NCBI GenBank assembly: GCA_951813555.1
Contig: OX638344.1
Coordinates: 372,001-436,000, forward strand
Direction of reading: 5' to 3'
Source of the DNA: an uncultured Acidimicrobiales bacterium
GTDB taxonomy: Bacteria; Actinomycetota; Acidimicrobiia; Acidimicrobiales; Bin134
DNA length: 64,000 nt
This document shows, piece after piece, positions 1-64,000 of this stretch (within the stretch, counting starts at the first letter, position 1; the number at the start of each line of letters is the position of its first letter). The translations under genes were made by a program, and so were the position numbers. The notes under the pieces were generated by a model. That model was not told where the DNA came from. It did no database searches and saw nothing but the letters and a program-made list of their open reading frames with translations.

Positions 1-298
1 TTATCCCCCATCGGGCGAACGAACCGGCTTCGGCTTCCAATACCGCTCGAGCCCGCCAAACCGGAAGGCCGATCCGGTAGCGGGCCATAGTAGCCGCTTT
101 CAGCACCACCAGATCGCGGTCCAAGTGGGCTACATCGATGGGAAAGCGCATCCCCAAGGTGTGGACCGACAACGCCGGTCGAAGCAGCAGCGCGTTGTCG
201 AATTCGTCACGGCCCAAGAGTCCTTGGGCGCGCTCGCGCCAACTAGTGGCGAACTCCACAGTGGCCAGCACCCGGTCATCGCAAACGAGCCACGCCAT
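1..298 (-). CDS. DUF192 family protein, C-terminus cut by window edge
   Basis: The reverse strand from an ATG at 298 stays open for 99 codons to the left edge, so the C-terminus is missing. The translation matches the DUF192 family: an early RAQGLLGR segment (about residues 23-30), then SVHTLGMRFPIDVAHLD (about 45-61), and an EAEAGSFARWGI ending typical of the domain core. DUF192 proteins are small beta-rich proteins, often exported, of unproven function. No signal peptide is visible before the domain. It lies 149 bases after the LacI gene on the same strand, so it may be read from the same transcript or its own promoter. The ATG gives the usual DUF192 N-terminus, but no clear Shine-Dalgarno sequence precedes it. 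Confidence 0.8.
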   Translation of the reverse strand, partial: MAWLVCDDRVLATVEFATSWRERAQGLLGRDEFDNALLLRPALSVHTLGMRFPIDVAHLDRDLVVLKAATMARYRIGLPVWRARAVLEAEAGSFARWGI

Positions 299-446
299 AG
301 CTTGATTGTCCAACTTCAGCCTTGTTCGTTCAAGGGGGAATTCTCCCAGCCGTTCTCAGCCCGGTTGGGCTTCCCCAATCCCTCGGGAGCAGTCTTCCCA
401 GGGGGCCCGAGAAGCTCAGGGTGCCGTTCCGCTCGCTCCCGATGCC

Positions 447-1421
447 CTACGTCGACTCAAGCAAGACCAGGCTCGGCGGCAGAGCGATATCGATGCAGCC
501 GGCATCGAGTCCGTCCAGTCTGCGCATAGCCAGGCGAATAGCCTCCTCGGCAACCTCCGCGGCTGGTAGCCGGACCGTCGTCAACGACGGCGACAACAGC
601 CTGGACCAGGAGGCTCCGCCGTAGCCCGCAACGAGCGGGCGACCGTCGGCATCGTCGGATTGCAACACGGCACAGACTGCGGCGGCAACGACATCGCTTC
701 CGCACACGAACGCATCAGGCGGTTCGCGCAATCCCAGAAGCTCCTTCGCGGTTGCCTGTCCGAATTCCGTAGTCGCCGGCCCCAAACGTAGCGCCGCAGT
801 GTCGATTCGGGGAACGGCCGATGTGGCCTCGGCGAAACCCTCGAGCTGCTCGGTCCCGATTATCGACGCCGATCCCTCTCCCAGGAATGCGAACCGAACC
901 GCACCCTCCTTCGCCAGGAATCGAACCACCTGGCGTATGCCAGCCGCATGATCAACCCGCACCGAGTCGTAGCTGCCACCGGTGTCGCCCGAATCGACCA
1001 AGACAATCGGAACATCGCCGTCGAAAGGAACTCCATTGTCGCTCACTGGCCTCGTCCGAACCCACAACAAGGCATCGACTCCTTGTTCCACCAGCCGTCT
1101 GGCCGCGCCGCGATCGGTCCCAATCGAGGAATCCGCCAACAACAGGGAGATGTCCAATGCCGACAGAGTCTGCTCGATTTTGCGAATGAGAGGCACCGAC
1201 GCCGGATACCCCTCGATTGGGAGAAGCAGCCCGACCATCCCTGAGCGCTGCCGTCGCAACGACTGTGCTACTCGATCGGGTCGATACCCAAGTCTTTCAA
1301 CGACACTTCGAACTCGACCCGCGGTCTCAGGTGCAACCGCGGCGCCGCCGGCCAAAACCCGCGAGACGGTTGCGGGCGACACACCCGCAGCGCTCGCCAC
1401 ATCATAGATGGTGATGCCCAA
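447..1421 (-). CDS. LacI-family transcriptional regulator
   Basis: This 324-residue protein is a full-length LacI-type repressor. The N-terminal helix-turn-helix (about residues 3-50) reads TIYDVASAAGVSPATVSRVL, followed by the hinge and a periplasmic-binding-protein-like sensor domain (about 60-320). The start is a TTG with GGAGGAG about eight bases upstream. It is the last gene of the BMP ABC importer operon, after the alpha/beta hydrolase and a 122-base gap. Two sites of the form TGAAAYCGRTTTCA lie at that operon's promoter (7084-7175) and are the natural targets, which would make the operon self-regulating. The ligand cannot be read from the sequence; it is probably the importer's substrate or a product of the hydrolase. 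Confidence 0.93.
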   Translation of the reverse strand: MGITIYDVASAAGVSPATVSRVLAGGAAVAPETAGRVRSVVERLGYRPDRVAQSLRRQRSGMVGLLLPIEGYPASVPLIRKIEQTLSALDISLLLADSSIGTDRGAARRLVEQGVDALLWVRTRPVSDNGVPFDGDVPIVLVDSGDTGGSYDSVRVDHAAGIRQVVRFLAKEGAVRFAFLGEGSASIIGTEQLEGFAEATSAVPRIDTAALRLGPATTEFGQATAKELLGLREPPDAFVCGSDVVAAAVCAVLQSDDADGRPLVAGYGGASWSRLLSPSLTTVRLPAAEVAEEAIRLAMRRLDGLDAGCIDIALPPSLVLLEST

Positions 1422-1543
1422 CTATCCTGCTCCTCCGCTCCGGCCATACACGGTCTCGCAACCGCCCGCCATCGGAGGCAATCCGGCCGAGGCGACACCG
1501 ACAGGGTGTCGGATCTGTCGATGACCGCCTCTCCAGTACGCCA

Positions 1544-2446
1544 TCAGCAGCTTGCGATTCGGGCGCGGATGGTCGCGGCGAGCCGGCTTATGGCCATGTC
1601 TGCTTCGGGGATCACACCGGCAAAGAACTGGTAGCAGTGAGGAACCTCGGCAGCGATCTCAATCTCGACATCGACACCGCAAAGGCGGGCCTTGCGAGCG
1701 AACATGACCGCATCATCGACGAGAACGTCGTGCTCCGCAGCCTGGAGGTAGACCGGTCCGAGCCCCTCGAGATCTCCGTGGATGGGGGAGGCAAGAGGGT
1801 GGTCACTCGGCATCTCGTTGAGGTACAGCTCAACGTTTGCCGACAGCGTGGTCGCGTCCAGCACGGCGTCGAGCTCTGCGTTGTCGGAGATCGAATCATT
1901 CGTCAGCGTCAGGTCCAGCCAGGGACACAACAAAGCCGTTAGCGCGGGTTGAGGAGCGCCGAGCTCGCGAAGGCGCATCTGGACACCGACAGCGAGAGCT
2001 CCGCCTGCTGAGTCGCCTATGAGTATCACTGGTCGGTCAGGTTCGGCTTGAGCCAGAACTCCACAGACATTGGTCAACTCGTTGAGGGCGGTGGGAAATG
2101 GGTTTTCAGGCGCAAGGCTGTATTCGGGCAGTGCAATCACACTACCCATTTCCGCGGCGAGGTGGCCGGCGAAATGGCGGTGGGTGTGAGCCGACATCAA
2201 CGTGAAAGCGCCCCCGTGGATCCACATGATGACCGCTTCAGGATCAGAGATCCGTTCTGGCTCCGCAAACAGGACGTTCAGGCCGGCTACGGCTTCGACG
2301 CGATAGGAAACGCCGACAGGGTGTGGGAGCACATCGCCTGCCCCCTCGGCTGCCTCGCGTTCGCTGGCGAGGTCAAACGAGCTGCGCTTGAGGCGCTCGG
2401 TCCACATATCGGCCCACAGTGCTTCAGCCTCAGGGCTCATGAGCAT
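1544..2446 (-). CDS. alpha/beta hydrolase, hormone-sensitive-lipase type
   Basis: The protein is an alpha/beta hydrolase of the HSL/esterase group. The oxyanion-hole motif HGGAF is at about residues 77-81 and the nucleophile elbow GDSAGG at about 144-149. A later EHDVLVDD segment and VPHCYQFF supply the expected Asp and His. With the chosen start it is 300 residues, normal for the group. I chose the ATG at 2446 because GGAAAG sits seven bases upstream and the overlap with the preceding permease is only 17 bases; a longer reading from 2512 would overlap it by 83. Its place in the BMP importer operon suggests it cleaves an ester form of the imported compound, but the substrate is unknown. Confidence 0.88.
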   Translation of the reverse strand: MLMSPEAEALWADMWTERLKRSSFDLASEREAAEGAGDVLPHPVGVSYRVEAVAGLNVLFAEPERISDPEAVIMWIHGGAFTLMSAHTHRHFAGHLAAEMGSVIALPEYSLAPENPFPTALNELTNVCGVLAQAEPDRPVILIGDSAGGALAVGVQMRLRELGAPQPALTALLCPWLDLTLTNDSISDNAELDAVLDATTLSANVELYLNEMPSDHPLASPIHGDLEGLGPVYLQAAEHDVLVDDAVMFARKARLCGVDVEIEIAAEVPHCYQFFAGVIPEADMAISRLAATIRARIASC

Positions 2447-3341
2447 CGAGTCTTTCCATTCGGCGTTGCTGCGCTTGGGTTCGGACAATGGCGCTGACCG
2501 TGACAGCGGCAATGGTGATGATGAAAGGGATCATCAAGATGAACGGCCTGGGAACAAAGTCGATCGAGTTCACTTGGGTGACGACGCCAATGGCGTTGGC
2601 AGCCCCGAAGAACACAGCCGCCGCCGCGGTAGCAAGAGGGTGGAGCTGTCCGAACAGCGCGGCGGCCAGCGCGATGAAGCCGCGTCCTCCGGTGATGCCT
2701 TCACTGAAGGTGGACAGACCGCCAAGGGCGAGTTCGACACCCGCGAGCGCTGAGCCCACCGAAGTGCACAGCATGGCGGCCAGCCGCACCCGGGACTCTC
2801 GAATGCCGGCTGCCCGGGCACCGTAGCTGTACGTTCCGACGGCGGTGATTCGCAGCCCGAAGGCAGTGCGGCGAAGCAGCATGAAGCTGGCCAAGACGAG
2901 CAGGGGTGTGAGCCATCCCAATATGGAGAGTTCGCTGACCAGCGACGCTGCTCCATCGTCGGCTCCTCGGATCGGACGGGGCAGGCCGACGGGAGAGTCC
3001 AGTCGGCCCCGTTGCCCAAAGATGACATCCAAGAAGAACGCCGTACCGCCGACAGAAAGGGTGGTCAGCCCGAGGCCGACAATGATCGCGTCGGCGTGGA
3101 GGTGGTCCAACAGGAACCAGTAGATCGTCGACAAAACAGCAGAGACAACGAGTGCGGCGAGCACGGCGAGAATGATCGACTCGGTGGAGTGGGCAACGCC
3201 CACCGCAGTGAATGCGCTCGCGAGCATGAGCCCTTCGATTCCGAGATGGAAGATCCCCGCGCGAACGGCAAACAGGGCGCCAACCCCAGCGAGTGCCAGC
3301 GGGACGCTGGACCGAAGCGTCGAGGCGATGAACTCTTCCAT
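2430..3341 (-). CDS. BMP-type ABC transporter, second permease
   Basis: A 303-residue hydrophobic protein of the BPD_transp_2 family, the type found in nucleoside (YufP/YufQ-like) and sugar importers. About eight to ten membrane segments are predicted by eye. The conserved core is visible as FHLGIEGLMLASAF near residue 30, matching the 'N/HxGxEG' stretch of these permeases, and RAAGIRESRVRLAAML in the second half, where the EAA-like coupling region lies. Its ATG shares one base with the stop of the first permease (TGATG), so translation is coupled. It should form a heterodimeric channel with that permease, powered by the ATPase at 4456-6015 and fed by the lipoprotein at 6042-7052. Confidence 0.92.
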   Translation of the reverse strand: MEEFIASTLRSSVPLALAGVGALFAVRAGIFHLGIEGLMLASAFTAVGVAHSTESIILAVLAALVVSAVLSTIYWFLLDHLHADAIIVGLGLTTLSVGGTAFFLDVIFGQRGRLDSPVGLPRPIRGADDGAASLVSELSILGWLTPLLVLASFMLLRRTAFGLRITAVGTYSYGARAAGIRESRVRLAAMLCTSVGSALAGVELALGGLSTFSEGITGGRGFIALAAALFGQLHPLATAAAAVFFGAANAIGVVTQVNSIDFVPRPFILMIPFIITIAAVTVSAIVRTQAQQRRMERLDAHEP

Positions 3342-4459
3342 CAGCCGGTCTCATCTCGCGAACGACGAGACAACACGTGCTGGATGCCTTCTTCGATTGG
3401 CTGATTTCCATTCAGCGCCTTGTCTGGCAACGGGGATTGGGTTGAGCGTCGTCGCCGAAGTGCAGTGGCGAGCTGAGCAGTGATGAGGAGGGCAACGAGA
3501 CCCTCGATGATTCGCAGCCCGGAAGGAGGAAGGTCTGAGACGATCGGGAGATACAAGATGGCGGCTTGGAGACCGCCGAAGAACAGCCCGGCGGCAACCG
3601 TTCCAACCACCGCTAGAGACCCGACGGTGGCGACAACCAGAGCAGTGAACCCCAGGGCGGGGGTCGACCCGGTGACCACTCGACCGGCCGGTCCGAAGAC
3701 TTCAGTCGCGCCCGTCAACCCGGCGAGGCCACCGGCGATCAGGTAGGTGTGCAGTTGCGTGCCGCGGATGGACAGGCCCTGCCAAGCCGCCGCCTTCGGG
3801 TTTGCGCCGATGAGCTGAACCGCGATGCCCAGACGGCTGCGTTCGAGCAGGGACCAGGCTGCGACAATCACGGCGATGGTGAGCAGGATCAGCTCGAGCG
3901 AGTACTCGCCGGACCCCTGCACTCGCATGGAAGGGTCGAGACGTTCGGTCGAAGCAGCATCTCCGCTGGAAAAGGGATCCCGCAATGGGCCCGTGGCCAC
4001 CCATTGGACGAGCTGGATGGCGACGAAGTTCAACATCAATGTTGTGATGACTTCGTCGGCCCCGAGATAGACCTTCAGAACCCCGGCAATCGCCGACCAC
4101 AGCGCTCCAGCAACGACGGCCAAGACTATGGCGAAGAAGATCAACCAGGGCTTGGGCAGATCCCACTTCAGCGCGACCCAGATCGCGGCGAGACTTCCCA
4201 CCAGGAACTGCCCCTGTGCACCGATGTTGAACTCCCCCGCCCGCAAGCTCACGGCGATACCGAGACCGATGAGGATGAGGGGAATCGACCACCGGATGGT
4301 GTTGGTGGTAGCGCCTCGCCCGGTGAATACTCCTTCGACAATGCCCGAGGCAACCGATCCTGCGGAAAAGCCGGTGGCGGCAAAGAGCACGAACGCCAAG
4401 GCAAAGGCGATGACGACGGGTGCCAGCCGGGTGATGAGCCGCGCCAGGTGCTGGTTCAT
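3341..4459 (-). CDS. BMP-type ABC transporter, first permease
   Basis: A 372-residue membrane protein of the BPD_transp_2 family. It begins with a membrane segment after MNQHLARLITRLAP and carries the family core SLRAGEFNIGAQGQFLVGS (about residues 80-98). The cytoplasmic coupling loop contains LIGANPKAAAWQGL (about 235-248). I place the start at 4459, where the ATG overlaps the ATPase stop in an ATGA; the frame is open much further upstream but that part lies inside the ATPase gene and reads as a shadow. It pairs with the second permease immediately downstream. The family imports nucleosides or related ligands when coupled to BMP lipoproteins; the ligand here is not shown by the sequence. 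Confidence 0.93.
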   Translation of the reverse strand: MNQHLARLITRLAPVVIAFALAFVLFAATGFSAGSVASGIVEGVFTGRGATTNTIRWSIPLILIGLGIAVSLRAGEFNIGAQGQFLVGSLAAIWVALKWDLPKPWLIFFAIVLAVVAGALWSAIAGVLKVYLGADEVITTLMLNFVAIQLVQWVATGPLRDPFSSGDAASTERLDPSMRVQGSGEYSLELILLTIAVIVAAWSLLERSRLGIAVQLIGANPKAAAWQGLSIRGTQLHTYLIAGGLAGLTGATEVFGPAGRVVTGSTPALGFTALVVATVGSLAVVGTVAAGLFFGGLQAAILYLPIVSDLPPSGLRIIEGLVALLITAQLATALRRRRSTQSPLPDKALNGNQPIEEGIQHVLSRRSRDETG

Positions 4460-6015
4460 GGCCCAACAGCCCCGACCATGTCGTAGCCGATGGCGCTGCG
4501 GTAGAACGGTCGAGGGTGGCTGGCCACGATGGTGCCGCCTCTGATCACGTCGACGCGGTCGCTGTGCTCGAGCAACTCGTCGAGATCTGACGAGACCACG
4601 AGGATCGGCACGCCCGATGCCGCCAACTCGGCGAGGGCTTGCCAGACGCCGGTGATTCCGCTGATGTCGAGGCCCCGCGTTGGCTGGGCGACGACCAGCG
4701 CCCGCGCATCGGGAAGCTCTCGGGCCAGGATCAGGCGTTGCGTGTTTCCCCCCGACAGCGATGCCACGGGCTGGTCGATGTCGGCGTAAGCGACGTGGAA
4801 GCGCTGCAATCGCTCGGTAGCCCGACGGCGCATGGCCGCCGCCGACAGGAACGGGAGCCTGTCCCATCGCCGGAAGCGCTGGGCCTCCCAGCCGAGCACG
4901 TTCTGCCAGAGCGGGAGTTCGGCCGCGGTCCCCTCTGCGTTGCGATCGAACGGCACCGAGCGGACGCCAATCGCCCGGCGGCCCTCGACGCTCTTTGTCG
5001 TGCAGTCAACGCCGAGAAAGCGGATCGCTCCCGACATCGGCAAGCGGAGGCCAACCAGCGTCTCCACCAGGGTTCGCTGACCGTTGCCCTCGACACCGGC
5101 CACTCCGACTATCTCCCCACGGGCAACGTCGAGGCTGAGGTTGTTCAGCGGGCTTTCACCGGCAACCGCTTGAGCGTCGATACCCGAAGCAGCGATCGCC
5201 ACCTCATCGTCACTGCCCACGACGCGAAGGCGACTTCGAGGCGATGGGTCTGCTAGATCCTCCCCCACGATGTGGGCGCCGACTTCGGCGTCGGTGGTGG
5301 CGGCGGCTGGCGTCGGGCTAAGGACCAAGCGGCCCTCTCGCAACACGGTGACCGTGTCAGCGATGTTGCGGACCTCGCTCAACTTGTGGAGGACGATCAG
5401 GATGGTGACCTCAGTCGCCACCATCGCCCGCAGTTGCTCGAACAGCGCCTCGACTCGGCTCGGCGCGAGGACGGCTGTGGGCTCATCGAGAAGCAGCAGC
5501 CCGCCCCTGCCGGGGTTCGCCCGGGCGATCTCCACGGACTGAACAAGCTCGACGGACAATTCCTTGACCCGCCGCCGCACATCGACGTCCACACCCCGCG
5601 ATTCGAGGAACTCCGACCAGCGACGTTCGATTGCTCCGCGCAGAAATGGGCCTCGTCGCGGACTCGGACTGCCTAGCTCCAGTGCTTCAGCTACCGTCAA
5701 CTCGGGTATGAGCGACGGGTGCTGGTGGACCATGTCAACCCCGGATCGGCGAGCCACAAGGTTGGCACCGGGGGGAACCTCCACACCGTTGACCTGGACC
5801 GTGCCAGAAGTATGTTGTTGGAGGCCAGCGATGGCACGGGCAAGGGTAGTTTTGCCCGCACCGTTCTGGCCTACCAGGGCGTGGATGCCGCCAACGGGAA
5901 GCGTCAGGTTGACATCGTCAACCGCCAGCACTGACCCAAAGTCAACCGTGACACCCGAACATCGCACCGCCGCAGTGCGCGGCAACCCGCCAACCGCGTC
6001 TTCCACTCCGAGCAT
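4456..6015 (-). CDS. BMP-type ABC transporter, double-domain ATPase
   Basis: A 519-residue protein with two fused ABC domains, as in YufO-like nucleoside and sugar importers. Domain one has Walker A GQNGAGKTT (about residues 49-57), a Q-loop VHQHPSL, Walker B LLLLDEPT and an H-loop His in VLHKLSEV. Domain two lacks a true Walker A (GVEGNGQ, normal for the family) and has the signature LSGGNTQRL and AQPTRGLD. Odd point: the domain-one signature reads LSVELVQ where the paralogue at 12335-13879 has LSVGEQQ, so the key Gly is Glu. It follows the lipoprotein gene after 26 bases and overlaps the first permease by four. Confidence 0.93.
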   Translation of the reverse strand: MLGVEDAVGGLPRTAAVRCSGVTVDFGSVLAVDDVNLTLPVGGIHALVGQNGAGKTTLARAIAGLQQHTSGTVQVNGVEVPPGANLVARRSGVDMVHQHPSLIPELTVAEALELGSPSPRRGPFLRGAIERRWSEFLESRGVDVDVRRRVKELSVELVQSVEIARANPGRGGLLLLDEPTAVLAPSRVEALFEQLRAMVATEVTILIVLHKLSEVRNIADTVTVLREGRLVLSPTPAAATTDAEVGAHIVGEDLADPSPRSRLRVVGSDDEVAIAASGIDAQAVAGESPLNNLSLDVARGEIVGVAGVEGNGQRTLVETLVGLRLPMSGAIRFLGVDCTTKSVEGRRAIGVRSVPFDRNAEGTAAELPLWQNVLGWEAQRFRRWDRLPFLSAAAMRRRATERLQRFHVAYADIDQPVASLSGGNTQRLILARELPDARALVVAQPTRGLDISGITGVWQALAELAASGVPILVVSSDLDELLEHSDRVDVIRGGTIVASHPRPFYRSAIGYDMVGAVGP

Positions 6016-6041
6016 CCAAGCAGTGTGGCCCGGTGGTCCGC

Positions 6042-7052
6042 TCAGCGCTCCTCGCTGATCTGCTCGACGACCAGCGTGCCGCTGATGAGATCCTCGACCG
6101 CGGCAGTGACAACGGGCTCGGCGGTGGCCGCGCGCGCTCCTCGATCTCCGGTCGCGCCTGATACGAATCCGTCGGGAATGGAGAACGAGATCTCACCCGA
6201 TTCCGGGCCCGCCTGTCGGTAGCGGCCCGACTCTCCACCCTCGAGCAGGTTCTCGATCTCGGTCTGGATCGTCAGCGCCCACTCGATCTCCACCACGATC
6301 GCGACATTATTCGGCCCTTGAGCAGTCAGATCCGAAGAAACCATGACCATGCCGTCGTTCTCTACCGCGGCCTCGACAACCCCCAGATCCCCGGCCGCGG
6401 CGCCGGTGAAGATGAAGTCGGCCCCGCTCGAGTACAGACCGGAGGCAAGTTCGCGTGCACCGACCGGGTCTTCGTAGCCGTCGGCAAATGTAGCCGTGGT
6501 TTCGATGTCGGGATTGACAGAGCGGGCTCCATCGGTGAAGGCGTTGAAGTCTGCCCAGGCGAATGGAAGCGGGGCACCGCCGACATAGCCCAGGCTGTTT
6601 GTGTCGGTGAGAGTCGCAGCGTAGATGCCGCCGATGTAGGCGCCCTTGAAGAACTGGTAGTCGACAACGTTGACGTTGGGTTGCTCAGACGGCGCCGCCA
6701 CCACGCTTACGAACTTCGTATCCGGATAGTCCGGCGCCACGACCTCGAGCGTCCCACCAAGGTCGAAGAAGGTCGTGATGATTATGTCGGCACCGCTATC
6801 TGCCAGATTGCGAAGCTGTGTCTCGTAGGCAGCAGGGTCCAGTGCCTCAACGACTTGGATCTCATGGCCATTGGCCTCAGCCGATGCCTCCAGTCCGGCG
6901 ATCATGCCATCCACTGGCCCCATGTCACCGGCTGCCTGGTTCGACACGAAGGCTACGAGAGTCGTGTTTGCATCGTCGTCATCGCCGCAGCCCGCGACCA
7001 CGAGTGCCAGCACAACCACGATTGGAACCAGCCCCCTCCTCATGAACTTCAT
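6042..7052 (-). CDS. BMP-family substrate-binding lipoprotein
   Basis: A 336-residue binding protein of the BMP/PnrA-like family that delivers ligand to the ABC importer encoded just downstream. The N-terminus is a lipoprotein signal peptide, with two arginines, a hydrophobic stretch and the lipobox LVVAGC (Cys at about residue 21), so it is anchored outside the membrane. The mature part has the two-lobe fold pattern, beginning LVAFVSNQAAGDMGPVDGM, where many relatives have a 'D.SFN' stretch; the difference may mean another ligand. The ATG at 7052 follows a GGGGAGAGG ribosome site. Its promoter overlaps a LacI-type operator (7084-7097). It is only distantly like the second BMP protein at 10994. 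Confidence 0.9.
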   Translation of the reverse strand: MKFMRRGLVPIVVVLALVVAGCGDDDDANTTLVAFVSNQAAGDMGPVDGMIAGLEASAEANGHEIQVVEALDPAAYETQLRNLADSGADIIITTFFDLGGTLEVVAPDYPDTKFVSVVAAPSEQPNVNVVDYQFFKGAYIGGIYAATLTDTNSLGYVGGAPLPFAWADFNAFTDGARSVNPDIETTATFADGYEDPVGARELASGLYSSGADFIFTGAAAGDLGVVEAAVENDGMVMVSSDLTAQGPNNVAIVVEIEWALTIQTEIENLLEGGESGRYRQAGPESGEISFSIPDGFVSGATGDRGARAATAEPVVTAAVEDLISGTLVVEQISEER

Positions 7053-7081
7053 AACCTCTCCCCTCTCTCTAGATATCTTCC

Positions 7082-7110
7082 ATTGAAATCGGTTACACCA
7101 GAAATGTCAA
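7082..7110 (-). promoter_or_regulatory. Sigma-70-like promoter of BMP importer operon
   Basis: On the minus strand a perfect TTGACA (7110-7105) is followed after 17 bases by TTCAAT (7087-7082), matching the -10 consensus at four of six positions. It lies 30 bases before the ATG of the BMP lipoprotein. The downstream LacI-type operator (7084-7097) covers the -10 box, so a bound repressor would block it. Confidence 0.6.
7084..7097. promoter_or_regulatory. LacI-type operator O1
   Basis: The 14 bases TGAAATCGGTTACA form an imperfect inverted repeat around a central CG, the usual form of LacI-family operators. The left arm is the same as in the second site at 7160-7175 and the right arm differs by one base. 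It overlaps the -10 box of the BMP operon promoter. The likely binder is the LacI protein at 447-1421. Confidence 0.7.
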
Positions 7111-7159
7111 GGGTGTGTGCAGTGACAATCAGAGATCAGTGCCGCTCTGGAAACATATG

Positions 7160-7175
7160 ATGAAATCGGTTTCAT
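7160..7175. promoter_or_regulatory. LacI-type operator O2
   Basis: The 16 bases ATGAAATCGGTTTCAT are an almost perfect palindrome centred on CG, with only the pair beside the centre unmatched. The centre lies 77 bases upstream of O1, so a tetrameric or looped repressor complex is possible. The strong match between two sites flanking one promoter makes chance unlikely. Confidence 0.72.
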
Positions 7176-7260
7176 AGCTCTACAGCCTCATTTGGAAAGC
7201 TCGCCTCACCGGTGCACCACCGACCCTTCCCACCAGGGACAACCTCTCCAAAGAGCGCAC

Positions 7261-8337
7261 CTAGACGTTGAAGCGGAACTCCATCACGTCGCCGTCGGCC
7301 ACCAGGTAGTCGCGGCCCTCGGTGCGCATGAGGCCCTGTTCTTTGGACTTGTTCCAGCCGCCTGCTTCCAGCAGCTCCTGCCAGCCGATCACGTCGGCTC
7401 GGATGAAGCCCCGCTGGAAGTCGGTGTGGATGCGTCCGGCGGCTTCGGGGGCGGTGGCCCCCATGCGGAAGGTCCAGGCCCGGGTCTCCTTGTCGCCGGT
7501 GGTGAAGAAGGTCCGCAAACCCAAAAGGTCGTAGGCCGCGTGGGTGAACCGGCCCAAGGCACCCTCACCTAGGCCCAGGCCGTCGAGCATTTCGGCTCGC
7601 TCCTCGGCGGGCAGCTGGGCAGCCTCGGCCTCGAGTTGCACGCACACCGCCATGGCCCCGGCCCGGCTGTCCATCTCGGCAGCCACCGGTTCGATCACCG
7701 CGTCAGCGTCATGGAGCTGGTCCTCGCCGATGTTGACCACCGCCAGCACTGGGCGATTAGTGAGCAGGAAGCTCTCCCGCAGGTCAGCCCGCTGCTCAGC
7801 CACCAAGTCGCTGCGGTAGAGCGGAACGCCCTCACCCAACACGTCGGCTGCGGCTTCCAAGGCGGCCACCTCCCCGGCCAGCGAGCGGTCTTGGATGGCG
7901 GACTTGCGCCGTTTGACCAGCCGGTTCTCCACCGACTCCAAGTCGGCCAAGGTCAGCTCGATTTCCAACACCCGCAAGTGCTCCAGGGGATCGGTTGGGC
8001 CGGGCACATCGGAGTCGACAAAGGCCCGGAGCACGAACACCACCGCGTCCACCTCGCGGATTCCGGCCAAGAAGCGGTTGCCCAGTCCCTCGCCCCGGCT
8101 GGCCCCTTCCACCAAGCCGCCAATGTCGGTGAACTGCACGCTGGCTGGAGTCACCGTGCGGGAGCCGCTGAGCTGGGCGATAGCGTCAAGACGGGGATCC
8201 ACCACCTTGGCCACGCCGACGTTGGAGCTGGTGGTGGCGAAGGCGTAGGGGGCGGCCAGCACGTCCGACCCGATCAACGCGTTGTAGAGAGAGGACTTGC
8301 CGGAGTTGGGCAAACCGACGAATCCGAAGCGCTCCAC
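7261..8337 (-). CDS. ychF: YchF/OLA1-family ribosome-binding ATPase
   Basis: The protein is a 358-residue OBG-related P-loop NTPase that hydrolyses ATP and binds ribosomes. Its P-loop GLPNSGKSS is at about residues 8-16 (most relatives have PNVGKST). DIGGLVEGASRGEGLGNRFL is the G3/switch region near 70-90, followed by a coiled arm of about 80 residues. The C-terminal TGS-like domain ends IGWQELLEAGGWNKSKEQG and DYLVADGDVMEFRFNV, the family's hallmark. Length is normal (family about 363). The start is a GTG, preceded nine bases earlier by the -10-like TAGCGT and no ribosome site. The bL37 gene diverges from it, so two translation-linked genes share one short promoter region. Confidence 0.96.
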   Translation of the reverse strand: MERFGFVGLPNSGKSSLYNALIGSDVLAAPYAFATTSSNVGVAKVVDPRLDAIAQLSGSRTVTPASVQFTDIGGLVEGASRGEGLGNRFLAGIREVDAVVFVLRAFVDSDVPGPTDPLEHLRVLEIELTLADLESVENRLVKRRKSAIQDRSLAGEVAALEAAADVLGEGVPLYRSDLVAEQRADLRESFLLTNRPVLAVVNIGEDQLHDADAVIEPVAAEMDSRAGAMAVCVQLEAEAAQLPAEERAEMLDGLGLGEGALGRFTHAAYDLLGLRTFFTTGDKETRAWTFRMGATAPEAAGRIHTDFQRGFIRADVIGWQELLEAGGWNKSKEQGLMRTEGRDYLVADGDVMEFRFNV

Positions 8338-8346
8338 GGGTCGTTC

Positions 8347-8352
8347 ACGCTA
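8347..8352 (-). promoter_or_regulatory. -10 box before ychF
   Basis: On the minus strand TAGCGT lies nine bases before the GTG start of ychF and no Shine-Dalgarno sequence intervenes. This fits a leaderless or nearly leaderless transcript. The 9-base spacing is longer than the 6-7 seen at most other sites in the window, so I hold it with less confidence. Confidence 0.4.
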
Positions 8353-8363
8353 GCGGCAGCCGG

Positions 8364-8369
8364 TAGTCT
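8364..8369 (+). promoter_or_regulatory. -10 box before bL37
   Basis: TAGTCT lies 22 bases before the bL37 ATG, leaving room for a short leader with the GGAGG ribosome site. It faces away from the ychF -10 box, giving a compact divergent promoter pair. Confidence 0.35.
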
Positions 8370-8391
8370 TTCAACAGACGCGGAGGTTCGA

Positions 8392-8481
8392 ATGTCGAAG
8401 CGCACTCAGAAACGCAAGGCCAGAGCGCGGCGCAAGAAGGCCAACCATGGGCGCAAGCCCAATGCCGGGCGCAACAGCTAA
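8392..8481 (+). CDS. Ribosomal protein bL37 (actinobacterial small subunit-type peptide)
   Basis: A 29-residue, extremely basic peptide: it starts MSKRTQKRKARARRKKANHG and ends RKPNAGRNS. The lysine/arginine-rich first half followed by KANHGRKPNA is the pattern of the small actinobacterial large-subunit ribosomal protein bL37 first recognised in mycobacterial ribosome structures. The ATG is preceded by GGAGG with a five-base spacer, ideal for strong translation. It diverges from ychF, itself a ribosome-binding factor. Such genes are often missed because of their size. The identification rests on the C-terminal motif, composition and length; a very short protein gives limited evidence. Confidence 0.8.
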   Translation: MSKRTQKRKARARRKKANHGRKPNAGRNS

Positions 8482-8506
8482 ACCCCACCGGTCCACGCCA
8501 TCTCCG

Positions 8507-8911
8507 ATGGGCGCAACAGCTGAGCCTCATTCTGCTTCCCCTCCCAACCCCGCGGGGATGCTGATCTACGACGGCGACTGCGGGTTCTGCACCGCGACCG
8601 CCCGTTGGGCCGAGCGTCGGCTGCGCGACGACTACCAGGTGGTCCCCTCGCAGCAGGTCAACCTGGATGCCCTCGGTCTCACCGACGATGACGTGACCCG
8701 CTCGGCGTGGTGGGTCGGACCCGATGGCACCCGGTGGGGCGAGCACCGCGCTATCGCCGGTGCCCTGGGCGCCATGAGCAGCCCGTGGCCCGCCATCGGC
8801 CGGCTGCTCACCCTCGGGCCGATCAACCCCCTGGCTGGCTGGATCTACCGACTGGTCGCCGGCAATCGCTACCGCATCCGCTGGCCGGGCACTACCAAAT
8901 GCGATAGGTAG
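8507..8911 (+). CDS. DCC/DUF393-family thiol-disulfide oxidoreductase-like protein
   Basis: The protein carries the DUF393 (DCC) signature LIYDGDCGFC near its start, with the CxxC-like pair in DGDCGFCTATARW, and the later RAIAGAL...LLTLGP..PLAGWIY.LVAGNRYRIRW pattern typical of the family. These small proteins resemble thioredoxin folds and are thought to handle thiols or disulfides; their substrates are unknown. The start is uncertain: an ATG at 8507 gives 134 residues, one at 8558 begins directly at MLIYDGD and gives 117, and the frame is open back to 8447 inside bL37. No clear ribosome site precedes any of them. It follows bL37 by 25 bases and may be cotranscribed. Confidence 0.82.
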   Translation: MGATAEPHSASPPNPAGMLIYDGDCGFCTATARWAERRLRDDYQVVPSQQVNLDALGLTDDDVTRSAWWVGPDGTRWGEHRAIAGALGAMSSPWPAIGRLLTLGPINPLAGWIYRLVAGNRYRIRWPGTTKCDR

Positions 8912-8928
8912 CCACGTCGGACAGACGC

Positions 8929-10065
8929 TCAGACCGCGGCGACCTCTTCTACTTGGAAGTCCTCGTACTCCTCGCCGGTGTCCACCCAGTCTTCGAACTC
9001 GATGACGTGAATCTCTTCGAACCGTCGCCGCAGCCAGCCGTCGCCGGCGTCCAGCAGGCCCAGCTTCTTGCAATTGGGCACGATCTTGGAGAACAGGATG
9101 TTCTGGAACGGCTTCTGGTCGGAGGGCAGTGACAAGAAGTTCTCCACCATGGGCCGCACCGGCACGCCCATTCGCTCCCATACCTCCTGGGACAAGAACC
9201 GGTCACGCATCCGCACCGCGGCCTCAAAGGCGAACTCCTGGCGCTCGCGCAGCTCGGGAACGGTGAGCTCGCTGTAGAACTCCTGGAGGCTGAGCACGCC
9301 AAAGGCCACATGGCGAGCCTCGTCGGCCATCACATAGCGCAGGAGCTTCTTGAGCAGGGGCTCGGGAGTGAGCTGGTACATGAAGCCGAAGGCGGCAAGG
9401 GCCAAGCCCTCCACCATGATCTGCATGCCCAGGTAGGTCATGTCCCAGCGGCTGTCATTGATGATGTCGTCGAGGAGCAGCTTGAGGTGGACGTTGATGG
9501 GATAGGAGTCGCCCAGCTTGGTGTCGAGGTACTTGCCGAACACCTCCACGTGACGGGCCTCGTCCACCACCTGGGTGGCGGCGTAGTACTTGGCATCAAT
9601 CCACGGGACCGTCTCAACGATTTTTGCCGTGCAGAGCAACGCCCCCTGCTCGCCGTGGAGGAACTGGCTCATCCGCCACTTGAAGGTTTCCAGGGAGAAC
9701 TCGCGCCACTCAGCCTCGCCCCAACTGTCGGTGGGCAGTCGGCGGTTGTCGGCGCGCTCAAACTCGTCGCGGCTCCCAGACTCGGTGAAAATGTTGAACG
9801 CCTCATAGGGATCCACCTCGATGGACCAGTCCAAGTCGGTTTGGGCGTTCCACTGCGACGTCTTGGCCTTCTCGTAGAGGCGCTCCAGCTTGGGTCTAGC
9901 CCCCTTGGCGTAGTCCCAGGTGAACAGAGCATCGCTGTTGTCTTGGACCGCATGGATTACAGAGGCGACGTCGCTGTTGGTTCGAGAGATATCGACAATG
10001 GTGTCGATATCGTTGACGTCGGCACGGCCCAAGATTTCCTCATCGGTGCGAGCAGACGGAGCCAT
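8929..10065 (-). CDS. Ferritin-like diiron protein with two EX28DEXRH motifs
   Basis: A 378-residue, mostly helical protein. It contains two exact repeats of the diiron pattern Glu-X28-Asp-Glu-Ala-Arg-His: Glu139 with DEARH at 168-172, and Glu219 with DEARH at 248-252. This spacing is known from ferritin-like diiron oxygenases of the AurF/CmlI kind and relatives of ribonucleotide reductase R2. It should therefore bind a two-metal centre in a four-helix bundle. The reaction cannot be told from sequence: N-oxygenation, hydroxylation or desaturation are all possible. The ATG follows GAGGAGG. The SDR gene lies upstream on the same strand with a 75-base gap, so the pair may act together. The tail of about 60 residues is acidic. 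Confidence 0.8.
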   Translation of the reverse strand: MAPSARTDEEILGRADVNDIDTIVDISRTNSDVASVIHAVQDNSDALFTWDYAKGARPKLERLYEKAKTSQWNAQTDLDWSIEVDPYEAFNIFTESGSRDEFERADNRRLPTDSWGEAEWREFSLETFKWRMSQFLHGEQGALLCTAKIVETVPWIDAKYYAATQVVDEARHVEVFGKYLDTKLGDSYPINVHLKLLLDDIINDSRWDMTYLGMQIMVEGLALAAFGFMYQLTPEPLLKKLLRYVMADEARHVAFGVLSLQEFYSELTVPELRERQEFAFEAAVRMRDRFLSQEVWERMGVPVRPMVENFLSLPSDQKPFQNILFSKIVPNCKKLGLLDAGDGWLRRRFEEIHVIEFEDWVDTGEEYEDFQVEEVAAV

Positions 10066-10140
10066 CTCTTCCTCCTCAGCCGCCCTTGGCTGATGCGGCT
10101 TCTTGAATGATACTCCCGACAGGTGGGAATGAGACTTCGG

Positions 10141-10878
10141 TCACTCCAGGGAGTTCAATCCCTCGATGACCACACCGGCGGCCGCTCCTCCGTCCACTGG
10201 CAAGTCGACCCCGGTGATGTGGGACGACTCGTCGGAAGCCAGAAACAGCGCCGCGGCGGCAATGCACTCCAAGGGCACCTCGCCGGGGATGCCGCGATTG
10301 TCCGAGTAGGCCGCGGTCTGGTCCATAAACGACATCATCTGGTCGAACCACTGGGCATACATGGCCGGATTGCCACCGGCGGGACACACGTTGTTGACCC
10401 GGATGCCCGACCGGCCCAGCTCCAGGGCGGCGCAGCGCATCAGTCCCCCAAGGCCGAATTTGCTGGACCCGTAGGCGGAAATCCCGTTCATGCCGATGAG
10501 TCCGTCAATCGAGCTCACGTTCACGATCGAGCCGCCGCCAGCAGCCCGCATCGGCCCGATCACCGCGCGCATGCCTAAGAACGGCCCCACCAGGTTCACC
10601 TCCAGCACTTGGCGGTACACATCGGCCGGAGTGCGCTCGATGGGCCCCATGTGGAGGACGGCGGCGTTGTTGACTAGCACGTCCACCTGATCCATGCCGC
10701 CCACCACCTCGTCCCAGTGGGCTTCGTTGGTCACGTCTAGTTTGACGATTCCCTCCCCATCGGCAATGTCGGTGGCCACCACTGCTGCTCCTTCGTCCTG
10801 GAACATCTGGGCGATGACCGCTCCAGTGCCCCGAGCCGCTCCGGTGACGATCGCTGTTTTTCCTGCAAGCCTTGTCAT
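10141..10878 (-). CDS. Short-chain dehydrogenase/reductase
   Basis: A 245-residue classical SDR. The NAD(P)-binding motif TGAARGTG is at about residues 12-19, NNAA at about 80, and the active-site Ser...Tyr-x-x-x-Lys appears as NVSSIDG...SAYGSSKFG. A conserved Asp follows beta-3 (VATDIADG), which usually favours NAD(H). The catalytic set is complete and the C-terminal ITGVDLPVDGGA is standard. I take the ATG at 10878 rather than the GTG six bases upstream because TAGGGT lies exactly six bases before it and no ribosome site is present. Substrate unknown. It precedes the ferritin-like diiron gene on the same strand, which hints at a shared oxidative pathway. Confidence 0.93.
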   Translation of the reverse strand: MTRLAGKTAIVTGAARGTGAVIAQMFQDEGAAVVATDIADGEGIVKLDVTNEAHWDEVVGGMDQVDVLVNNAAVLHMGPIERTPADVYRQVLEVNLVGPFLGMRAVIGPMRAAGGGSIVNVSSIDGLIGMNGISAYGSSKFGLGGLMRCAALELGRSGIRVNNVCPAGGNPAMYAQWFDQMMSFMDQTAAYSDNRGIPGEVPLECIAAAALFLASDESSHITGVDLPVDGGAAAGVVIEGLNSLE

Positions 10879-10884
10879 GGCCAC

Positions 10885-10890
10885 ACCCTA
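10885..10890 (-). promoter_or_regulatory. -10 box, leaderless SDR start
   Basis: On the minus strand TAGGGT ends six bases before the ATG at 10878. No Shine-Dalgarno sequence is present. The spacing places transcription start at or next to the A of the start codon. Confidence 0.6.
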
Positions 10891-10993
10891 GACACTTCGA
10901 AGCTTCCCAAACTCGCCAGATGACTCAGCGGATGTCGCTGCACTGGGCTAGCCTCTGGAGTCCTACCGAATGGCATCTGACGGAGGGTTTCCG

Positions 10994-12235
10994 ATGCGCA
11001 ATAAGTTCCTGCTCTTGCTCGCTGTTCTGTTGTCTTTGGCCTTGGCGGCCACGGGCTGCGGCAACGACGACGACTCTGACTCGGCACCGGCGCCCACCGA
11101 GGCACCCGCCCCCGATCCCACCGAAGCGCCGGCGCCCACCGAGGCACCCGCCCCCGATCCCACCGAAGCGCCGGCGCCCACCGAGGCACCCGCCCCCGAG
11201 GCTCCTTCCGGGGCCCTGATCACGCTGGATGAAGAATGCGCCGCGTGGGGTGGCATTCAGGCGCCCGACGGCTTCCGGGTGAACATGGTCACCGACATCG
11301 GCAAGGTGGACGACGGCACATTCAACCAGTTCGCCTATGAGGGCATGGTAGGCGCCGCCGAGTGTTTCGGCATCGAGGACACCAGCGTCATCGAGACCGC
11401 TTCAGAGGCCGACTACGACGCCAATCTGAATACCTCGGCCAGCGAGGACCCCGACGTGCTCATTACCGTGGGCTTCTTGCTGGGCACCGACACCATGCTG
11501 GCGGCCGAGGAGAACCCGAACATCAACTACATCGGCATCGACCAATTCCACATGGAGTATCCCGCCAACTACGTGGGCGTGCTGTTCAACGAGCACGAAG
11601 GCGGCTTCATTGCCGGCGCTCTGGCCGCCTCGCTCAGCGAATCTGGGGTGGTCGGCGTGGTTGCCGGACGCGAGGACGTGCCCCCAGTGGTCAAGTTCGT
11701 GAACGGCTACGAGGCCGGAGCCAAGTACATCGACTCCGATATCCAGGTACTGTCGGTGTACAACGAGAGCTTCACCGACCCGGCCAAGGGCGCATCCGAT
11801 GCCCAGCAGTTCATCGGCGACGGCGCTGATGTGATCTTCGGCGCCGGTGGCCCCACCGGCTCGGGCGGTGTGAAGGCCGCTGCCGAGGCCGGAGCCTGGG
11901 GTATCGGCGTAGACCAGGACGAGTACTACACCACCTTCAACGGCGGCTCGGCTCCGGGTTCGGAGTACCTGGCCAGCTCGGCCATCAAGCGGGTGGACCT
12001 CTCGGTGTTCCGCAACATTGGGGCTGCCATCGAGGGCGCGTTCGCCGGAGGCGTATTCGTGCTGACTGCCGAGAACCTCGGCATCACCTACGCCCCGTTC
12101 CATGACGCGGCGGTCAGCGCTGATGCCGCGGCCAGAGTGGAGCAAGTGCGGGCCGGTCTTGCTGATGGCAGCATCACCACCGGAGTATGCGGCATCGACG
12201 GCCTGTTCTTGGGCGAAGGCTCGGCCTGCGACTAG
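10994..12235 (+). CDS. BMP-family nucleoside-binding lipoprotein
   Basis: A 413-residue binding lipoprotein for the ABC importer encoded downstream. Residues 1-21 are a signal peptide with lipobox LAATGC. A 40-residue linker of Ala, Pro, Thr and Glu follows (42-bp DNA repeat at 11089-11199). The BMP domain starts FRVNMVTDIGKVDDGTFNQF, with the D-x-x-FN ligand stretch typical of nucleoside-binding PnrA-like proteins, and later has YVGVLFNEHEGGFIAGALAA and GADVIFGAGG. The ATG follows GGAGGG with a six-base spacer. The following cdd, deoA and add genes make nucleosides the likely cargo. A strong hairpin (12257-12295) separates it from the ATPase gene and may set its expression above that of the membrane parts. 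Confidence 0.93.
   Translation: MRNKFLLLLAVLLSLALAATGCGNDDDSDSAPAPTEAPAPDPTEAPAPTEAPAPDPTEAPAPTEAPAPEAPSGALITLDEECAAWGGIQAPDGFRVNMVTDIGKVDDGTFNQFAYEGMVGAAECFGIEDTSVIETASEADYDANLNTSASEDPDVLITVGFLLGTDTMLAAEENPNINYIGIDQFHMEYPANYVGVLFNEHEGGFIAGALAASLSESGVVGVVAGREDVPPVVKFVNGYEAGAKYIDSDIQVLSVYNESFTDPAKGASDAQQFIGDGADVIFGAGGPTGSGGVKAAAEAGAWGIGVDQDEYYTTFNGGSAPGSEYLASSAIKRVDLSVFRNIGAAIEGAFAGGVFVLTAENLGITYAPFHDAAVSADAAARVEQVRAGLADGSITTGVCGIDGLFLGEGSACD
11089..11199 (+). repeat. 42-bp in-frame tandem repeat in lipoprotein linker
   Basis: Two complete identical 42-bp units (11089-11130, 11131-11172) and 27 bases of a third encode the 14-residue unit APTEAPAPDPTEAP about 2.6 times. It forms the flexible tether between the lipid anchor and the BMP domain. 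Perfect identity of the units suggests recent expansion by slippage. Confidence 0.85.
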
Positions 12236-12256
12236 CCGGTCCTGTCATAGATCACT

Positions 12257-12295
12257 GAATGGCGGCGGCTGAGCAAGAATCAGCCGCCGCCATTC
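12257..12295 (+). terminator. Perfect 16-bp hairpin after BMP gene
   Basis: GAATGGCGGCGGCTGA (12257-12272) pairs base for base with 12280-12295 around a seven-base loop. It starts 21 bases after the BMP stop and ends 39 bases before the ATPase start. No T-tract follows, so it may act as a weak or factor-dependent terminator or as a 3' end protecting the lipoprotein mRNA, either of which would give more binding protein than channel. Confidence 0.7.
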
Positions 12296-12319
12296 GCGTC
12301 CCGCAGCTCTTCCATGCCC

Positions 12320-12325
12320 TAGCCT
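12320..12325 (+). promoter_or_regulatory. -10 box before second importer ATPase
   Basis: TAGCCT lies nine bases before the ATG at 12335, with no ribosome site between. It suggests the ATPase-permease-cdd-deoA block has its own near-leaderless promoter besides read-through from the BMP gene. Confidence 0.4.
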
Positions 12326-12334
12326 GGGCCGTGC

Positions 12335-13879
12335 ATGGCTCAGGCAGGCAACAGCACAGCAAGGCCTGTGCTGGAAATAGAGGGCATCACCAAGACATTC
12401 CCAGGGGTGGTGGCTAACGACAACGTCAGCCTGACCCTGAACCAGGGCGAGATCCACTGCCTATTGGGCGAAAACGGCGCGGGCAAGAGCACCCTGATGA
12501 ATATGGTGTTCGGGCTTTATCGGCCTGATAGCGGAATCATTCGAGTGCGAGGCAAGGAAGTGCATTTCGAGGACTCGGGTGAGGCCATCGCCCAGGGCAT
12601 CGGAATGGTCCACCAGCACTTCCAACTCATCCCCGTGTTCACCGTGGCCGAGAACATCGTCTTGGGCAACGAGATCACCCGAGGTGCGTTCCTCGACCTC
12701 GACACCGCCCGCCGTCAGATCGACGCCCTAGCCGAGCGCTATGGACTGGCCGTGGACCCGGATGCCACCGTGGGCGACCTGTCAGTCGGTGAACAGCAGC
12801 GGGTGGAGCTGGTCAAGGCCCTGTTCCGCGACGCTGATATCTTGATCCTCGACGAGCCCACTGCTGTGCTCACCCCCGGTGAGGTAGACGACTTCTTCGA
12901 GGTGGTGAAGAGCCTCACCCAACAGGGCAAGTCCATCATCTTCATCACCCACAAGCTGCGCGAGGTCCTGGCCGTGGCCGACCGCATCACCGTGCTGCGG
13001 GCTGGGCAAGTGGTAGGGACCACCACCGCCGAGGGAGCAACCCAACAGTCATTGGCCAATCTGATGGTGGGTCGGGATGTGGTGTTCCGGGTGGACAAAG
13101 CCGAGCCCGATCCAGGGGAGTCGCTAATTCGGGTACAGGGCTTGCGGGCCCAAGATGACCGGGGGGTGGAGACGGTCTCCGGCTTCGATGTGGAGGTAAG
13201 GGCCGGGGAGATCTTTGGCATCGCTGGAGTGGAGGGCAACGGTCAGCGGGAGCTGGTGGAGACAATATGCGGAATGCGTCCGGCCACCGGGGGCCGGATT
13301 GAGATGCTCGGCAAGGACGCCACGGGGTGGAGCCCCCGCAAGATCAATGAGCTGGGCGTGGCCCACATACCAGAGAACCGCAGCAAGCACGGGGTAGTGG
13401 CCCAATACTCCATCGCCGACAACCTGGTGCTGAACCGCTACCACCACCGCAAGTTCGCTCGACGAGGAGTACGCAACGGCGCGGCCATCAATGGCGAAGC
13501 AATAGCGCTGGTGGAGCAATTCGATGTTCGCACCCCCGGGGTGGACGTGGCCATCGATACCTTGTCGGGCGGGAATCAGCAGAAGGTGATTGTGGCCCGA
13601 GAGCTAACCGGCGACCTCCAGGTATTGGTGGTAGCCCAGCCAACCCGAGGCCTCGACGTGGGTTCGATCGAGTTCATTCACCGCAAGATCATCGAGCTGC
13701 GAGATCGAGGAGTAGCGGTACTGCTGGTTTCCGCCGAACTAGATGAGATCTTGTCGTTATCCGACCGCATCGGCGTGCTCTACCGGGGCCGACTGGCGGG
13801 AACCGTAGACGCGGACGATGCCACCCGAGAAGAATTGGGCCTGCTCATGGCCACGGGCACAACCGGAGAGCATTCGTGA
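12335..13879 (+). CDS. Nucleoside ABC transporter, double-domain ATPase
   Basis: A 514-residue fusion of two ABC domains that powers the importer. Domain one is complete: Walker A GENGAGKST (about residues 45-53), Q-loop VHQHFQL, signature LSVGEQQR, Walker B ILILDEPT and the H-loop His in ITHKLREV. Domain two has the family's degenerate Walker A (GVEGNGQ), signature LSGGNQQK and AQPTRGLDVGS, which is typical of nucleoside-type YufO ATPases. It overlaps the first permease by four bases (GTGA). Compared with its paralogue at 4456-6015 all motifs of domain one are intact. The start lacks a ribosome site; the TAGCCT nine bases upstream supports it. Confidence 0.95.
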   Translation: MAQAGNSTARPVLEIEGITKTFPGVVANDNVSLTLNQGEIHCLLGENGAGKSTLMNMVFGLYRPDSGIIRVRGKEVHFEDSGEAIAQGIGMVHQHFQLIPVFTVAENIVLGNEITRGAFLDLDTARRQIDALAERYGLAVDPDATVGDLSVGEQQRVELVKALFRDADILILDEPTAVLTPGEVDDFFEVVKSLTQQGKSIIFITHKLREVLAVADRITVLRAGQVVGTTTAEGATQQSLANLMVGRDVVFRVDKAEPDPGESLIRVQGLRAQDDRGVETVSGFDVEVRAGEIFGIAGVEGNGQRELVETICGMRPATGGRIEMLGKDATGWSPRKINELGVAHIPENRSKHGVVAQYSIADNLVLNRYHHRKFARRGVRNGAAINGEAIALVEQFDVRTPGVDVAIDTLSGGNQQKVIVARELTGDLQVLVVAQPTRGLDVGSIEFIHRKIIELRDRGVAVLLVSAELDEILSLSDRIGVLYRGRLAGTVDADDATREELGLLMATGTTGEHS

Positions 13880-15036
13880 GCAGCGTCGGCAACGCCAACG
13901 CCGGGATCGGCCGGGCGGCCGGCCAACTCCACCGGCTGCTCACCGAGGTGTGGCGGCTTCAGCCGCTGTACGTATCGCTCTACGCCATCTTGTTGTCGTT
14001 TGTGGTCGGCGGCGTGCTCATCTCCATCATCGGAGTCAACCCCTTCACGGCCTACTGGGCGCTGTTGCGGGGAATGGTCGGCGGAGGCGAAGAGATCGCG
14101 GGGTCGGTGGCCCGATCGGTACCGTTCATCGGATCGGCCCTGGCCTTGGCTTTCGCCTTCCGGGCTGGGCTGTTCAATATCGGCGCCGAAGGCCAGTTGC
14201 TGGCTGGTGGGATTACTGCGGCCTATGTGGGGGCGCTGTCGTGGATGTCCGACTTGCCCGGCATCGTGGCCATCCCGCTCATCCTCATCGCCGGAACCAT
14301 GGGCGGCGCCATCTGGGGTGGGATACCAGGAGTGCTTCGGGCCAAGACCGGGGCCCATGAGGTGATCAGCACCATCATGCTCAACTCCCTGGTGCTATTC
14401 GGGGTCCGCTGGATGGTCAACTCCCGCGATCCGGTGGTGCTGCGGGACACCGACAGCACCGTTCCCCGCACCGACCCCATCTCCGACACCGCGGTGCTGC
14501 CCGAGCTGGTGGACAGCCAGCCCTCTCTCCACGTCGGCATTTTCGCCCTGGTTGGGATTTGCTTCGTAGTGGCATTCGTGCTCAACCGGACCACCTTCGG
14601 ATTCGAGGTTGGCACCGTGGGATTGAACCCCCACGCCTCTCACTACGCGGGGATCAACGTGAACCGGGTGATCGTGGCCTCCATGGCCGTGTCGGGGGCG
14701 TTCGCCGGCCTGGCCGCCGCCTCAGAAATCTCGGGTACCAACGGCTTCTTCCAGCCGGGCACCTTCTTCCTTATGGGCTTTGACGGCATCGCCATCGCCT
14801 TGTTGGCTCGCACCAATCCGGTGGCCATCATCGCCGCCGCCCTGCTCTGGGGTTCGATGCTGTCGGGGGCGCCGCTGATGCAACAGGAGGCCGACGTCTC
14901 CATCGACGTGGTGAGGATCATCCAGGCCATGGTGCTGTTGTTCGTGGCCGCTGATGCCATCGTCCGGTACCTGTTCCGGGTGCGCGAACTCGACCAGAGC
15001 CCATTCAAGGCCACATCAATCGAGGGGGCAGTGTGA
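13876..15036 (+). CDS. Nucleoside ABC transporter, first permease
   Basis: A 386-residue integral membrane protein of the BPD_transp_2 family with about eight to ten membrane segments. The core FRAGLFNIGAEGQLLAGG (about residues 95-112) and the coupling loop VGLNPHASHYAGINV (about 250-264) are those of BMP-linked nucleoside permeases. It begins at a GTG that overlaps the ATPase stop (GTGA) and ends with a GTGA overlap onto the second permease, so the three are translated as a coupled unit. It is expected to form the heterodimeric channel for nucleosides in the cytoplasmic membrane. Confidence 0.94.
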   Translation: MSSVGNANAGIGRAAGQLHRLLTEVWRLQPLYVSLYAILLSFVVGGVLISIIGVNPFTAYWALLRGMVGGGEEIAGSVARSVPFIGSALALAFAFRAGLFNIGAEGQLLAGGITAAYVGALSWMSDLPGIVAIPLILIAGTMGGAIWGGIPGVLRAKTGAHEVISTIMLNSLVLFGVRWMVNSRDPVVLRDTDSTVPRTDPISDTAVLPELVDSQPSLHVGIFALVGICFVVAFVLNRTTFGFEVGTVGLNPHASHYAGINVNRVIVASMAVSGAFAGLAAASEISGTNGFFQPGTFFLMGFDGIAIALLARTNPVAIIAAALLWGSMLSGAPLMQQEADVSIDVVRIIQAMVLLFVAADAIVRYLFRVRELDQSPFKATSIEGAV

Positions 15037-16343
15037 CCACCGTCGAGAACGCCGCTGGAATCGCCGGAACCTCTGGTGGGGCTCGGCTGGATCGCCAGTC
15101 GGTGAGCGGACTGGTGTTCGGGCTCTTAGGAGTGGCCCTCATCGTTGGGGTGGCCCCAGCAATCAGCAGTTCCAACCGGCGATTCAACTTTGAACCACCT
15201 CCCGACCCGGCGGGAATCGGGTTTGATCCCCCGACCTGGGTGATCGCCATCGGCGTGCTGTTCCTACTCACCGCCGCCCTGGGGTTCGCCCCGCCTGCGG
15301 CGCGGCAGTGGGCCAGCCCGGCCCGGCTGTTGAGCGCTCTGGCCGTGATCCCGTTGGTGCTGGTGCTCAGCCTGGCCCTGTCCGACAACCCCAGCACCAA
15401 CATCGTCAATCTGTTCAACGAATCGCTTGTGCTGGCCACCCCGTTGGCGTTGGGATCGATGACCGGGCTGTGGTGCGAGCGCTCGGGCATCATCAACATC
15501 GGCATCGAGGGCACCATGTTGGCCGGCGCGGGCATTGGCTACATGACCTACGCCACCATCGGCGACGCCCAGTCCACCGCATGGCTGTGGTTCTCCATTC
15601 TCATCTCCGTGCTGGCCGGCGGTCTAGTGGCCGCTCTTCTAGCCGTGCTGTCCATCCGGTTCGGGGTAAACCAGATCGTGGGCGGGGTGGTGATCAACCT
15701 TTTCGCTCTGGGTCTGACCGGTTTCTTGCGCTCGGAGGTGATCGTCAAGAGCGGCATCACCACCGGGGTGGGAACCTCTGAGTTCGGCCTGCCGCTGCTG
15801 TCGAAGATCCCGGTGATCGGCGACCAGCTCTTCCGGGGCCAGCCCATCTACTGGTTGATGTACGTGGTGGTGATCGGCACCTGGGTGGTCATGTACCGCA
15901 CCCCGTGGGGGCTCCGGGTTCGATCGTGCGGGGAGAACCCCCATGCGGCCGAGACGCTGGGGGTCAACGTGGTGCGTATCCGCTACCAGTCGGTGATCTT
16001 GGGCGGATTGATCGCTGGCCTGGCCGGTGCCTGGTTCTCCATGGAGTCGCAGGCTCGTTTCGAGGACAACATGACCAACGCCGCCGGGTTCATCGCTTTG
16101 GCCGCGCTGATCTTTGGCAAGTGGACCCCGTGGGGGGCATTCGGAGGGGCATTGCTGTTCGGGTTCTCCCGAGCGCTGGGCACCCGCCTCCAGTTCCTGG
16201 GGGTGGAGGTGAGCGGTTTCGAGATTCCCAGCGAATTCCTCCAGGCCCTTCCCTTCGTGGTCACGCTGGTGGTGGTGGCCGGTGCGGTGGGCCGGTCGAT
16301 CCCACCGGCGGCCTCGGGCCAGCCCTTCCATCGAAGCAGATGA
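15033..16343 (+). CDS. Nucleoside ABC transporter, second permease
   Basis: A 436-residue permease of the same family, with a longer N-terminal region holding extra membrane segments (about residues 25-130) before the core. That core reads WCERSGIINIGIEGTMLAGA (about 150-169), and the coupling region has SCGENPHAAETLGVNV (about 293-308). The GTG start overlaps the first permease stop. It completes the channel heterodimer. The next gene, cdd, starts 23 bases later, linking uptake directly with cytidine breakdown. The protein is about 130 residues longer than the corresponding permease of the other importer in this window. Confidence 0.94.
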   Translation: MTTVENAAGIAGTSGGARLDRQSVSGLVFGLLGVALIVGVAPAISSSNRRFNFEPPPDPAGIGFDPPTWVIAIGVLFLLTAALGFAPPAARQWASPARLLSALAVIPLVLVLSLALSDNPSTNIVNLFNESLVLATPLALGSMTGLWCERSGIINIGIEGTMLAGAGIGYMTYATIGDAQSTAWLWFSILISVLAGGLVAALLAVLSIRFGVNQIVGGVVINLFALGLTGFLRSEVIVKSGITTGVGTSEFGLPLLSKIPVIGDQLFRGQPIYWLMYVVVIGTWVVMYRTPWGLRVRSCGENPHAAETLGVNVVRIRYQSVILGGLIAGLAGAWFSMESQARFEDNMTNAAGFIALAALIFGKWTPWGAFGGALLFGFSRALGTRLQFLGVEVSGFEIPSEFLQALPFVVTLVVVAGAVGRSIPPAASGQPFHRSR

Positions 16344-16366
16344 TCAGAAATCAGAGATGAGGCCAC

Positions 16367-16756
16367 ATGAGCACAGAGCGGCCGATTCCTTGGGGTGAAC
16401 TGTGGGGCGCAGCCCGGCAGGCTTCCGCAAGAGCGTACGCCCCATACTCCAATCTGTCGGTGGGAGCGGCCGGGCTAACCGAAGATGGCCGGGTGGTGTC
16501 GGGGTGCAACGTAGAGAACGCTTCCTACGGACTCACGCTGTGTGCCGAATGCAGCCTGGTGGGCGACCTGCACCGCACCGGAGGCGGGCGGCTGGAGGCA
16601 GTGGCGGTGACTGATGGCGACGGGAACCCGCTCACCCCCTGCGGACGCTGCCGCCAGCTGTTGTATGAGGCGGGTGGTGCGGGGTGTCGGGTGAATGAGA
16701 CCCACACCGTGGGCGATCTGCTGCCCGGCGCGTTCGGCCCCGACGACCTGCCGTGA
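16367..16756 (+). CDS. cdd: Cytidine deaminase
   Basis: This 129-residue enzyme hydrolyses cytidine and deoxycytidine to uridine and deoxyuridine in the cytoplasm. The zinc site is clear: CAE in TLCAECSL (Cys ligand and proton-shuttle Glu) and PCGRC (two Cys ligands), about 34 residues later. The substrate-binding YAPYSNLSVGAA and GCNVENASYG motifs are intact. The length fits the small homotetrameric class. It follows the nucleoside importer and overlaps deoA by four bases (GTGA), so imported cytidine can be converted to uridine and passed to the phosphorylase. Confidence 0.97.
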   Translation: MSTERPIPWGELWGAARQASARAYAPYSNLSVGAAGLTEDGRVVSGCNVENASYGLTLCAECSLVGDLHRTGGGRLEAVAVTDGDGNPLTPCGRCRQLLYEAGGAGCRVNETHTVGDLLPGAFGPDDLP

Positions 16757-18021
16757 ACGCAGTTGATCTCATCGTCGCCAAGCGGGAGGGCGATGAGCTG
16801 AGCGATGAGCAGATCAACTGGCTCATCAACGGGGTCACCTCGGGGACCATCCCCGCGGAGCAGACCGCCGCCCTCCTTATGGCCATCGTGTGGCGGGGCT
16901 TGGGTCCCCAAGAGCTGGCCACCTGGACGGCGGCCATGATCGACAGTGGCCAGCGGCTCGATCTGTCAGGTTTGACAAGGCCCACGGTCGACAAGCACTC
17001 CACCGGCGGGGTGGGAGACAAGGTATCGCTGGTGCTTTGCCCGCTGGTGGCGGCCTGCGGGGCGGCGGTGCCTCAACTCTCGGGGCGGGGACTGGGCCAT
17101 ACCGGAGGCACGCTCGACAAGATGGAGGCCATCGCCGGTTGGCGGGCCGAGCTGAGCCACAGCCAATTCCTGGCCCAACTACAGGAGGTCGGCGCAGTGA
17201 TCGCCGCGGCCACTGCCGATTTGGCCCCCGCCGACCGAGTGCTCTACGCCCTGCGGGACGTGACCGGGACGGTGGCGTCAATTCCGCTGATTGCCAGCTC
17301 GATCATGTCCAAGAAGATCGCCGAAGGCACCTCCGGACTTGTGCTGGATGTGAAGTTCGGCTCGGGGGCGTTTCTGCCCGACCCGGCCATGGGCGAGGAA
17401 CTGGCCCGCACCATGGTGGGACTGGGCCAAGCCCACGGCGTGGATACCGTGGCGCTGCTCACCGACATGGACCAGCCGTTGGGCCAGGCCGCCGGCAACG
17501 CCCTTGAGGTGGCCGAGTCGGTCGAAGCCCTGGCCGGAGGCGGCCCCGCTGACTTGATGGAGGTGACCCTGGCCCTGGCCCGAGAAATGGTGGCCCTGGC
17601 TGGTCTGGACGCCGACCCAGCCGAGGTGCTGGCCTCCGGTAGGGCCATGGACGCTTGGCGGGCCATGGTGGCCGCCCAAGGCGGCAATCCCAGCGCTCCC
17701 CTGCCTGTCGCCTCGGAGGTGGATCAATGGACCGCCCCGGCTAGCGGAATCATCGGCCGCATCGACGCACTAGCCGTCGGGGTGGCTGCTTGGCGGCTGG
17801 GCGCAGGCCGGGCCCGCAAGGAAGACGACGTGTCGGCGGTGGCCGGGGTCAAGCTGCGCCGCTTCCATGGCGACCGGGTGGCAGCTGGCGACGTGATAGC
17901 CGAACTCCATACCGACGACCCTTATCGCCTGCCCGCCGCCCACGAGGCCCTTTCGTCGGCCCTGACCATCACCGACACCTCTCCCGAACCTCGCCGCCTG
18001 ATCGCCAACCGGATTGCGTAG
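16753..18021 (+). CDS. deoA: Thymidine (pyrimidine-nucleoside) phosphorylase
   Basis: A 422-residue enzyme that splits thymidine, deoxyuridine or uridine with phosphate to the free base and (deoxy)ribose 1-phosphate. The phosphate-binding loop [13 protein letters not shown] (about residues 80-92) is the family signature, and the conserved [13 protein letters not shown] and [10 protein letters not shown] stretches follow; the C-terminal domain has the usual [20 protein letters not shown]. Length agrees with the family (about 440). It starts at a GTG overlapping cdd. The class, thymidine-specific or broad pyrimidine, cannot be settled by eye. The released deoxyribose 1-phosphate would need a phosphopentomutase, not present in the window, before DeoC can act. 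Confidence 0.96.
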
Positions 18022-18024
18022 CCT
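18019..18024 (+). promoter_or_regulatory. -10 box, leaderless add start
   Basis: TAGCCT, whose first three bases are the deoA stop codon, ends seven bases before the GTG at 18032. There is no ribosome site. It implies that add can be transcribed apart from the importer operon and supports the GTG start. Confidence 0.5.
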
Positions 18025-18031
18025 TAAGCCA

Positions 18032-19102
18032 GTGATACACCCGACAATTGAAGAAGTAAGGGCAGCCCCCAAGGTGTTGCTGCACGACCATCTGGACGGC
18101 GGCCTCCGCCCCCAGACCGTGGTCGAGCTGGCTGAGGAAACCGGCTACAGCAACCTGCCCACCACCGACGCTGACGACCTAGCCCGCTGGATGGTGCGAG
18201 GGGCCAGCCGGCTGGATCTAACCCTGTACTTGGAGACTTTTGCCCACACCGTGGGGGTCATGCAGACCCGCGATGCCCTAGAGCGAGTGGCAGCCGAGTG
18301 CGCCGAAGACTTAGACGACGACGGCGTGGTCTACGCCGAGGTTCGGTTCGCCCCCGAGCTGCACACCGAGGCCGGGCTGAGCCTGGACGAGGTGGTTGAG
18401 GCGGTTGTGGCCGGCTTCGAAGCAGGCAGCGCCAACCGGGGAATCCGCATCGGGACGCTGCTCACCGCCATGCGCACCGCGGCCCGTTCGCTGGAGATCG
18501 CCCAACTGGCCGTGCGCCACCGCGACAAGGGCGTGGTCGGCTTCGACATCGCCGGGGCGGAGGCCGGCAACCCACCCACCCGGCACCTGGACGCCTTCCA
18601 CCTGATCCAGCGGGAGAACTTCCACTTCACCATCCACGCCGGCGAGGCCTACGGTCCGCCATCCATTTGGGAGGCGGTGCAGTACTGCGGCACCGAGCGC
18701 CTGGGCCACGGGGTCCGCATCGTCGACGACATCGACTTCACCGCCGACGGCACCCCCAAGTTGGGCCGCCTAGCCGCCTTCGTGCGAGACCGGCGCATTC
18801 CGCTCGAGTTGTGCCCCACGTCGAACGTCCACACCGGGGCGGCACCCTCCATCGCCGAGCACCCCATCAAAGTGCTGAGCGATCTGCGGTTCCGGGTCAC
18901 GGTCAACACCGACAATCGCCTGATGAGCGCCACCTCCATGACCCAAGAGGTGGCGCATTTGGTGGATGAGTTCGGCTTCAACTGGTCTGACATCCAGTGG
19001 CTGACCATCAATGCCATGAAGAGTGCCTTCATCCCCTTCAATGAGCGGCTGGAGATCATAAACAAGATCATCAAGCCGGCTTACGGGCCCCTGGCCCTGT
19101 AA
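18032..19102 (+). CDS. add: Adenosine deaminase
   Basis: A 356-residue metal-dependent deaminase converting adenosine and deoxyadenosine to inosine forms. The first metal motif is [10 protein letters not shown] (about residues 19-28), the pattern of the actinobacterial branch. [15 protein letters not shown] contains the catalytic Glu region and metal His, [11 protein letters not shown] follows, and [16 protein letters not shown] supplies the conserved Asp pair region. I choose the GTG at 18032 (protein MIHPTIEEV) over a TTG at 18014 inside deoA because TAGCCT lies seven bases upstream. It is the purine arm of this cluster; the purine nucleoside phosphorylase that would follow is not in the window. 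Confidence 0.95.
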
Positions 19103-19115
19103 GGGCAAAGTCAAC

Positions 19116-19802
19116 ATGATCGAAACCGTGGGGCTGGACGCCGACGACACCCTGTGGCACAACGAGTCGATCTTCGCCGACTATGAAGACCGCATGGCCC
19201 GCCTGGTGGCCCGCTATCTGCCCGATGTGGACTTCCACGAGCGGCTCATCGAGCTGGAGCGTCACAACGTGGCCATTTTCGGCTATGGAATCAAGGGCTT
19301 CGTGCTGTCGATGATCGAGACCGCCATCGAGGCCACCGAAGGCCAGATCACCGCCGAGGAGATCCACACCATCGTGGGCTGGGCCAAAGAGATGCACGCC
19401 CACCCGGTGGAGCTGCTCGACGGCGTGGCCGGCACCATCGAGGAATTGGAGCACCGCTATCGCCTGTTGCTGATCACCAAGGGCGACCTGTGGAATCAGG
19501 AGACCAAGATCGCCGCCTCCGGGCTCGCCGACCTCTTCGAAGCGGTGGAGATCGTGGCCGAAAAAGACGAGGCCACCTACACCCGGCTGTTCAATCGCCA
19601 CGACATCGCCGTGGACCGATTCGTGATGGTGGGCAACTCGGTGCGCTCCGACATCGAGCCCGTCGTCGCCCTAGGAGGCCGAGGGGTCCATATCCCCTAC
19701 CACCTCACCTGGGACCTAGAGCACAGCACCATTTCCCCCCACGCCAACTGGGTGGAGCTGTCCGACATCCGCCAACTCCCGGACTGGCTGGCCAACCAAT
19801 AG
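19116..19802 (+). CDS. HAD-family phosphatase
   Basis: A 228-residue haloacid-dehalogenase-fold hydrolase. Motif I DADDTLWHNE (about residues 8-17) has both Asp residues, motif II is LLITKGD, a Lys in AEKDEATY serves motif III, and VGNSVRSDIEP gives motif IV. The cap is helical (about 20-105). Such enzymes release phosphate from small metabolites. It starts 13 bases after add on the same strand and meets the nucleotidase gene tail to tail with a five-base gap, so a role in nucleotide or pentose phosphate dephosphorylation is plausible. The substrate is not shown by the sequence. Confidence 0.85.
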   Translation: MIETVGLDADDTLWHNESIFADYEDRMARLVARYLPDVDFHERLIELERHNVAIFGYGIKGFVLSMIETAIEATEGQITAEEIHTIVGWAKEMHAHPVELLDGVAGTIEELEHRYRLLLITKGDLWNQETKIAASGLADLFEAVEIVAEKDEATYTRLFNRHDIAVDRFVMVGNSVRSDIEPVVALGGRGVHIPYHLTWDLEHSTISPHANWVELSDIRQLPDWLANQ

Positions 19803-19807
19803 CGAAT

Positions 19808-20455
19808 TCAGACCATGCGGCCGCCGAGGCGGTCGGTGCTGGGGTCGAAGGTGGGGAGTTGGTGCTGCACGGTGCCTTGGTGGGTGGCTAGCTCGTCGTA
19901 CACGATTGCCTCCACCTCTTCCCAGGAGGTGGCTCGGGGCGGGTCCAAGTCACGGTTGTAGGGCTGGTCGAAGACGATCACGGTTTGCCCTTCGGACCTG
20001 AGGGCCTCGATGTTGTGGGGAGCGTCTTCGATGTAGACGTGGGCGTCCACCGCGGTCTTGCCGCCCACGAAGCACAGATCCCGGTAGGGGATCTTGGCCT
20101 TGTCGAGCCATTCGGCAGTGTCGCCGGCGGCGATGGCGTGGTCCCAGTTGGTGTAGAGCCGGTGGGTGATGATGCGGATCCACACCCCGGCCTCTGACAA
20201 CCGCCACAGCGCCTTCGAGGCGCCGGGCATGGCCGGCATGTCGGCCAGCATCCGATGCTCTACCACGGCCTGACGGTGGTACTTCTCGAAATCCCCGTCC
20301 TCAAACCCCCACTCCTCGAAACCCCAGCTGCACTCCAGGGTGAGCGATTCCTCGGGCACGTTCTTTTCTTGGGCCACGATCTTGCGGAATGCCACAGTGT
20401 GCTGGGCGCACACTCCGTCGAGGTCGACGCCGAAGACAAAGGGTCCAGGGCTCAT
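19808..20455 (-). CDS. 5'(3')-deoxyribonucleotidase-like HAD protein (NT5C type)
   Basis: A 215-residue HAD-fold protein of the NT5C group, which dephosphorylates (deoxy)nucleoside monophosphates. Motif I FGVDLDGVCAQH (about residues 7-18) has the two Asp residues, IRIITHRLY is motif II, and YIEDAPHNIEAL holds the motif IV acidic pair. I start at 20455, where the ATG overlaps the stop of the preceding dehydrogenase half-gene (ATGA). It is the last gene of deoC-ALDH-ALDH, fitting a nucleotide salvage role. Some members of this group act on other phosphate esters, so the substrate is inferred from context. Confidence 0.82.
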   Translation of the reverse strand: MSPGPFVFGVDLDGVCAQHTVAFRKIVAQEKNVPEESLTLECSWGFEEWGFEDGDFEKYHRQAVVEHRMLADMPAMPGASKALWRLSEAGVWIRIITHRLYTNWDHAIAAGDTAEWLDKAKIPYRDLCFVGGKTAVDAHVYIEDAPHNIEALRSEGQTVIVFDQPYNRDLDPPRATSWEEVEAIVYDELATHQGTVQHQLPTFDPSTDRLGGRMV

Positions 20456-21327
20456 CTTCCCTTGGGGTGCCACACGGTCTTTGTCTCGCAGAAAGCATCG
20501 ATGAGGTAGGGACTCTGAGCAGCCTCATGAGCCCATTGCCGCTCGGCCGCCGAAGCGCTCACCACCCGGGTGATGGTGGCCGCCGCCTGTCGGGCGGCGT
20601 CCGCGTCCAGATCGGCATCGCAACCGGTGAGGTCCAGCGCATCCACGGCCCCATGGCCAGCCAGCGGGGGGACCAATTCGCCACGATGACCGGTGAGAAT
20701 GCTGACCACGCCGGAGGGTACGTCGCTCAGCGCCAACGTCTCGGCCAAGGTGATGGCCACTAGCGGGCAGCGCTCGGAAGCCAACACCACCGCGGTGTTG
20801 CCCGAAACGATCACCGGGGCCAACCGGGACACCAGCGGGATCAGGGGCGGCTCGTCGGGGGCCACGATCCCCACCACGCCGGTGGGCTCGGGCACGCTGA
20901 GGTTGAAATAGGGACCAGCCACCGGATTGACCCCTCCCAGCACGGTGGCGAATTTGTCGGCCCAGCCCGTGTACCACACCCAGCGGTCGATGGCGGCGGC
21001 GGTCTCTTCGGCGGCGGCCGCTTCGGTTTGACCGTCGCCCGCTCTGAGCACCTCGGCGCAGAACTCGTCCTTGCGGGACTCCATCACCTCGGCCACCCGG
21101 TACAAGATCTGGCCCCGGTTGTAGGCGGTCCGACCGGCCCAGCCCTCTTGAGCCGAGCGGGCCGCAGCCACTGCGTCGCGCACGTCTTTACGGGATCCCT
21201 GGACGGCATGGGCCAAGAGCTGGTCCCCGACCCCGACCACCGGATACGACCGACCCGACTCAGAACGCTCGAAGGCCCCGCCGATGAACTGCTTGTAGGT
21301 CTTGTTGACCGACAGCCGAATGCTCAT
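20452..21327 (-). CDS. ALDH16-like C-terminal domain protein, catalytically incomplete
   Basis: A 291-residue protein related to the first part of aldehyde dehydrogenases. A Rossmann-type half is present (VGIVAPDEPPLIPLVSRLAP, SGNTAVVLASERCPL, PSGVVSILTGHRGEL), but the protein stops where the catalytic domain should follow. In place of the ELGGK glutamate it has LDLTGCD, and there is no catalytic Cys. From memory of the family, PDEPPLIPLVSRLAP and the tail ETKTVWHPKGR match the second, inactive domain of ALDH16, normally fused to the active first domain. Here it is a separate gene whose ATG overlaps the active gene's stop (ATGA). It probably dimerises with that enzyme as a structural or regulatory part. 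Confidence 0.8.
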   Translation of the reverse strand: MSIRLSVNKTYKQFIGGAFERSESGRSYPVVGVGDQLLAHAVQGSRKDVRDAVAAARSAQEGWAGRTAYNRGQILYRVAEVMESRKDEFCAEVLRAGDGQTEAAAAEETAAAIDRWVWYTGWADKFATVLGGVNPVAGPYFNLSVPEPTGVVGIVAPDEPPLIPLVSRLAPVIVSGNTAVVLASERCPLVAITLAETLALSDVPSGVVSILTGHRGELVPPLAGHGAVDALDLTGCDADLDADAARQAAATITRVVSASAAERQWAHEAAQSPYLIDAFCETKTVWHPKGR

Positions 21328-22811
21328 ACCACCAACTCCACATAGGGCAGCAGACCGGCCCGGCCGCCTTCGCGGCCGTAGCCGCTCTCCCGGTAGCCGC
21401 CGAACGGGCTGGCCGGGTCGAACCGGTTGAAGGTGTTGGCCCACACCACGCCGGCCTGCATCCGGTCGGCCATCCACAAGATGCGCGATCCCTTCTCGGT
21501 CCAGATGCCGGCTGACAATCCATACGGCGTGTTGTTGGCCTTGGCCACCGCCTCCTCGGCGGTACGGAAGGTCAGCACCGACAGCACCGGCCCGAAAATC
21601 TCCTCCTGGGCGATGCGGTGGGCGGTGGACACGTTGGTGAACAGCGCCGGCGGGTGGAAGAAGCCGCTTGCGGGCAGCACGCACTCTGGCGTGTAGAGGT
21701 CAGCCCCCTCAGCCACCCCTGAGGCCACCAACTCAGTGATGCGGTCGAGCTGCGCCTGGGAGTTGATGGCCCCGATGTCGGTGTTCTTGTCCAGCGGGTC
21801 GCCCACCCGCAAGGTGTCCATGCGCCGCTGGAGCTTGCCCACCACGGTGTCGGCCACCGCCTCTTGCACCAAGAGGCGTGACCCGGCGCAGCACACTTGG
21901 CCGCCGTTGAAGTAGATCCCGTTGACGATGCCCTCGGTCACCTGGTCGAGGGCGGCGTCGTCGAACACGATGTTGGCCGCCTTGCCCCCCAACTCCAGGG
22001 TTAGGCGCTTGCCGGTGCCAGCCACCTGGGCGGCGATGGCCCGGCCCACCTCGGTGGATCCGGTGAAGGCCACTTTGTCTACGCCCGGATGGGCGACCAG
22101 AGCAGCCCCGGTGGCATCGTCGCCGGTGACGATGTTGACCACTCCAGGGGGAAGCCCGGCGTCGCGGAGCACCTCGGCCAACAGCAATGCAGTGAGTGGG
22201 GTGGTGGGCGCCGGTTTGATCACCGCGGTGTTGCCGCAGGCCAGCGCGGGGGCTAGTTTCCAGGCGGCCATCAGCAGGGGAAAGTTCCACGGGATGACTT
22301 GGGCGGCCACCCCCAGAGGGGCGGCCCCGCGGCCGCTGAAGGCGTAGTCGAGCTTGTCGGCCCACCCGGCGTAGTAAAAGAAGTGGGCCGCGGCCAGCGG
22401 GATGTCGAGATCGCGCGACTCCCGGATGGGCTTGCCCCCATCCATCGTCTCCAAAACGGCGAACTCCCGGGCCCGCTCTTGCAGCAGCCGGGCCACCCTG
22501 TACAGGTACTTGGCCCGTTCAGCGCCGGGCAGGTCGCGCCAGCCCCCCTCCCACGCGGCGCGGGCCGCGGCCACGGCCCGTTCCACATCGCCGACGTCGG
22601 CCACGCTGACCTCGGCCAGCGCCTCGCCGGTGGCGGGGTTCACGGTGGCAGCCATCCGACCGGCCGCCGGTTCCACCATCTCGCCCCCTATGAACAGGCC
22701 GTACTGCGAAGCCAGGCGAACCGGGCCGACCGATTCGGGGGCAGGCGCGTATTCCAGGCTGAAGCCACCAACTGGCTCCACCTCGTGCCTCGGAGTGGGA
22801 CGGTCAGTCAA
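21324..22811 (-). CDS. Aldehyde dehydrogenase, active half of a split ALDH16-like pair
   Basis: A 495-residue NAD(P)-dependent aldehyde dehydrogenase. The fold motifs are complete: IPWNFPLLMAAWKLAPAL, FTGSTEVG, the catalytic Glu273 in LELGGK and the catalytic Cys307 in GQVCCAGSR. The start is a TTG at 22811 that overlaps deoC by eight bases; GGGAGG lies nine bases upstream and no other start fits. Downstream of DeoC it most likely oxidises the acetaldehyde released from deoxyribose 5-phosphate to acetate. The neighbouring inactive half-gene and the deoC linkage both point to the ALDH16 type. A broader aldehyde range is possible. Confidence 0.93.
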   Translation of the reverse strand: MTDRPTPRHEVEPVGGFSLEYAPAPESVGPVRLASQYGLFIGGEMVEPAAGRMAATVNPATGEALAEVSVADVGDVERAVAAARAAWEGGWRDLPGAERAKYLYRVARLLQERAREFAVLETMDGGKPIRESRDLDIPLAAAHFFYYAGWADKLDYAFSGRGAAPLGVAAQVIPWNFPLLMAAWKLAPALACGNTAVIKPAPTTPLTALLLAEVLRDAGLPPGVVNIVTGDDATGAALVAHPGVDKVAFTGSTEVGRAIAAQVAGTGKRLTLELGGKAANIVFDDAALDQVTEGIVNGIYFNGGQVCCAGSRLLVQEAVADTVVGKLQRRMDTLRVGDPLDKNTDIGAINSQAQLDRITELVASGVAEGADLYTPECVLPASGFFHPPALFTNVSTAHRIAQEEIFGPVLSVLTFRTAEEAVAKANNTPYGLSAGIWTEKGSRILWMADRMQAGVVWANTFNRFDPASPFGGYRESGYGREGGRAGLLPYVELVV

Positions 22812-23742
22812 AGCTGAAATCCTCCCGCCGCTGGTAGCGGCCGTCGCGGAGCTTGGACCGCTGCATGAGCACGTCGTTGAGCAGGCTGGACGCTCCCAGC
22901 CGGAACCGTTCCGGGGTCAACCATCCCAGTCCTAGCGTCTCGCCCACGATCACCAGATAGTGCCAGGCCTGCTTGGCGGTGCGAATGCCCCCGGCCAGCT
23001 TCAACCCCACGGCCCGGCCCGTCTGCTCGGACATGTCCCGGATGGCCTCGGCCATGCACAGGGCAGTCGGCGGTGTGGCTGAGGTGCCGATCTTGCCCGT
23101 CGAGGTCTTGATGAAGTCAGCTCCGGCCACCATGGCCAGCATGGACGCCCGTCTGATCTGGTCGTAGGACCCCAGTTCTCCGGTCTCCAAGATCACTTTG
23201 AGGTGGGCTGGCCCACAGGCTTGCTTGGCCGCGGCAATCTCGTCGTAGGCCTTCTGATACCGCCCGGACAGAAACGCCGAGCGATTCAAAACGATGTCCA
23301 CCTCGTCGGCCCCAGCGGCCACCGCCCAGGCGATCTCGGCTAGGCGGACTTCCAAAGGAGCCAGCCCGGCGGGGAATCCCCCGGCCACGCTGGCAACCGC
23401 CACGGGGCTCTCGGCCAGCGCCTCTGCGGCCACTGGCACGAGCTCCGGGTATACGCACACCGCAGCCACCGGCGGCACCGTCCAATCGGTGGCGTCGGGG
23501 CGACCGGCTCGGGCGCACAGGGCCTGGACCCGCTCAGGTGTGTCGGCGCCCTCCAAGGTGGTGAGATCCATGACCTGGATGGCCAATTCCAAGGCGGCCG
23601 CCTTCGACGAGGTCTTGATCGAACGGGTACACAACGACGCAGCCCGCTGTTCCAGCCCTACCGCGTCAACCGGGGTGATGCGTACCCCGCCCACGGCATC
23701 AGCGGACCCTGGCGGGGTCTCGACGGCCAGCAGATCGCTCAC
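22804..23742 (-). CDS. deoC: Deoxyribose-phosphate aldolase
   Basis: A 312-residue class I aldolase that cleaves 2-deoxyribose 5-phosphate into acetaldehyde and glyceraldehyde 3-phosphate. The Schiff-base lysine is in ADFIKTSTGK (about residues 190-199). EVDIVLNRSAFLSG carries the conserved Asp, and a second conserved Lys is in GLKLAGGIRT. It is longer than the short bacterial forms (about 220) and close to the eukaryotic-like long form. The GTG start has TATCCT seven bases upstream and no ribosome site. It heads the deoC-ALDH-ALDH-nucleotidase operon and diverges from upp, with only 65 bases between the two starts. Confidence 0.96.
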   Translation of the reverse strand: MSDLLAVETPPGSADAVGGVRITPVDAVGLEQRAASLCTRSIKTSSKAAALELAIQVMDLTTLEGADTPERVQALCARAGRPDATDWTVPPVAAVCVYPELVPVAAEALAESPVAVASVAGGFPAGLAPLEVRLAEIAWAVAAGADEVDIVLNRSAFLSGRYQKAYDEIAAAKQACGPAHLKVILETGELGSYDQIRRASMLAMVAGADFIKTSTGKIGTSATPPTALCMAEAIRDMSEQTGRAVGLKLAGGIRTAKQAWHYLVIVGETLGLGWLTPERFRLGASSLLNDVLMQRSKLRDGRYQRREDFSFD

Positions 23743-23749
23743 CCGCTAA

Positions 23750-23755
23750 AGGATA
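23750..23755 (-). promoter_or_regulatory. -10 box, leaderless deoC start
   Basis: On the minus strand TATCCT ends seven bases before the GTG of deoC. It faces the upp -10 box 40 bases away, so the two promoters are back to back in a 65-base gap and could be co-regulated. Confidence 0.6.
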
Positions 23756-23795
23756 GGGCCGGGTCACGACAACAGGACACCTGAGGGAACATGCC

Positions 23796-23801
23796 TAAGG
23801 T
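23796..23801 (+). promoter_or_regulatory. -10 box, leaderless upp start
   Basis: TAAGGT ends six bases before the ATG of upp. No ribosome site is found upstream, so transcription probably starts at the ATG. Confidence 0.6.
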
Positions 23802-23807
23802 GAGGCT

Positions 23808-24431
23808 ATGGAGGTCTCGGTCGTCGATCACCCGTTGGTGCAAGCTCGTCTCACCGAGCTGCGCCGAGCCGATACCCCTTCACCGGAGTTCCGGCGGGCC
23901 CTCGACGAGCTGAGCGGGCTGCTGGTCTACGAGTGTTTGCGGGGTCTTCCCGCCACAACAGTGCAAGTCGACACCCCGCTGGCACCGACCTCCGGAGTTC
24001 GAATCGACGATCCCCCGCTGCTTGTGCCGGTATTGAGGGCCGGACTGGGAATGCTGGATGCGGCCCAGAAGCTGCTGCCGGAGGCCGCAGTGGGCTTTCT
24101 TGGCGTTCGTCGCAACGAGGACACGTTCCAGCCCGATCCCTATCTCAACACCGTGCCCGATGATCTCGGGGGCCAGGCCGTGCTGGTGCTGGAACCGATG
24201 CTGGCTACAGGGGGGTCGCTGGCCTATGTCTGTGGGCGAATGGCCGCAGCCAATGCGGGCCTGATCACCGCGGTGTGTGTGCTGGCCGCCCCTGAAGGAG
24301 TGGCGGCGCTCAAAGCGGCCGCCCCCGGCGTGCGACTGTTCGCCGCAGCAGTCGACGAAGGCCTGAATGAGCAGGCCTACATCGTGCCCGGACTAGGCGA
24401 CGCGGGCGATCGCCAGTTCGGCCAGCTCTGA
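23808..24431 (+). CDS. upp: Uracil phosphoribosyltransferase
   Basis: A 207-residue type I phosphoribosyltransferase that makes UMP from uracil and [23 protein letters not shown] (about residues 68-86) is the family's base-side motif. The PRPP loop is [16 protein letters not shown]; most relatives have DPMLATG, so the first acidic residue is Glu instead of Asp. The C-terminal [17 protein letters not shown] (uracil-binding) is intact. It recovers the uracil freed by the pyrimidine phosphorylase in this cluster. The ATG is preceded by a -10 box at six bases. It diverges from deoC and ends 21 bases from a convergent unknown gene. Confidence 0.96.
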
Positions 24432-24452
24432 GTCTTCCCTAATGATGAGGAA

Positions 24453-24872
24453 TCAGCCCGGTCCGCCCAGATCGGTGTCGTAGGCGCTATACACCAAATC
24501 GACAGCGTGGTGGTTGAGCTGGTCCACCTTGTGCACTATGGCGGCCATCGACTGTTGCAGGCCGGGGTCGGGTTGTTGCGTGTGGAGCCGCTGGATCTGC
24601 TGCTGCACCGAGGCCTGGAGTTGAACCTGCTCGGAGCGGATCTTGTTCACCTGGGGCACAAGGCGAGGGGCCAGCTCGATGCAATCGTCGTACAGCCCAA
24701 GGTCGCAATCCGAGCAGAAGCCGGTCAATGCCCGGCTGAGCTGGCCGAGCTTGTCCTCGAGACGCTGCACCCAGTCATCGGGATTGTCCGCAGGCATCCC
24801 CTCTGACAGCAGCTCTTGCAGGCCAACTCCTGCCTTGCTCAGCTCCATGCGCCAGTCTGTGTTCTCCCCCAT
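24453..24872 (-). CDS. Unknown helical protein with Cys cluster
   Basis: I do not recognise this 139-residue protein. It is soluble, acidic and strongly helical; the second half is glutamine-rich (VQLQASVQQQIQRLHTQQ, about residues 83-100) and could form a coiled coil. A cluster of three cysteines (CSDCDLGLYDDC, about 52-63) might bind a metal or be redox active. I chose the ATG at 24872 because GAGGAG precedes it by seven bases; the frame is open 18 codons further. It is convergent with upp and separated from the deacylase gene, so it is probably transcribed alone. Confidence 0.6.
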   Translation of the reverse strand: MGENTDWRMELSKAGVGLQELLSEGMPADNPDDWVQRLEDKLGQLSRALTGFCSDCDLGLYDDCIELAPRLVPQVNKIRSEQVQLQASVQQQIQRLHTQQPDPGLQQSMAAIVHKVDQLNHHAVDLVYSAYDTDLGGPG

Positions 24873-24999
24873 GGCGATCTCCTCGTCATCATGTGGGAAC
24901 GACCACGCTGTCGCTCTTGCGTTCAACCGCAGCTTAGGCTCATTCCCCTGAGGCGCGCCAGAGGACTTTGGCGAATTCTGCGTGAATGCCTGGTTGTGC

Positions 25000-26667
25000 C
25001 TAGCGGGCCGAAGGTCGCAGGATGTCGCCAGGGTGGGCGTCCACGCCGCTCTGGTCCATCTCGCCGTCGCGGCGGATGGGGGTGCCGTTCACCAGCACAT
25101 GGTTGATGCCCACCGAGGCGTCGGCAGTCAGCCGCTCGGCGTTGGCCGGGAAGTCTCGGATCCGGCGCAGCGGCCCCGGCGCCACGGTGTCGGGGTCGAA
25201 TACCACCACGTCGGCATAGGCCCCCTCCCGGAGGTAGCCCCGGTCGACCAAATTGAACAGATCAGCCTGTACGGCGGAGAGCTTCCGCACCGCCTTTTCC
25301 ATCGGCATGAGCTCGCGATCACGCACCCAGTTGCCCAAGAAATCCGTGGCCTGCGGCGCGTCGCACAGCTGGCCCACGTGAGCGCCGGCGTCCGACAGTC
25401 CCAGCGTGCAGCCATCTTGCTGCAACAGCATGGCCACCCCTTCGGAGTCGTCGTTGGCGATGATGCAGCTGATCCGGGTGTTGAGGCCGTCGGCCACCGC
25501 GGTGTCGAGCAGCACATCTAGGGGGCGCACCCCCTGCTCGTCGGCCACATCGGTTAGCCGCCGACCAACCAGCTCTGGCCGAGCGGAGGACTCAGCGATC
25601 TGGAAGGTCTCCCACCGAGGCCGCATGGCCTTTTGGTGCTCGAATGCCTCCGCCGTTCGGTTGCGCCAGTCCTCATCGTCGTAGGCCTTGAGCCGGGCGT
25701 CCTGGTCCTCGCTCATCAGTGCGGCGAACTCGGGGTTTACGTTGAGGGTGAATGGATCGGTCATCACCATTTGGAAGGTGAGCGGGCGGGGGGTGACCTG
25801 GGGCCACACTTCGATGCCCTCTTCCCATGCTTCCCGGTTGCGGGCCGCACTCTTCACATGGTTGCCGTTGGGGAAGGTCAACAAAGCGCCGTAGGTGAAC
25901 GGCACGCCCACCTGAGGCTGCAATGTGTACAGATCGTCGATGCCAACCTGCTCGCCCGGGGCTACCGACACCACGCCTCGGCGCTTTTGGCCCAGCACCC
26001 CGATGAGTGACTCGAACTCGTCCCGGGTGGCGAATCGGCTGGGGATGGGAAGCCCATCGGCCCCCCGATGGGTCATGGCAAAGCTGGTGGCCAGCCCAGC
26101 CGCGCCCGCGTCGATGGCTTCGGCCACCACCGCCACCATGCGGGCCACCTCCTCGTCGGTGGCGGCCCGCTCGTAAGCCTCATCGCCGACCACGAATAGC
26201 CGCAGGGCGGTATGGCCGATGTACGCGCCGAAGTTGAGGGCGATACCCCGGTGGGAGATGGAGTCGAGGTACTCGGGGAATGTCTCGAAGTCCCAAGGGA
26301 TGCCCTCGGCCAGGCTGTCCACATTCATGTCCTCGACGTTCTCCAACGTGCGGGCAATGAGGTCTTGGTGGCTGGGCCGTGTGGGTGCGATGGAAAAACC
26401 GCAGTTGCCGGCAATGACCGAGGTCACCCCGTGGTAGCACGAGGGTGTCAGCGCAGGGTCCCAAAACACCTGGGCGTCGTAGTGGGTGTGGATGTCGATG
26501 AAGCCAGGGGCCACCACTTGGCCTCTGGCGTCGAGTTCGACCTTGCCCGACAGCCCCGATCCGATCTCGCTTATGCGGTCCCCGGTGATGGCGATGTCGG
26601 CCTCCCGTCCCGGCTCGCCGGTGCCGTCCACCACGACTCCCCCACGAATGACAATGTCTGCACTCAT
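25000..26667 (-). CDS. Amidohydrolase, N-acyl-D-amino-acid deacylase type
   Basis: A 555-residue metal-dependent hydrolase of the amidohydrolase superfamily, closest to D-aminoacylases. It begins with the small beta domain (IVIRGGVVVDGTG). The first metal motif is FIDIHTHYDAQVFWD (HxH, about residues 55-69), then HGVTSVIAGNCGFS (about 79-92), where the Cys of GNCGFS is a typical metal ligand in D-aminoacylases. LSDAGAHVGQ gives the catalytic Asp, and YADVVVFDPDTV closes the beta domain. It would release D- or modified amino acids from N-acyl forms; the exact substrate is uncertain. Its ATG overlaps the stop of the AcoX-like gene (ATGA), so the two are cotranslated. Confidence 0.88.
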   Translation of the reverse strand: MSADIVIRGGVVVDGTGEPGREADIAITGDRISEIGSGLSGKVELDARGQVVAPGFIDIHTHYDAQVFWDPALTPSCYHGVTSVIAGNCGFSIAPTRPSHQDLIARTLENVEDMNVDSLAEGIPWDFETFPEYLDSISHRGIALNFGAYIGHTALRLFVVGDEAYERAATDEEVARMVAVVAEAIDAGAAGLATSFAMTHRGADGLPIPSRFATRDEFESLIGVLGQKRRGVVSVAPGEQVGIDDLYTLQPQVGVPFTYGALLTFPNGNHVKSAARNREAWEEGIEVWPQVTPRPLTFQMVMTDPFTLNVNPEFAALMSEDQDARLKAYDDEDWRNRTAEAFEHQKAMRPRWETFQIAESSARPELVGRRLTDVADEQGVRPLDVLLDTAVADGLNTRISCIIANDDSEGVAMLLQQDGCTLGLSDAGAHVGQLCDAPQATDFLGNWVRDRELMPMEKAVRKLSAVQADLFNLVDRGYLREGAYADVVVFDPDTVAPGPLRRIRDFPANAERLTADASVGINHVLVNGTPIRRDGEMDQSGVDAHPGDILRPSAR

Positions 26668-27707
26668 GCCTCCAAGTCTCTCACGCCCAATTCAAACGCG
26701 CCCGTCCGGGCACCGGAAAGCAACACCGCGCCCACATCGATAACCCGGGGACCGTGGCGCACCACCCGCAGCGAGGCGGTCTGGCCGGGATGCAGGCGAC
26801 GGCTCCGCTCTCCGTCGAAGGCCAGCAGGCAGGGCCCGGCCATCTCCAACGGGGAGTCGAGCTCGAGATACCTGCTTCGGGCCACACCAATCGAGGCGAA
26901 CCAGCCTGGTGCCAGCGCGCCCCGCACTACCCGGGCGGGATCCTGGCTGGGAGGCAAGAACTCCAGCACCACTCCACGCTCCTCATGGGAAGTGCAGGGC
27001 AACACCGTTCCGGCCAAGCCGCTGAAGCCGATGGCGGACGGATCGGCCCGAGTGAACACGCCCACCATCATGGTCTCGGGGTCGAACAGCTCCAGTGAGC
27101 CGACATAGGGGTCGTTCACCGCCACCGCATCGATGAGGGCCAAGTCGGTGTTGTCCTCGGATTCGGCACCGACGTCGCCCGGCTTGTCACCGCCCACTGC
27201 CACAGCCACAACCTTGGACCGGGCCGAGTGGGCGCCCAGCGCCACCGCCCCGGTGGCGATCAGCCCGGCGGCCATCCCGGCGACGGTGGGCTCCACATGG
27301 ATCGGAAAGGCGTTGTTGGTGCCGGTGGAAAGGGGGATCAGCGGGGCGTCGGGCCATCCCAACGCCAGAGCCCGGTTGGTGCCGTCGCCCCCCAGGCTGA
27401 CCAGAACGCCGCACCCCGCGTCTCGCATCGCCTGGGCCGCATCCGCCGAATCGCGCTCGGTATGGTGCAGCGGCAGATCCAGCAGCTCAATCTTGATGGG
27501 CAACTGGAGGTTCTCGGCGGCCCGCCGGGTGATGGAAAACGGGTCACGGGTCAAAACCAGATGCTCGGCCCCCGCCTCGGCTGCTCCATGGATGAGCCGG
27601 CGCAAGATGCTGACCTTGTCCTCGATGGTGGACGATCCCGCGCTGGTAAGCAGGCGCCGCACATCGCTGCCCGAGCGCGGGTTGACCAGGATGCCGACTG
27701 CCGACAT
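26664..27707 (-). CDS. ATP-NAD kinase-fold protein, AcoX-like
   Basis: A 347-residue protein of the NAD kinase/AcoX branch. It opens with GILVNPRSGSDVRRL (about residues 5-19). The kinase core contains the nucleotide motif SLGGDGTNRALAL (about 105-117) and STGTNNAFP (about 127-135), both diagnostic. AcoX proteins were found with acetoin catabolism genes and their reaction is not settled; a kinase acting on NAD or a related metabolite is the structural prediction. Here the partner is an N-acyl-D-amino-acid deacylase with a four-base overlap, not acetoin genes. The ATG at 27707 has GGAGA four bases upstream. Confidence 0.82.
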   Translation of the reverse strand: MSAVGILVNPRSGSDVRRLLTSAGSSTIEDKVSILRRLIHGAAEAGAEHLVLTRDPFSITRRAAENLQLPIKIELLDLPLHHTERDSADAAQAMRDAGCGVLVSLGGDGTNRALALGWPDAPLIPLSTGTNNAFPIHVEPTVAGMAAGLIATGAVALGAHSARSKVVAVAVGGDKPGDVGAESEDNTDLALIDAVAVNDPYVGSLELFDPETMMVGVFTRADPSAIGFSGLAGTVLPCTSHEERGVVLEFLPPSQDPARVVRGALAPGWFASIGVARSRYLELDSPLEMAGPCLLAFDGERSRRLHPGQTASLRVVRHGPRVIDVGAVLLSGARTGAFELGVRDLEA

Positions 27708-27812
27708 TTCTCCATGTTGTCAGCATCGGTTCACTGCGTGGTTAGTCGCAGTTCCAGGCACAGGACTGCAACCAACGAGGAAGTGCTTTTTCGGTTTTGG
27801 GGTCGGGTTGCG

Positions 27813-27818
27813 TAAAGT
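27813..27818 (+). promoter_or_regulatory. Possible -10 box for LysM lipoprotein
   Basis: TAAAGT matches TANNNT and lies 32 bases before the ATG. A GAGGAGG ribosome site lies in between, so this gene would have an ordinary leader. No good -35 is visible. Confidence 0.35.
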
Positions 27819-27850
27819 TGACGGGCACTGGCAGTTGAGGAGGTGTCGCC

Positions 27851-28396
27851 ATGCGCCAGACACGGATGTTATGGATGGTACTGCTGCTGGCTGTGGTGGG
27901 GGCAGCCTGCGGCGGCGGAGGGGGAACTTCCACCGAGGAACGCCCGCTGGGATTGGACTCCGACGATGTGGCCGTCCCCACCGTCGAGGCCCTGACCCCC
28001 ACTCCGCCCCCGACCCCCACACCCACTTCCACGCCGGAGGCGTTCATCTACGTGGTCCAGGGGGGCGACACGCTGGGCAGCATCGCCTCCGAGTTCGGCA
28101 CCAGCCTTGATGCGATCATCGCCGTCAACGACTTGGAGAACCCCAACATCTTGAGCATCGGCCAGCAGATCGAGATCCCCCAGGATGTGCCGGTCGTACT
28201 TAACAGCGATGGCACCGTGCGGCCGGGTGATCGCACCCACATCGTGGCCGCAGGCGAAACCCTGCTGGGGATTGCCAGTCAGTACGGCAAAACCCTGGAC
28301 GAGGTGAAAGCAGCCAACGACATCATCGTTGCCGATCTGCTCCAGATCGGCCAAGAGCTGATCATCCCCGCTGACGAGGAAGAACCCGCCCCGTAA
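27851..28396 (+). CDS. Lipoprotein with two LysM domains
   Basis: A 181-residue exported protein. Residues 1-20 form a signal peptide with lipobox VVGAAC and a glycine run after the Cys. A Pro/Thr-rich spacer (TPTPPPTPTPTSTPE, about 49-63) is followed by two LysM repeats, one from YVVQGGDTLGSIASEFGTS (about 67-85) and one from HIVAAGETLLGIASQYGKT (about 129-147), each ending in a QIEIP or ELIIP strand. LysM domains bind peptidoglycan, so the protein should link the membrane to the cell wall. A GAGGAGG ribosome site precedes the ATG. No enzymatic domain is present. Confidence 0.9.
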   Translation: MRQTRMLWMVLLLAVVGAACGGGGGTSTEERPLGLDSDDVAVPTVEALTPTPPPTPTPTSTPEAFIYVVQGGDTLGSIASEFGTSLDAIIAVNDLENPNILSIGQQIEIPQDVPVVLNSDGTVRPGDRTHIVAAGETLLGIASQYGKTLDEVKAANDIIVADLLQIGQELIIPADEEEPAP

Positions 28397-28472
28397 TCCC
28401 GGTTTCGGGCTGGACCATCCGACGAGCCAGAGGCACATGTCGGATATCCGCATTTCCGACTGACCGCGCTCC

Positions 28473-28478
28473 TAGTGT
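28473..28478 (+). promoter_or_regulatory. -10 box, leaderless zinc-ribbon gene
   Basis: TAGTGT ends seven bases before the ATG at 28486. No ribosome site is present. It marks the start of the two-gene unit 28486-29633. Confidence 0.55.
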
Positions 28479-28485
28479 GGGCGAC

Positions 28486-28683
28486 ATGGCCGTTCTGGCT
28501 CGTACCCGCATTTTCGCGCCAAAGGCGCGGCGGAAGGCCACCATGTGGTGTCCTCGCTGCGATGTCACCTGGTGGGGGACGGCGCGCGACACCTGTTGGG
28601 CGTGCCGTCAGCACACGGCCACAACCCCGGCTCCGACCGCCCATGTACGCGTGCTGGCCACCAGTGCGGTCGGCGAGCCGTGA
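28486..28683 (+). CDS. Small zinc-ribbon protein
   Basis: A 65-residue basic protein of unknown function. After a Lys/Arg-rich start (RTRIFAPKARRKATM) it has CPRC at about residues 22-25 and CWAC 14 residues later, the four-cysteine arrangement of a zinc ribbon with tryptophans between. The rest (TATTPAPTAH...) looks disordered. The start is set by TAGTGT seven bases upstream; another ATG nine bases earlier is in frame. The stop overlaps the GTG of the next gene (GTGA), so the two proteins are translated together and may interact. Zinc ribbons of this size occur in nucleic-acid-binding and protein-protein adaptor roles. Confidence 0.65.
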   Translation: MAVLARTRIFAPKARRKATMWCPRCDVTWWGTARDTCWACRQHTATTPAPTAHVRVLATSAVGEP

Positions 28684-29633
28684 ACGCCGGGCTTGCGATT
28701 CCGGCACTGATCATCCTGGGTTGCGGCCTGCTTGCCGCCGTGGTCGCCTTCGCTACTCGCAAGAAGCGGGCGCCGTGGGACATCTTCCCCGGCCCGATTC
28801 CCGAGGGGAAATCAGAGGTCCAAAACAACGGACCCGAACTGTTCGACAGCGAGGCTGAGCCCTTGATTGCCGAGGAAAATCTCAATGACGGCGACCAGGC
28901 GGACGACAACAAGCCCCGGCTCGAGCTGGTCAAAGATCCCACCGAGGAAGTCGCCTCTGTGGCGGGCATTTCCTGGCCCAACCACGAAGGCCTGGCTGCA
29001 TGGCATCAGCTCCATGAGCTGACGGTGTCGGCCTGGATCGAAAACCACCAGAAGGTGCTCGGCGCTATCAACGCCTCTGGCCTCCAGATCGACTTGGGCA
29101 GCCGCAATGAGCTTATGGCCGGACACGAAGAGCTGGCACCAAAGATGCGAGAGGCCATCGCCAGCCACCCCTCGCCGGTGATGCGGGCCGAGCTAAGCGC
29201 CATGCACGTGGCCGGAGAGGCGACCGTCTTCGCAGTGATCAAGAGCGACTACGAGACCGCCCGCCGCCAGCACCTCGTTTATGTGCAGTACCGGGACGAG
29301 TGGATCGAGCGGCTGCGGCAATTCTCCGAGGATCCAATGGGAAACCTGCGATCGGTCTTGACCACCACCGAGTTCGAGTTGGAGGAGATCCGGGCTTCAT
29401 TGGAAACCGCACTGGTAGAAACCGAGGATCCCGTCGAAGACGAGGCCGACTTCGAGGCCCCGCTGGTGGTCAGCGAAGATCCGACATCGGTGTTCGACCG
29501 GGAAGGCGAGCCCAAAGCAGCCCTTGAAGTCGCCGTCGGCACCCCCGAAGACACCACCGCCGACCTAGAAGGCGGCCGCATCCGCCGCCTCTTCCGCCGC
29601 AAGAGCTCCCCCAGCACCCCCGAAGAAGAGTAG
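28680..29633 (+). CDS. Single-pass membrane protein of unknown function
   Basis: A 317-residue protein I do not recognise. One membrane helix lies at the N-terminus (IPALIILGCGLLAAVVAFAT, about residues 6-25), followed by RKKRAPW, so the bulk is likely cytoplasmic. A central helical domain of about 130 residues (LAAWHQLHELTVSAWIENH to EWIERLRQFSED, about 100-228) precedes a long acidic, probably disordered tail that ends in a basic patch (RIRRLFRRKSS). The GTG overlaps the zinc-ribbon gene stop. The layout resembles membrane-tethered adaptors or septation-type proteins, but that is only a resemblance. It ends 12 bases from the convergent Rieske-TPP gene. Confidence 0.65.
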   Translation: MNAGLAIPALIILGCGLLAAVVAFATRKKRAPWDIFPGPIPEGKSEVQNNGPELFDSEAEPLIAEENLNDGDQADDNKPRLELVKDPTEEVASVAGISWPNHEGLAAWHQLHELTVSAWIENHQKVLGAINASGLQIDLGSRNELMAGHEELAPKMREAIASHPSPVMRAELSAMHVAGEATVFAVIKSDYETARRQHLVYVQYRDEWIERLRQFSEDPMGNLRSVLTTTEFELEEIRASLETALVETEDPVEDEADFEAPLVVSEDPTSVFDREGEPKAALEVAVGTPEDTTADLEGGRIRRLFRRKSSPSTPEEE

Positions 29634-29645
29634 AAGGCAAGACCG

Positions 29646-31613
29646 CTACACCAAATCGGGATCGCAGATGATCTCGACGAGGGCGGGGCCGGGGTGGGTG
29701 AGGGCGGTTTGGAGGGCTTCGTCGAGGTGGTCGGGAGCGGTGACTCGAAGGCCGAGGGCGCCGCAGAGGTTGGCGTAAGCTGCAAAGTCGGGGTTGTGGA
29801 GGGTGGTTTGCCACACGTCCCAGCGGCCGGCCCGCTGCTCCTTGGAGATCTTTCCCAGCTGGGAGTTGTTCACCAGCACATGGGTGATGTCCATGCCGTA
29901 CTTCACCGCGGTGGTCAGCTCCATGGCGTACTGGCCGAACCCGCCGTCGCCGCTGACGCTGATGATCGGGTGGCGGTCCCCCACTGCAGCCCACGCTCCC
30001 ATGGCCGCCGGGAAGCCGAAGCCGATCGAGCCCAGGTAGCCCGACATGAGCACTGATTGGGCTTGGGTCTCGAAATACCGCCCAAAGGAGTAGGTGTTGT
30101 TGCCCACGTCCACCGCGATCGCCGCATCGGGCGGGCACAGCCGGCTCAGCGAGTCGAATACCGCGGCAGAGTTGACCCCTCGGCCCTGGTCATCGGCCAG
30201 CCGGGACGCCTTCTCCTGCCGCCAGATGGCCCACCGCTCAGCTACCTCGGCCCGATGGTCGCCGCACGAAGCCCTACCGGTCAGCCGCTCGGCCAGCGCT
30301 CGGGCGGTCACGCCGACGTGGCCCAACACCGGCACGTCCACCGGGTGGAACCGGCCCAGCGCCATCGGGTCGTAGTCAACTTGCACGATGGGCTTGTAGG
30401 AGGCGATGCCAGTGTGGTTGGAGAAAGACGCCCCAAAAGCTACGATCAAATCGCTCTCGTTCATGAACCAGCTGGCAATGGGAGTCCCCGAACGGCCCAT
30501 CACTCCACAGCCCAGCGGGTGGTGGTCGCTGATCAGCCCCTTGGCCTTGAATGTGGTGGCCACCGGCGCACCCAACTGCTCGGCCAGCCCCACGATCTCG
30601 ACTGTGTCGAAGCGGGCCCCCGCCCCCAGCACGAATAGCGGTCGCTTGGCGGCCGAGATGCGGGCCACCGCGGCGTCCAACGCCTCGGGTGAAGGGGGCA
30701 TCTCGGGGGACACCAGCCTCCCCTCGGGGCTGCTGGCCACTGCGCCGTCGGCCACCGGCTGCACCTGCACCTCGTCGGGCAGCACCAACAGGGCTACGTC
30801 GCGCTGCACCAGCGCGGTCTTGCAGGCCACGCTGGCGAGCTCGGCATGGTCCGACCGGGCCGATACGGTCTGGTGGTAAGCGGCCACGTCGGCAAACGCC
30901 CCCTCCAGGTCCACATCTTGAAATGCGCCCCGACCTCGAACCGACGACGGCACCTGGCCGCACAGGGCCAGCACCGGGGCCCGATCCACCTTGGCGTCGT
31001 ACAGCCCGGTCATCAGATTGGTAGACCCCGGCCCGGCGATGGCGAAGCACGCGGCCAGCTCGCCGGTGAGCTTCCCGTAGGCGGAGGCTGCGAACGAAGC
31101 CGCCCCCTCGTGGCGAATGCCGAAAAAGCGCAAATCGCCCCGCTGCTCGGCCTCCCGCAGCGCGTCGGCGAACCCCAGGTTGGAGTGGCCCACCATCCCG
31201 AACACCACCCGTACGCCCCAGTTCACCAAGGTCTCGACCATCACATCCGAAACCGTGCGCACTCGGACTGCCTCGGCGGGCAGCCTCACGTATACACCGT
31301 CGTCCCGCTCTTGCGCCGGGTAGCAGGCCGGGGCGTCGTCGAACCCCTCCGGAGGAGATCCGTCGAGGGGGTTGTAGTCGTAGCCGTGCCACGGGCACCG
31401 AAGCCAACCATTCTCAATCGATCCCTCCCCCAGCGGCCCGCCCTGATGAGGACAGCGGTTGTCCAAGGCACCGAAAGCACCCTGGTAACGGGAGACGGCC
31501 AAGCTGTGGCGACCCACGGTGACCGTGCGAACCCGTCCCTCAGGCAACTCACCGGACTCGAGGATCTTGTGCCAGCCGCCGGATTGTGCCTCGTCTGTGC
31601 TCTTTTGATCCAT
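29646..31613 (-). CDS. Rieske [2Fe-2S] domain fused to a ThDP-dependent enzyme
   Basis: A 655-residue two-part protein. Residues about 14-115 are a Rieske ferredoxin domain: CPHQGG (Cys54, His56) and CPWHGYD (Cys73, His76) give the four ligands. From about 120 a full acetolactate-synthase-like enzyme follows. It has the ThDP-activating Glu in IRHEGAASFAASAYGKLTG, a central domain (RPLFVLGAGA...), and the cofactor motif GDGGFGQ...NN near the C-terminus. It would be a cytoplasmic decarboxylase, ligase or oxidase-type ThDP enzyme with a built-in electron-transfer centre; the substrate is unknown. The ATG at 31613 has TAGGGT seven bases upstream. It diverges from the peroxiredoxin gene. Confidence 0.88.
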   Translation of the reverse strand: MDQKSTDEAQSGGWHKILESGELPEGRVRTVTVGRHSLAVSRYQGAFGALDNRCPHQGGPLGEGSIENGWLRCPWHGYDYNPLDGSPPEGFDDAPACYPAQERDDGVYVRLPAEAVRVRTVSDVMVETLVNWGVRVVFGMVGHSNLGFADALREAEQRGDLRFFGIRHEGAASFAASAYGKLTGELAACFAIAGPGSTNLMTGLYDAKVDRAPVLALCGQVPSSVRGRGAFQDVDLEGAFADVAAYHQTVSARSDHAELASVACKTALVQRDVALLVLPDEVQVQPVADGAVASSPEGRLVSPEMPPSPEALDAAVARISAAKRPLFVLGAGARFDTVEIVGLAEQLGAPVATTFKAKGLISDHHPLGCGVMGRSGTPIASWFMNESDLIVAFGASFSNHTGIASYKPIVQVDYDPMALGRFHPVDVPVLGHVGVTARALAERLTGRASCGDHRAEVAERWAIWRQEKASRLADDQGRGVNSAAVFDSLSRLCPPDAAIAVDVGNNTYSFGRYFETQAQSVLMSGYLGSIGFGFPAAMGAWAAVGDRHPIISVSGDGGFGQYAMELTTAVKYGMDITHVLVNNSQLGKISKEQRAGRWDVWQTTLHNPDFAAYANLCGALGLRVTAPDHLDEALQTALTHPGPALVEIICDPDLV

Positions 31614-31620
31614 CACTGGA

Positions 31621-31626
31621 ACCCTA
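31621..31626 (-). promoter_or_regulatory. -10 box, leaderless Rieske-TPP gene
   Basis: On the minus strand TAGGGT ends seven bases before the ATG at 31613, which favours this ATG over the GTG one codon upstream. Confidence 0.55.
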
Positions 31627-31682
31627 TGCCTCCGAATAGGGAAATAATCCAGACCTCTTTAGTCAGGTATTGCCGAAGCGGA

Positions 31683-31688
31683 TAGGGT
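31683..31688 (+). promoter_or_regulatory. -10 box of peroxiredoxin promoter
   Basis: TAGGGT lies 46 bases before the peroxiredoxin ATG, and AAGGAG precedes that ATG. It therefore looks like an ordinary leadered promoter. It faces away from the Rieske-TPP promoter within a 121-base gap. Confidence 0.4.
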
Positions 31689-31734
31689 AGACAAGACTTC
31701 TTCCAATAGATCGCAGCACAACAAGGAGCCGAAA

Positions 31735-32364
31735 ATGGCTATTCGACTGGGCGACACCGCCCCTGATTTCACCGCCGACACCACTGAGGGCACCATCTCT
31801 TTCCACGAATGGAAGGGGGACTCATGGGCAGTTCTCTTCTCCCACCCCAAGGACTTTACCCCGGTATGCACCACCGAGCTGGGCTACACCGCCCGGCTGG
31901 CCGAGGAGTTCGCGGCCCGCAATGTGAAGGTCATCGGCCTGTCGTGCGACACGGTGGACGACCACGTGTCCTGGTCGCAGGACATCGAGGACACCCAGGG
32001 CATCCGTCCCAACTTCCCGATGATCGGCGACGCCGACCGCACAGTGGCCGATCTCTACGACATGATCCACCCCAACGCCAGCGACACTATGACGGTGCGC
32101 TCGGTGTTCGTAATCGGGCCCGACAACACGGTCAAGCTCACCATCACCTATCCGGCCAGCACTGGGCGAAATTTCGACGAGGTGCTGCGGGTTATCGACT
32201 CGCTCCAGCTCACCGCCACCAAGAAGGTGGCCACCCCGGTGAACTGGCAGCAGGGCGACGACGTGATCATCGTGCCCGCCCTCTCCAATGAAGAGGCCGC
32301 GGCGCTGTTCCCCGACGGTTGGGACGAGCAAAAGGCCTATCTTCGTGTAGTCTCCCAGCCATAA
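31735..32364 (+). CDS. 1-Cys peroxiredoxin (Prx6 type)
   Basis: A 209-residue peroxiredoxin that reduces hydrogen peroxide and organic peroxides. The peroxidatic site is SHPKDFTPVCTTELG with Cys45, Thr42 and Pro43; the conserved Arg sits in TVRSVFVIGPD. There is no resolving Cys in the usual two-Cys C-terminal position (VCP). Together with the long C-terminal extension (WQQGDDVIIVP...FPDGW) this identifies the Prx6/1-Cys class. AAGGAG precedes the ATG. It diverges from a gene carrying an oxygen-sensitive Rieske cluster, so protection from oxidants may be a shared theme. Confidence 0.95.
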   Translation: MAIRLGDTAPDFTADTTEGTISFHEWKGDSWAVLFSHPKDFTPVCTTELGYTARLAEEFAARNVKVIGLSCDTVDDHVSWSQDIEDTQGIRPNFPMIGDADRTVADLYDMIHPNASDTMTVRSVFVIGPDNTVKLTITYPASTGRNFDEVLRVIDSLQLTATKKVATPVNWQQGDDVIIVPALSNEEAAALFPDGWDEQKAYLRVVSQP

Positions 32365-32444
32365 TTTCCACCGAGAAAAATCTGGTGGCGTAAAAGAAAG
32401 ATCTGGTGGCATCGAACGGGTGGCATCAAAGAGGTGCTGATTTC

Positions 32445-33275
32445 ATGAGCGACGCGTCCGCATTGGCCACAGAGACCATGGTTGCTGCCCGAGCGGTGGG
32501 AGCGGTGAAGATCTACGGGTCGGGGGAGACCGAAGTCAGAGCCCTCGACGGAGTGGACATCACCTTCGAGAAGGGCAAGTTCACTGCCATCATGGGCCCG
32601 TCGGGTTCGGGCAAGTCAACGCTCATGCACTGCATGGCCGCTCTCGACAACCTCACCGAAGGCCAAGCCTTCATTGGCGATACCAACCTGAGCTCCCTCA
32701 GCGACAAAGAGCTCACCATGCTGCGCCGCGATCGGGTGGGGTTCATCTTCCAGGCGTTCAACCTGGTGCCCACGCTGAACGCAATCGAGAACATCACGTT
32801 GCCGATGGACCTGGCCCGGCGCGAGCCCGATCAGGAGTGGGTCGACAATGTGATCGCCACCGTGGGATTGGGCGATCGACTCACCCACCGACCCAATGAG
32901 CTATCTGGAGGCCAGCAACAGCGGGTGGCGGTGTCGAGGGCGCTGGCCAGCAGGCCGGAGATCATCTTTGCCGACGAGCCCACCGGTAACCTCGATTTCC
33001 GGTCTGGCAACGACGTACTGAAATTCATGCGCCAAGCGGTCGACGATCTGGGCCAGACCATTGTGATGGTCACCCACGACGCCAAGGCGGCGTCCTACGC
33101 CGACCGCACGGTGTTCTTGGCTGACGGCCTTCGCCAGGGCGAGATGCTCAACCCCACCGCCGATGAGGTACTCGATTACATGAAAGTCCTGCAAGTGGGC
33201 CAATTTGTTCGGGGCATTCCAGAGGGGGCCACCATAGAAGAAGTATTGGAGTACATGAAGGATCTGGACGACTGA
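32445..33275 (+). CDS. ABC transporter ATPase, MacB/LolD-like
   Basis: A 276-residue ATPase for the FtsX-type permeases encoded next. Walker A GPSGSGKST (about residues 47-55), Q-loop FQAFNLVP, signature LSGGQQQRVAVSRAL, Walker B IIFADEPTGNLD and H-loop VTHD are all intact; ADEPTGNLD is typical of the LolD/MacB/FtsE group. A 40-residue C-terminal extension (LNPTADEVLDYMKVL...EEVLEYMKDLDD) has two similar VLDYMK/VLEYMK segments and is unusual for the family. I start at 32445 with GAGGTG upstream. These systems usually move lipoproteins, peptides or signals across the envelope by mechanotransmission and do not translocate through a channel. Confidence 0.93.
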   Translation: MSDASALATETMVAARAVGAVKIYGSGETEVRALDGVDITFEKGKFTAIMGPSGSGKSTLMHCMAALDNLTEGQAFIGDTNLSSLSDKELTMLRRDRVGFIFQAFNLVPTLNAIENITLPMDLARREPDQEWVDNVIATVGLGDRLTHRPNELSGGQQQRVAVSRALASRPEIIFADEPTGNLDFRSGNDVLKFMRQAVDDLGQTIVMVTHDAKAASYADRTVFLADGLRQGEMLNPTADEVLDYMKVLQVGQFVRGIPEGATIEEVLEYMKDLDD

Positions 33276-33331
33276 GCTAGGACGCAGCTAGGGAACCCTC
33301 GCTTCGGCGCTCATGATCCGGTAGTAGGTCG

Positions 33332-35929
33332 ATGACACTTCTGCGATACAGCCTTCGAAGCATCGCCGGGGTCAAGGTCCGCTTCGCGCTCACCACGCTG
33401 GCGGTGATCGTCGGCGTGGCCCTCACCGTTGGTGTGCTGATCTCCACCGACGGGCTCCGCGCCTCCCTCAACGGCTTGTCGGGCAAGATCTACGAAAAAT
33501 ACGACTTCACTGTTCGAGCCGCATCCGACGTCGGCGATCGCAATGAGGGCGTGCCCCTTCTCCCTACGTCATTGAGCGATGAAATCACGTCGATCGATGG
33601 GGTGGAGGCAGTCACGGGATTGACCCAGGAATTCAACGTCGTCGCTATCGACGGCAACGGCCAAGCCGTGGACGCTGGCCGCGGGCGACAGCTCGGATAC
33701 GGCTGGCCGGAGGTTGAATCCCTTAGCACTGTCTACGTCTATCCCGACGGCGTCAGCCGCCAGCCCGTCGAACCCGACGAATTCGCCATTGACCATTTCA
33801 CCGGCCGGGAGAACGGCTTCATCGTCGGCCAGCGCTACAAGGTGGCAACCCCCGCTGGCACCGAAGAATTCACGCTGGTCGGCTACCTGTACTTCATCGA
33901 TCCCGAGACCCGGATAGCGCTTCAGACCGTTGCCTGGGAGATGTCCAGAGCCCGGGAGCTCTTGCACGACGGAGGCGGTTACGACCTCATCCACGGAAAG
34001 CTGGCGCCAGGGGCATCGTACGATGAGGTGGCCGCGGCCATCAGAGTCCGCGTAGGACCCGACATCGAAGTGGTCTCCAAGCAGGACAACATCAACGAGA
34101 GCAACCAAGAGTTTGCCAGGAACATCGACCTCGTCCGGAATCTTCTGCTGGCCTTCGCCGTCATCGTCCTGATCATCTCGTCGTTCATTACTTACAATAC
34201 ATTCACCCTGGTTATGGGACAGCGCATCAGGGAGTTGGGCCTGCTGCGGGTTCTTGGCGCCGGGCGGCGCCAGATGGCCCAAGTTGTGGCGTTTGAAGCC
34301 CTGATTGTTGGAATCGTGGCCACCATATTGGGGTTCGGTCTCGGCATCTTGGTTGCTCTTGGCATACGCAGCGCGCTGGACGGCGCCGGTGCTCACCTTC
34401 CCGAATCGGATGTGATCATCGGCGGGTGGACCGTTGTTGCCGCGTTGATCATCGGCATCGGCGTGACCATGGTCACCGCGATCTGGCCGGCCATGCGGGC
34501 CCGCCGGGTGACGCCCATGGTGGCGCTGGCTGACGACGCCGAGATCGATCCCTTCAACCGCCGCCGCTCTCTGCTCGTCGGATCGGCCGCCAGCGGGGCG
34601 GGACTGGTGCTGCTGCTCATCGCCTTGCTATCCGACCTCTCCACCTCCCAGCTCGTCCTTCCTCTCGGCTTGGGGGCGCTGCTGATGCTGCTTGGGGTCA
34701 ACATCATTACCCCGGCTCTGGCCCGGTCGCTGTCGCTGATCCTGGGGTGGCCGGCCGACCGGCTGTTCACGATCAACGGGCGCTTGGCCCGGCTCAACGC
34801 AGCCCGCAACCCCCGCCGCACCGCCACCACCGCCTCAGCGCTCATGATCGGGCTGGCCATGGTTTCACTGGTCACCGTGCTGGGAACATCCTTCAAGCAA
34901 ACCCTGAATGGCCAACTAGAAGACTCAGTGCAGGCTGATTGGCTCGTCTGCACCGGCACTTGCAGCAATGATCAGGGGTCGTTCAGCACTCAGCTGGGAG
35001 CGTTCAGCCCAGAGACCACTCAGATCTTGTCCGAGCTGCCCGAATTGGAGTCGGTGATGGCCTTCCGGTTCCGCCCCGACGGCGTGCGCACCGCCGATGG
35101 CAACCAGCATCGGATCACCGCCACCGAACTCGACTCGTTCTCCCCCCATGTCAACCCAGGCGTCGTTGCCGGCAGCTTGGAGGCAGCCGGTGCCGGCGAT
35201 GTGCTCGTATACAAGGACTTGGCCGATGATCTGAACATCGCCGTCGGCGAGCATGTGTTCCTGGAGTTCCCCGGCCACCAGGAGTCGGAATTCAAAGTCG
35301 TTGCCCTCCACACCGAGGAATCTGTTGTCAGCACACTGGTAATTGATACCAGCGATTGGCAACGCCTCGAGCTCAGCAGCCAAGTCAACCTGGCAACGGC
35401 AATCACTGATCCGGCCTACACGGCGGAGCAGGCTCGGTCCAGCATGGATTCATCCGACCTCTCCAAGTTTCCCCAGATCGAGGTGAAGGACCAGGCCGAA
35501 TACCGGGAGACCAGGGCCGCCGAGGTCGATAACTTCCTGGTCATCATCAACGTGTTCTTGGTTATCGCGCTAATCATTGCGGTGTTGGGCATCTCCAACA
35601 CCATGGCCCTGTCGATATTCGAACGAACCCGGGAAGTGGGCCTCCTGCGAGCCATCGGCATGGCCAAGCGGCAGATCTGGGGAGCAATCTTATTGGAGAG
35701 CATCATCGTGGCCGTCTTTGGCGGGCTGATCGGCATCGCCACCGGCGTCGTTGCCGGCTTGATCTCGGCGGCCGCCTTCCCCGAGGGATTCATCTCCACC
35801 CCGACCGTGCCGTGGGTGACGCTGGTGATCTACCTGGTGGTGTCGGCCGTCGCGGGATTGCTGGCCGCCTTCTTCCCGGCCCGGCGGGCCAACCGCTTGA
35901 ATGTGCTAGATGCGATCTCCCACCAGTAA
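33332..35929 (+). CDS. FtsX/MacB-type ABC permease, first
   Basis: An 865-residue membrane protein with two FtsX domains. It starts with a membrane helix after LLRYSLRSIAGVKVRFALTT. A MacB-like periplasmic domain spans about residues 45-260, and three membrane helices with the cytoplasmic loop QRIRELGLLRVLGAGRRQM lie at about 265-400. Two helices and a second RNPRRTATTASALMIGLAMVSL block start the second half, whose periplasmic domain is followed by three final helices with ERTREVGLLRAIGMAKRQI. This double layout is that of large actinobacterial export permeases. Its end overlaps the next permease by 20 bases. Confidence 0.92.
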   Translation: MTLLRYSLRSIAGVKVRFALTTLAVIVGVALTVGVLISTDGLRASLNGLSGKIYEKYDFTVRAASDVGDRNEGVPLLPTSLSDEITSIDGVEAVTGLTQEFNVVAIDGNGQAVDAGRGRQLGYGWPEVESLSTVYVYPDGVSRQPVEPDEFAIDHFTGRENGFIVGQRYKVATPAGTEEFTLVGYLYFIDPETRIALQTVAWEMSRARELLHDGGGYDLIHGKLAPGASYDEVAAAIRVRVGPDIEVVSKQDNINESNQEFARNIDLVRNLLLAFAVIVLIISSFITYNTFTLVMGQRIRELGLLRVLGAGRRQMAQVVAFEALIVGIVATILGFGLGILVALGIRSALDGAGAHLPESDVIIGGWTVVAALIIGIGVTMVTAIWPAMRARRVTPMVALADDAEIDPFNRRRSLLVGSAASGAGLVLLLIALLSDLSTSQLVLPLGLGALLMLLGVNIITPALARSLSLILGWPADRLFTINGRLARLNAARNPRRTATTASALMIGLAMVSLVTVLGTSFKQTLNGQLEDSVQADWLVCTGTCSNDQGSFSTQLGAFSPETTQILSELPELESVMAFRFRPDGVRTADGNQHRITATELDSFSPHVNPGVVAGSLEAAGAGDVLVYKDLADDLNIAVGEHVFLEFPGHQESEFKVVALHTEESVVSTLVIDTSDWQRLELSSQVNLATAITDPAYTAEQARSSMDSSDLSKFPQIEVKDQAEYRETRAAEVDNFLVIINVFLVIALIIAVLGISNTMALSIFERTREVGLLRAIGMAKRQIWGAILLESIIVAVFGGLIGIATGVVAGLISAAAFPEGFISTPTVPWVTLVIYLVVSAVAGLLAAFFPARRANRLNVLDAISHQ

Positions 35930-38756
35930 GAATTCTCCCATAGGCCTCTTCCGCTACGCCCTCAAGACCATCGCGGGAACTCGCATTCGGTTCATTCTCA
36001 CCACGCTGTCCGTGCTCATCGGCGTGGCCTTTACCGTCGGCGTGTTCGTTACGACCGACGGGCTGCGCTCCACCTTCGGCGGCCTTTCGGAAGACATATA
36101 CCGAGGCGTCGACCTGTCAGTGCGCTCGCAGACGGATTTCGGAGATCGAGAGCTGAATGCCCCGCTGGTGGACCCGGCCCTGCAAGATGTGGTGCGGTCG
36201 GTTGACGGGGTCGCCGCCGCCGAGGGCGGGGTGTTCGAATTCAACGTGATTGCCATCGACGCCGACGGCGAGGCGCTGACCAGCTTTGGCCCACCCCAGA
36301 TGGGGGTGTCCTGGCCCACCGATGACCTGCTGAGTCAGGTGAGCGTGTGGTCCGACGGCATCAGCCGACCCCCTTCCGGTCCCGACGAGTTCGCCATGGA
36401 CGCCACTACCGCTCGCGACAACGGATTCGCAATCGGCGAGCGCTACCGCGTGTCCACCCCTACCGGCACCCACACCTTCACCCTGGTGGGGCACTTCCGC
36501 TTCGGGACCGGTGAGGACGCCACCTTGGGCGCCCAGATCATGGCGTGGGACGTGGAGACCGCCATGCGGGTGCTGCATGACGACGGCGGCTTCGACAGCA
36601 TTGACGTGCGCCTGGAGCCAGGCGTCTCAGCAGAAGCGGTGTCCGCTGCACTTGCCGAGGCTTTGCCCGACAACGTGGAGGTGGTGGCCAACCAGGAGCT
36701 CGTGGAAGAGCAGGCCGATGAGTTCAACGAGATCATCGGCTTCTTCCGGAACTTCTTGTTGGGGTTCGCCATCGTCATCCTGGTGGTGTCGTCCTTTATC
36801 ATTTACAACACCTTCACCATCCTGGTCGGCCAGCGCATCCGGGAGCTGGGGCTGCTGCGAGCTCTGGGGGCCAGCGGCGCCCAGGTGACCTACATGGTGA
36901 TCGGCGAGGCGGTGGTGGTTGGGCTGGTGGCCACCGGCCTCGGCCTGGGCGTCGGCGTGCTCATCGCCATCGGCCTGCAAGCCTTATTCGGCGCGTTTGG
37001 TGCCACGCTCCCCGATACCCCCATCATCATGAAGGGGACCACCATTGCCCTGGCTCTCGCTATTGGTGTGGGGGTCACCACCGTTTCCGCTATCTGGCCC
37101 GCGCTGCGGGCCCGGAAGGTGCCGCCCATGGCTGCGCTGGCTGCCGATGTCCGCCTGAGCGTCTCCGATGTGCGCCCGGCCCCCCCACTGGGTGCTCTGC
37201 TCTATGGCCTTGGTGTGGCAACAGTGGTAGCGGGAGTGGTCGCGCAGTCACCCTGGATCATTGTGGGAGTAGCGCTCGTCGGATCGGTGCTGCTCTACGC
37301 CGGCGGCTCTCGCATTCACCCCATCCTCGGACGGGCGTCGGTGTTGGTACTGGGGGCCGTTCTGTTAGTGATCGCCGTCGTTGCCGACTTCTCCACTCTC
37401 GACATCCTGGTGTTGCTGGGGATGGGAGCGCTGCTGGTGTTTGTGGGCATGAACCTGGTGAGCCCGATCTTCGCCAGCCCGGCGGTCCGCTTCCTCGGCC
37501 GGCTGACGCCCTTGCTGCTGATCTTGGGGCTTCCGGTAATTCTCTTCATCGGGTTGGCAGGGGTCATGCTTCGCCGAGGTAGGCAATGGAGACGGTGGGT
37601 GAGGGACCTGTTCGTGGGGGTCAGCTGGCGATTGGCCCGTCAGAATTCAGCTCGGACACCCCGGCGCACGGCCAGCACCGCCTCGGCGCTCATGATCGGG
37701 CTAGCCCTCATCTCCATGGTCACCGTTTTGGCCCAGTCGTTCAAGCAGACTCTGGCCGACGTCTTGGATGAATCGGTGAACTCCGACTGGCTCATCTGCG
37801 CAGGCGGCTGCGGTGACCCAACCGCCGCCTTCAGCCCGCGGGCGGCGCAGGCTATGGCCGCCCAGCCCGAGTTGGAGTCGGTGGTGTCCTTCCGATTCCG
37901 CATGGACGCGGCTCGAACCACCGTCGACCAAAAGGAGCGCGCCATCGGATCGACTGATCTCGATGTGATCACCCGCCACATTGATCCCGACATCGTGGCC
38001 GGAGGCACGGTGGGGGCCGGTGCCGGCCAAATGCTCCTGCACGACGAAGAGGCCGAAGAGCTCAGTGTGGGGGTGGGCGAGTTGGTGGAGTTGGAGTTCC
38101 CCAGCGGAGAATTGGTTTCCCTGGAACTCGCCGCAATTTTCTCCGATGCCACCGTGCTCGGAGCGTGGGTGATCGACCACGCCGACTGGGATCGCTATAT
38201 GACAGGAAAGCAAGACCAGTTCATATCCGCCATCACCGCCGACGGATATACGGCGGCTCAAGCCCGATCAGCCCTGGAATCGGTTACCGCTGACTTCCCC
38301 CAGCTTGAGGTGCGCGACCAGGCCGAATTCCGAGCCAGCCAGGAGAGCGACATCAATACGTTCTTGGTTATCGTCAACGTGTTCCTGGGAATCTCCCTGG
38401 TGATCGCGCTCATTGGCATCACCAACACGTTGGCCCTGTCGGTATTCGAGCGAACTCGGGAGCTGGGGCTGCTGCGGGCCGTGGGGATGTCTCGGCTCCA
38501 GACTCGGCGCACGATTCGCTGGGAGGGGGCCATCGTGGCCGCCTTCGGGGGGATCATGGGCGCGGTCATCGGCATACTCTTCGCGTGGGCGGCCGTGGTG
38601 GTCATCCCCGACAGTTTCATCTCGTCGTTCGCCGTGCCATGGCTCACGCTCATCATTTACATGGTGGTGGCCGCAGTGGCCGGGCTGGTAGCGGCCTATT
38701 TCCCCGCCCGTCGGGCTAGTCGCCTGAACATCCTGGACGCCATCGCCTACGAGTAG
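35910..38756 (+). CDS. FtsX/MacB-type ABC permease, second
   Basis: A 948-residue paralogue of the preceding permease, with the same order of domains: RYALKTIAGTRIRFILTT start, periplasmic domain, QRIRELGLLRALGASGAQV loop, TPRRTASTASALMIGLALISM and the final ERTRELGLLRAVGMSRLQT block. It is 83 residues longer, mainly because the central membrane region (about residues 425-560) has several additional hydrophobic segments. The start at 35910 lies inside the end of the preceding gene, and no later start would keep the conserved first helix. The two proteins and the ATPase at 32445 most likely form a heterodimeric complex. The transported substrate is unknown. Confidence 0.92.
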   Translation: MRSPTSKNSPIGLFRYALKTIAGTRIRFILTTLSVLIGVAFTVGVFVTTDGLRSTFGGLSEDIYRGVDLSVRSQTDFGDRELNAPLVDPALQDVVRSVDGVAAAEGGVFEFNVIAIDADGEALTSFGPPQMGVSWPTDDLLSQVSVWSDGISRPPSGPDEFAMDATTARDNGFAIGERYRVSTPTGTHTFTLVGHFRFGTGEDATLGAQIMAWDVETAMRVLHDDGGFDSIDVRLEPGVSAEAVSAALAEALPDNVEVVANQELVEEQADEFNEIIGFFRNFLLGFAIVILVVSSFIIYNTFTILVGQRIRELGLLRALGASGAQVTYMVIGEAVVVGLVATGLGLGVGVLIAIGLQALFGAFGATLPDTPIIMKGTTIALALAIGVGVTTVSAIWPALRARKVPPMAALAADVRLSVSDVRPAPPLGALLYGLGVATVVAGVVAQSPWIIVGVALVGSVLLYAGGSRIHPILGRASVLVLGAVLLVIAVVADFSTLDILVLLGMGALLVFVGMNLVSPIFASPAVRFLGRLTPLLLILGLPVILFIGLAGVMLRRGRQWRRWVRDLFVGVSWRLARQNSARTPRRTASTASALMIGLALISMVTVLAQSFKQTLADVLDESVNSDWLICAGGCGDPTAAFSPRAAQAMAAQPELESVVSFRFRMDAARTTVDQKERAIGSTDLDVITRHIDPDIVAGGTVGAGAGQMLLHDEEAEELSVGVGELVELEFPSGELVSLELAAIFSDATVLGAWVIDHADWDRYMTGKQDQFISAITADGYTAAQARSALESVTADFPQLEVRDQAEFRASQESDINTFLVIVNVFLGISLVIALIGITNTLALSVFERTRELGLLRAVGMSRLQTRRTIRWEGAIVAAFGGIMGAVIGILFAWAAVVVIPDSFISSFAVPWLTLIIYMVVAAVAGLVAAYFPARRASRLNILDAIAYE

Positions 38757-38799
38757 CCCGAGAGTGGGAATTTGCGGCTCCCCTAACGCGACCCACGGT

Positions 38800-38805
38800 T
38801 ACGCT
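38800..38805 (+). promoter_or_regulatory. -10 box, leaderless pgi start
   Basis: TACGCT ends six bases before the GTG at 38812. It supports this start over a GTG at 38764 that would add 16 residues of unlikely sequence. Confidence 0.55.
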
Positions 38806-38811
38806 GCGGAG

Positions 38812-40350
38812 GTGCACAACACCGGGGAGTGGCAAGCGCTCATCGCCCATCGAGAGGCGCTCGAGGGCCGGCACCTGCGGGACCTGTTCGACCACGATCC
38901 CAGCAGGGGTGAGCGGCTCGTCGCCGAGACCGACGGCCTGTTGCTGGACTACTCCAAGAACCGGCTGACCGATGAAACCATCGAGCTGCTGGCTGCACTG
39001 GCCGACCGGACCGGGCTGCGAGGGCGCATCGAGGCCCTGCTCGACGGCGAGCCGGTGAACACCACCGAGAACCGCCGCGCCTGGCACGGGGCCCTGCGCC
39101 AACCCAAACCGCCCCCCGAAGTCCGACAGGAGCTCGACCGCCTGGCCGCCTTCGCTGCTGAAGCCCGAGATGGGCGGTGGCAGGCCGTAGTGAACATCGG
39201 CATCGGCGGATCAGACCTAGGACCAGCCATGGCCGCCGCTGCGCTTGATGCCTATGCCGACACCGAGTTGGAGGCTCGTTTCTTGTCCAACGTGGACGGG
39301 GCCCACTTCCACGAGGTCACCCGGGGGTTGGACCCGGCCCGGACCTTGTTCATCGTGGTGTCCAAGACCTTCACCACGGTCGAGACTTTGGCCAATGCCC
39401 GAACCGCCCGGGTCTGGATCGCCGATGCGGTAGGCGAGCACGAAGCCAGCAGCCACTTTGCCGCCGTCACCGCTAACCCCGCTAAAGCCCAGGAATTCGT
39501 TACCGACCGAGGGTCTGTCTTTGCCATGTGGGATTGGGTGGGAGGCCGCTATTCGCTGGGCTCGGCGGTGGGGCTCAGCCTCATGATCGCCGTCGGGCCC
39601 GACGCATTCGCTGAGCTATTGGCCGGTATGCACCACATCGACGCGCATTTCCGGACCGCCCCGTGGGCCGAGAACCTGCCCGCCCTGTTGGGACTCATCG
39701 GTATCTGGAACCGCAACTTCTGGGACTGGCCCACCTACGCCGTGCTCCCCTACTCTCAGGCGCTAACCCTGTTCCCGGCCTACATCCAGCAGCTCGACAT
39801 GGAGAGCAACGGCAAGTCGGTGCGAGCTGATGGCACCCCAGCGGGCATCGCCACTGGGCCGGTGGTGTGGGGCCAGCCCGGCACCACCGGCCAGCACGCT
39901 TTTCACCAGCTTCTGCACCAGGGCACCGACGTCGTCCCGGTGGAATTCATAGGCTTCTGCCGCGCCAACCACGGTCTCGGCCAGCACCACGACCTGCTCA
40001 TGGCCAATCTGTTCGCCCAGGCCGAGGCCCTGGCCTTCGGCGCCTCCGACACCGGCGATCCCCACCGCCGCTTCAGTGGTAATCGACCCAGCTCCATCAT
40101 CCTCAGCGACCAGCTCACTCCCCGCTCATTGGGCCAACTCGTAGCCCTCTACGAGCACAAAGTGTTCACCCAGGCCACTGTGTGGGGCATCAACCCCTTC
40201 GACCAGTGGGGAGTGGAGCTGGGTAAGACCCTGGCCACCGGCATCGCCGCCGAGCTCACTGGCGCGGCCGAGCCCGACCCCTCGCGCGACTCCTCCACCC
40301 AATCCCTCATCAATCGCTACGCCGGTAGCCGTGGGTCTGTGACAAGATAG
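38812..40350 (+). CDS. pgi: Glucose-6-phosphate isomerase
   Basis: A 512-residue isomerase converting glucose 6-phosphate and fructose 6-phosphate. Recognisable motifs are NIGIGGSDLGP (sugar-phosphate loop, about residues 128-138), SKTFTTVETL (phosphate-binding serines and threonines), GGRYSLGSAVGLS (most relatives have SLWSA), the QQLDMESNGKS stretch carrying the catalytic Glu and GTDVVPVEFIGF. The C-terminal VWGINPFDQWGVELGK holds the second signature with the active-site Lys. It is slightly shorter than the E. coli enzyme (549). It sits between the ABC export system and the thiamine operon with its own leaderless promoter. Confidence 0.95.
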   Translation: MHNTGEWQALIAHREALEGRHLRDLFDHDPSRGERLVAETDGLLLDYSKNRLTDETIELLAALADRTGLRGRIEALLDGEPVNTTENRRAWHGALRQPKPPPEVRQELDRLAAFAAEARDGRWQAVVNIGIGGSDLGPAMAAAALDAYADTELEARFLSNVDGAHFHEVTRGLDPARTLFIVVSKTFTTVETLANARTARVWIADAVGEHEASSHFAAVTANPAKAQEFVTDRGSVFAMWDWVGGRYSLGSAVGLSLMIAVGPDAFAELLAGMHHIDAHFRTAPWAENLPALLGLIGIWNRNFWDWPTYAVLPYSQALTLFPAYIQQLDMESNGKSVRADGTPAGIATGPVVWGQPGTTGQHAFHQLLHQGTDVVPVEFIGFCRANHGLGQHHDLLMANLFAQAEALAFGASDTGDPHRRFSGNRPSSIILSDQLTPRSLGQLVALYEHKVFTQATVWGINPFDQWGVELGKTLATGIAAELTGAAEPDPSRDSSTQSLINRYAGSRGSVTR

Positions 40351-40355
40351 GGGCG

Positions 40356-42209
<1,854 letters not shown>

Positions 42210-42230
42210 CCCTGAACCCAGATAGCTGAC

Positions 42231-42872
42231 GTGGCCATTGTCGAGACCTTTCGAACCGGAATCGATCCAGTGACTCCACCTGTGCCCCGACTGCACGTCA
42301 TCGCCGACTGCGCCTCATTGGCCGACGCGGCCTTTCAGGGCGGAGCGCCCGCGGTGCAGATGCGGATCAAAGATGTCAGCGACGCCGAGGTCTTGGCCGA
42401 ATGCCGGCGCATGGTGGCCGCGGCTCATGCGGTGGATGGAGTGGTGATCGTGAACGACCGGGCCGACATCGCCCTGGCCGCCGAGGCCGACGGGGTTCAC
42501 GGCGGGGCCGACGACCTGCCGGTGGCGATGCTGCGACACCTACTGGGACCTGATCGGCTGGTGGGGGGCACCGCCCGAGACCCCGAAACCGCCCTCCGCC
42601 ACCAAGATGACGGCGCCTCCTATGTTGGGGTCGGCCCGGTTTACACCACCGACACCAAACCCGGTCTCCCCGAGCCGCTGGGACCAGCCGGAGTGGCGAA
42701 CGTAGTCGCGGTGGTAGGCATCCCGGTGATCGCCATCGCGGGCATCACCGCCTCCCGAATCCCGGAGCTGCTTGATGCCGGAGCCCACGGCGTTGCGGTG
42801 ATCGGCGCGGTGGCCCACGCCGTCGACCCGGCTGCGGCCACCGCCGAGCTCATGGAGGCCCTTGGTGCCTGA
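42231..42872 (+). CDS. thiE: Thiamine-phosphate synthase
   Basis: A 213-residue TIM-barrel enzyme joining HMP pyrophosphate and thiazole phosphate to thiamine phosphate. Motifs: VQMRIKD (pyrophosphate-side Arg and Lys), IVNDRADIALA (NDR), GVHGGADDLPV (H-x-G-x-x-D), GVGPVYTTDTKPG and AIAGITASRI. The G-x-S-x-H stretch is altered to GGTARDPE. It starts with a GTG 21 bases after thiC and overlaps thiO by eight. A second ThiE/TenI-like gene occurs at 45003, but only this one keeps the QxR, NDR and HxGxxD set, so it is the better candidate for the synthase. Confidence 0.92.
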   Translation: MAIVETFRTGIDPVTPPVPRLHVIADCASLADAAFQGGAPAVQMRIKDVSDAEVLAECRRMVAAAHAVDGVVIVNDRADIALAAEADGVHGGADDLPVAMLRHLLGPDRLVGGTARDPETALRHQDDGASYVGVGPVYTTDTKPGLPEPLGPAGVANVVAVVGIPVIAIAGITASRIPELLDAGAHGVAVIGAVAHAVDPAAATAELMEALGA

Positions 42873-44001
42873 CGTCCCCGCCATGCCCGACGTCATCGTT
42901 GTGGGTGGCGGCATCATCGGGCTGTCGGCCGCCTGGCAGCTTCATCGAGACGGCGCCGAAGTTGTGGTGCTCGACCCCGCGCCCGGTACCGGAGCAAGCC
43001 ACGCGGCGGCGGGGATGCTGGCCCCCATCCACGAGGCCTACTGGGGGGAGAGCCACATCCTGCGCCTGAACCTGGCCGCCAGCCAGGCATGGCCCGCGTT
43101 CGCCGAGGCCATGGGAGCCGATGCGGTGGACTACCGCCGAAACGGGATGCTGATGGCCGCCTACGACGCCGACGACAAAGCGCTGCTCGATAACTTGGGC
43201 GATCTGCACGAGCAGGAGGGCTTGCCCGTAGAGCGACTCCGCAGCCGGGAATGCCGGACACGAGAGCCCCTTCTCGCTCCCGGGATCCGGGGCGGGGTCT
43301 ATTCCCCGCTCGACCACCAGGCAAACCCTCGTCGGGTGGTGGCCGAGCTGCTGGGCCGGGTGCCCATTATCCCGATCTCAGCCACCGAGGTGTCCCGCAA
43401 CCGGGTGGTGGCCGGCGACGGCCGGGTGCTGGCCTGCCAACAGGTTGTTGTGGCCGCTGGGGCGTGGACCGGCCGCCTATTAGGGGTGCCCATTCGACCC
43501 ATCAAGGGGCAGATCATCCGGTTGAGCGGCCCGGAGGGACTGTTGCGGCTGCCGGTGAGGGGGGTGGTGCGGGGATCGAGCGTGTATGCAGTGCCCCGCA
43601 GCGACGGCGAGATCGTGGTGGGCGCCACCCAAGAGGAGCAGGGCTTCGACACTCGGGTGACCGCGGGCGGCGTCTACGAGCTTCTCCGAGACGTGCTGGC
43701 GCTGTTGCCGGGGCTGAGCGAGATCGACTTGGTGGAGACGTGGGCCGGGCTGCGCCCCGGTGCTCCCGACAATGCCCCGATCATCGGAACTGGCGACGAC
43801 GGCATCGTGTACGCCACCGGCCACTACCGCAATGGCATTCTCACCGCGCCCATTACCGCGATCGCGGTGTCCGCCTTAGTTCAAGGCCGCGAGCCGCCGG
43901 TGAACCTGTCCCCGTTCAGCCCCGAAAGGTTCCGCACCAGTCTGATCAGCACCGACCCCGCAGCTGGGACCTCCGATCAGCTCAGCGAGGTATCGGCATG
44001 A
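42865..44001 (+). CDS. thiO: Glycine oxidase ThiO
   Basis: A 378-residue FAD-dependent oxidase of the DAO family that oxidises glycine to the imine needed by ThiG for the thiazole ring. The dinucleotide motif VIVVGGGIIGLSAAW is near the start, RNGMLMAAYD and PLDHQANPRRVV lie in the substrate domain, and GLRPGAPDNAPIIG...YATGHYRNGILTAP is the C-terminal FAD motif. The GTG at 42865 has GGAGG six bases upstream, although an ATG at 42883 is possible. Its presence instead of ThiH indicates the aerobic, oxygen-using route. It is placed directly before thiS and thiG, its functional partners. Confidence 0.93.
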   Translation: MPDVPAMPDVIVVGGGIIGLSAAWQLHRDGAEVVVLDPAPGTGASHAAAGMLAPIHEAYWGESHILRLNLAASQAWPAFAEAMGADAVDYRRNGMLMAAYDADDKALLDNLGDLHEQEGLPVERLRSRECRTREPLLAPGIRGGVYSPLDHQANPRRVVAELLGRVPIIPISATEVSRNRVVAGDGRVLACQQVVVAAGAWTGRLLGVPIRPIKGQIIRLSGPEGLLRLPVRGVVRGSSVYAVPRSDGEIVVGATQEEQGFDTRVTAGGVYELLRDVLALLPGLSEIDLVETWAGLRPGAPDNAPIIGTGDDGIVYATGHYRNGILTAPITAIAVSALVQGREPPVNLSPFSPERFRTSLISTDPAAGTSDQLSEVSA

Positions 44002-44011
44002 ATGTGCCAGC

Positions 44012-44200
44012 ATGAATGTCATAGTCAATGGCGAGGCCAGAGAGGTGGCCGCTGATTGCACAGTGGGCAGCCTGGCTCCCGCCCAGCGCGGAGTGGCAGT
44101 GGCGGTCAACCGGGAGATCGTGCCCCGCAGTCGGTGGAGCGAAGCCCATCTGTGCGAGGGCGACCGGGTCGAGATCCTCGAAGCAGCCAAGGGGGGATGA
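44012..44200 (+). CDS. thiS: Sulfur carrier protein ThiS
   Basis: A 62-residue ubiquitin-fold carrier. It starts MNVIVNGEAREVAADCTV, contains GVAVAVNREIVPRSRW and ends in AAKGG; the terminal Gly-Gly is where the thiocarboxylate forms and donates sulfur to ThiG. The activating enzyme ThiF is not in this window. It starts 10 bases after thiO and its stop abuts the thiG start, as in most thiOSG operons. A short direct repeat GCATGAATGT occurs at the thiO stop and again at the thiS start; the second copy is used. Confidence 0.95.
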   Translation: MNVIVNGEAREVAADCTVGSLAPAQRGVAVAVNREIVPRSRWSEAHLCEGDRVEILEAAKGG

Positions 44201-44971
<771 letters not shown>

Positions 44972-45002
44972 CCCGCGTCACCGCGGTCGGGGGGAAGGCC
45001 GA

Positions 45003-45596
45003 GTGCGCCCTGTTCGCACACCTCGGCCGAGTTCTGACCACCGCCAGCCGTTCAGCCCGAAGCGGGCGCTGGCCTCCGAGTTGCTCGTGCTCAGCGATGT
45101 GGTGGTGAGCGCCCCCGCGGTGATTTTCCGGGCCAAGGACCACCTTCCGCAGATTCGGCGCGAGCTGGCCAAGCTCATGAGAGACCGCACCGACTGCCTC
45201 ATCTTGGCGTCGATGATCGACCCGGTAGCCGACGGGGTGCATCTGGCAGGGTTCGACCGGTTTCCGAAGCAATACTCCGGTATCGTCGGACGGTCGTGCC
45301 ATGGGTTGGACGAGGTGCGCCAGGCCGAGCTCGACGGGGTGGACTACGTAACCATCTCCCCTGTATTCGAGACCGAGTCGAAGCCGGGCTATGGGCCGCC
45401 GTTGGGGCTGGCCGGATTGGGCCGAATCGCTCGACAGGCCCACGTGCCGGTGTACGCCCTGGGGGGGATCGACCGGGGCCGAGTGGCCGCCTGCCGTGAC
45501 GCCGGGGCGGCGGGCGTGGCGGTGCAAGGAGCGGTGGCCCGCAGCCCTGACCCCACCGAGACCATTGCCGCCCTGTTGGCCGAATGGCACTCGTGA
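45003..45596 (+). CDS. tenI: TenI-like thiazole tautomerase (ThiE paralogue)
   Basis: About 197 residues of ThiE/TenI fold. It lacks the QxRxK and NDR motifs of true thiamine-phosphate synthases but keeps GVHLAG, GRSCHGLDEVRQAE, SPVFETESKPGYGPPLG and YALGGID. The His in GRSCH and the VFET stretch match TenI, which converts the ThiG product into the aromatic thiazole. The neighbours thiO, thiS and thiG agree with that. The GTG at 45003 follows GGGGGAAGG; the frame is open further upstream into thiG, but that part does not look like the family. The stop overlaps thiD (TGATG). Confidence 0.8.
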   Translation: MRPVRTPRPSSDHRQPFSPKRALASELLVLSDVVVSAPAVIFRAKDHLPQIRRELAKLMRDRTDCLILASMIDPVADGVHLAGFDRFPKQYSGIVGRSCHGLDEVRQAELDGVDYVTISPVFETESKPGYGPPLGLAGLGRIARQAHVPVYALGGIDRGRVAACRDAGAAGVAVQGAVARSPDPTETIAALLAEWHS

Positions 45597-46363
45597 TGAA
45601 TCCTCCGGTGGCGCTGAGCGTGGCCGGGTCGGACGCGTCAGGAGGTGCCGGAATCGCCGCCGATCTGACCACGTTTTCCGCCCTCGGGGTTCATGGGACG
45701 GCCGCGATCACTGCGGTAACCGCTCAAAATACCGTGGGTGTGCAGGGAGTACACCCCGTCCCCGCGGAATTCGTAGCCCAGCAGCTCGATTCGGTGCTCG
45801 ACGACATCGCAGTGGCTGCGGTTAAGACTGGGATGCTGGCCAACCGGGACATCATCGCTGTGGTGGGCGATTACGCGGCGGGCGGGCGGCTGCCCAACCT
45901 GGTGGTCGACCCGGTGATGGTGTCGTCCACCGGCGCCCGGTTGCTCGATACCGGCGCCGAGGCCCTCTACCTAGAGCTGCTCACGCACGCCACCGTGGCT
46001 ACCCCCAATGCCCGTGAGGCCATGGTGCTCCAGGAAGTGGCCGGACTGGAGGCAGCCGACGAGTTGGGGCGGCTTTGCCCCGGCTGGCTGGTGGTAACTG
46101 GAGAAGTCACCGCCACCGAGTGGATACACCATGACGGTCAGTGGAGTGAGCTTCCCGGCGAAATGATCGATACCGCCAACGACCACGGCACGGGCTGCAC
46201 CTTTTCGGCCGTGGTGGCCGCGGCGTTGGCGGCGGGAAAGGAGCCCTTGGATGCGATCGTGGGCGCCAAGGATTTTGTCCGCGACTGCATCGCGCGTTCG
46301 GCTGAATGGGATCTGGGCGCTGGCCGTGGGCCGGTGGCGCACCTTATGGTGCCAGAGCTATGA
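45596..46363 (+). CDS. thiD: Hydroxymethylpyrimidine (phosphate) kinase
   Basis: A 255-residue ribokinase-fold enzyme that phosphorylates HMP and HMP phosphate to the pyrophosphate used by ThiE. Motifs: ALSVAGSDASGGAGIAADL at the N-terminus, VKTGMLAN, VVDPVMVSSTGARLL (substrate Cys/Met region) and the anion hole/catalytic base DTANDHGTGCTFSAVV near the C-terminus. The GxGC motif appears as HGTGCTF with the catalytic Cys. I start at 45596, where the ATG overlaps the tenI stop by one base. It ends the thiamine operon and overlaps the convergent O-methyltransferase gene by 20 bases. Confidence 0.95.
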   Translation: MNPPVALSVAGSDASGGAGIAADLTTFSALGVHGTAAITAVTAQNTVGVQGVHPVPAEFVAQQLDSVLDDIAVAAVKTGMLANRDIIAVVGDYAAGGRLPNLVVDPVMVSSTGARLLDTGAEALYLELLTHATVATPNAREAMVLQEVAGLEAADELGRLCPGWLVVTGEVTATEWIHHDGQWSELPGEMIDTANDHGTGCTFSAVVAAALAAGKEPLDAIVGAKDFVRDCIARSAEWDLGAGRGPVAHLMVPEL

Positions 46364-47012
46364 GCGTGAGGCCGTCGGCGATGGGGAGCATTACCTGGGT
46401 TGTGCGGGGGTCGGCCACCACATGGGCGTTGAATTGCCGAATGTTGGCCGTGCCAGGGTTCTCGTCGAGGTCGGCGTCGGGATCGGCCACTCGACCGCCC
46501 CAAAGCACGTTGTCCACCAGGATGATCCCCCGAGGGCTTAGCCGGCGAAGCATCTGCTCGTAGTAGACGGGGTAGGAGCCTTTGTCGGCGTCGATGAAGG
46601 CCAGATCGATGGGCGGATCATCGGGCAGCGCGGCCAGGGTCTCGGCCGCGGGGGCGATCACCACGTCGATCTGGTCGGCCACCCCAGCCCGCTGCCAATA
46701 GGAGCGGCCCACGCTCACCCACTCATCGCTGACATCGCAACACAACAGCCGCCCGCCCGGAGCCAGCCCTCGGGCAATGGACAGGGCCGAGAAGCCGGTG
46801 AACGTGCCCACCTCCACTGCGAATCGCACGTCGAGCAGACGGGTGAGCAGGGTCATGAAGGCGGCCTGCTCGGGGGCGACCTGCATGCGCGAGATGCCGC
46901 CCAACTCGGCGGTGACGTCGATCAGCTCTTGGGCTATGGGGTCGATACCGGCGCCGTGGGCCACCAGGTACTCCTGCACGTTGGCGCTGAGGCCGATGCC
47001 TTTGGGGGTCAT
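46344..47012 (-). CDS. Class I SAM-dependent O-methyltransferase
   Basis: A 222-residue methyltransferase of the caffeoyl-CoA/catechol type (Methyltransf_3). The SAM-binding motif VEVGTFTGFSALSIARGL is at about residues 66-83, LCCDVSDEW follows, and FIDADKGSYPVYYE gives the metal-binding Asp. DNVLWGGRVAD is highly conserved and NAHVVADPR carries the last metal site. It would methylate a small phenolic or similar hydroxyl compound using Mg2+. It is the third gene of helD-PPOX-methyltransferase, two bases after the PPOX stop. The substrate is not known. Confidence 0.92.
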   Translation of the reverse strand: MTPKGIGLSANVQEYLVAHGAGIDPIAQELIDVTAELGGISRMQVAPEQAAFMTLLTRLLDVRFAVEVGTFTGFSALSIARGLAPGGRLLCCDVSDEWVSVGRSYWQRAGVADQIDVVIAPAAETLAALPDDPPIDLAFIDADKGSYPVYYEQMLRRLSPRGIILVDNVLWGGRVADPDADLDENPGTANIRQFNAHVVADPRTTQVMLPIADGLTLIALAP

Positions 47013-47014
47013 GG

Positions 47015-47413
47015 CTAGGCCCGTCCCAACACAGAGTCCACGGCAATGAGAATGGCCCGGCGATCAGCACCCCGGTCTTTGGCCGGGCTGTAGCGCTGGC
47101 CGTAGCGGGCCACGGCGTCAGCGCACTCCGCAGGATCGGTAGTGACGGTGGCGTGACCCTCAAGGGTCACCCATCGGCCGCCATCCACCTGGCACAGCGC
47201 GGCCCGCCCTCCTTGTGCCGCCTCCAGCAGGCGCACCTTCTTGGCCCCCGACCAGGTGATAATCCGGGCGGTGGCGGTGTCGGGATCCCAGGTGAACCCC
47301 ACCGGGGTCACATGGGGGGTGCCGTCGGGGCGCAGGATGGTGAGTGAGGCCAAGTGGCGGTCCCGGAGGAAGCCAGCCATCTCCTTGCTGAGGTTTCGGG
47401 GGTCAAGGGCCAT
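47015..47413 (-). CDS. PPOX-class flavin/F420-dependent oxidoreductase
   Basis: A 132-residue split-beta-barrel protein of the pyridoxamine-phosphate-oxidase-like family. The pattern HLASLTILRPDGTPHVTPVGFTWD (about residues 20-43) and later ITWSGAKKVRLLEAAQGG, ALCQVDGGRWVTLEG is that of actinobacterial members that use F420, a deazaflavin cofactor. No catalytic assignment is possible from sequence. It starts four bases after the helD stop and ends two bases before the methyltransferase start, so the three are an operon. The family supports an actinobacterial origin. Confidence 0.88.
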   Translation of the reverse strand: MALDPRNLSKEMAGFLRDRHLASLTILRPDGTPHVTPVGFTWDPDTATARIITWSGAKKVRLLEAAQGGRAALCQVDGGRWVTLEGHATVTTDPAECADAVARYGQRYSPAKDRGADRRAILIAVDSVLGRA

Positions 47414-47417
47414 CGTC

Positions 47418-49544
47418 TCATTCCTCCTTGGGGAGCAGGGGCTCGGGTAACGGGCGGGAGTGCGCCACTACTAATCGCTGAGTGGCCCGAGTCATGGCCA
47501 CATAAAGGGCTCGCATCCCTTGAGGGAGCTTCTCGCAGATGTCAGCGGGCTCCACAACGATCGCCGTGTCCACCTCCAGGCCCTTGACCAGCTCCACCGG
47601 GACGATCGTGACCCGAGACTCCAAACCCCGCTCGTAGACCAGCCCATAGTCGACTTCAGCGTCGCCCAGCGCTTCAGAGATGGCATCGGAATGCCCAGAG
47701 TGGCAGATCACCGCCAGGTTTCCGTTAGCCAATGCACCCAGCTCGGCCTTCACCTCGTCGACGACGGCTGCCACCAGACCGCTGGGACTGGTTTCTTGGC
47801 CCTGGCCATTGCCCGAAGGCGTCGCTCGATGGCCGATGGCGGGCACAAATCGAGGGGGCCGACCCTCGGTGCGAATCGACCGGGGGGGAATCAGACCGGG
47901 AATGGCGGCATCAAGCACCTGGGCAGCCACCCTCACAATTGGCTCGGGCAGGCGATAGCCAATGGTCAGCTCGGCGAAGCGGGGGTCGTTGCTTCCGGGC
48001 AGATGCTCGACCACGCTGTCCCAGGAGTCGTGCCCCCACGCTGAGGTGGCCTGCGCGATGTCGCCCACAACCGTCATCGACCCGTTGAGAGAGCGGCGGC
48101 TGATCATCCTGAGCTGCATGGGCGACAGGTCTTGGGCCTCGTCCACCACGATGTGGCCGTAGGTGCGGACCGAGTCGGCCTGTTTGTGGCCGGGACGGGG
48201 GCCGAGCAGGGCCAAGGATTCATCCAGCAGGGGTGCGTCGTCGGCCGTCCACACCACTTCAGAGGCGTGGGCGGACCTCGGTCGGTAGAGCAGGTCGGTT
48301 TCATCGGGGGTGAGCACCGATCCGGCCGCGGAGCGGAGCAGCGCCAGCGAGCCGAACAGATCGTGGAGGAAGTGGGCCGGGGATAGCACCGGCCACATCC
48401 ACTCCAGTGCCTCCCGCAACTCGGTGCTGCCGCGAAGCTGCTCGCGCACCGTCTCAACGTCGGGACCAGGGGTGTCGCTCCGGGGACCGCTGTCGGCCAA
48501 GTGCTGGTACACCTGTTCCTCGACGAATTTACGGGCCCGATTGTGGGTACGGAACCGCTTGCGGGCCTGGTTGACGATTCGGGCGCTCTGGTCCACAGTG
48601 AGCCGGAGCCGCCGAAGGCCCAAGCCCACCACCAGATCGGAACGCAGCGGGCGCTGCCGGTCTCGGCGGGCCCGGCGTAAGACCGAGTTCATGCGCAGGT
48701 CACCCTTGATGCGGGATACCCGGGGGTTGTCGAGCCCCTTGATCCGGATGCCGGGCAGCAGGTCGGCCAGCATCGACACCTCCACGCCGGCCTCGCCCAG
48801 CGAAGGCAGCACCTGCTCGATGTAGGTGAGGAACAAGCGGTTGGGGCCGAGCACCAGCATTCCCTGGCCTTCAAGGGGGAAGCGGTGGGTATAGAGCAGG
48901 TAGGCAGCCCGGTGGAGGGCGGCCACCGTTTTGCCCGTGCCTGGGCCGCCCTGCACCACCAGCACGCCGGGCAGCGGGGATCGGATGATGGCGTCCTGCT
49001 CGATCTGAATGGTGGCCGCCGCGTCGGCCAACCGACCGGTGCGCCCGGCCTCCAACCCGGCTCGCAACGCGGCCTCGCCTACCAGGGGCAGGCGGCCGCG
49101 ACCGTTGTTCTCGCCGAAGTACTCGTCCTCTACCCCCAACAGTTCCCGGCCCCGGGTGACGAAGTGACGGCGGCGGGACAGGCCCATGGGGTCGCCGCCG
49201 GTGGCCCGATAGAAGGCCTCGGCCGCCGGGGCCCGCCAGTCGATGGTCACCGGTTCCTGATCGTCGTCCCACACCGCCACCCGGCCCACGTAGAGTTGGT
49301 CGCCGCCCTGTTCCTCGGCCCAGTCGAGGCGTCCGAACACCAGCGAGGAGTTGCCGATATCGAGTGCGCTGAGGCGGTTGCTGATGGAGTCCCAGATGAT
49401 CTCCCGCTCGTAGCGGGCCTGGTGGGTGCCGCCAGCGCCCACCTCCACCATGTCCTTCAACGACAGCGCTCGCTCTCGAGCCGATTCGAGGGCTTGGTGG
49501 GCCTGATCGATGTATGTCTGCTCCGCGGTGTGATCGGGATGAAT
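47418..49544 (-). CDS. HelD/HelR-type SF1 helicase-like RNA polymerase recycling factor
   Basis: A UvrD-like ATPase of the HelD family, which binds RNA polymerase and releases it from stalled or drug-blocked complexes. Walker A VVQGGPGTGKTVAALHRAAY is near residue 200, Walker B VVDEAQDLSPMQ and a GYRLPEPI motif IV/V stretch follow, and VAMTRATQRLVV closes the ATPase. The N-terminal coiled arm AEQTYIDQAHQALESARERA is encoded upstream of every ATG, GTG or TTG in frame. I extend it to an ATT at 49544, which has GGAG six bases before it. Starting at TTG 49460 or ATG 49451 would remove this arm. Actinobacterial HelR gives rifampicin tolerance. Confidence 0.82.
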   Translation of the reverse strand: MHPDHTAEQTYIDQAHQALESARERALSLKDMVEVGAGGTHQARYEREIIWDSISNRLSALDIGNSSLVFGRLDWAEEQGGDQLYVGRVAVWDDDQEPVTIDWRAPAAEAFYRATGGDPMGLSRRRHFVTRGRELLGVEDEYFGENNGRGRLPLVGEAALRAGLEAGRTGRLADAAATIQIEQDAIIRSPLPGVLVVQGGPGTGKTVAALHRAAYLLYTHRFPLEGQGMLVLGPNRLFLTYIEQVLPSLGEAGVEVSMLADLLPGIRIKGLDNPRVSRIKGDLRMNSVLRRARRDRQRPLRSDLVVGLGLRRLRLTVDQSARIVNQARKRFRTHNRARKFVEEQVYQHLADSGPRSDTPGPDVETVREQLRGSTELREALEWMWPVLSPAHFLHDLFGSLALLRSAAGSVLTPDETDLLYRPRSAHASEVVWTADDAPLLDESLALLGPRPGHKQADSVRTYGHIVVDEAQDLSPMQLRMISRRSLNGSMTVVGDIAQATSAWGHDSWDSVVEHLPGSNDPRFAELTIGYRLPEPIVRVAAQVLDAAIPGLIPPRSIRTEGRPPRFVPAIGHRATPSGNGQGQETSPSGLVAAVVDEVKAELGALANGNLAVICHSGHSDAISEALGDAEVDYGLVYERGLESRVTIVPVELVKGLEVDTAIVVEPADICEKLPQGMRALYVAMTRATQRLVVAHSRPLPEPLLPKEE

Positions 49545-49607
49545 CGGAGACTCCTCAGACTCAGTTCTAAATCAGCGAACGTTCAAGTTTAGTACGTCTT
49601 TGAAGAA

Positions 49608-49868
49608 TTAAGAAGTGACGGGCTCGCCGATCTCTTTGAGGGCGTCGCCTATGGCGGCTCGCAGGCGGCGGGCGAGATGTGGGGGCAGGTGGGCTACTAG
49701 GCCGTAACCGGCGTGGCCCACCTCCTCGGTGGTGAGCACCACCCGGGGAGTGGCATCTTCGTAGTCGTCGGAAATGGCCACCGCCCACGAGACCGGAGAG
49801 AACTCGTCGTCGTCTCCGGGGGGGAGATCGGCTGGGTCGAAGGGGTAGTCGTCGATGGACCGTCGCAC
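49608..49868 (-). CDS. Small acidic protein of unknown function
   Basis: An 86-residue protein not recognised. It is acidic in the first half (DDYPFDPADLPPGDDDEF) and has a short conserved-looking core, VSWAVAISDDYEDATPRVVLTTEEVGHAG, followed by an amphipathic helix with LPPHLARRLRAAIGDALKEIG. No membrane segment or Cys is present. The GTG start has TACCAT seven bases upstream, so it seems to be made from a leaderless transcript. It lies between helD and hemE and diverges from hemE. A palindrome (49902-49916) sits between the two promoters. Confidence 0.6.
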   Translation of the reverse strand: MRRSIDDYPFDPADLPPGDDDEFSPVSWAVAISDDYEDATPRVVLTTEEVGHAGYGLVAHLPPHLARRLRAAIGDALKEIGEPVTS

Positions 49869-49875
49869 TCTGTCG

Positions 49876-49881
49876 ATGGTA
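49876..49881 (-). promoter_or_regulatory. -10 box, leaderless small-protein gene
   Basis: On the minus strand TACCAT ends seven bases before the GTG at 49868. No ribosome site is present, so the GTG is probably at or near the transcript's 5' end. Confidence 0.5.
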
Positions 49882-49901
49882 CTGGGGCGATGGCATCGGG
49901 A

Positions 49902-49916
49902 GGCTCGACTCGAGCC
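49902..49916. promoter_or_regulatory. Palindrome in hemE divergent region
   Basis: GGCTCGA-C-TCGAGCC is a perfect seven-base inverted repeat around one base. It lies between the -10 boxes of the 86-residue gene and hemE, so it could be an operator for either. No second copy was seen in the window. Confidence 0.3.
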
Positions 49917-49972
49917 ACTAGCGGTCTTGGCGGAGACTCGGCTGCAATGGCAATGGCCGCCTCCTACATCTG

Positions 49973-49978
49973 TACGGT
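49973..49978 (+). promoter_or_regulatory. -10 box, leaderless hemE start
   Basis: TACGGT ends six bases before the GTG at 49985, favouring it over the TTG at 49979. No ribosome site is present. Confidence 0.55.
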
Positions 49979-49984
49979 TTGGGC

Positions 49985-51037
49985 GTGTCTGACGGCGCGG
50001 CCATCACCAACAATGCTTTCTTGCGGGCGTGTCGGGGCCTGCCCGTCGAGCGGGTTCCGGTGTGGTTCATGCGCCAGGCCGGGCGGTCGCTGCCCGAATA
50101 TCGGGCCATCCGGGGGGAGGGCTCGATGCTGGAGACCATCGCCCGCCCGGAGGTGGCCACCGAGATCACCCTTCAACCGGTGCGCCGCTACGGGGTGGAC
50201 GCGGCCATCTTGTACTCCGACATCGTGGTTCCCACCCACGCCATCGGTTTCGGGGTAGACATCATGCCCGGAGTGGGGCCGGTGGTGGAGCAGCCGTTCA
50301 AGGAAGCCCGCGACCTGGACCGGCTGCGCCCGCTCGACCCGGAGGCCGACACCGGCTACGTGCTGGAGACGGTCCGCAACCTGGTGGGCGAGCTGGACGT
50401 ACCGCTGATCGCCTTCGCCGGGGCACCGTTCACCATGGCTTCGTATCTAGTAGAGGGAGGGCCGTCTCGCACCCACGCCCTCACCAAGCGCTTGATGCAC
50501 AGCGAACCCGGTCTATGGGCCGCCCTGCTGGATCGCCTGGCCGACCTGGCCATTGCCTCCATCGGCTCGCAGCTCGACGCCGGGGCCTCTGCCTTTCAGT
50601 TGTTCGACTCTTGGGCGGGGGCGCTGGCCCCCGATGAATACCGGCAGTTTGTGATGCCCGCTAGCCAGCGGGTTTTCGCTGAATTGGGTAACCATGCCTC
50701 GGCGGCACCAGGCATCCACTTCGGGGTGGGCACCGGCGAGCTGCTGGAGTTGTTGGCCAAGGCGGGGGCCGACGTGGTGGGGGTGGACTGGCGGGTGCAC
50801 CTGGACGACGCCCGGGAGCGGCTGGGGCCCGACGTGGCCGTACAGGGCAACCTGGATCCGGCCGCCGTGCTGGGCCCGTGGCCGGTGGTGGCTGAGCGAG
50901 CGGTGGAGGTCTTGGATCGCAACGCCGGACAGCCGGGCCATGTGTTCAATCTGGGCCACGGCGTGCTGCCCGAGACCGACCCCGAGACGCTGGAGCGGGT
51001 GGTGGAGTTGGTACACGGATACAAGGTCGCTCCGTGA
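49985..51037 (+). CDS. hemE: Uroporphyrinogen decarboxylase
   Basis: A 350-residue enzyme that removes four carboxyl groups from uroporphyrinogen III to give coproporphyrinogen III. The N-terminal signature VPVWFMRQAGRSLPEYR (about residues 22-38) carries the essential Arg and Asp regions. AILYSDIVVPTHAIG contains the catalytic Asp, and AGAPFTMASYLVEGG and the C-terminal FNLGHGVLPETDPE are typical. The TACGGT box six bases upstream supports the GTG start. It overlaps hemY by four bases (GTGA), forming a haem synthesis operon with lnt behind it. Confidence 0.97.
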   Translation: MSDGAAITNNAFLRACRGLPVERVPVWFMRQAGRSLPEYRAIRGEGSMLETIARPEVATEITLQPVRRYGVDAAILYSDIVVPTHAIGFGVDIMPGVGPVVEQPFKEARDLDRLRPLDPEADTGYVLETVRNLVGELDVPLIAFAGAPFTMASYLVEGGPSRTHALTKRLMHSEPGLWAALLDRLADLAIASIGSQLDAGASAFQLFDSWAGALAPDEYRQFVMPASQRVFAELGNHASAAPGIHFGVGTGELLELLAKAGADVVGVDWRVHLDDARERLGPDVAVQGNLDPAAVLGPWPVVAERAVEVLDRNAGQPGHVFNLGHGVLPETDPETLERVVELVHGYKVAP

Positions 51038-52368
51038 GAATTGCGGTGGTCGGCGCCGGCATCACCGGGTTGGCCGCGGGATATGAGGCCGCCAAGGCCG
51101 GGGCCGAGGTTGTGGTTTACGAATCAGCCGGTCGGGCCGGAGGGCGGATCCTCACTTCTGAGTTGGCCGGTCAACTGGTGGATGAGGGGCCGGATGCGTT
51201 CTTGGCCCGGGTGCCGTGGGCGGTGGAGTTATGCCAGGTGCTGGGACTGGGTGGCGAATTGGTGTCGCCCGCCCAGCGATCCGCGTTTGTGTACTCCCGG
51301 AGTGGTCTGCGGGCGCTGCCCCAGCCCAACGTGCTGGGAGTGCCGCTGGACTTCGACGCCTTGGCCGCTTCGGGGATCGTTTCATCGGACGGCGTAGACC
51401 GGGCCCGCCGGGAGCCCGAATTGGCCGGGTCGCCGTTGGCCGGCGACGAGTCGGTGGGCGCGCTGGTACGGCGACGGCTGGGCGACGAGGTGGCCGACCG
51501 GCTGGTGGACCCGCTCGTTGGAGGGATCAACGCCTCTTCAATCGACGATCTGAGCGTGCGGGCAGCCGTGCCCCAGCTAGCCGAAGCCGCCTCCCGCGGG
51601 CCAAGCTTGGTTCGAGAGCTAGGTCGGCTAGCCGCCTCTTCAACGGCCGACCCCAGCGCGCCGGTGTTCTACACCCTGCCCGACGGCCTGGGGCGACTGG
51701 CAGACGAGCTAGCCAACCGGCTGGGCGACCATCTGCAACTGTCGTCCCCGGTAGTCGATTTGGAAGATCTGGATGCCGACCGGGTGATAGTGACCCTCCC
51801 TGCGCCCGCAGCCGGCGCTCTGGTTGCCCCGGTGTCAGCAGCCGCCGCCGGTCTACTGCACAGCATCGACTACGCCTCGGTGGTGCTGGTGTCGCTGGCC
51901 TTTGACGCAGTCGATATCAGCCACCCCATGGACGGCTCGGGCTATCTGGTGCCCACAGTGGAAGGCCGCACCATCACCGCCTGTTCTTGGGCGTCGAGCA
52001 AGTGGGCCCACATAGGAACAGACGAGACGGTGATATTGCGGGTATCGGCAGGCCGGTATCGCGACAATCGGGCGCTGCTGATGGACGACGCTGCCCTATT
52101 GAGCGCAGTGCGAGCCGACTTGGCGGCGATGATGGGCTTGGACGCGGAGCCACAGGAAGTGCGCATCAGCCGGTGGGAGCAGTCGCTACCCCAGTTCCGC
52201 CCCGGCCATCTGGAGTTGGTGGCCGACATCGAGCGAGCGCTGGCTCTTGATGCTCCGTGGTTGCAGGTGACCGGGTCGTGGGCTCGGGGCTTGGGGCTTC
52301 CGGCCTGCATCCACCAGGGCCAACACGCGGCCCGGGCCAGCCTGGCCGAGGGCGCAATCGCCCAATGA
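51034..52368 (+). CDS. hemY: Protoporphyrinogen/coproporphyrinogen oxidase, HemY type
   Basis: A 444-residue FAD enzyme that oxidises a porphyrinogen with oxygen in haem synthesis. In actinobacteria this family usually oxidises coproporphyrinogen III (CgoX). The FAD motif AVVGAGITGLAAGYEAAKAGAEVVVYESAGRAGGR is split here: VGAGITGLAAGYEA (residues 6-19), then VYESAGRAGGRI. DEGPDAFL, LVDPLVGGIN, TLPDGLGRL and the C-terminal ALDAPWLQVTGSWARGLGLPACIHQG complete the family pattern. It begins at a GTG overlapping hemE and its own stop overlaps lnt (ATGA). Coproporphyrin- versus protoporphyrin-specific function cannot be fixed from the sequence. Confidence 0.93.
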   Translation: MRIAVVGAGITGLAAGYEAAKAGAEVVVYESAGRAGGRILTSELAGQLVDEGPDAFLARVPWAVELCQVLGLGGELVSPAQRSAFVYSRSGLRALPQPNVLGVPLDFDALAASGIVSSDGVDRARREPELAGSPLAGDESVGALVRRRLGDEVADRLVDPLVGGINASSIDDLSVRAAVPQLAEAASRGPSLVRELGRLAASSTADPSAPVFYTLPDGLGRLADELANRLGDHLQLSSPVVDLEDLDADRVIVTLPAPAAGALVAPVSAAAAGLLHSIDYASVVLVSLAFDAVDISHPMDGSGYLVPTVEGRTITACSWASSKWAHIGTDETVILRVSAGRYRDNRALLMDDAALLSAVRADLAAMMGLDAEPQEVRISRWEQSLPQFRPGHLELVADIERALALDAPWLQVTGSWARGLGLPACIHQGQHAARASLAEGAIAQ

Positions 52369-53849
52369 GCAGCCCACGACTCGCCGTATGGTCCCGCAAG
52401 AGCGGTTGGACCGCGGCGGGCACCTTGGCAGCGGGCGGGCTGGTGGCGCTGTCAATGCCTCCGTGGGGATGGTGGCCGCTGGCCCTGGTCGGCCTGCTGG
52501 CTTTCGAACGTCTCATCGCCGACCAGCCGATCGGGGCACGAGCATGGCGGGGGTTCGGGTTCGGGGCGGGCTGGCTGTTCCCGGCCACGTTCTGGATGGT
52601 GGATTTCACCCTGCCCGGCTATCTGGCCGTCTGCGTAGTGTTTTCCGTGCTGTACGGCCTGGCCGGTGCGGCCTGCCCACCAGGGCTCAGCCGGTGGTTG
52701 GCATTGCCCGGTCTGTTCGTGCTGGCTGGAGCCATCCGCTGGCGGTGGCCGTTCGGCGGAGTGCCGCTGGCCACCCTGCCCATGAGCCAGGTTGACACCC
52801 CATGGGCCACCACCGTGCGGGTGTTGGGGCCGTTGCTCCTGGTAGGGGTGACCGTGGCCATTGCCATGGTTCTGGCCGCGGCACTTGAGCGCCGGTGGCA
52901 GGGCGCGCTGATTTTGGTGGTAATGGTGCTGGGGTTCTGGGGCTGGGCCGCGCTGGCTCCCCGGGGGTCCGCCTTGGGCACCATCGACGTGGCCGTGGTG
53001 CAGGGGGGCGGGCCACAGCGCACCCGGGCGGCCAATACCGAACCGGGGGTGGTGTTCGAGCGACACCTAGAGGCCAGTCAACTGATTCAGCTACCGGTAG
53101 ACCTGGTGGTGTGGCCCGAGGACGTGGTGGACGTTCATGGTCTGTTTGCCAATAGCGAGGAAGGTCTCCGGCTGGCTGAGCTGGCCCAAGAGCTCAACGC
53201 CACGCTGGTGGCCGGGGTGGTCGAAGATGTATCGGCCACCGAAGCGGCCAACTTCGCGGCGGTGTTCGCCCCCGACGGAACCATGCTGGGCCGCTACGAC
53301 AAGGTCCGCCTCGTGCCCTTCGGTGAGTACGTGCCCCTGCGGTCGCTCATCGAGCCGCTGGCCCCCGACTACCTGCCGGCCCGAGACATGCGCCGGGGCG
53401 ACACTCCCGCGGCGCTGGACACCCCGGCGGGTCGCCTCGGCGTGTCCATAAGCTGGGAGATCTTCTTCGAAGACCGGGCCCGAGATGCCATCGGCAACGG
53501 CGGCGAGGTGCTGTTGAACCCCACCAACGGAGCCAGTTACTGGCTCACCATCGTGCAGACCCAGCAAATCGCCAGCTCCCGTCTGCGAGCCCTGGAGACC
53601 GGCCGCTGGGTGGCCCAGGCCGCCCCCACCGGTTTCAGCGCCTTCGTCGACCCCGACGGCAACGTCTACCAGCGCACCGGAGTCTCCGAGCGCAAGGTCA
53701 TCCAAGCCCCCATCGAACTCCGCTCCGGCCAAACCCTCGCCACCCGCGCCGGCCCCTGGCCCATGCTCGCCCTCGCCCTAGCCGCCCTACTAGCCGCCTG
53801 GACAGCCCACCAGCGCAACACCACCCCTCCCCGCCGCAACGCCCGCTGA
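52365..53849 (+). CDS. lnt: Apolipoprotein N-acyltransferase-like protein, Ser in place of catalytic Cys
   Basis: A 494-residue protein with about six to eight N-terminal membrane segments (residues 15-195) and a nitrilase-type domain (about 205-455). This is the Lnt layout, which adds the third acyl chain to lipoproteins. The triad Glu is in VVWPED (Glu252) and the Lys in RYDKVRLVPFGEYVP (Lys313). Where relatives have ICYE, this one has SISWEIFFED, so Ser363 replaces the catalytic Cys. Activity is therefore uncertain. One further membrane helix ends the protein (MLALALAALLAAW). The ATG overlaps hemY (ATGA). Lipoproteins in this window would be its natural substrates. Confidence 0.85.
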   Translation: MSSPRLAVWSRKSGWTAAGTLAAGGLVALSMPPWGWWPLALVGLLAFERLIADQPIGARAWRGFGFGAGWLFPATFWMVDFTLPGYLAVCVVFSVLYGLAGAACPPGLSRWLALPGLFVLAGAIRWRWPFGGVPLATLPMSQVDTPWATTVRVLGPLLLVGVTVAIAMVLAAALERRWQGALILVVMVLGFWGWAALAPRGSALGTIDVAVVQGGGPQRTRAANTEPGVVFERHLEASQLIQLPVDLVVWPEDVVDVHGLFANSEEGLRLAELAQELNATLVAGVVEDVSATEAANFAAVFAPDGTMLGRYDKVRLVPFGEYVPLRSLIEPLAPDYLPARDMRRGDTPAALDTPAGRLGVSISWEIFFEDRARDAIGNGGEVLLNPTNGASYWLTIVQTQQIASSRLRALETGRWVAQAAPTGFSAFVDPDGNVYQRTGVSERKVIQAPIELRSGQTLATRAGPWPMLALALAALLAAWTAHQRNTTPPRRNAR

Positions 53850-53866
53850 TCAGACTTCCAGAAAGA

Positions 53867-53892
53867 CACTCTACCACATATGTGGTAGAGTG
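53867..53892. promoter_or_regulatory. Perfect 26-bp palindrome, toxin-antitoxin operator
   Basis: CACTCTACCACAT is followed directly by its exact reverse complement, giving 26 bases with no mismatch or spacer. It overlaps the -10 box TAGAGT (53886-53891) of the HigBA-like operon. The antitoxin is a Cro/cI-type DNA-binding protein, so it is the expected binder and the locus should repress itself. Confidence 0.85.
53886..53891 (+). promoter_or_regulatory. -10 box, leaderless toxin start
   Basis: TAGAGT ends seven bases before the GTG at 53899, which therefore is a better start than the GTG at 53890. The box lies inside the right arm of the 26-bp palindrome, which explains how repressor binding could shut off transcription. 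Confidence 0.6.
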
Positions 53893-53898
53893 CATGTT

Positions 53899-54330
53899 GT
53901 GAACTTGAGGCTGCATCCCCTATTTCAGGAATGGCTTGAACGCCTCGCTGACCCAACTGGCTCCGGAGAGCTATCCGATGTGTATGTCGAAGTGATGGCC
54001 CTGATTTCCGCCCTGGAAGAGTACGGACGCGACCTTGGAGATCCTGAGTGCCACCCCGTTGTTACCGCCAGCTATGACCTGCACGCTCTGCGTCGTTCCC
54101 CTCCAACCATCGCAACCCCCATTGCCGTGGGACCGCCAGTCTTGAGAATCTTGTTCGGGTTTGCTCGTGACGAAAGCGGCAAAGAAGTAGCGGTAGTGGC
54201 ACTTGGGGGTGACAAAACCGCTCTGGGCAACGCTTGGTATCCAGCGAATATCACTCAGGCACAAGATCGGATCGACCAATGGTGTCAACGAAACCCCAGT
54301 TACAAGCCAGTCATGAAGAGAGGAAAATAG
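53899..54330 (+). CDS. Type II toxin, RelE/HigB-like
   Basis: A 143-residue protein placed directly before an XRE-type antitoxin, the reversed order typical of HigBA systems. It starts MNLRLHPLFQEWLERLAD. A core helix has ALISALEEYGRDLGDPECHPV and a beta region with VLRILFGFARDESGKEVAVVALGGDKTALGNAWYPANI follows; the last part, in pieces GGDKT and WYPANI, resembles the C-terminal segment of RelE-superfamily toxins. These toxins cut mRNA on the ribosome. The gene is less GC-rich than its neighbours, which suggests later acquisition. The start is set by the -10 box seven bases upstream. Confidence 0.75.
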   Translation: MNLRLHPLFQEWLERLADPTGSGELSDVYVEVMALISALEEYGRDLGDPECHPVVTASYDLHALRRSPPTIATPIAVGPPVLRILFGFARDESGKEVAVVALGGDKTALGNAWYPANITQAQDRIDQWCQRNPSYKPVMKRGK

Positions 54331-54332
54331 AA

Positions 54333-54740
54333 ATGACTTCAAAGAACAAGACCAGCAGTGTGCCCGTCGACGAGGGGACCATCGAACAGGTGTCCGATAG
54401 CGCTTGGGAACGCGACGACCGACCTGACCGGTTCTACGACAAGATCAGACAAGACCCCATAGCAGCCGCTCGCTTTGAGAGCGTGCTTGCCGAGATTGCG
54501 GAGCACCAGGCAACGCTGACCCAAGTGCGAAAGGCCAAGTCACTGACCCAGACCACCATCGGACAACTCCTCGACATGGACCAGTCTGAAGTGTCTCGAT
54601 TGGAGCGTCGAAGCGACATGCTCTTGTCCACGCTGCGATCCTTCATCCAAGCAGCAGGGGGTGACCTCCAGCTCGTCGCCACATTCCCTGACTCGGAGCC
54701 AGTCCAACTCCTTGTGGGAAAAGCGGAACCCGCTGACTAG
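54333..54740 (+). CDS. XRE-family antitoxin
   Basis: A 135-residue antitoxin. The N-terminal 60 residues are acidic and probably bind the toxin. A Cro/cI-type helix-turn-helix follows in RKAKSLTQTTIGQLLDMDQSEVSRLERR (about residues 72-99), ending with SFIQAAGGDLQLVATFPD, a common tail of HigA-like antitoxins. It starts two bases after the toxin stop with AGAGAGGAAAA upstream. It should neutralise the toxin and bind the 26-bp palindrome. Its stop codon TAG shares the bases CTAG with the stop of the convergent dtd gene. Confidence 0.85.
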   Translation: MTSKNKTSSVPVDEGTIEQVSDSAWERDDRPDRFYDKIRQDPIAAARFESVLAEIAEHQATLTQVRKAKSLTQTTIGQLLDMDQSEVSRLERRSDMLLSTLRSFIQAAGGDLQLVATFPDSEPVQLLVGKAEPAD

Positions 54741-55174
54741 ACCTCCACCATCAGCGTCACGGGGCCGTCGTTGGTGAGTTCGACGGCCATCATGGCGCCG
54801 AAGGAGCCGGTGGCCACGGTGGCGCCTAGGGTGCGGAGCTCGGCGACCAGGTCGTCGATCAAACCGGCGGCTTGATCGGGGGCGGCGGCGGCTAGGAATG
54901 AGGGGCGGCGGCCGCGGCTGATGTCGCCGTAGAGGGTGAACTGGCTCACCACCAGCAGCTCGCCGCTGGTGTCGGCTACCGACAGGTTCATGTGACCGTT
55001 CTCGTCGGTGAAGATGCGCAGGTTCCACAGCTTGCCGGCCATCTTCTTCACCGTGTCGGCGTCGTCGTCATGGGTCACGCCGATCAGACAACACAACCCA
55101 GGGCCGATCTCGCCAATGACCTTGCCGTTCACGCGAACCCGGGCCTCGGCAGCTCGCTGTACCAGTGCTCGCAC
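54737..55174 (-). CDS. dtd: D-aminoacyl-tRNA deacylase
   Basis: A 145-residue hydrolase that frees tRNAs mischarged with D-amino acids or glycine. The start MRALVQRAAEARVRV and the motif SQFTLYGDISRGRRPSF are family hallmarks, the SQFT stretch contacting the substrate. The GP motif, TNDGPVTLMVEV, is at the C-terminus, where cis-prolines enforce stereospecificity. The start is a GTG at 55174, six bases after TATCTT; the open frame extends 181 codons upstream but that part is not protein-like. It diverges from the glycosyltransferase and converges on the toxin-antitoxin locus. Confidence 0.95.
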   Translation of the reverse strand: MRALVQRAAEARVRVNGKVIGEIGPGLCCLIGVTHDDDADTVKKMAGKLWNLRIFTDENGHMNLSVADTSGELLVVSQFTLYGDISRGRRPSFLAAAAPDQAAGLIDDLVAELRTLGATVATGSFGAMMAVELTNDGPVTLMVEV

Positions 55175-55180
55175 GGGCCA

Positions 55181-55186
55181 AAGATA
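55181..55186 (-). promoter_or_regulatory. -10 box, leaderless dtd start
   Basis: On the minus strand TATCTT ends six bases before the GTG at 55174. No ribosome site is present, so this box decides the start within a much longer open frame. Confidence 0.6.
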
Positions 55187-55249
55187 GCGGCCCATTTCGG
55201 TAGTTGAGCATTTGCCAAACCCGCTGAATTCCGAAAACCTTGTGGGGCT

Positions 55250-56515
55250 ATGGTCTCGGCGGATCGCCCGCTCAAAATCGCCCTTTTGTCGTACCGGGGC
55301 AAGCCCCATTGCGGCGGCCAGGGGGTGTACGTCCACCACCTGAGCCGGGCGCTCACCGACCTGGGCCACCACGTAGAGGTACTGAGCGGACAGCCCTATC
55401 CAGTGCTGGATGAGCGCGTGCCGCTGCACCAGCTCCCCAGCCTCGACATCTTCAACGATGTCCACCCAGGACGAATGCCGGGGTTCTGGGAGATCAAGAC
55501 GTGGGCCGATGCCGCCGAGGTGGGCTCGTTCATGACCGGGGCATTCTCGGAGCCGCTGGCCTTTTCTATCCGAGCCTGGCAGTTGCTGCGCTCTCGAATC
55601 GGGGATTTCGACTTGGTACACGACAACCAGTCGCTGGGCTACGGGCTGCTGGCCATCGAGCGCGACGGGCTGCCGGTACTGGGCACCATCCACCACCCCA
55701 TCACCGTCGACCGCCAACTAGAGCTAGAGCATGCCCGGGGCGCGGTGGAGCGGCTGGGCAAGCGACGGTGGTATTCCTTCACCCGGATGCAGTCCCGGGT
55801 GGCCCGCCGGCTCCAGCGCATCATCACCGTGTCGGAGTCGTCGCGCAACGACATCGCCCGAGACCAAAAGGTGCCTCGCCGCCTCATGCACGTGGTCCCG
55901 GTGGGCGTGGACCCCCAACAGTTCCGCCCGCTGCCCGGCGTGGAGCGCTGCCCAGAGCAGATCATCACCACCGCCAGCGCCGACGTGCCCATGAAGGGAC
56001 TGCGCTATCTGCTCGAAGCAGTGGCCAAGCTCCGAACCGAGCGAGACGTGCGCCTGATCGTCATCGGCAAGCCCCGCGAGGGGGGCACCTCGGCGGAGGC
56101 CATTGCCAGCTTGGGTCTGAGCCAGGTGGTGGAGTTCATCTCCGGCGTGCCCGACGAGCGCATCGTGGAGCTGTACGCCACCAGCTCGGTGGCGGTGGTG
56201 CCGTCGCTGTACGAGGGGTTCTCACTGCCCGCCATCGAGGCCATGTGCAGCGGCACACCGCTGGTGGCCACCACCGGCGGGGCGCTGCCCGAGGTGGCCG
56301 GCCCCGACGGCCAGACCTGCGTGTCGGTGCCTCCCGGCGACAGCGAAGCGCTGGCAGCCGCGGTGAGCCGAGTGCTGGACGATCCGGCGATGGCAGCTCG
56401 AATCGGTGCAGCCGGGCGGGAGCGGGTGATCAGCCGGTGGAGCTGGCGCCACACCGCAGAGCAAACGGTAGAGCACTATCGGGCACTGCTCGACGAGTGG
56501 CAGCCCAACCGATAG
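55250..56515 (+). CDS. GT4-family glycosyltransferase
   Basis: A 421-residue GT-B-fold transferase. The N-terminal acceptor half begins KIALLSYRGKPHCGGQGVYVHHLSRAL (glycine-rich loop GGQGVY), and VHDNQSLGYGLL and GTIHHPITVDR follow. The donor half has VPVGVDPQQFRPL, KGLRYLLEAVAKL and the diphosphonucleotide motif VVPSLYEGFSLPAIEAMCSGTPLVATTGGALPEV, split into SLYEGFSLPAIEAM and TGGALPEV. It should move a sugar from a nucleotide-sugar to an envelope or small-molecule acceptor, not identified here. It is followed at 40 bases by a methyltransferase and a toroid-fold protein in one operon. Confidence 0.9.
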   Translation: MVSADRPLKIALLSYRGKPHCGGQGVYVHHLSRALTDLGHHVEVLSGQPYPVLDERVPLHQLPSLDIFNDVHPGRMPGFWEIKTWADAAEVGSFMTGAFSEPLAFSIRAWQLLRSRIGDFDLVHDNQSLGYGLLAIERDGLPVLGTIHHPITVDRQLELEHARGAVERLGKRRWYSFTRMQSRVARRLQRIITVSESSRNDIARDQKVPRRLMHVVPVGVDPQQFRPLPGVERCPEQIITTASADVPMKGLRYLLEAVAKLRTERDVRLIVIGKPREGGTSAEAIASLGLSQVVEFISGVPDERIVELYATSSVAVVPSLYEGFSLPAIEAMCSGTPLVATTGGALPEVAGPDGQTCVSVPPGDSEALAAAVSRVLDDPAMAARIGAAGRERVISRWSWRHTAEQTVEHYRALLDEWQPNR

Positions 56516-56555
56516 GCCCGGCAATCTCGGCGGATCCTGAGGCCCCAGCTCCACC

Positions 56556-57308
56556 ATGTTGACCGTCGACTACCACCGCCTGGGGCTGAAGCCGGGAGAA
56601 CGGCTGCTGGATCTGGGATGCGGGTTCGGGCGCCACGCCTATGAGGCCGCCCGGCGGGGGGCCCAAGTGGTGGCCTGCGATCTGGCTTCAGCCGAGCTGG
56701 CCCAGGTTCGGGCCACGTTCGCGGCCATGAGCGAATCAGGCGAGCAGTACCACGGCACGTGCCAGGCCGCTCAAGGCGATGCCACCCGTCTGCCGTTCCC
56801 CGATCAGTCGTTCGACAGGGTCATCGCCTCTGAAGTGCTCGAACACGTGGATTCCGACGATGCCGCGCTGGCCGAACTGGCCCGGATCCTGCGCCCCGGC
56901 GGGGTGCTGGCCGTGACCGTGCCCACCTGGTTTCCCGAGAAAGTGTGCTGGGCGCTGTCAGATGAGTACCACGCCCCCAAGGCGGTGGGCGGCCACGTGC
57001 GGATCTATCGGCGGGGCGAACTCCGGCGCCGGATCAGACGCGCCGGTCTGTCCCCCTACACGGGTCACCATGCCCACGCGCTTCACAGCCCTTACTGGTG
57101 GCTGCGGTGCGCGGTGGGCCCCAACCGGGACGACCACCGGCTGGTGGCGGCTTACCGTCGGCTCTTGGAATGGGATATTGTTCGCCAACCGAAAATCACC
57201 CGAATAGCCGAACGAGTCCTGAGTCCAGTGCTAGGCAAAAGCCTGGTCCTTTACAGCCGGAAACCAGGATCACACAGTCCAAGGGAGACCGAGCTTGTCG
57301 CTGTCTGA
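56556..57308 (+). CDS. Class I SAM-dependent methyltransferase
   Basis: A 250-residue methyltransferase (Methyltransf_11 type). Motif I is LLDLGCGFGRHAYEAARRGAQVVACDLAS (about residues 18-46, in the part LDLGCGFGRH), motif III DQSFDRVIASEVLEHV, and LARILRPGGVLAVTVPTWFPEK the following strand. A C-terminal half has many aromatic and basic residues (HAHALHSPYWWLRCAV), which may bind a lipid or glycan. The substrate is unknown. The last codons RETELVAV lie in a 13-base sequence, GAGACCGAGCTTG, that recurs 40 bases downstream inside the next gene, which it overlaps by 14 bases. Confidence 0.88.
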   Translation: MLTVDYHRLGLKPGERLLDLGCGFGRHAYEAARRGAQVVACDLASAELAQVRATFAAMSESGEQYHGTCQAAQGDATRLPFPDQSFDRVIASEVLEHVDSDDAALAELARILRPGGVLAVTVPTWFPEKVCWALSDEYHAPKAVGGHVRIYRRGELRRRIRRAGLSPYTGHHAHALHSPYWWLRCAVGPNRDDHRLVAAYRRLLEWDIVRQPKITRIAERVLSPVLGKSLVLYSRKPGSHSPRETELVAV

Positions 57309-58413
57309 ATCCCACAGCCACCGCGAGACCGAGCTTGCCGATGCTGGCACACCCACCCTCAAGGGAACGAAAGACGCCAGGCCCTACGTGGCCGGCGTTC
57401 TGTCGGCGACCGATCTCGAACAAACCGCCGACACCATCGCACGCTGGCAGCTCCCCAACGGCATGATCCCCTGGTTCCCCGGCGGCCACGCCGATCCTTG
57501 GAACCACGTAGAAGCGGCCATGGCCCTTTCGGTAATGGGCCGGCGGACCGAAGCCGAGCGGGCCTACCAGTGGCTAGTGGACAACCAGCGGCCCGATGGC
57601 GCCTGGCACCAGTACTACCTGGCCGACAGCGTGGAACAAGACAAGCTCGACGCCAACTGCGTGGCCTACGTGGCCACCGGGGTGTGGCACCACTACCTGT
57701 GTACCGGCGACCGGGACTTCTTGGAGTCGATGTGGCCGGTGGTGGAGCGGGCAGTGGACTTCGTGCTCGACTTGCAGCTCCCCCGAGGCGAGATCCGCTG
57801 GGCCCGCCACGCCGATGGCACCCCGTGGTCGTTCGCCCTGCTCACCGGATCGTCCAGCATCTGCCACAGCCTGCGGGCGGCCATCGCCGCCGGCGAAGAA
57901 CTGGGCAACGAGCAGCCCGATTGGGAGCTGAGCGCGGCCCGGCTGGCCGACGTGATCCGCACCCAGCCCGATGCCTTCGCCCCCAAGCACCGCTGGGCCA
58001 TGGACTGGTACTACCCGGTTCTGGCTGGCGTAGTCACCGGCCAAGAGGGCCGCACCATGCTGGCCTCCCGGTTCGACCGGTTCGTGATGGACGGCCTCGG
58101 AGTGCGCTGCGTGTCCGACAAGCCCTGGGTGACCGCGGCGGAGACCTGCGAGTGCATCATCGCCCACTTGGGAGTGGGCCGACGAGACGTCGCCACCGAG
58201 ATGTTCGAATGGGTACAAGACCTGCGGGCCGACGATGGCTCTTACTTCACCGGGATGGCCCACCCCGAGCGCACCCACTTCCCCGGCGACGAGCGCACCA
58301 CCTACACCGCCGCCGCCGTCATCCTGGCCGCCGACGCTTTGTCCGGTGCCTCCCCCGCCTCCACCTTGTTCTCCAACCACCGCACCCTCCCCGAGCTCAT
58401 CGCCATCGGCTGA
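57295..58413 (+). CDS. Alpha/alpha-toroid protein, prenyltransferase- or glycosidase-like
   Basis: A 372-residue soluble protein with repeated helical pairs: TIARWQLPNGMIPWFPGGHADPWNHVEAAMAL, AYQWLVDNQRPDGAWHQYY and FVLDLQLPRGEIRWARHADG, in each of which a QxPxG or QRPDG turn recurs. This is the pattern of (alpha/alpha)6 toroids found in squalene-cyclase, prenyltransferase and glycoside hydrolase families. A DPWNHVEA stretch and acidic residues in EQDKLDANC could be catalytic. The role is unknown; the operon with a GT4 glycosyltransferase and a methyltransferase suggests glycan or glycolipid processing. The start is a TTG at 57295 inside the methyltransferase gene; no better start is visible. 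Confidence 0.78.
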   Translation: MSLSESHSHRETELADAGTPTLKGTKDARPYVAGVLSATDLEQTADTIARWQLPNGMIPWFPGGHADPWNHVEAAMALSVMGRRTEAERAYQWLVDNQRPDGAWHQYYLADSVEQDKLDANCVAYVATGVWHHYLCTGDRDFLESMWPVVERAVDFVLDLQLPRGEIRWARHADGTPWSFALLTGSSSICHSLRAAIAAGEELGNEQPDWELSAARLADVIRTQPDAFAPKHRWAMDWYYPVLAGVVTGQEGRTMLASRFDRFVMDGLGVRCVSDKPWVTAAETCECIIAHLGVGRRDVATEMFEWVQDLRADDGSYFTGMAHPERTHFPGDERTTYTAAAVILAADALSGASPASTLFSNHRTLPELIAIG

Positions 58414-58428
58414 GGCTCACGCCGCCTA

Positions 58429-58434
58429 TACCAT
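58429..58434 (+). promoter_or_regulatory. -10 box, leaderless vsr start
   Basis: TACCAT ends six bases before the ATG at 58441. No ribosome site is present. It gives vsr its own transcript, separate from the glycosyltransferase operon upstream. Confidence 0.55.
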
Positions 58435-58440
58435 CGGCTC

Positions 58441-58887
58441 ATGAGTGGGCTGCCGGAGGGGTCTTGGGCTTCGTCGGAGGCAACCCGCAAGTCGATGCAG
58501 GGGAACCGCAGTCGGGATACCAAACCGGAACTGGCGGTTCGCTCGGCGGTGCATCGGCGGGGGCTGCGCTACCGGGTGGCCGCCCGCCCTCTGCCGGAGC
58601 TGCGCCGTACCGCCGATCTGGTGTTCCGCAAGGCCAAGATTGCGGTATTTGTGGATGGCTGCTACTGGCACGGCTGCCCCGAGCATCACACCCAGCCTGC
58701 CACCAACCCCGAGTACTGGTCGGAAAAGATCACCGGCAATATCGCACGAGATCAAGATACCGACGCTCACCTAGTAGAGGCCGGCTGGACCGTCCTTCGC
58801 TTCTGGGAGCACGAAGATCCCGAAACCGTCGCCGAAACCGTTGAGCAGTCTGTCCGGTCTGCCCTCCGAGAGGGTGGGGCTACCTGA
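58441..58887 (+). CDS. vsr: Very short patch repair endonuclease
   Basis: A 148-residue nicking enzyme that cuts next to T:G mismatches formed by deamination of 5-methylcytosine. The N-terminal MQGNRSRDTKPELAVRSAVHRRGLRYRV, seen in pieces NRSRDTKPEL and GLRYRV, is the family start. RTADLVFRKAKIAVFVDGCYWHGCPEH contains the catalytic Asp (ADLVF) and the zinc-binding Cys and His residues. GWTVLRFWEHED is typical. No cytosine-5 methyltransferase is next to it, although most Vsr proteins serve one. It has its own -10 box. The next gene downstream is sodC on the opposite strand. Confidence 0.95.
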   Translation: MSGLPEGSWASSEATRKSMQGNRSRDTKPELAVRSAVHRRGLRYRVAARPLPELRRTADLVFRKAKIAVFVDGCYWHGCPEHHTQPATNPEYWSEKITGNIARDQDTDAHLVEAGWTVLRFWEHEDPETVAETVEQSVRSALREGGAT

Positions 58888-58929
58888 ACGGGAGGACGCC
58901 GTAAGCGACGGCGACTCTGGTTGCTGGAT

Positions 58930-59505
58930 TTATCGGATGATGCCGCAGCCGACGCGGCCTCCGGCACCGCCGATGGGCTGGGTGACGTGATCGTCGGGGC
59001 TCTCGTGGATGATCACCGTGGATCCGTCGGCATCGAGCAGTGTGGGCATTGTGCCGCCGGAAACGGTTACGAGCGAGGTGAAGAACTCTGCTTGAGCGGT
59101 GCCGTCGGCCGCCGCATAGAGATTGGGCAAATCGCCGTTGTCGCCGTTGCCAGCCGTTCGCTCGGGGTTCTTCAACCCGTGCAGCGCGTCGTCGGTGCTG
59201 GTGATATGTCCGGTGGCCGCTTTGAAGTCCGGGGTACACGCACCCACGGCGTGTAGGTGGATGCCATGCCAACCAGGGGTGAGGCCACTCGCCGTCACCG
59301 TCATCAGCACTCCAGTCGGCCCCTGCTCAAAATCGACAGCGCCTATGACATCGCCATCGGAATTCACGATGCTAGCTGAGGCTGTGGAACCCACGCCGTC
59401 GGCCTGGTAGGCCTTCCCGTCTTCGTTGCCGCTCCCGCAAGCTGCGGCCACTAAGGAGAAGCAGGCAACAAGTGCGAATACCTTTCCAAGTTTCCAAGAA
59501 AGCAT
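58930..59505 (-). CDS. sodC: Cu-Zn superoxide dismutase lipoprotein, one zinc ligand altered
   Basis: A 191-residue exported SOD. The N-terminus is a signal peptide with a lipobox ending in Cys23 (SLVAAAC). Copper ligands are present: GIHLHAVGAC (His83, His85), GH (His100, bridging) and VIIHESPDDH (His167). Zinc ligands His109 (ALHG) and Asp125 (GDLPN) are present, but the expected His before GDLPN is Asp122 (DNGDLPN). Cys90 and Cys186 near the end may form the structural disulfide. The enzyme would detoxify superoxide outside the membrane. The ATG has TAACCT seven bases upstream. Confidence 0.88.
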   Translation of the reverse strand: MLSWKLGKVFALVACFSLVAAACGSGNEDGKAYQADGVGSTASASIVNSDGDVIGAVDFEQGPTGVLMTVTASGLTPGWHGIHLHAVGACTPDFKAATGHITSTDDALHGLKNPERTAGNGDNGDLPNLYAAADGTAQAEFFTSLVTVSGGTMPTLLDADGSTVIIHESPDDHVTQPIGGAGGRVGCGIIR

Positions 59506-59512
59506 GGGGTCA

Positions 59513-59518
59513 AGGTTA
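59513..59518 (-). promoter_or_regulatory. -10 box, leaderless sodC start
   Basis: On the minus strand TAACCT ends seven bases before the ATG at 59505. No ribosome site is seen. Confidence 0.55.
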
Positions 59519-59552
59519 CATCGTGTTATAGGCCCAAGCTCGCCAATCGGTT

Positions 59553-60752
59553 TCAGCAGCGGAAGCGGAGGGCTCGGGATTGGCGGCGGGTGGTGATTTG
59601 GTCGGCGCGCTGGTCGGGGGTGAGGCGGGTGGTGAAGTGGGGGAGGTGGTGGTCGATTTCGGCGAAGGGCACTACTAGGCCTTCGGGGGTGGGCATGGTG
59701 GAGCTGAGCACCCAGCGGAAGGTGATGAGGGCTTCGGGGCGGCCTTCGGTGTCGAGCCAGTTCTGCATGCCGGGGTCGTTGTGAGCCACCACGATGCGGA
59801 AGCGGCCGTCGGAGTCGGTGGCGATCTGAGCGTTGTTGAGGCTCACGGTGCGATTGGCGAAGTCCAGTGATTCGAACCAGGCGTAGCTGTAGATCATGAA
59901 CGACCAGTACTGGGCTTGGGGCACGTCGCAGGTGACGATCATGGCCTCGTCGGGGGCCAATTCATAGGAGCAGCCGCCATAGCCGATGGCATCGGCCCCA
60001 CCGGGCACTGAGCGGGGGCCGTAGAACTCGTTGGGCGGGGCAGCCCGGCGACTGCGCTCCATCCACTGGCTCCAGAACACCAAGGCGTCCTCAGCCCAGG
60101 CCACCGCCCGCTCTAGGGCTTCGGCCATCGAGGCTGGTTCGAGAGGCCCAGGTTGCTGACCCTCGCTTCCCAACCGCTCGATGTAGAAGCTGCCCGGCTC
60201 CTCGACCATCCAATCGACGTTGTACTCCCGCAACGAGATGTGGTCGGTGTGCTCGTCGATGGGCAGCCAGTTGCCGTCGTGGGGAGTGGCGCTGGCGATG
60301 AAGGTGAAGCTGCCGTCGGGATCGACGGCGAAGTCGTCGCTGGAACGCTCGGCGGTGATGCCCAGCTGGTCTTGGTGCATCTCTCCATGAGCGCTTTGGA
60401 TCACGAACATCGCCCCCGGTGGCAGCCACCCGGTTACCTGATAGGTGTTCTCGGCGCTTACGTGAGCCCGCCAATAGGTGTTGTCCACGTTGGGGCCGCC
60501 CCAGCGCATCACATCATCGTTGTGGCGGTACATCACCGGGAAATCCCGATCGCAAAACTCCACCTGCTCGAGCCACCCTTGCATGAGCAGCCGGCCTAGA
60601 TGCCGGTAGCCCTCGGCCCGATCCGCCGCCCCCGCCGGAAAGTCGCTTTCCAACAGCCGATCCCCTGCCGCTTTCAACCGGTCGCAAAACTCCCGCCACG
60701 CCTCGCCCGATGCCAGTTTCTGCTCGTTGTCCACACCCGCGAAGCTAGTCAT
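59553..60752 (-). CDS. DUF1214 domain protein
   Basis: A 399-residue protein of unknown activity. Its last third matches DUF1214, seen in QYWSFMIYSYAWFESLDF, TVSLNNAQIATDSDGRFRIVVAHNDPG and EALITFRWVLSS, the pattern ending in the R-x-Y/W strand of that fold. The first 130 residues are helical, and a beta-rich middle part has NTYWRAHVSAENTYQVTGW. DUF1214 proteins often occur together with DUF1254 proteins; no such partner is here. The ATG at 60752 was chosen; a TTG eight codons upstream is possible. It starts 13 bases after the stop of the damaged toxin gene on the same strand. Confidence 0.78.
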   Translation of the reverse strand: MTSFAGVDNEQKLASGEAWREFCDRLKAAGDRLLESDFPAGAADRAEGYRHLGRLLMQGWLEQVEFCDRDFPVMYRHNDDVMRWGGPNVDNTYWRAHVSAENTYQVTGWLPPGAMFVIQSAHGEMHQDQLGITAERSSDDFAVDPDGSFTFIASATPHDGNWLPIDEHTDHISLREYNVDWMVEEPGSFYIERLGSEGQQPGPLEPASMAEALERAVAWAEDALVFWSQWMERSRRAAPPNEFYGPRSVPGGADAIGYGGCSYELAPDEAMIVTCDVPQAQYWSFMIYSYAWFESLDFANRTVSLNNAQIATDSDGRFRIVVAHNDPGMQNWLDTEGRPEALITFRWVLSSTMPTPEGLVVPFAEIDHHLPHFTTRLTPDQRADQITTRRQSRALRFRC

Positions 60753-60765
60753 CAATGCCGCCCCC

Positions 60766-61029
60766 CTATTCGCCAAAGCGTTTTCCGATCAGCTCGGTAA
60801 CCAGCAGAACCCCTTGGGCTTCAAACACCGTGACGAAAATGTGCGCCTGTCCCAAATCTTCCCAGCGGCGGTTGGGAGGCCGACCAGGCTATCGTTTGCC
60901 GGGCAACTCGGACGCCGGCTGTTCAATCAGCTCTGCCAGTTGTTCAAGGAGCGCCAGCCTGTCTCCGTTGTCCTTGTCCTCTGCCCACCGCTCAAAAGCT
61001 CTGTCGAGCGACCTGAACTTCCAGGCCAC
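60766..61029 (-). pseudogene. Toxin-like gene with in-frame amber stop
   Basis: From a GTG at 61029 the frame reads 46 codons (VAWKFRSLDRAFERWAEDKD first), meets a TAG at 60891-60889, then continues in the same frame for 40 codons to a second TAG at 60768-60766. The part after the amber reads like protein (WEDLGQAHIFVTVFEAQGVLLVTE), a helix-to-strand pattern resembling RelE/ParE-type toxins. The total of 87 codons (including the amber) is a normal toxin size. It lies five bases after a short acidic gene that could be its antitoxin. The simplest reading is one point mutation to TAG in a toxin gene; the family is not certain. Confidence 0.55.
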
Positions 61030-61034
61030 TTGGG

Positions 61035-61208
61035 CTAATCAGATGAATTGAGCCTGGCTATTCGCTGTTTGATGTCGTCAAGCGTCGTCAAGTCGTCCAC
61101 GGGGAGCCCTTGGGCAATGATCTCGTGCATCTCAGCGTCGGCCAGCTCGGATTTGCGATCTATCTCGCCGTAGTCGTAGTCGGGGGAGCCCGGATCAGGC
61201 AGGGTCAT
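61035..61208 (-). CDS. Small acidic protein, possible antitoxin
   Basis: A 57-residue acidic protein: MTLPDPGSPDYDYGEIDRKS, then ELADAEMHEIIAQGLPVDDL and a last helix DDIKQRIARLNSSD. Size, charge and a position directly before a damaged toxin-like gene make it a candidate antitoxin. I chose the ATG at 61208 since the frame upstream (to 61415) reads as low-complexity Pro/Ser sequence opposite the methyltransferase gene. GAGG is three bases upstream, closer than ideal. No known domain is recognised. Confidence 0.5.
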   Translation of the reverse strand: MTLPDPGSPDYDYGEIDRKSELADAEMHEIIAQGLPVDDLTTLDDIKQRIARLNSSD

Positions 61209-61278
61209 TGCCTCGTTGGCTTTTGGCTCCACCTTTCGAGGATACCTTGATGGCGATCGATTGCGACAGGGGTTGAGA

Positions 61279-61908
61279 TCAAATGCCGGGGGCTTGGCGG
61301 GTGAGGACTCGCAGGGAGCCGGTGGAGGGGAGCTCGGTGAAAGCGCCGGATTCCATGGCCCGGCAGTAGATCTCATAGGGCGGACGGCCGCCGTCGGCGG
61401 GATTGGGGAACACATCGTGGATGGCCAAGCGGCCCCCTACGGCCACGTGGGATACCCAGTTCTCGTAGTCGGCGTGGGCTGGCTCGGTGCCGTGGCCGCC
61501 GTCGATGAACAGAAAGGCCAGCGGCGTGGACCAGTTTTGGGCGATGGCCACTGAGTGGCCCACCAACGCCACCACGCTGTGCTCCAAACCCGCCTGGCAG
61601 ATGGTGCGGCGGAAATGGGGCAGGGTGTCGATCAGGCCGACCTCGGGGTCTACTAGGTCGGGCTCGTGCCATTCCCAGCCGGGCTGGTTCTCCTCGGAGC
61701 CCCGGTGGTGGTCGAGGGCGAACAGCAGACGGCCCTGGGCCTGGGCGGCGTCGCCCAGATACACCGACGACTTGCCGCAATAGCTACCCACCTCAAGCAG
61801 CGGGCCGGCTACCTCGAGGTTGCCGGCCGCCTGGTGCAAGGCAAGGCCTTCGTCGGGGGGCATGAACCCCCGGGCGGCCTCAGCGAACGCCTGTCGATTG
61901 GGATCCAT
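61279..61908 (-). CDS. Class I SAM-dependent methyltransferase (Methyltransf_24-like)
   Basis: A 209-residue methyltransferase-fold protein. The glycine-rich loop is LLEVGSYCGKSSVYLGDAA (about residues 37-55), the acidic end of beta-2 is FALDHHRGSEENQ, and FIDGGHGTEPAHADYENW gives the post-motif Asp and His characteristic of the Methyltransf_24 group. VGGRLAIHDVFPNP follows. Some relatives act on sugars or antibiotics, but the substrate is unknown. The ATG at 61908 overlaps gtrA by 29 bases; another ATG at 61863 (MPPDEGLALH) would avoid that and is possible. It is cotranscribed with the GtrA membrane protein. Confidence 0.83.
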   Translation of the reverse strand: MDPNRQAFAEAARGFMPPDEGLALHQAAGNLEVAGPLLEVGSYCGKSSVYLGDAAQAQGRLLFALDHHRGSEENQPGWEWHEPDLVDPEVGLIDTLPHFRRTICQAGLEHSVVALVGHSVAIAQNWSTPLAFLFIDGGHGTEPAHADYENWVSHVAVGGRLAIHDVFPNPADGGRPPYEIYCRAMESGAFTELPSTGSLRVLTRQAPGI

Positions 61909-62377
61909 CGTCGGCCATCTCCTGGTTCGGCTCAGACGGGCCGCTGTGTTCTATAGGGGTGCCGAACAAGTACCGGTCGCAGACGGCGTACTTCACCAGC
62001 CACACCGTGCCGAAGGCCCCCACCGAGGCGGCCGAGATGAACCAGCCGTTGTTGGTCACCGCGTCGACCAAGCCCACCGTGAGCGACGAAAGGGCCAGCC
62101 CGGCTAAAGAGACCAGCCAGAAGGGGAGCACCTCGCGGCTCCACTGGCTGCGGCCGTAGCGGTCCCACACCCACGAGCGATTCAGGTGGTACACGGGGAC
62201 GTTGGCGATCAAGAACGCCGCCAGATTGGAAACCAGCCCCGACCAGCCGAACAGGTCGTAGCACACTCTCAAGATGGTCTGGCCCAGCACGACACCCACC
62301 GCGGATGTCCCGCTGTAGCGCAGCAGGCGGCGCCAGTTGTCGGTGACGTGAGCGCGGACCGAGACAATGAGCGACAT
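61880..62377 (-). CDS. GtrA-family membrane protein
   Basis: A 165-residue protein with four membrane segments, the GtrA layout: RYSGTSAVGVVLGQTILRVCY, SNLAAFLIANVPVYHLNRSWVW (with the family's NRxWxW motif), PFWLVSLAGLALSSLTVGLV and VGAFGTVWLVKYAVCDRYLF, each about 20 residues, ending with the KF/KY...RY-F motif. GtrA-like proteins are thought to flip or bind polyprenyl-linked sugars for envelope glycan work. The short hydrophilic tail (about 25 residues) overlaps the methyltransferase gene. The substrate is unknown. Confidence 0.9.
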   Translation of the reverse strand: MSLIVSVRAHVTDNWRRLLRYSGTSAVGVVLGQTILRVCYDLFGWSGLVSNLAAFLIANVPVYHLNRSWVWDRYGRSQWSREVLPFWLVSLAGLALSSLTVGLVDAVTNNGWFISAASVGAFGTVWLVKYAVCDRYLFGTPIEHSGPSEPNQEMADDGSQSTGVR

Positions 62378-62457
62378 GGGGAGACGTAATCGTACCTCAG
62401 CGCGTGTTGGACTCGACTACCAGGATTACAGCCCTAAGGACTGCCTAGCTATGGCGG

Positions 62458-62463
62458 TAGGAT
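62458..62463 (+). promoter_or_regulatory. -10 box before tesB
   Basis: TAGGAT lies nine bases before the ATG at 62473, with no ribosome site in between. It fits a near-leaderless transcript. Confidence 0.4.
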
Positions 62464-62472
62464 CGGGCGGTT

Positions 62473-63318
62473 ATGCAGGCTCAGGTAGACGATCTGATCG
62501 AGCTGTTGGATCTGGAGCCCATCGAGGAGGACATCTTTAGGGGGGTCAGCCCCCAAGAGGATCGCCAGCGGGTGTTCGGTGGTCAGGTGGCCGGCCAGGC
62601 GCTAGTGGCCGCCACTCGCACAGTGGAAGACCGCTCGGTCCACAGCCTTCAGGCCTACTTCATCCGCCCCGGCGACGTGGCAGCGCCTTTGGTCTATCTG
62701 GTGGAGCGGGTGCGCGACGGCCGCTCGTTCACCACGCGCCGGGTGACCGCCATCCAGCACGGCCAGCCCATCTTCGCCATGTCGGCCTCCTTCCATAAGC
62801 AGGAAGAGGGGTTCGAGCACCAAACCGACCTTCCTGAGGGCATTCCCGATCCCGAAGAGCTGAAGCCCTATGTGTGGCCCGGTTTCCCGGTGGACGACCA
62901 GGGCCGGATGATCCGTCCCATCGAGCTGCGCTATGTGACTGGCTCGCCCGCAGAGCGGGGCCAGAGCCGAGAGCCCCGATTGCAGGTGTGGCTGCGGGCC
63001 ACCGGCACGCTGCCCGCCAATCCGGTGCTGCACACCTGCATGTTCACCTACGCCAGCGACATGACGGTGCTGGACACCGCCACTCGGGCGCTGCCGGTTC
63101 GGGGCAACGAGATCGACATCCAGGCGGCCAGCCTGGACCACGCCATGTGGTTCCACCGCCCGCTGCGCATGGACGACTGGATCTTCTTGGACCAGGTGTC
63201 CAACTCGGCCTCCAACGCCCGGGGCCTGGCGTGGGGCACAGCGTGGAACCGCACCGGCGAGCTGGTGGCCTCGGTGGTGCAGGAGGGCTTGATCCGGCCG
63301 CTGCGCAAGCAGCCATGA
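62473..63318 (+). CDS. tesB: Acyl-CoA thioesterase II
   Basis: A 281-residue double-hotdog thioesterase that hydrolyses acyl-CoA to fatty acid and CoA. RVFGGQVAGQALVAATRTV (about residues 33-51) is the start of the first hotdog, followed by VHSLQAYFIRPGD with the conserved Gly-Asp. The second hotdog has SLDHAMWFHRPLRMDDWIFLD, which carries the catalytic Asp, and the final GRGLAWG-type stretch appears as ARGLAWGTAWNRTGELVASVVQEGL. Length and motifs are standard. Its stop overlaps the PQQ-type dehydrogenase gene (ATGA), an unusual partner. Confidence 0.95.
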   Translation: MQAQVDDLIELLDLEPIEEDIFRGVSPQEDRQRVFGGQVAGQALVAATRTVEDRSVHSLQAYFIRPGDVAAPLVYLVERVRDGRSFTTRRVTAIQHGQPIFAMSASFHKQEEGFEHQTDLPEGIPDPEELKPYVWPGFPVDDQGRMIRPIELRYVTGSPAERGQSREPRLQVWLRATGTLPANPVLHTCMFTYASDMTVLDTATRALPVRGNEIDIQAASLDHAMWFHRPLRMDDWIFLDQVSNSASNARGLAWGTAWNRTGELVASVVQEGLIRPLRKQP

Positions 63319-64000
63319 GCATTGCGAGGCGGGCGGTGGCGGTGTTGGCCGCGGTCTGTCTATTGGCTAGCGCCTGCGGGGGCAAAGACGACGACGGTAG
63401 CCGGCGCGATGTAGGGGCGCCCACCAGCACGGGAACGGCGGCTGCGGCGACCCCACAGCACCCCGCCGCCGAGCCCGCTGCGGAAGAGCCAGCCGTCGCC
63501 GCGCCTGAGCCCACCGAGGCTCCCGCACCAGATGAGAGCAGCCAACCCGCACCCGCTGTCGTGCCGCCTGAGCCGACGCTGGTGCTGACTCCGGTGGTGT
63601 TGCTGCCCGACCCCATGGCGCTGGTGGCCCGACCGGGTACTGGCAACGGCACCGGAGACCTGTACGTGGCCACCCGAGACGGGCGGGTTTGGCTGTTGGG
63701 TGCCGACGGCGACGAGCCACCCGAGGTGGTGCTGGACATCAGCGACTTGACCAATACCGACTGCGAGGAGGGGCTGCTGGGCATCGCCTTTGACCTCGAC
63801 GGGTCGGACCTCTACGTCCACTACACCGATCTACGGGGCAACAACCAGATTGTGGAGTACCCCATGAGTGGACACCGCGTGCAGGGCGACCAAGGCCGGA
63901 CGGTGCTGAGCGTGGAGCAGCCGGCCTGCAATCACAACGGCGGCCATATCGCCTTCGGCCCCGACGGCAACCTATGGATCGGCTTGGGCGATGGTGGCGG
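63315..64000 (+). CDS. PQQ-dependent sugar dehydrogenase-like lipoprotein, cut by window edge
   Basis: The frame starts at an ATG overlapping the tesB stop and runs open for 228 codons to the right edge. A signal peptide with lipobox LLASAC is followed by an Ala/Pro/Glu-rich linker (about residues 35-85). The catalytic fold then starts: GDLYVATRDGRVWLLG, DCEEGLLGIAFD, LYVHYTD and NHNGGHIAFGPDGNLWIGLGDGG, which is the beta-propeller pattern of soluble glucose/sorbosone dehydrogenases. It should oxidise sugars or related alcohols outside the membrane with PQQ. The C-terminal half lies outside the window, so the cofactor-binding residues cannot all be checked. Confidence 0.88.
   Translation, partial: MSIARRAVAVLAAVCLLASACGGKDDDGSRRDVGAPTSTGTAAAATPQHPAAEPAAEEPAVAAPEPTEAPAPDESSQPAPAVVPPEPTLVLTPVVLLPDPMALVARPGTGNGTGDLYVATRDGRVWLLGADGDEPPEVVLDISDLTNTDCEEGLLGIAFDLDGSDLYVHYTDLRGNNQIVEYPMSGHRVQGDQGRTVLSVEQPACNHNGGHIAFGPDGNLWIGLGDGG

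Follow-up and report, generated by a model that had tools for sequence, protein, structure and literature searches.

A Rieske domain fused to a pyruvate-oxidase-like ThDP enzyme, a candidate exchangeable one-electron carrier in a proposed pair of redox enzymes

Gene architecture at the locus

The window (the whole stretch of DNA analyzed, 64,000 nucleotides) comes from the genome of an uncultured Acidimicrobiales bacterium that consists of one 3.8-Mb contig. Its minus strand contains an open reading frame of 656 amino acids without an internal stop (positions 29646 to 31616), with a GTG at 31616 and an ATG at 31613; the gene was taken from the ATG (29646 to 31613, stop at 29646 to 29648), with the GTG as an alternative start. 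Using Pfam, a Rieske [2Fe-2S] domain was identified at residues 15 to 87 (31356 to 31574, minus strand; PF00355, E value of 2.7e-17, 62.9 bits against a gathering cutoff of 20.3), with the ligand pairs C55-P-H57 and C74-P-W-H77. Three domains of a ThDP enzyme follow on the same strand. TPP_enzyme_N (residues 121 to 236, positions 30909 to 31256; PF02776, 9e-34) contains the catalytic Glu E170 within RHE, the pair F232-Q233, and GHSNLG at 143 to 148, all invariant residues. The nucleotide/FAD-type TPP_enzyme_M (residues 314 to 441, positions 30294 to 30677; PF00205, 9e-31) has GxGxR at 331 to 335 and GRSG at 374 to 377, and TPP_enzyme_C (residues 503 to 649, positions 29670 to 30110; PF02775, 9e-35) has GDG at 556 to 558, N584, and the stretch K589-I-S-K592-E593-Q594. 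The N, M, and C domains, the catalytic Glu, and the GDG-N Mg/ThDP motif place the protein in the ThDP superfamily. An AlphaFold model covering both the Rieske and the ThDP parts had a pLDDT of 92 and a pTM of 0.91. The original prediction, that Rieske ligands and a complete ThDP enzyme lie in one frame, was thus upheld by the uninterrupted reading frame and the Pfam matches; the strand, which it had left out, is minus.

Elsewhere in the window, two overlapping reading frames on the minus strand (20452 to 22811), adjoining deoC, match aldehyde dehydrogenases. One of them (20452 to 21684) matches just the N-terminal half of the aldehyde dehydrogenase profiles, from its residue 131, and may be truncated or frameshifted.

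Conservation and distribution of the fusion

In a scan of a species-genome collection, at least 572 stretches encoding a relative were identified, and in the best 80 of these, which were kept, all 80 matches extended from the Rieske domain onward. These 80 and relatives from a further search gave an alignment of 90 distinct fused sequences, including that of the window, in which the gene is kept at full length and the other proteins share approximately 54 to 93% identity with the window protein. Both ligand pairs are retained in all 90 (C55, P56, H57, and Q58; C74, P75, W76, and H77), so the Rieske ligands are not replaced in close homologs. Equally invariant are the ThDP and active-site residues E170, D557, and N584, the middle-domain residues G331, G333, R335, and R375, and K589, K592, E593, and Q594 in the C domain; GHSNLG, GRSG, and GKI-S/T-KEQ form the signature of the Rieske-ThDP clade. 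Among 296 genomes of the window's class, 54 of the 56 matches over the E value threshold of 1e-90 began at or before residue 19 of the query, and the remaining two were partial matches in short open frames.

The fusion was found in Actinomycetota (mostly Acidimicrobiia), Cyanobacteriota, Planctomycetota, Acidobacteriota, Myxococcota, Gemmatimonadota, Balneolota, Rhodothermota, Kiritimatiellota, Poribacteria, KSB1, and Pseudomonadota. It is also present at full length on five plasmids, four from haloarchaea and one from Mycobacteroides abscessus subsp. bolletii 50594, which carry the same Rieske and ThDP motifs (domains were checked in two of the five). An assembly artifact or an accident of frame is ruled out by the single-contig genome, the recovery of 90 different full-length sequences across many phyla, and the plasmid copies. 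Hosts with named, probably cultured strains include Haloferax larsenii, Halorubrum salinarum, Leptothoe, Xenococcus, and Sulfidibacter corallicola.

Relation of the ThDP part to characterized enzymes

The ThDP part had been described as acetolactate-synthase-type, which is broadly right, but its nearest characterized relatives by sequence are pyruvate oxidases and pyruvate:quinone oxidoreductases (PoxB, LpPOX, and PQO). The best NCBIfam profile is likewise pyruvate oxidase, ahead of acetolactate synthase, with all scores far below the family cutoffs: 377 bits against 742 for NF006377 and 295 against 638 for TIGR02720 (both pyruvate oxidase), and 282 against 538 for TIGR00118 (acetolactate synthase). 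The fold of the AlphaFold model matches acetohydroxyacid synthase (AHAS), LpPOX, PoxB, and PQO, with TM scores from 0.7 (by query) to 0.9 (by target).

With PoxB, LpPOX, and PQO, the fusion shares the three-domain ThDP fold, the catalytic Glu, the GDG...N motif, an equivalent of LpPOX E483, and an F-Q pair corresponding to LpPOX F121-Q122. It differs from them in its identity of only about 26 to 28% in structural alignment, in the added N-terminal Rieske domain, and at the position of LpPOX F479, a residue that sits by the ThDP/FAD site. This position aligns with K589, which is Lys in 90 of 90 sequences and throughout the Rieske clade. Because of this replacement, pyruvate-oxidase chemistry cannot be assumed, and the invariant lysine suggests a substrate that is not simply pyruvate. 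Judged by its sequence, the fusion would work most like pyruvate oxidase, yet by two tested features, family score and the F479 position, it is not a member of that family. The middle domain and its GxGxR motif are suggestive of bound FAD.

AHAS has the ThDP fold and the nucleotide-binding middle domain in common with the fusion, and its FAD is structural only, with no redox role. As so close a structural match, and given the replacement of F479 by Lys, it raises the alternative that the Rieske cluster serves no electron transfer at all and is instead a redox or oxygen sensor, or a structural or assembly element of a nonoxidative ThDP lyase or ligase. We regard such a role as unlikely: the sequence profiles put the fusion nearer pyruvate oxidase than AHAS, and the exchange of carriers described below also speaks against it. 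AHAS itself lies outside the tree clade of the fusion, lacks a Rieske domain, and gives lower profile scores.

A second Rieske fusion as conserved neighbor

When neighboring genes were clustered, the outstanding conserved neighbor was a second Rieske fusion, in which the Rieske domain is joined to the Glu_synthase domain, the FMN/[3Fe-4S] core of a glutamate-synthase-like (GltS) protein. It adjoins the Rieske-ThDP gene in 30 of the 85 loci scanned, with haloarchaeal loci among them. Its core domain matches PF01645 (E value of 8e-87), and a C-x5-C-x4-C motif is visible in the copy examined (P0002); in this protein of 559 amino acids only the Rieske and Glu_synthase domains were found, and a glutamine amidotransferase domain was not. 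Rieske-GltS occurs in 27 of 34 fusion-bearing genomes, mostly from phyla other than that of the window. Five of the seven without it are cyanobacteria, and the partner is missing from most cyanobacterial members.

Of the 296 genomes from the class to which the window belongs, 55 encode the ThDP fusion, 44 encode the GltS fusion, and 32 encode both, where 8.2 would be expected (Fisher test, 1.7e-18, kinship ignored). Counted by genus, both were found in 26 against 9.4 expected (6e-12, with phylogeny handled by genus collapsing alone). As the two genes lie within 10 kb on one contig in just 8 of the 32 genomes, this co-occurrence is not mere linkage. A search of the window's own genome found neither Rieske-GltS nor the ferric-reductase-Rieske protein described below, whereas a congener (G004) has Rieske-GltS unlinked to its ThDP fusion; with the partner absent, the electron acceptor in the window's organism must be a different one. 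In a tree of Rieske domains, those of the two enzymes form separate clades (ThDP, 97/97; GltS, 100/100), from which it follows that the two enzymes probably acquired their Rieske domains independently.

Exchange of carriers and the link to oxygen

The nearest relatives of the ThDP enzyme that lack a Rieske domain (L147 to L151; 36 to 38% identity) have an N-terminal rubredoxin in its place according to Pfam. In a tree of the ThDP part, the Rieske forms make up one clade (100/100), and Rieske and rubredoxin forms together make up another (99/97), outside which lie the carrier-less proteins sampled (nine, from Actinomycetota genomes and a few plasmids). The two forms thus belong to a common ThDP clade and hold their carrier at the same N-terminal place; they differ in the carrier itself, in the GKISKEQ active-site signature, which is replaced in the rubredoxin form, and in the host genomes, which in the latter case lack COX1. 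In one lineage, represented by two genomes of one genus (L150 and L151), the rubredoxin-ThDP gene overlaps a rubredoxin-Glu_synthase gene by 4 nucleotides.

The partner has been found with a third carrier as well. CDGSH-Glu_synthase proteins are encoded on one Vibrio and one Photobacterium plasmid and are nested within the Rieske-GltS clade (100/100). Fusion of CDGSH to the glutamate synthase FMN domain has been published as type 5 CISD (PMC3174974), an example from the partner's family of a joined 2Fe-2S domain and not a ThDP enzyme; in the parts of that article consulted, no Rieske or rubredoxin form of type 5 CISD is described. The carriers identified are therefore Rieske and rubredoxin for the ThDP enzyme and Rieske, rubredoxin, and CDGSH for the partner. 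Rubredoxin-like N termini were also seen on four further Glu_synthase-core proteins (L165, L167, L168, and L199), from genomes without COX1 and from a Monoglobus plasmid (L199), which suggests that the Glu_synthase family swaps carriers generally.

Separate gain of the same kind of carrier by two enzymes, together with its exchange for another, is difficult to account for if the domain does not carry electrons. Rieske and rubredoxin domains differ in fold and metal site and have chiefly one-electron transfer in common, so the replacement of one by the other, both among sister proteins and in the partner enzyme, argues against a sensing or structural role of the cluster.

COX1 (PF00115) was identified in 37 of 42 genomes with the Rieske type and in none of 10 with the rubredoxin type (Fisher test, 1.9e-7, with kinship ignored and some genomes incomplete). 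The link to oxygen is this association, of the Rieske form with heme-copper oxidase and of the rubredoxin form with its absence, and not a peroxiredoxin. The divergent 1-Cys-type peroxiredoxin of the window (31735 to 32364, plus strand; AhpC-TSA, E value of 1e-32) had been proposed to tie the fusion to oxygen stress. Across the 85 loci scanned, it adjoins the fusion only in close kin of the window (L028 to L031), with one further copy 3.4 kb away in L058; being essentially confined to the window's genus, it did not hold up as a general feature, was rejected as a functional partner, and is not counted in the conserved module. Its presence in the window and close kin, together with pyruvate oxidase as the best NCBIfam match (though below the cutoff), would fit an oxidase that converts O2 to H2O2 as LpPOX does, with the peroxiredoxin clearing the peroxide. 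This appears very improbable, as the neighbor is not conserved in the other loci, a flavoenzyme that reduces O2 has no need of a Rieske domain, and the rubredoxin sister forms occur in genomes without heme-copper oxidase.

Electrons might also flow the other way, with the Rieske domain as the donor for a reductive or oxygen-activating reaction of the enzyme at ThDP/FAD, much as Rieske ferredoxins deliver electrons to Rieske oxygenases. The closest solved Rieske sequences are indeed components of oxygenases, such as the ferredoxins CarAc and toluene-4-monooxygenase protein C, and a flavodoxin/FMN-reductase-like gene lies near the fusion in cyanobacteria, one acidimicrobial genome, and the mycobacterial plasmid. 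However, relatives whose genomes lack heme-copper oxidase have rubredoxin at this position, which argues against an obligatory O2-activating role, and no ThDP enzyme of this fold is known to need an electron donor; we consider this direction of flow improbable.

Proposed electron route and two-enzyme module

The reading that we favor, at a probability of roughly 0.6, is that the fusion is a soluble pyruvate-oxidase-like ThDP enzyme from which the electrons of the enamine would leave singly through the built-in N-terminal iron carrier. A 2-oxo acid (or dicarbonyl) would add to ThDP and be decarboxylated or cleaved, and the enamine would then be oxidized, probably by way of a middle-domain FAD, which may stand between ThDP and the cluster. 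The Rieske domain would accept single electrons and pass them to an external acceptor, the pool of which may be common with, or lead to, the Rieske-GltS partner; in some lineages it may also be tied to a ferric-reductase-like membrane protein with its own Rieske domain. That the nearest solved and structural relatives (PoxB, LpPOX, PQO, and AHAS) act on 2-oxo acids was counted in favor of this route. The link of ThDP oxidation to a one-electron carrier, as originally predicted, is the best reading because the carrier domain is fixed and the closest relatives have rubredoxin at the same position; oxidative decarboxylation, the other half of that prediction, stays a proposal.

The N-terminal domain most likely serves a redox module of two enzymes as an exchangeable one-electron carrier. 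More tentatively, a ThDP oxidase and an FMN/[3Fe-4S] GltS-like enzyme could make up this module, which would be widespread and so far undescribed, with carriers gained independently and exchanged together with life style, Rieske going with aerobic respiration and rubredoxin with the absence of heme-copper oxidase. Between the two enzymes, the electrons of 2-oxo-acid oxidation may be used for a reductive, possibly aminating, reaction; alternatively, both enzymes may deliver to one acceptor.

The known ThDP enzymes that oxidize 2-oxo acids give up their electrons to flavin, lipoamide, or ferredoxin-type [4Fe-4S] clusters. If the proposal is true, a built-in Rieske domain would be a novel route for electrons out of ThDP chemistry, probably at a higher potential than ferredoxins. 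In this respect the fusion would resemble the 2-oxoacid:ferredoxin oxidoreductases, in which ThDP oxidation is coupled to one-electron iron-sulfur carriers; those enzymes use [4Fe-4S] clusters, depend on CoA, and have another domain arrangement, and neither the Pfam matches of the fusion nor its best PDB matches included any of them. The exchange of Rieske for rubredoxin in nature, seen in both the enzyme and its partner, offers a direct handle on how oxidoreductases are refitted for oxygen.

The domains and folds are already known; searches of the open-access literature turned up no publication on either the fusion or the gene pair. Vitamin B2 catabolism (PMC12746152) was rejected as a published match, as the ThDP enzyme and the Rieske oxygenase of that pathway are not joined in one protein. 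The plasmid copies are annotated merely as "thiamine pyrophosphate-binding protein," and a recurring pathway has been overlooked because of such naming.

Other neighboring genes

In some phyla, a ferric-reductase-like transmembrane protein with a C-terminal Rieske domain is encoded next to Rieske-ThDP (L084, 4509 to 5567; L092, 6179 to 7222), accompanied by small membrane or exported proteins and, in L084, by Rieske-GltS as well. In the Rieske tree, the domain of the ThDP enzyme is nearer to that of this protein than to that of GltS. As an obligatory third component the protein was rejected, being found in only 14 of the 60 fusion-bearing genomes searched, with no copy in the 26 genomes of L028 to L053. 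No general third component was found among the neighbors, as antiporters, DUF5996, and flavodoxin-like genes each recur in subsets only.

A DUF5996-like protein is encoded beside Rieske-ThDP or Rieske-GltS in approximately 15 loci (for example, L097, 7150 to 7986, and L086, 3775 to 4605); no mention of DUF5996 was found in the open-access literature searched. Cation:proton antiporters, which fall into three or more sequence groups, lie near the fusion in L037, L051, L052, L072, L075, L089, L090, L097, L153, and L155, and a reading as Kef-like electrophile defense was set aside because the neighbors are inconsistent. FMN-reductase/flavodoxin-like proteins are encoded near the fusion, with no Rieske-GltS nearby, in L153 (6154 to 6870), L055, L059, L064, L069, and L101; those of the mycobacterial plasmid, the one acidimicrobial genome, and the cyanobacteria are 58 to 74% identical.
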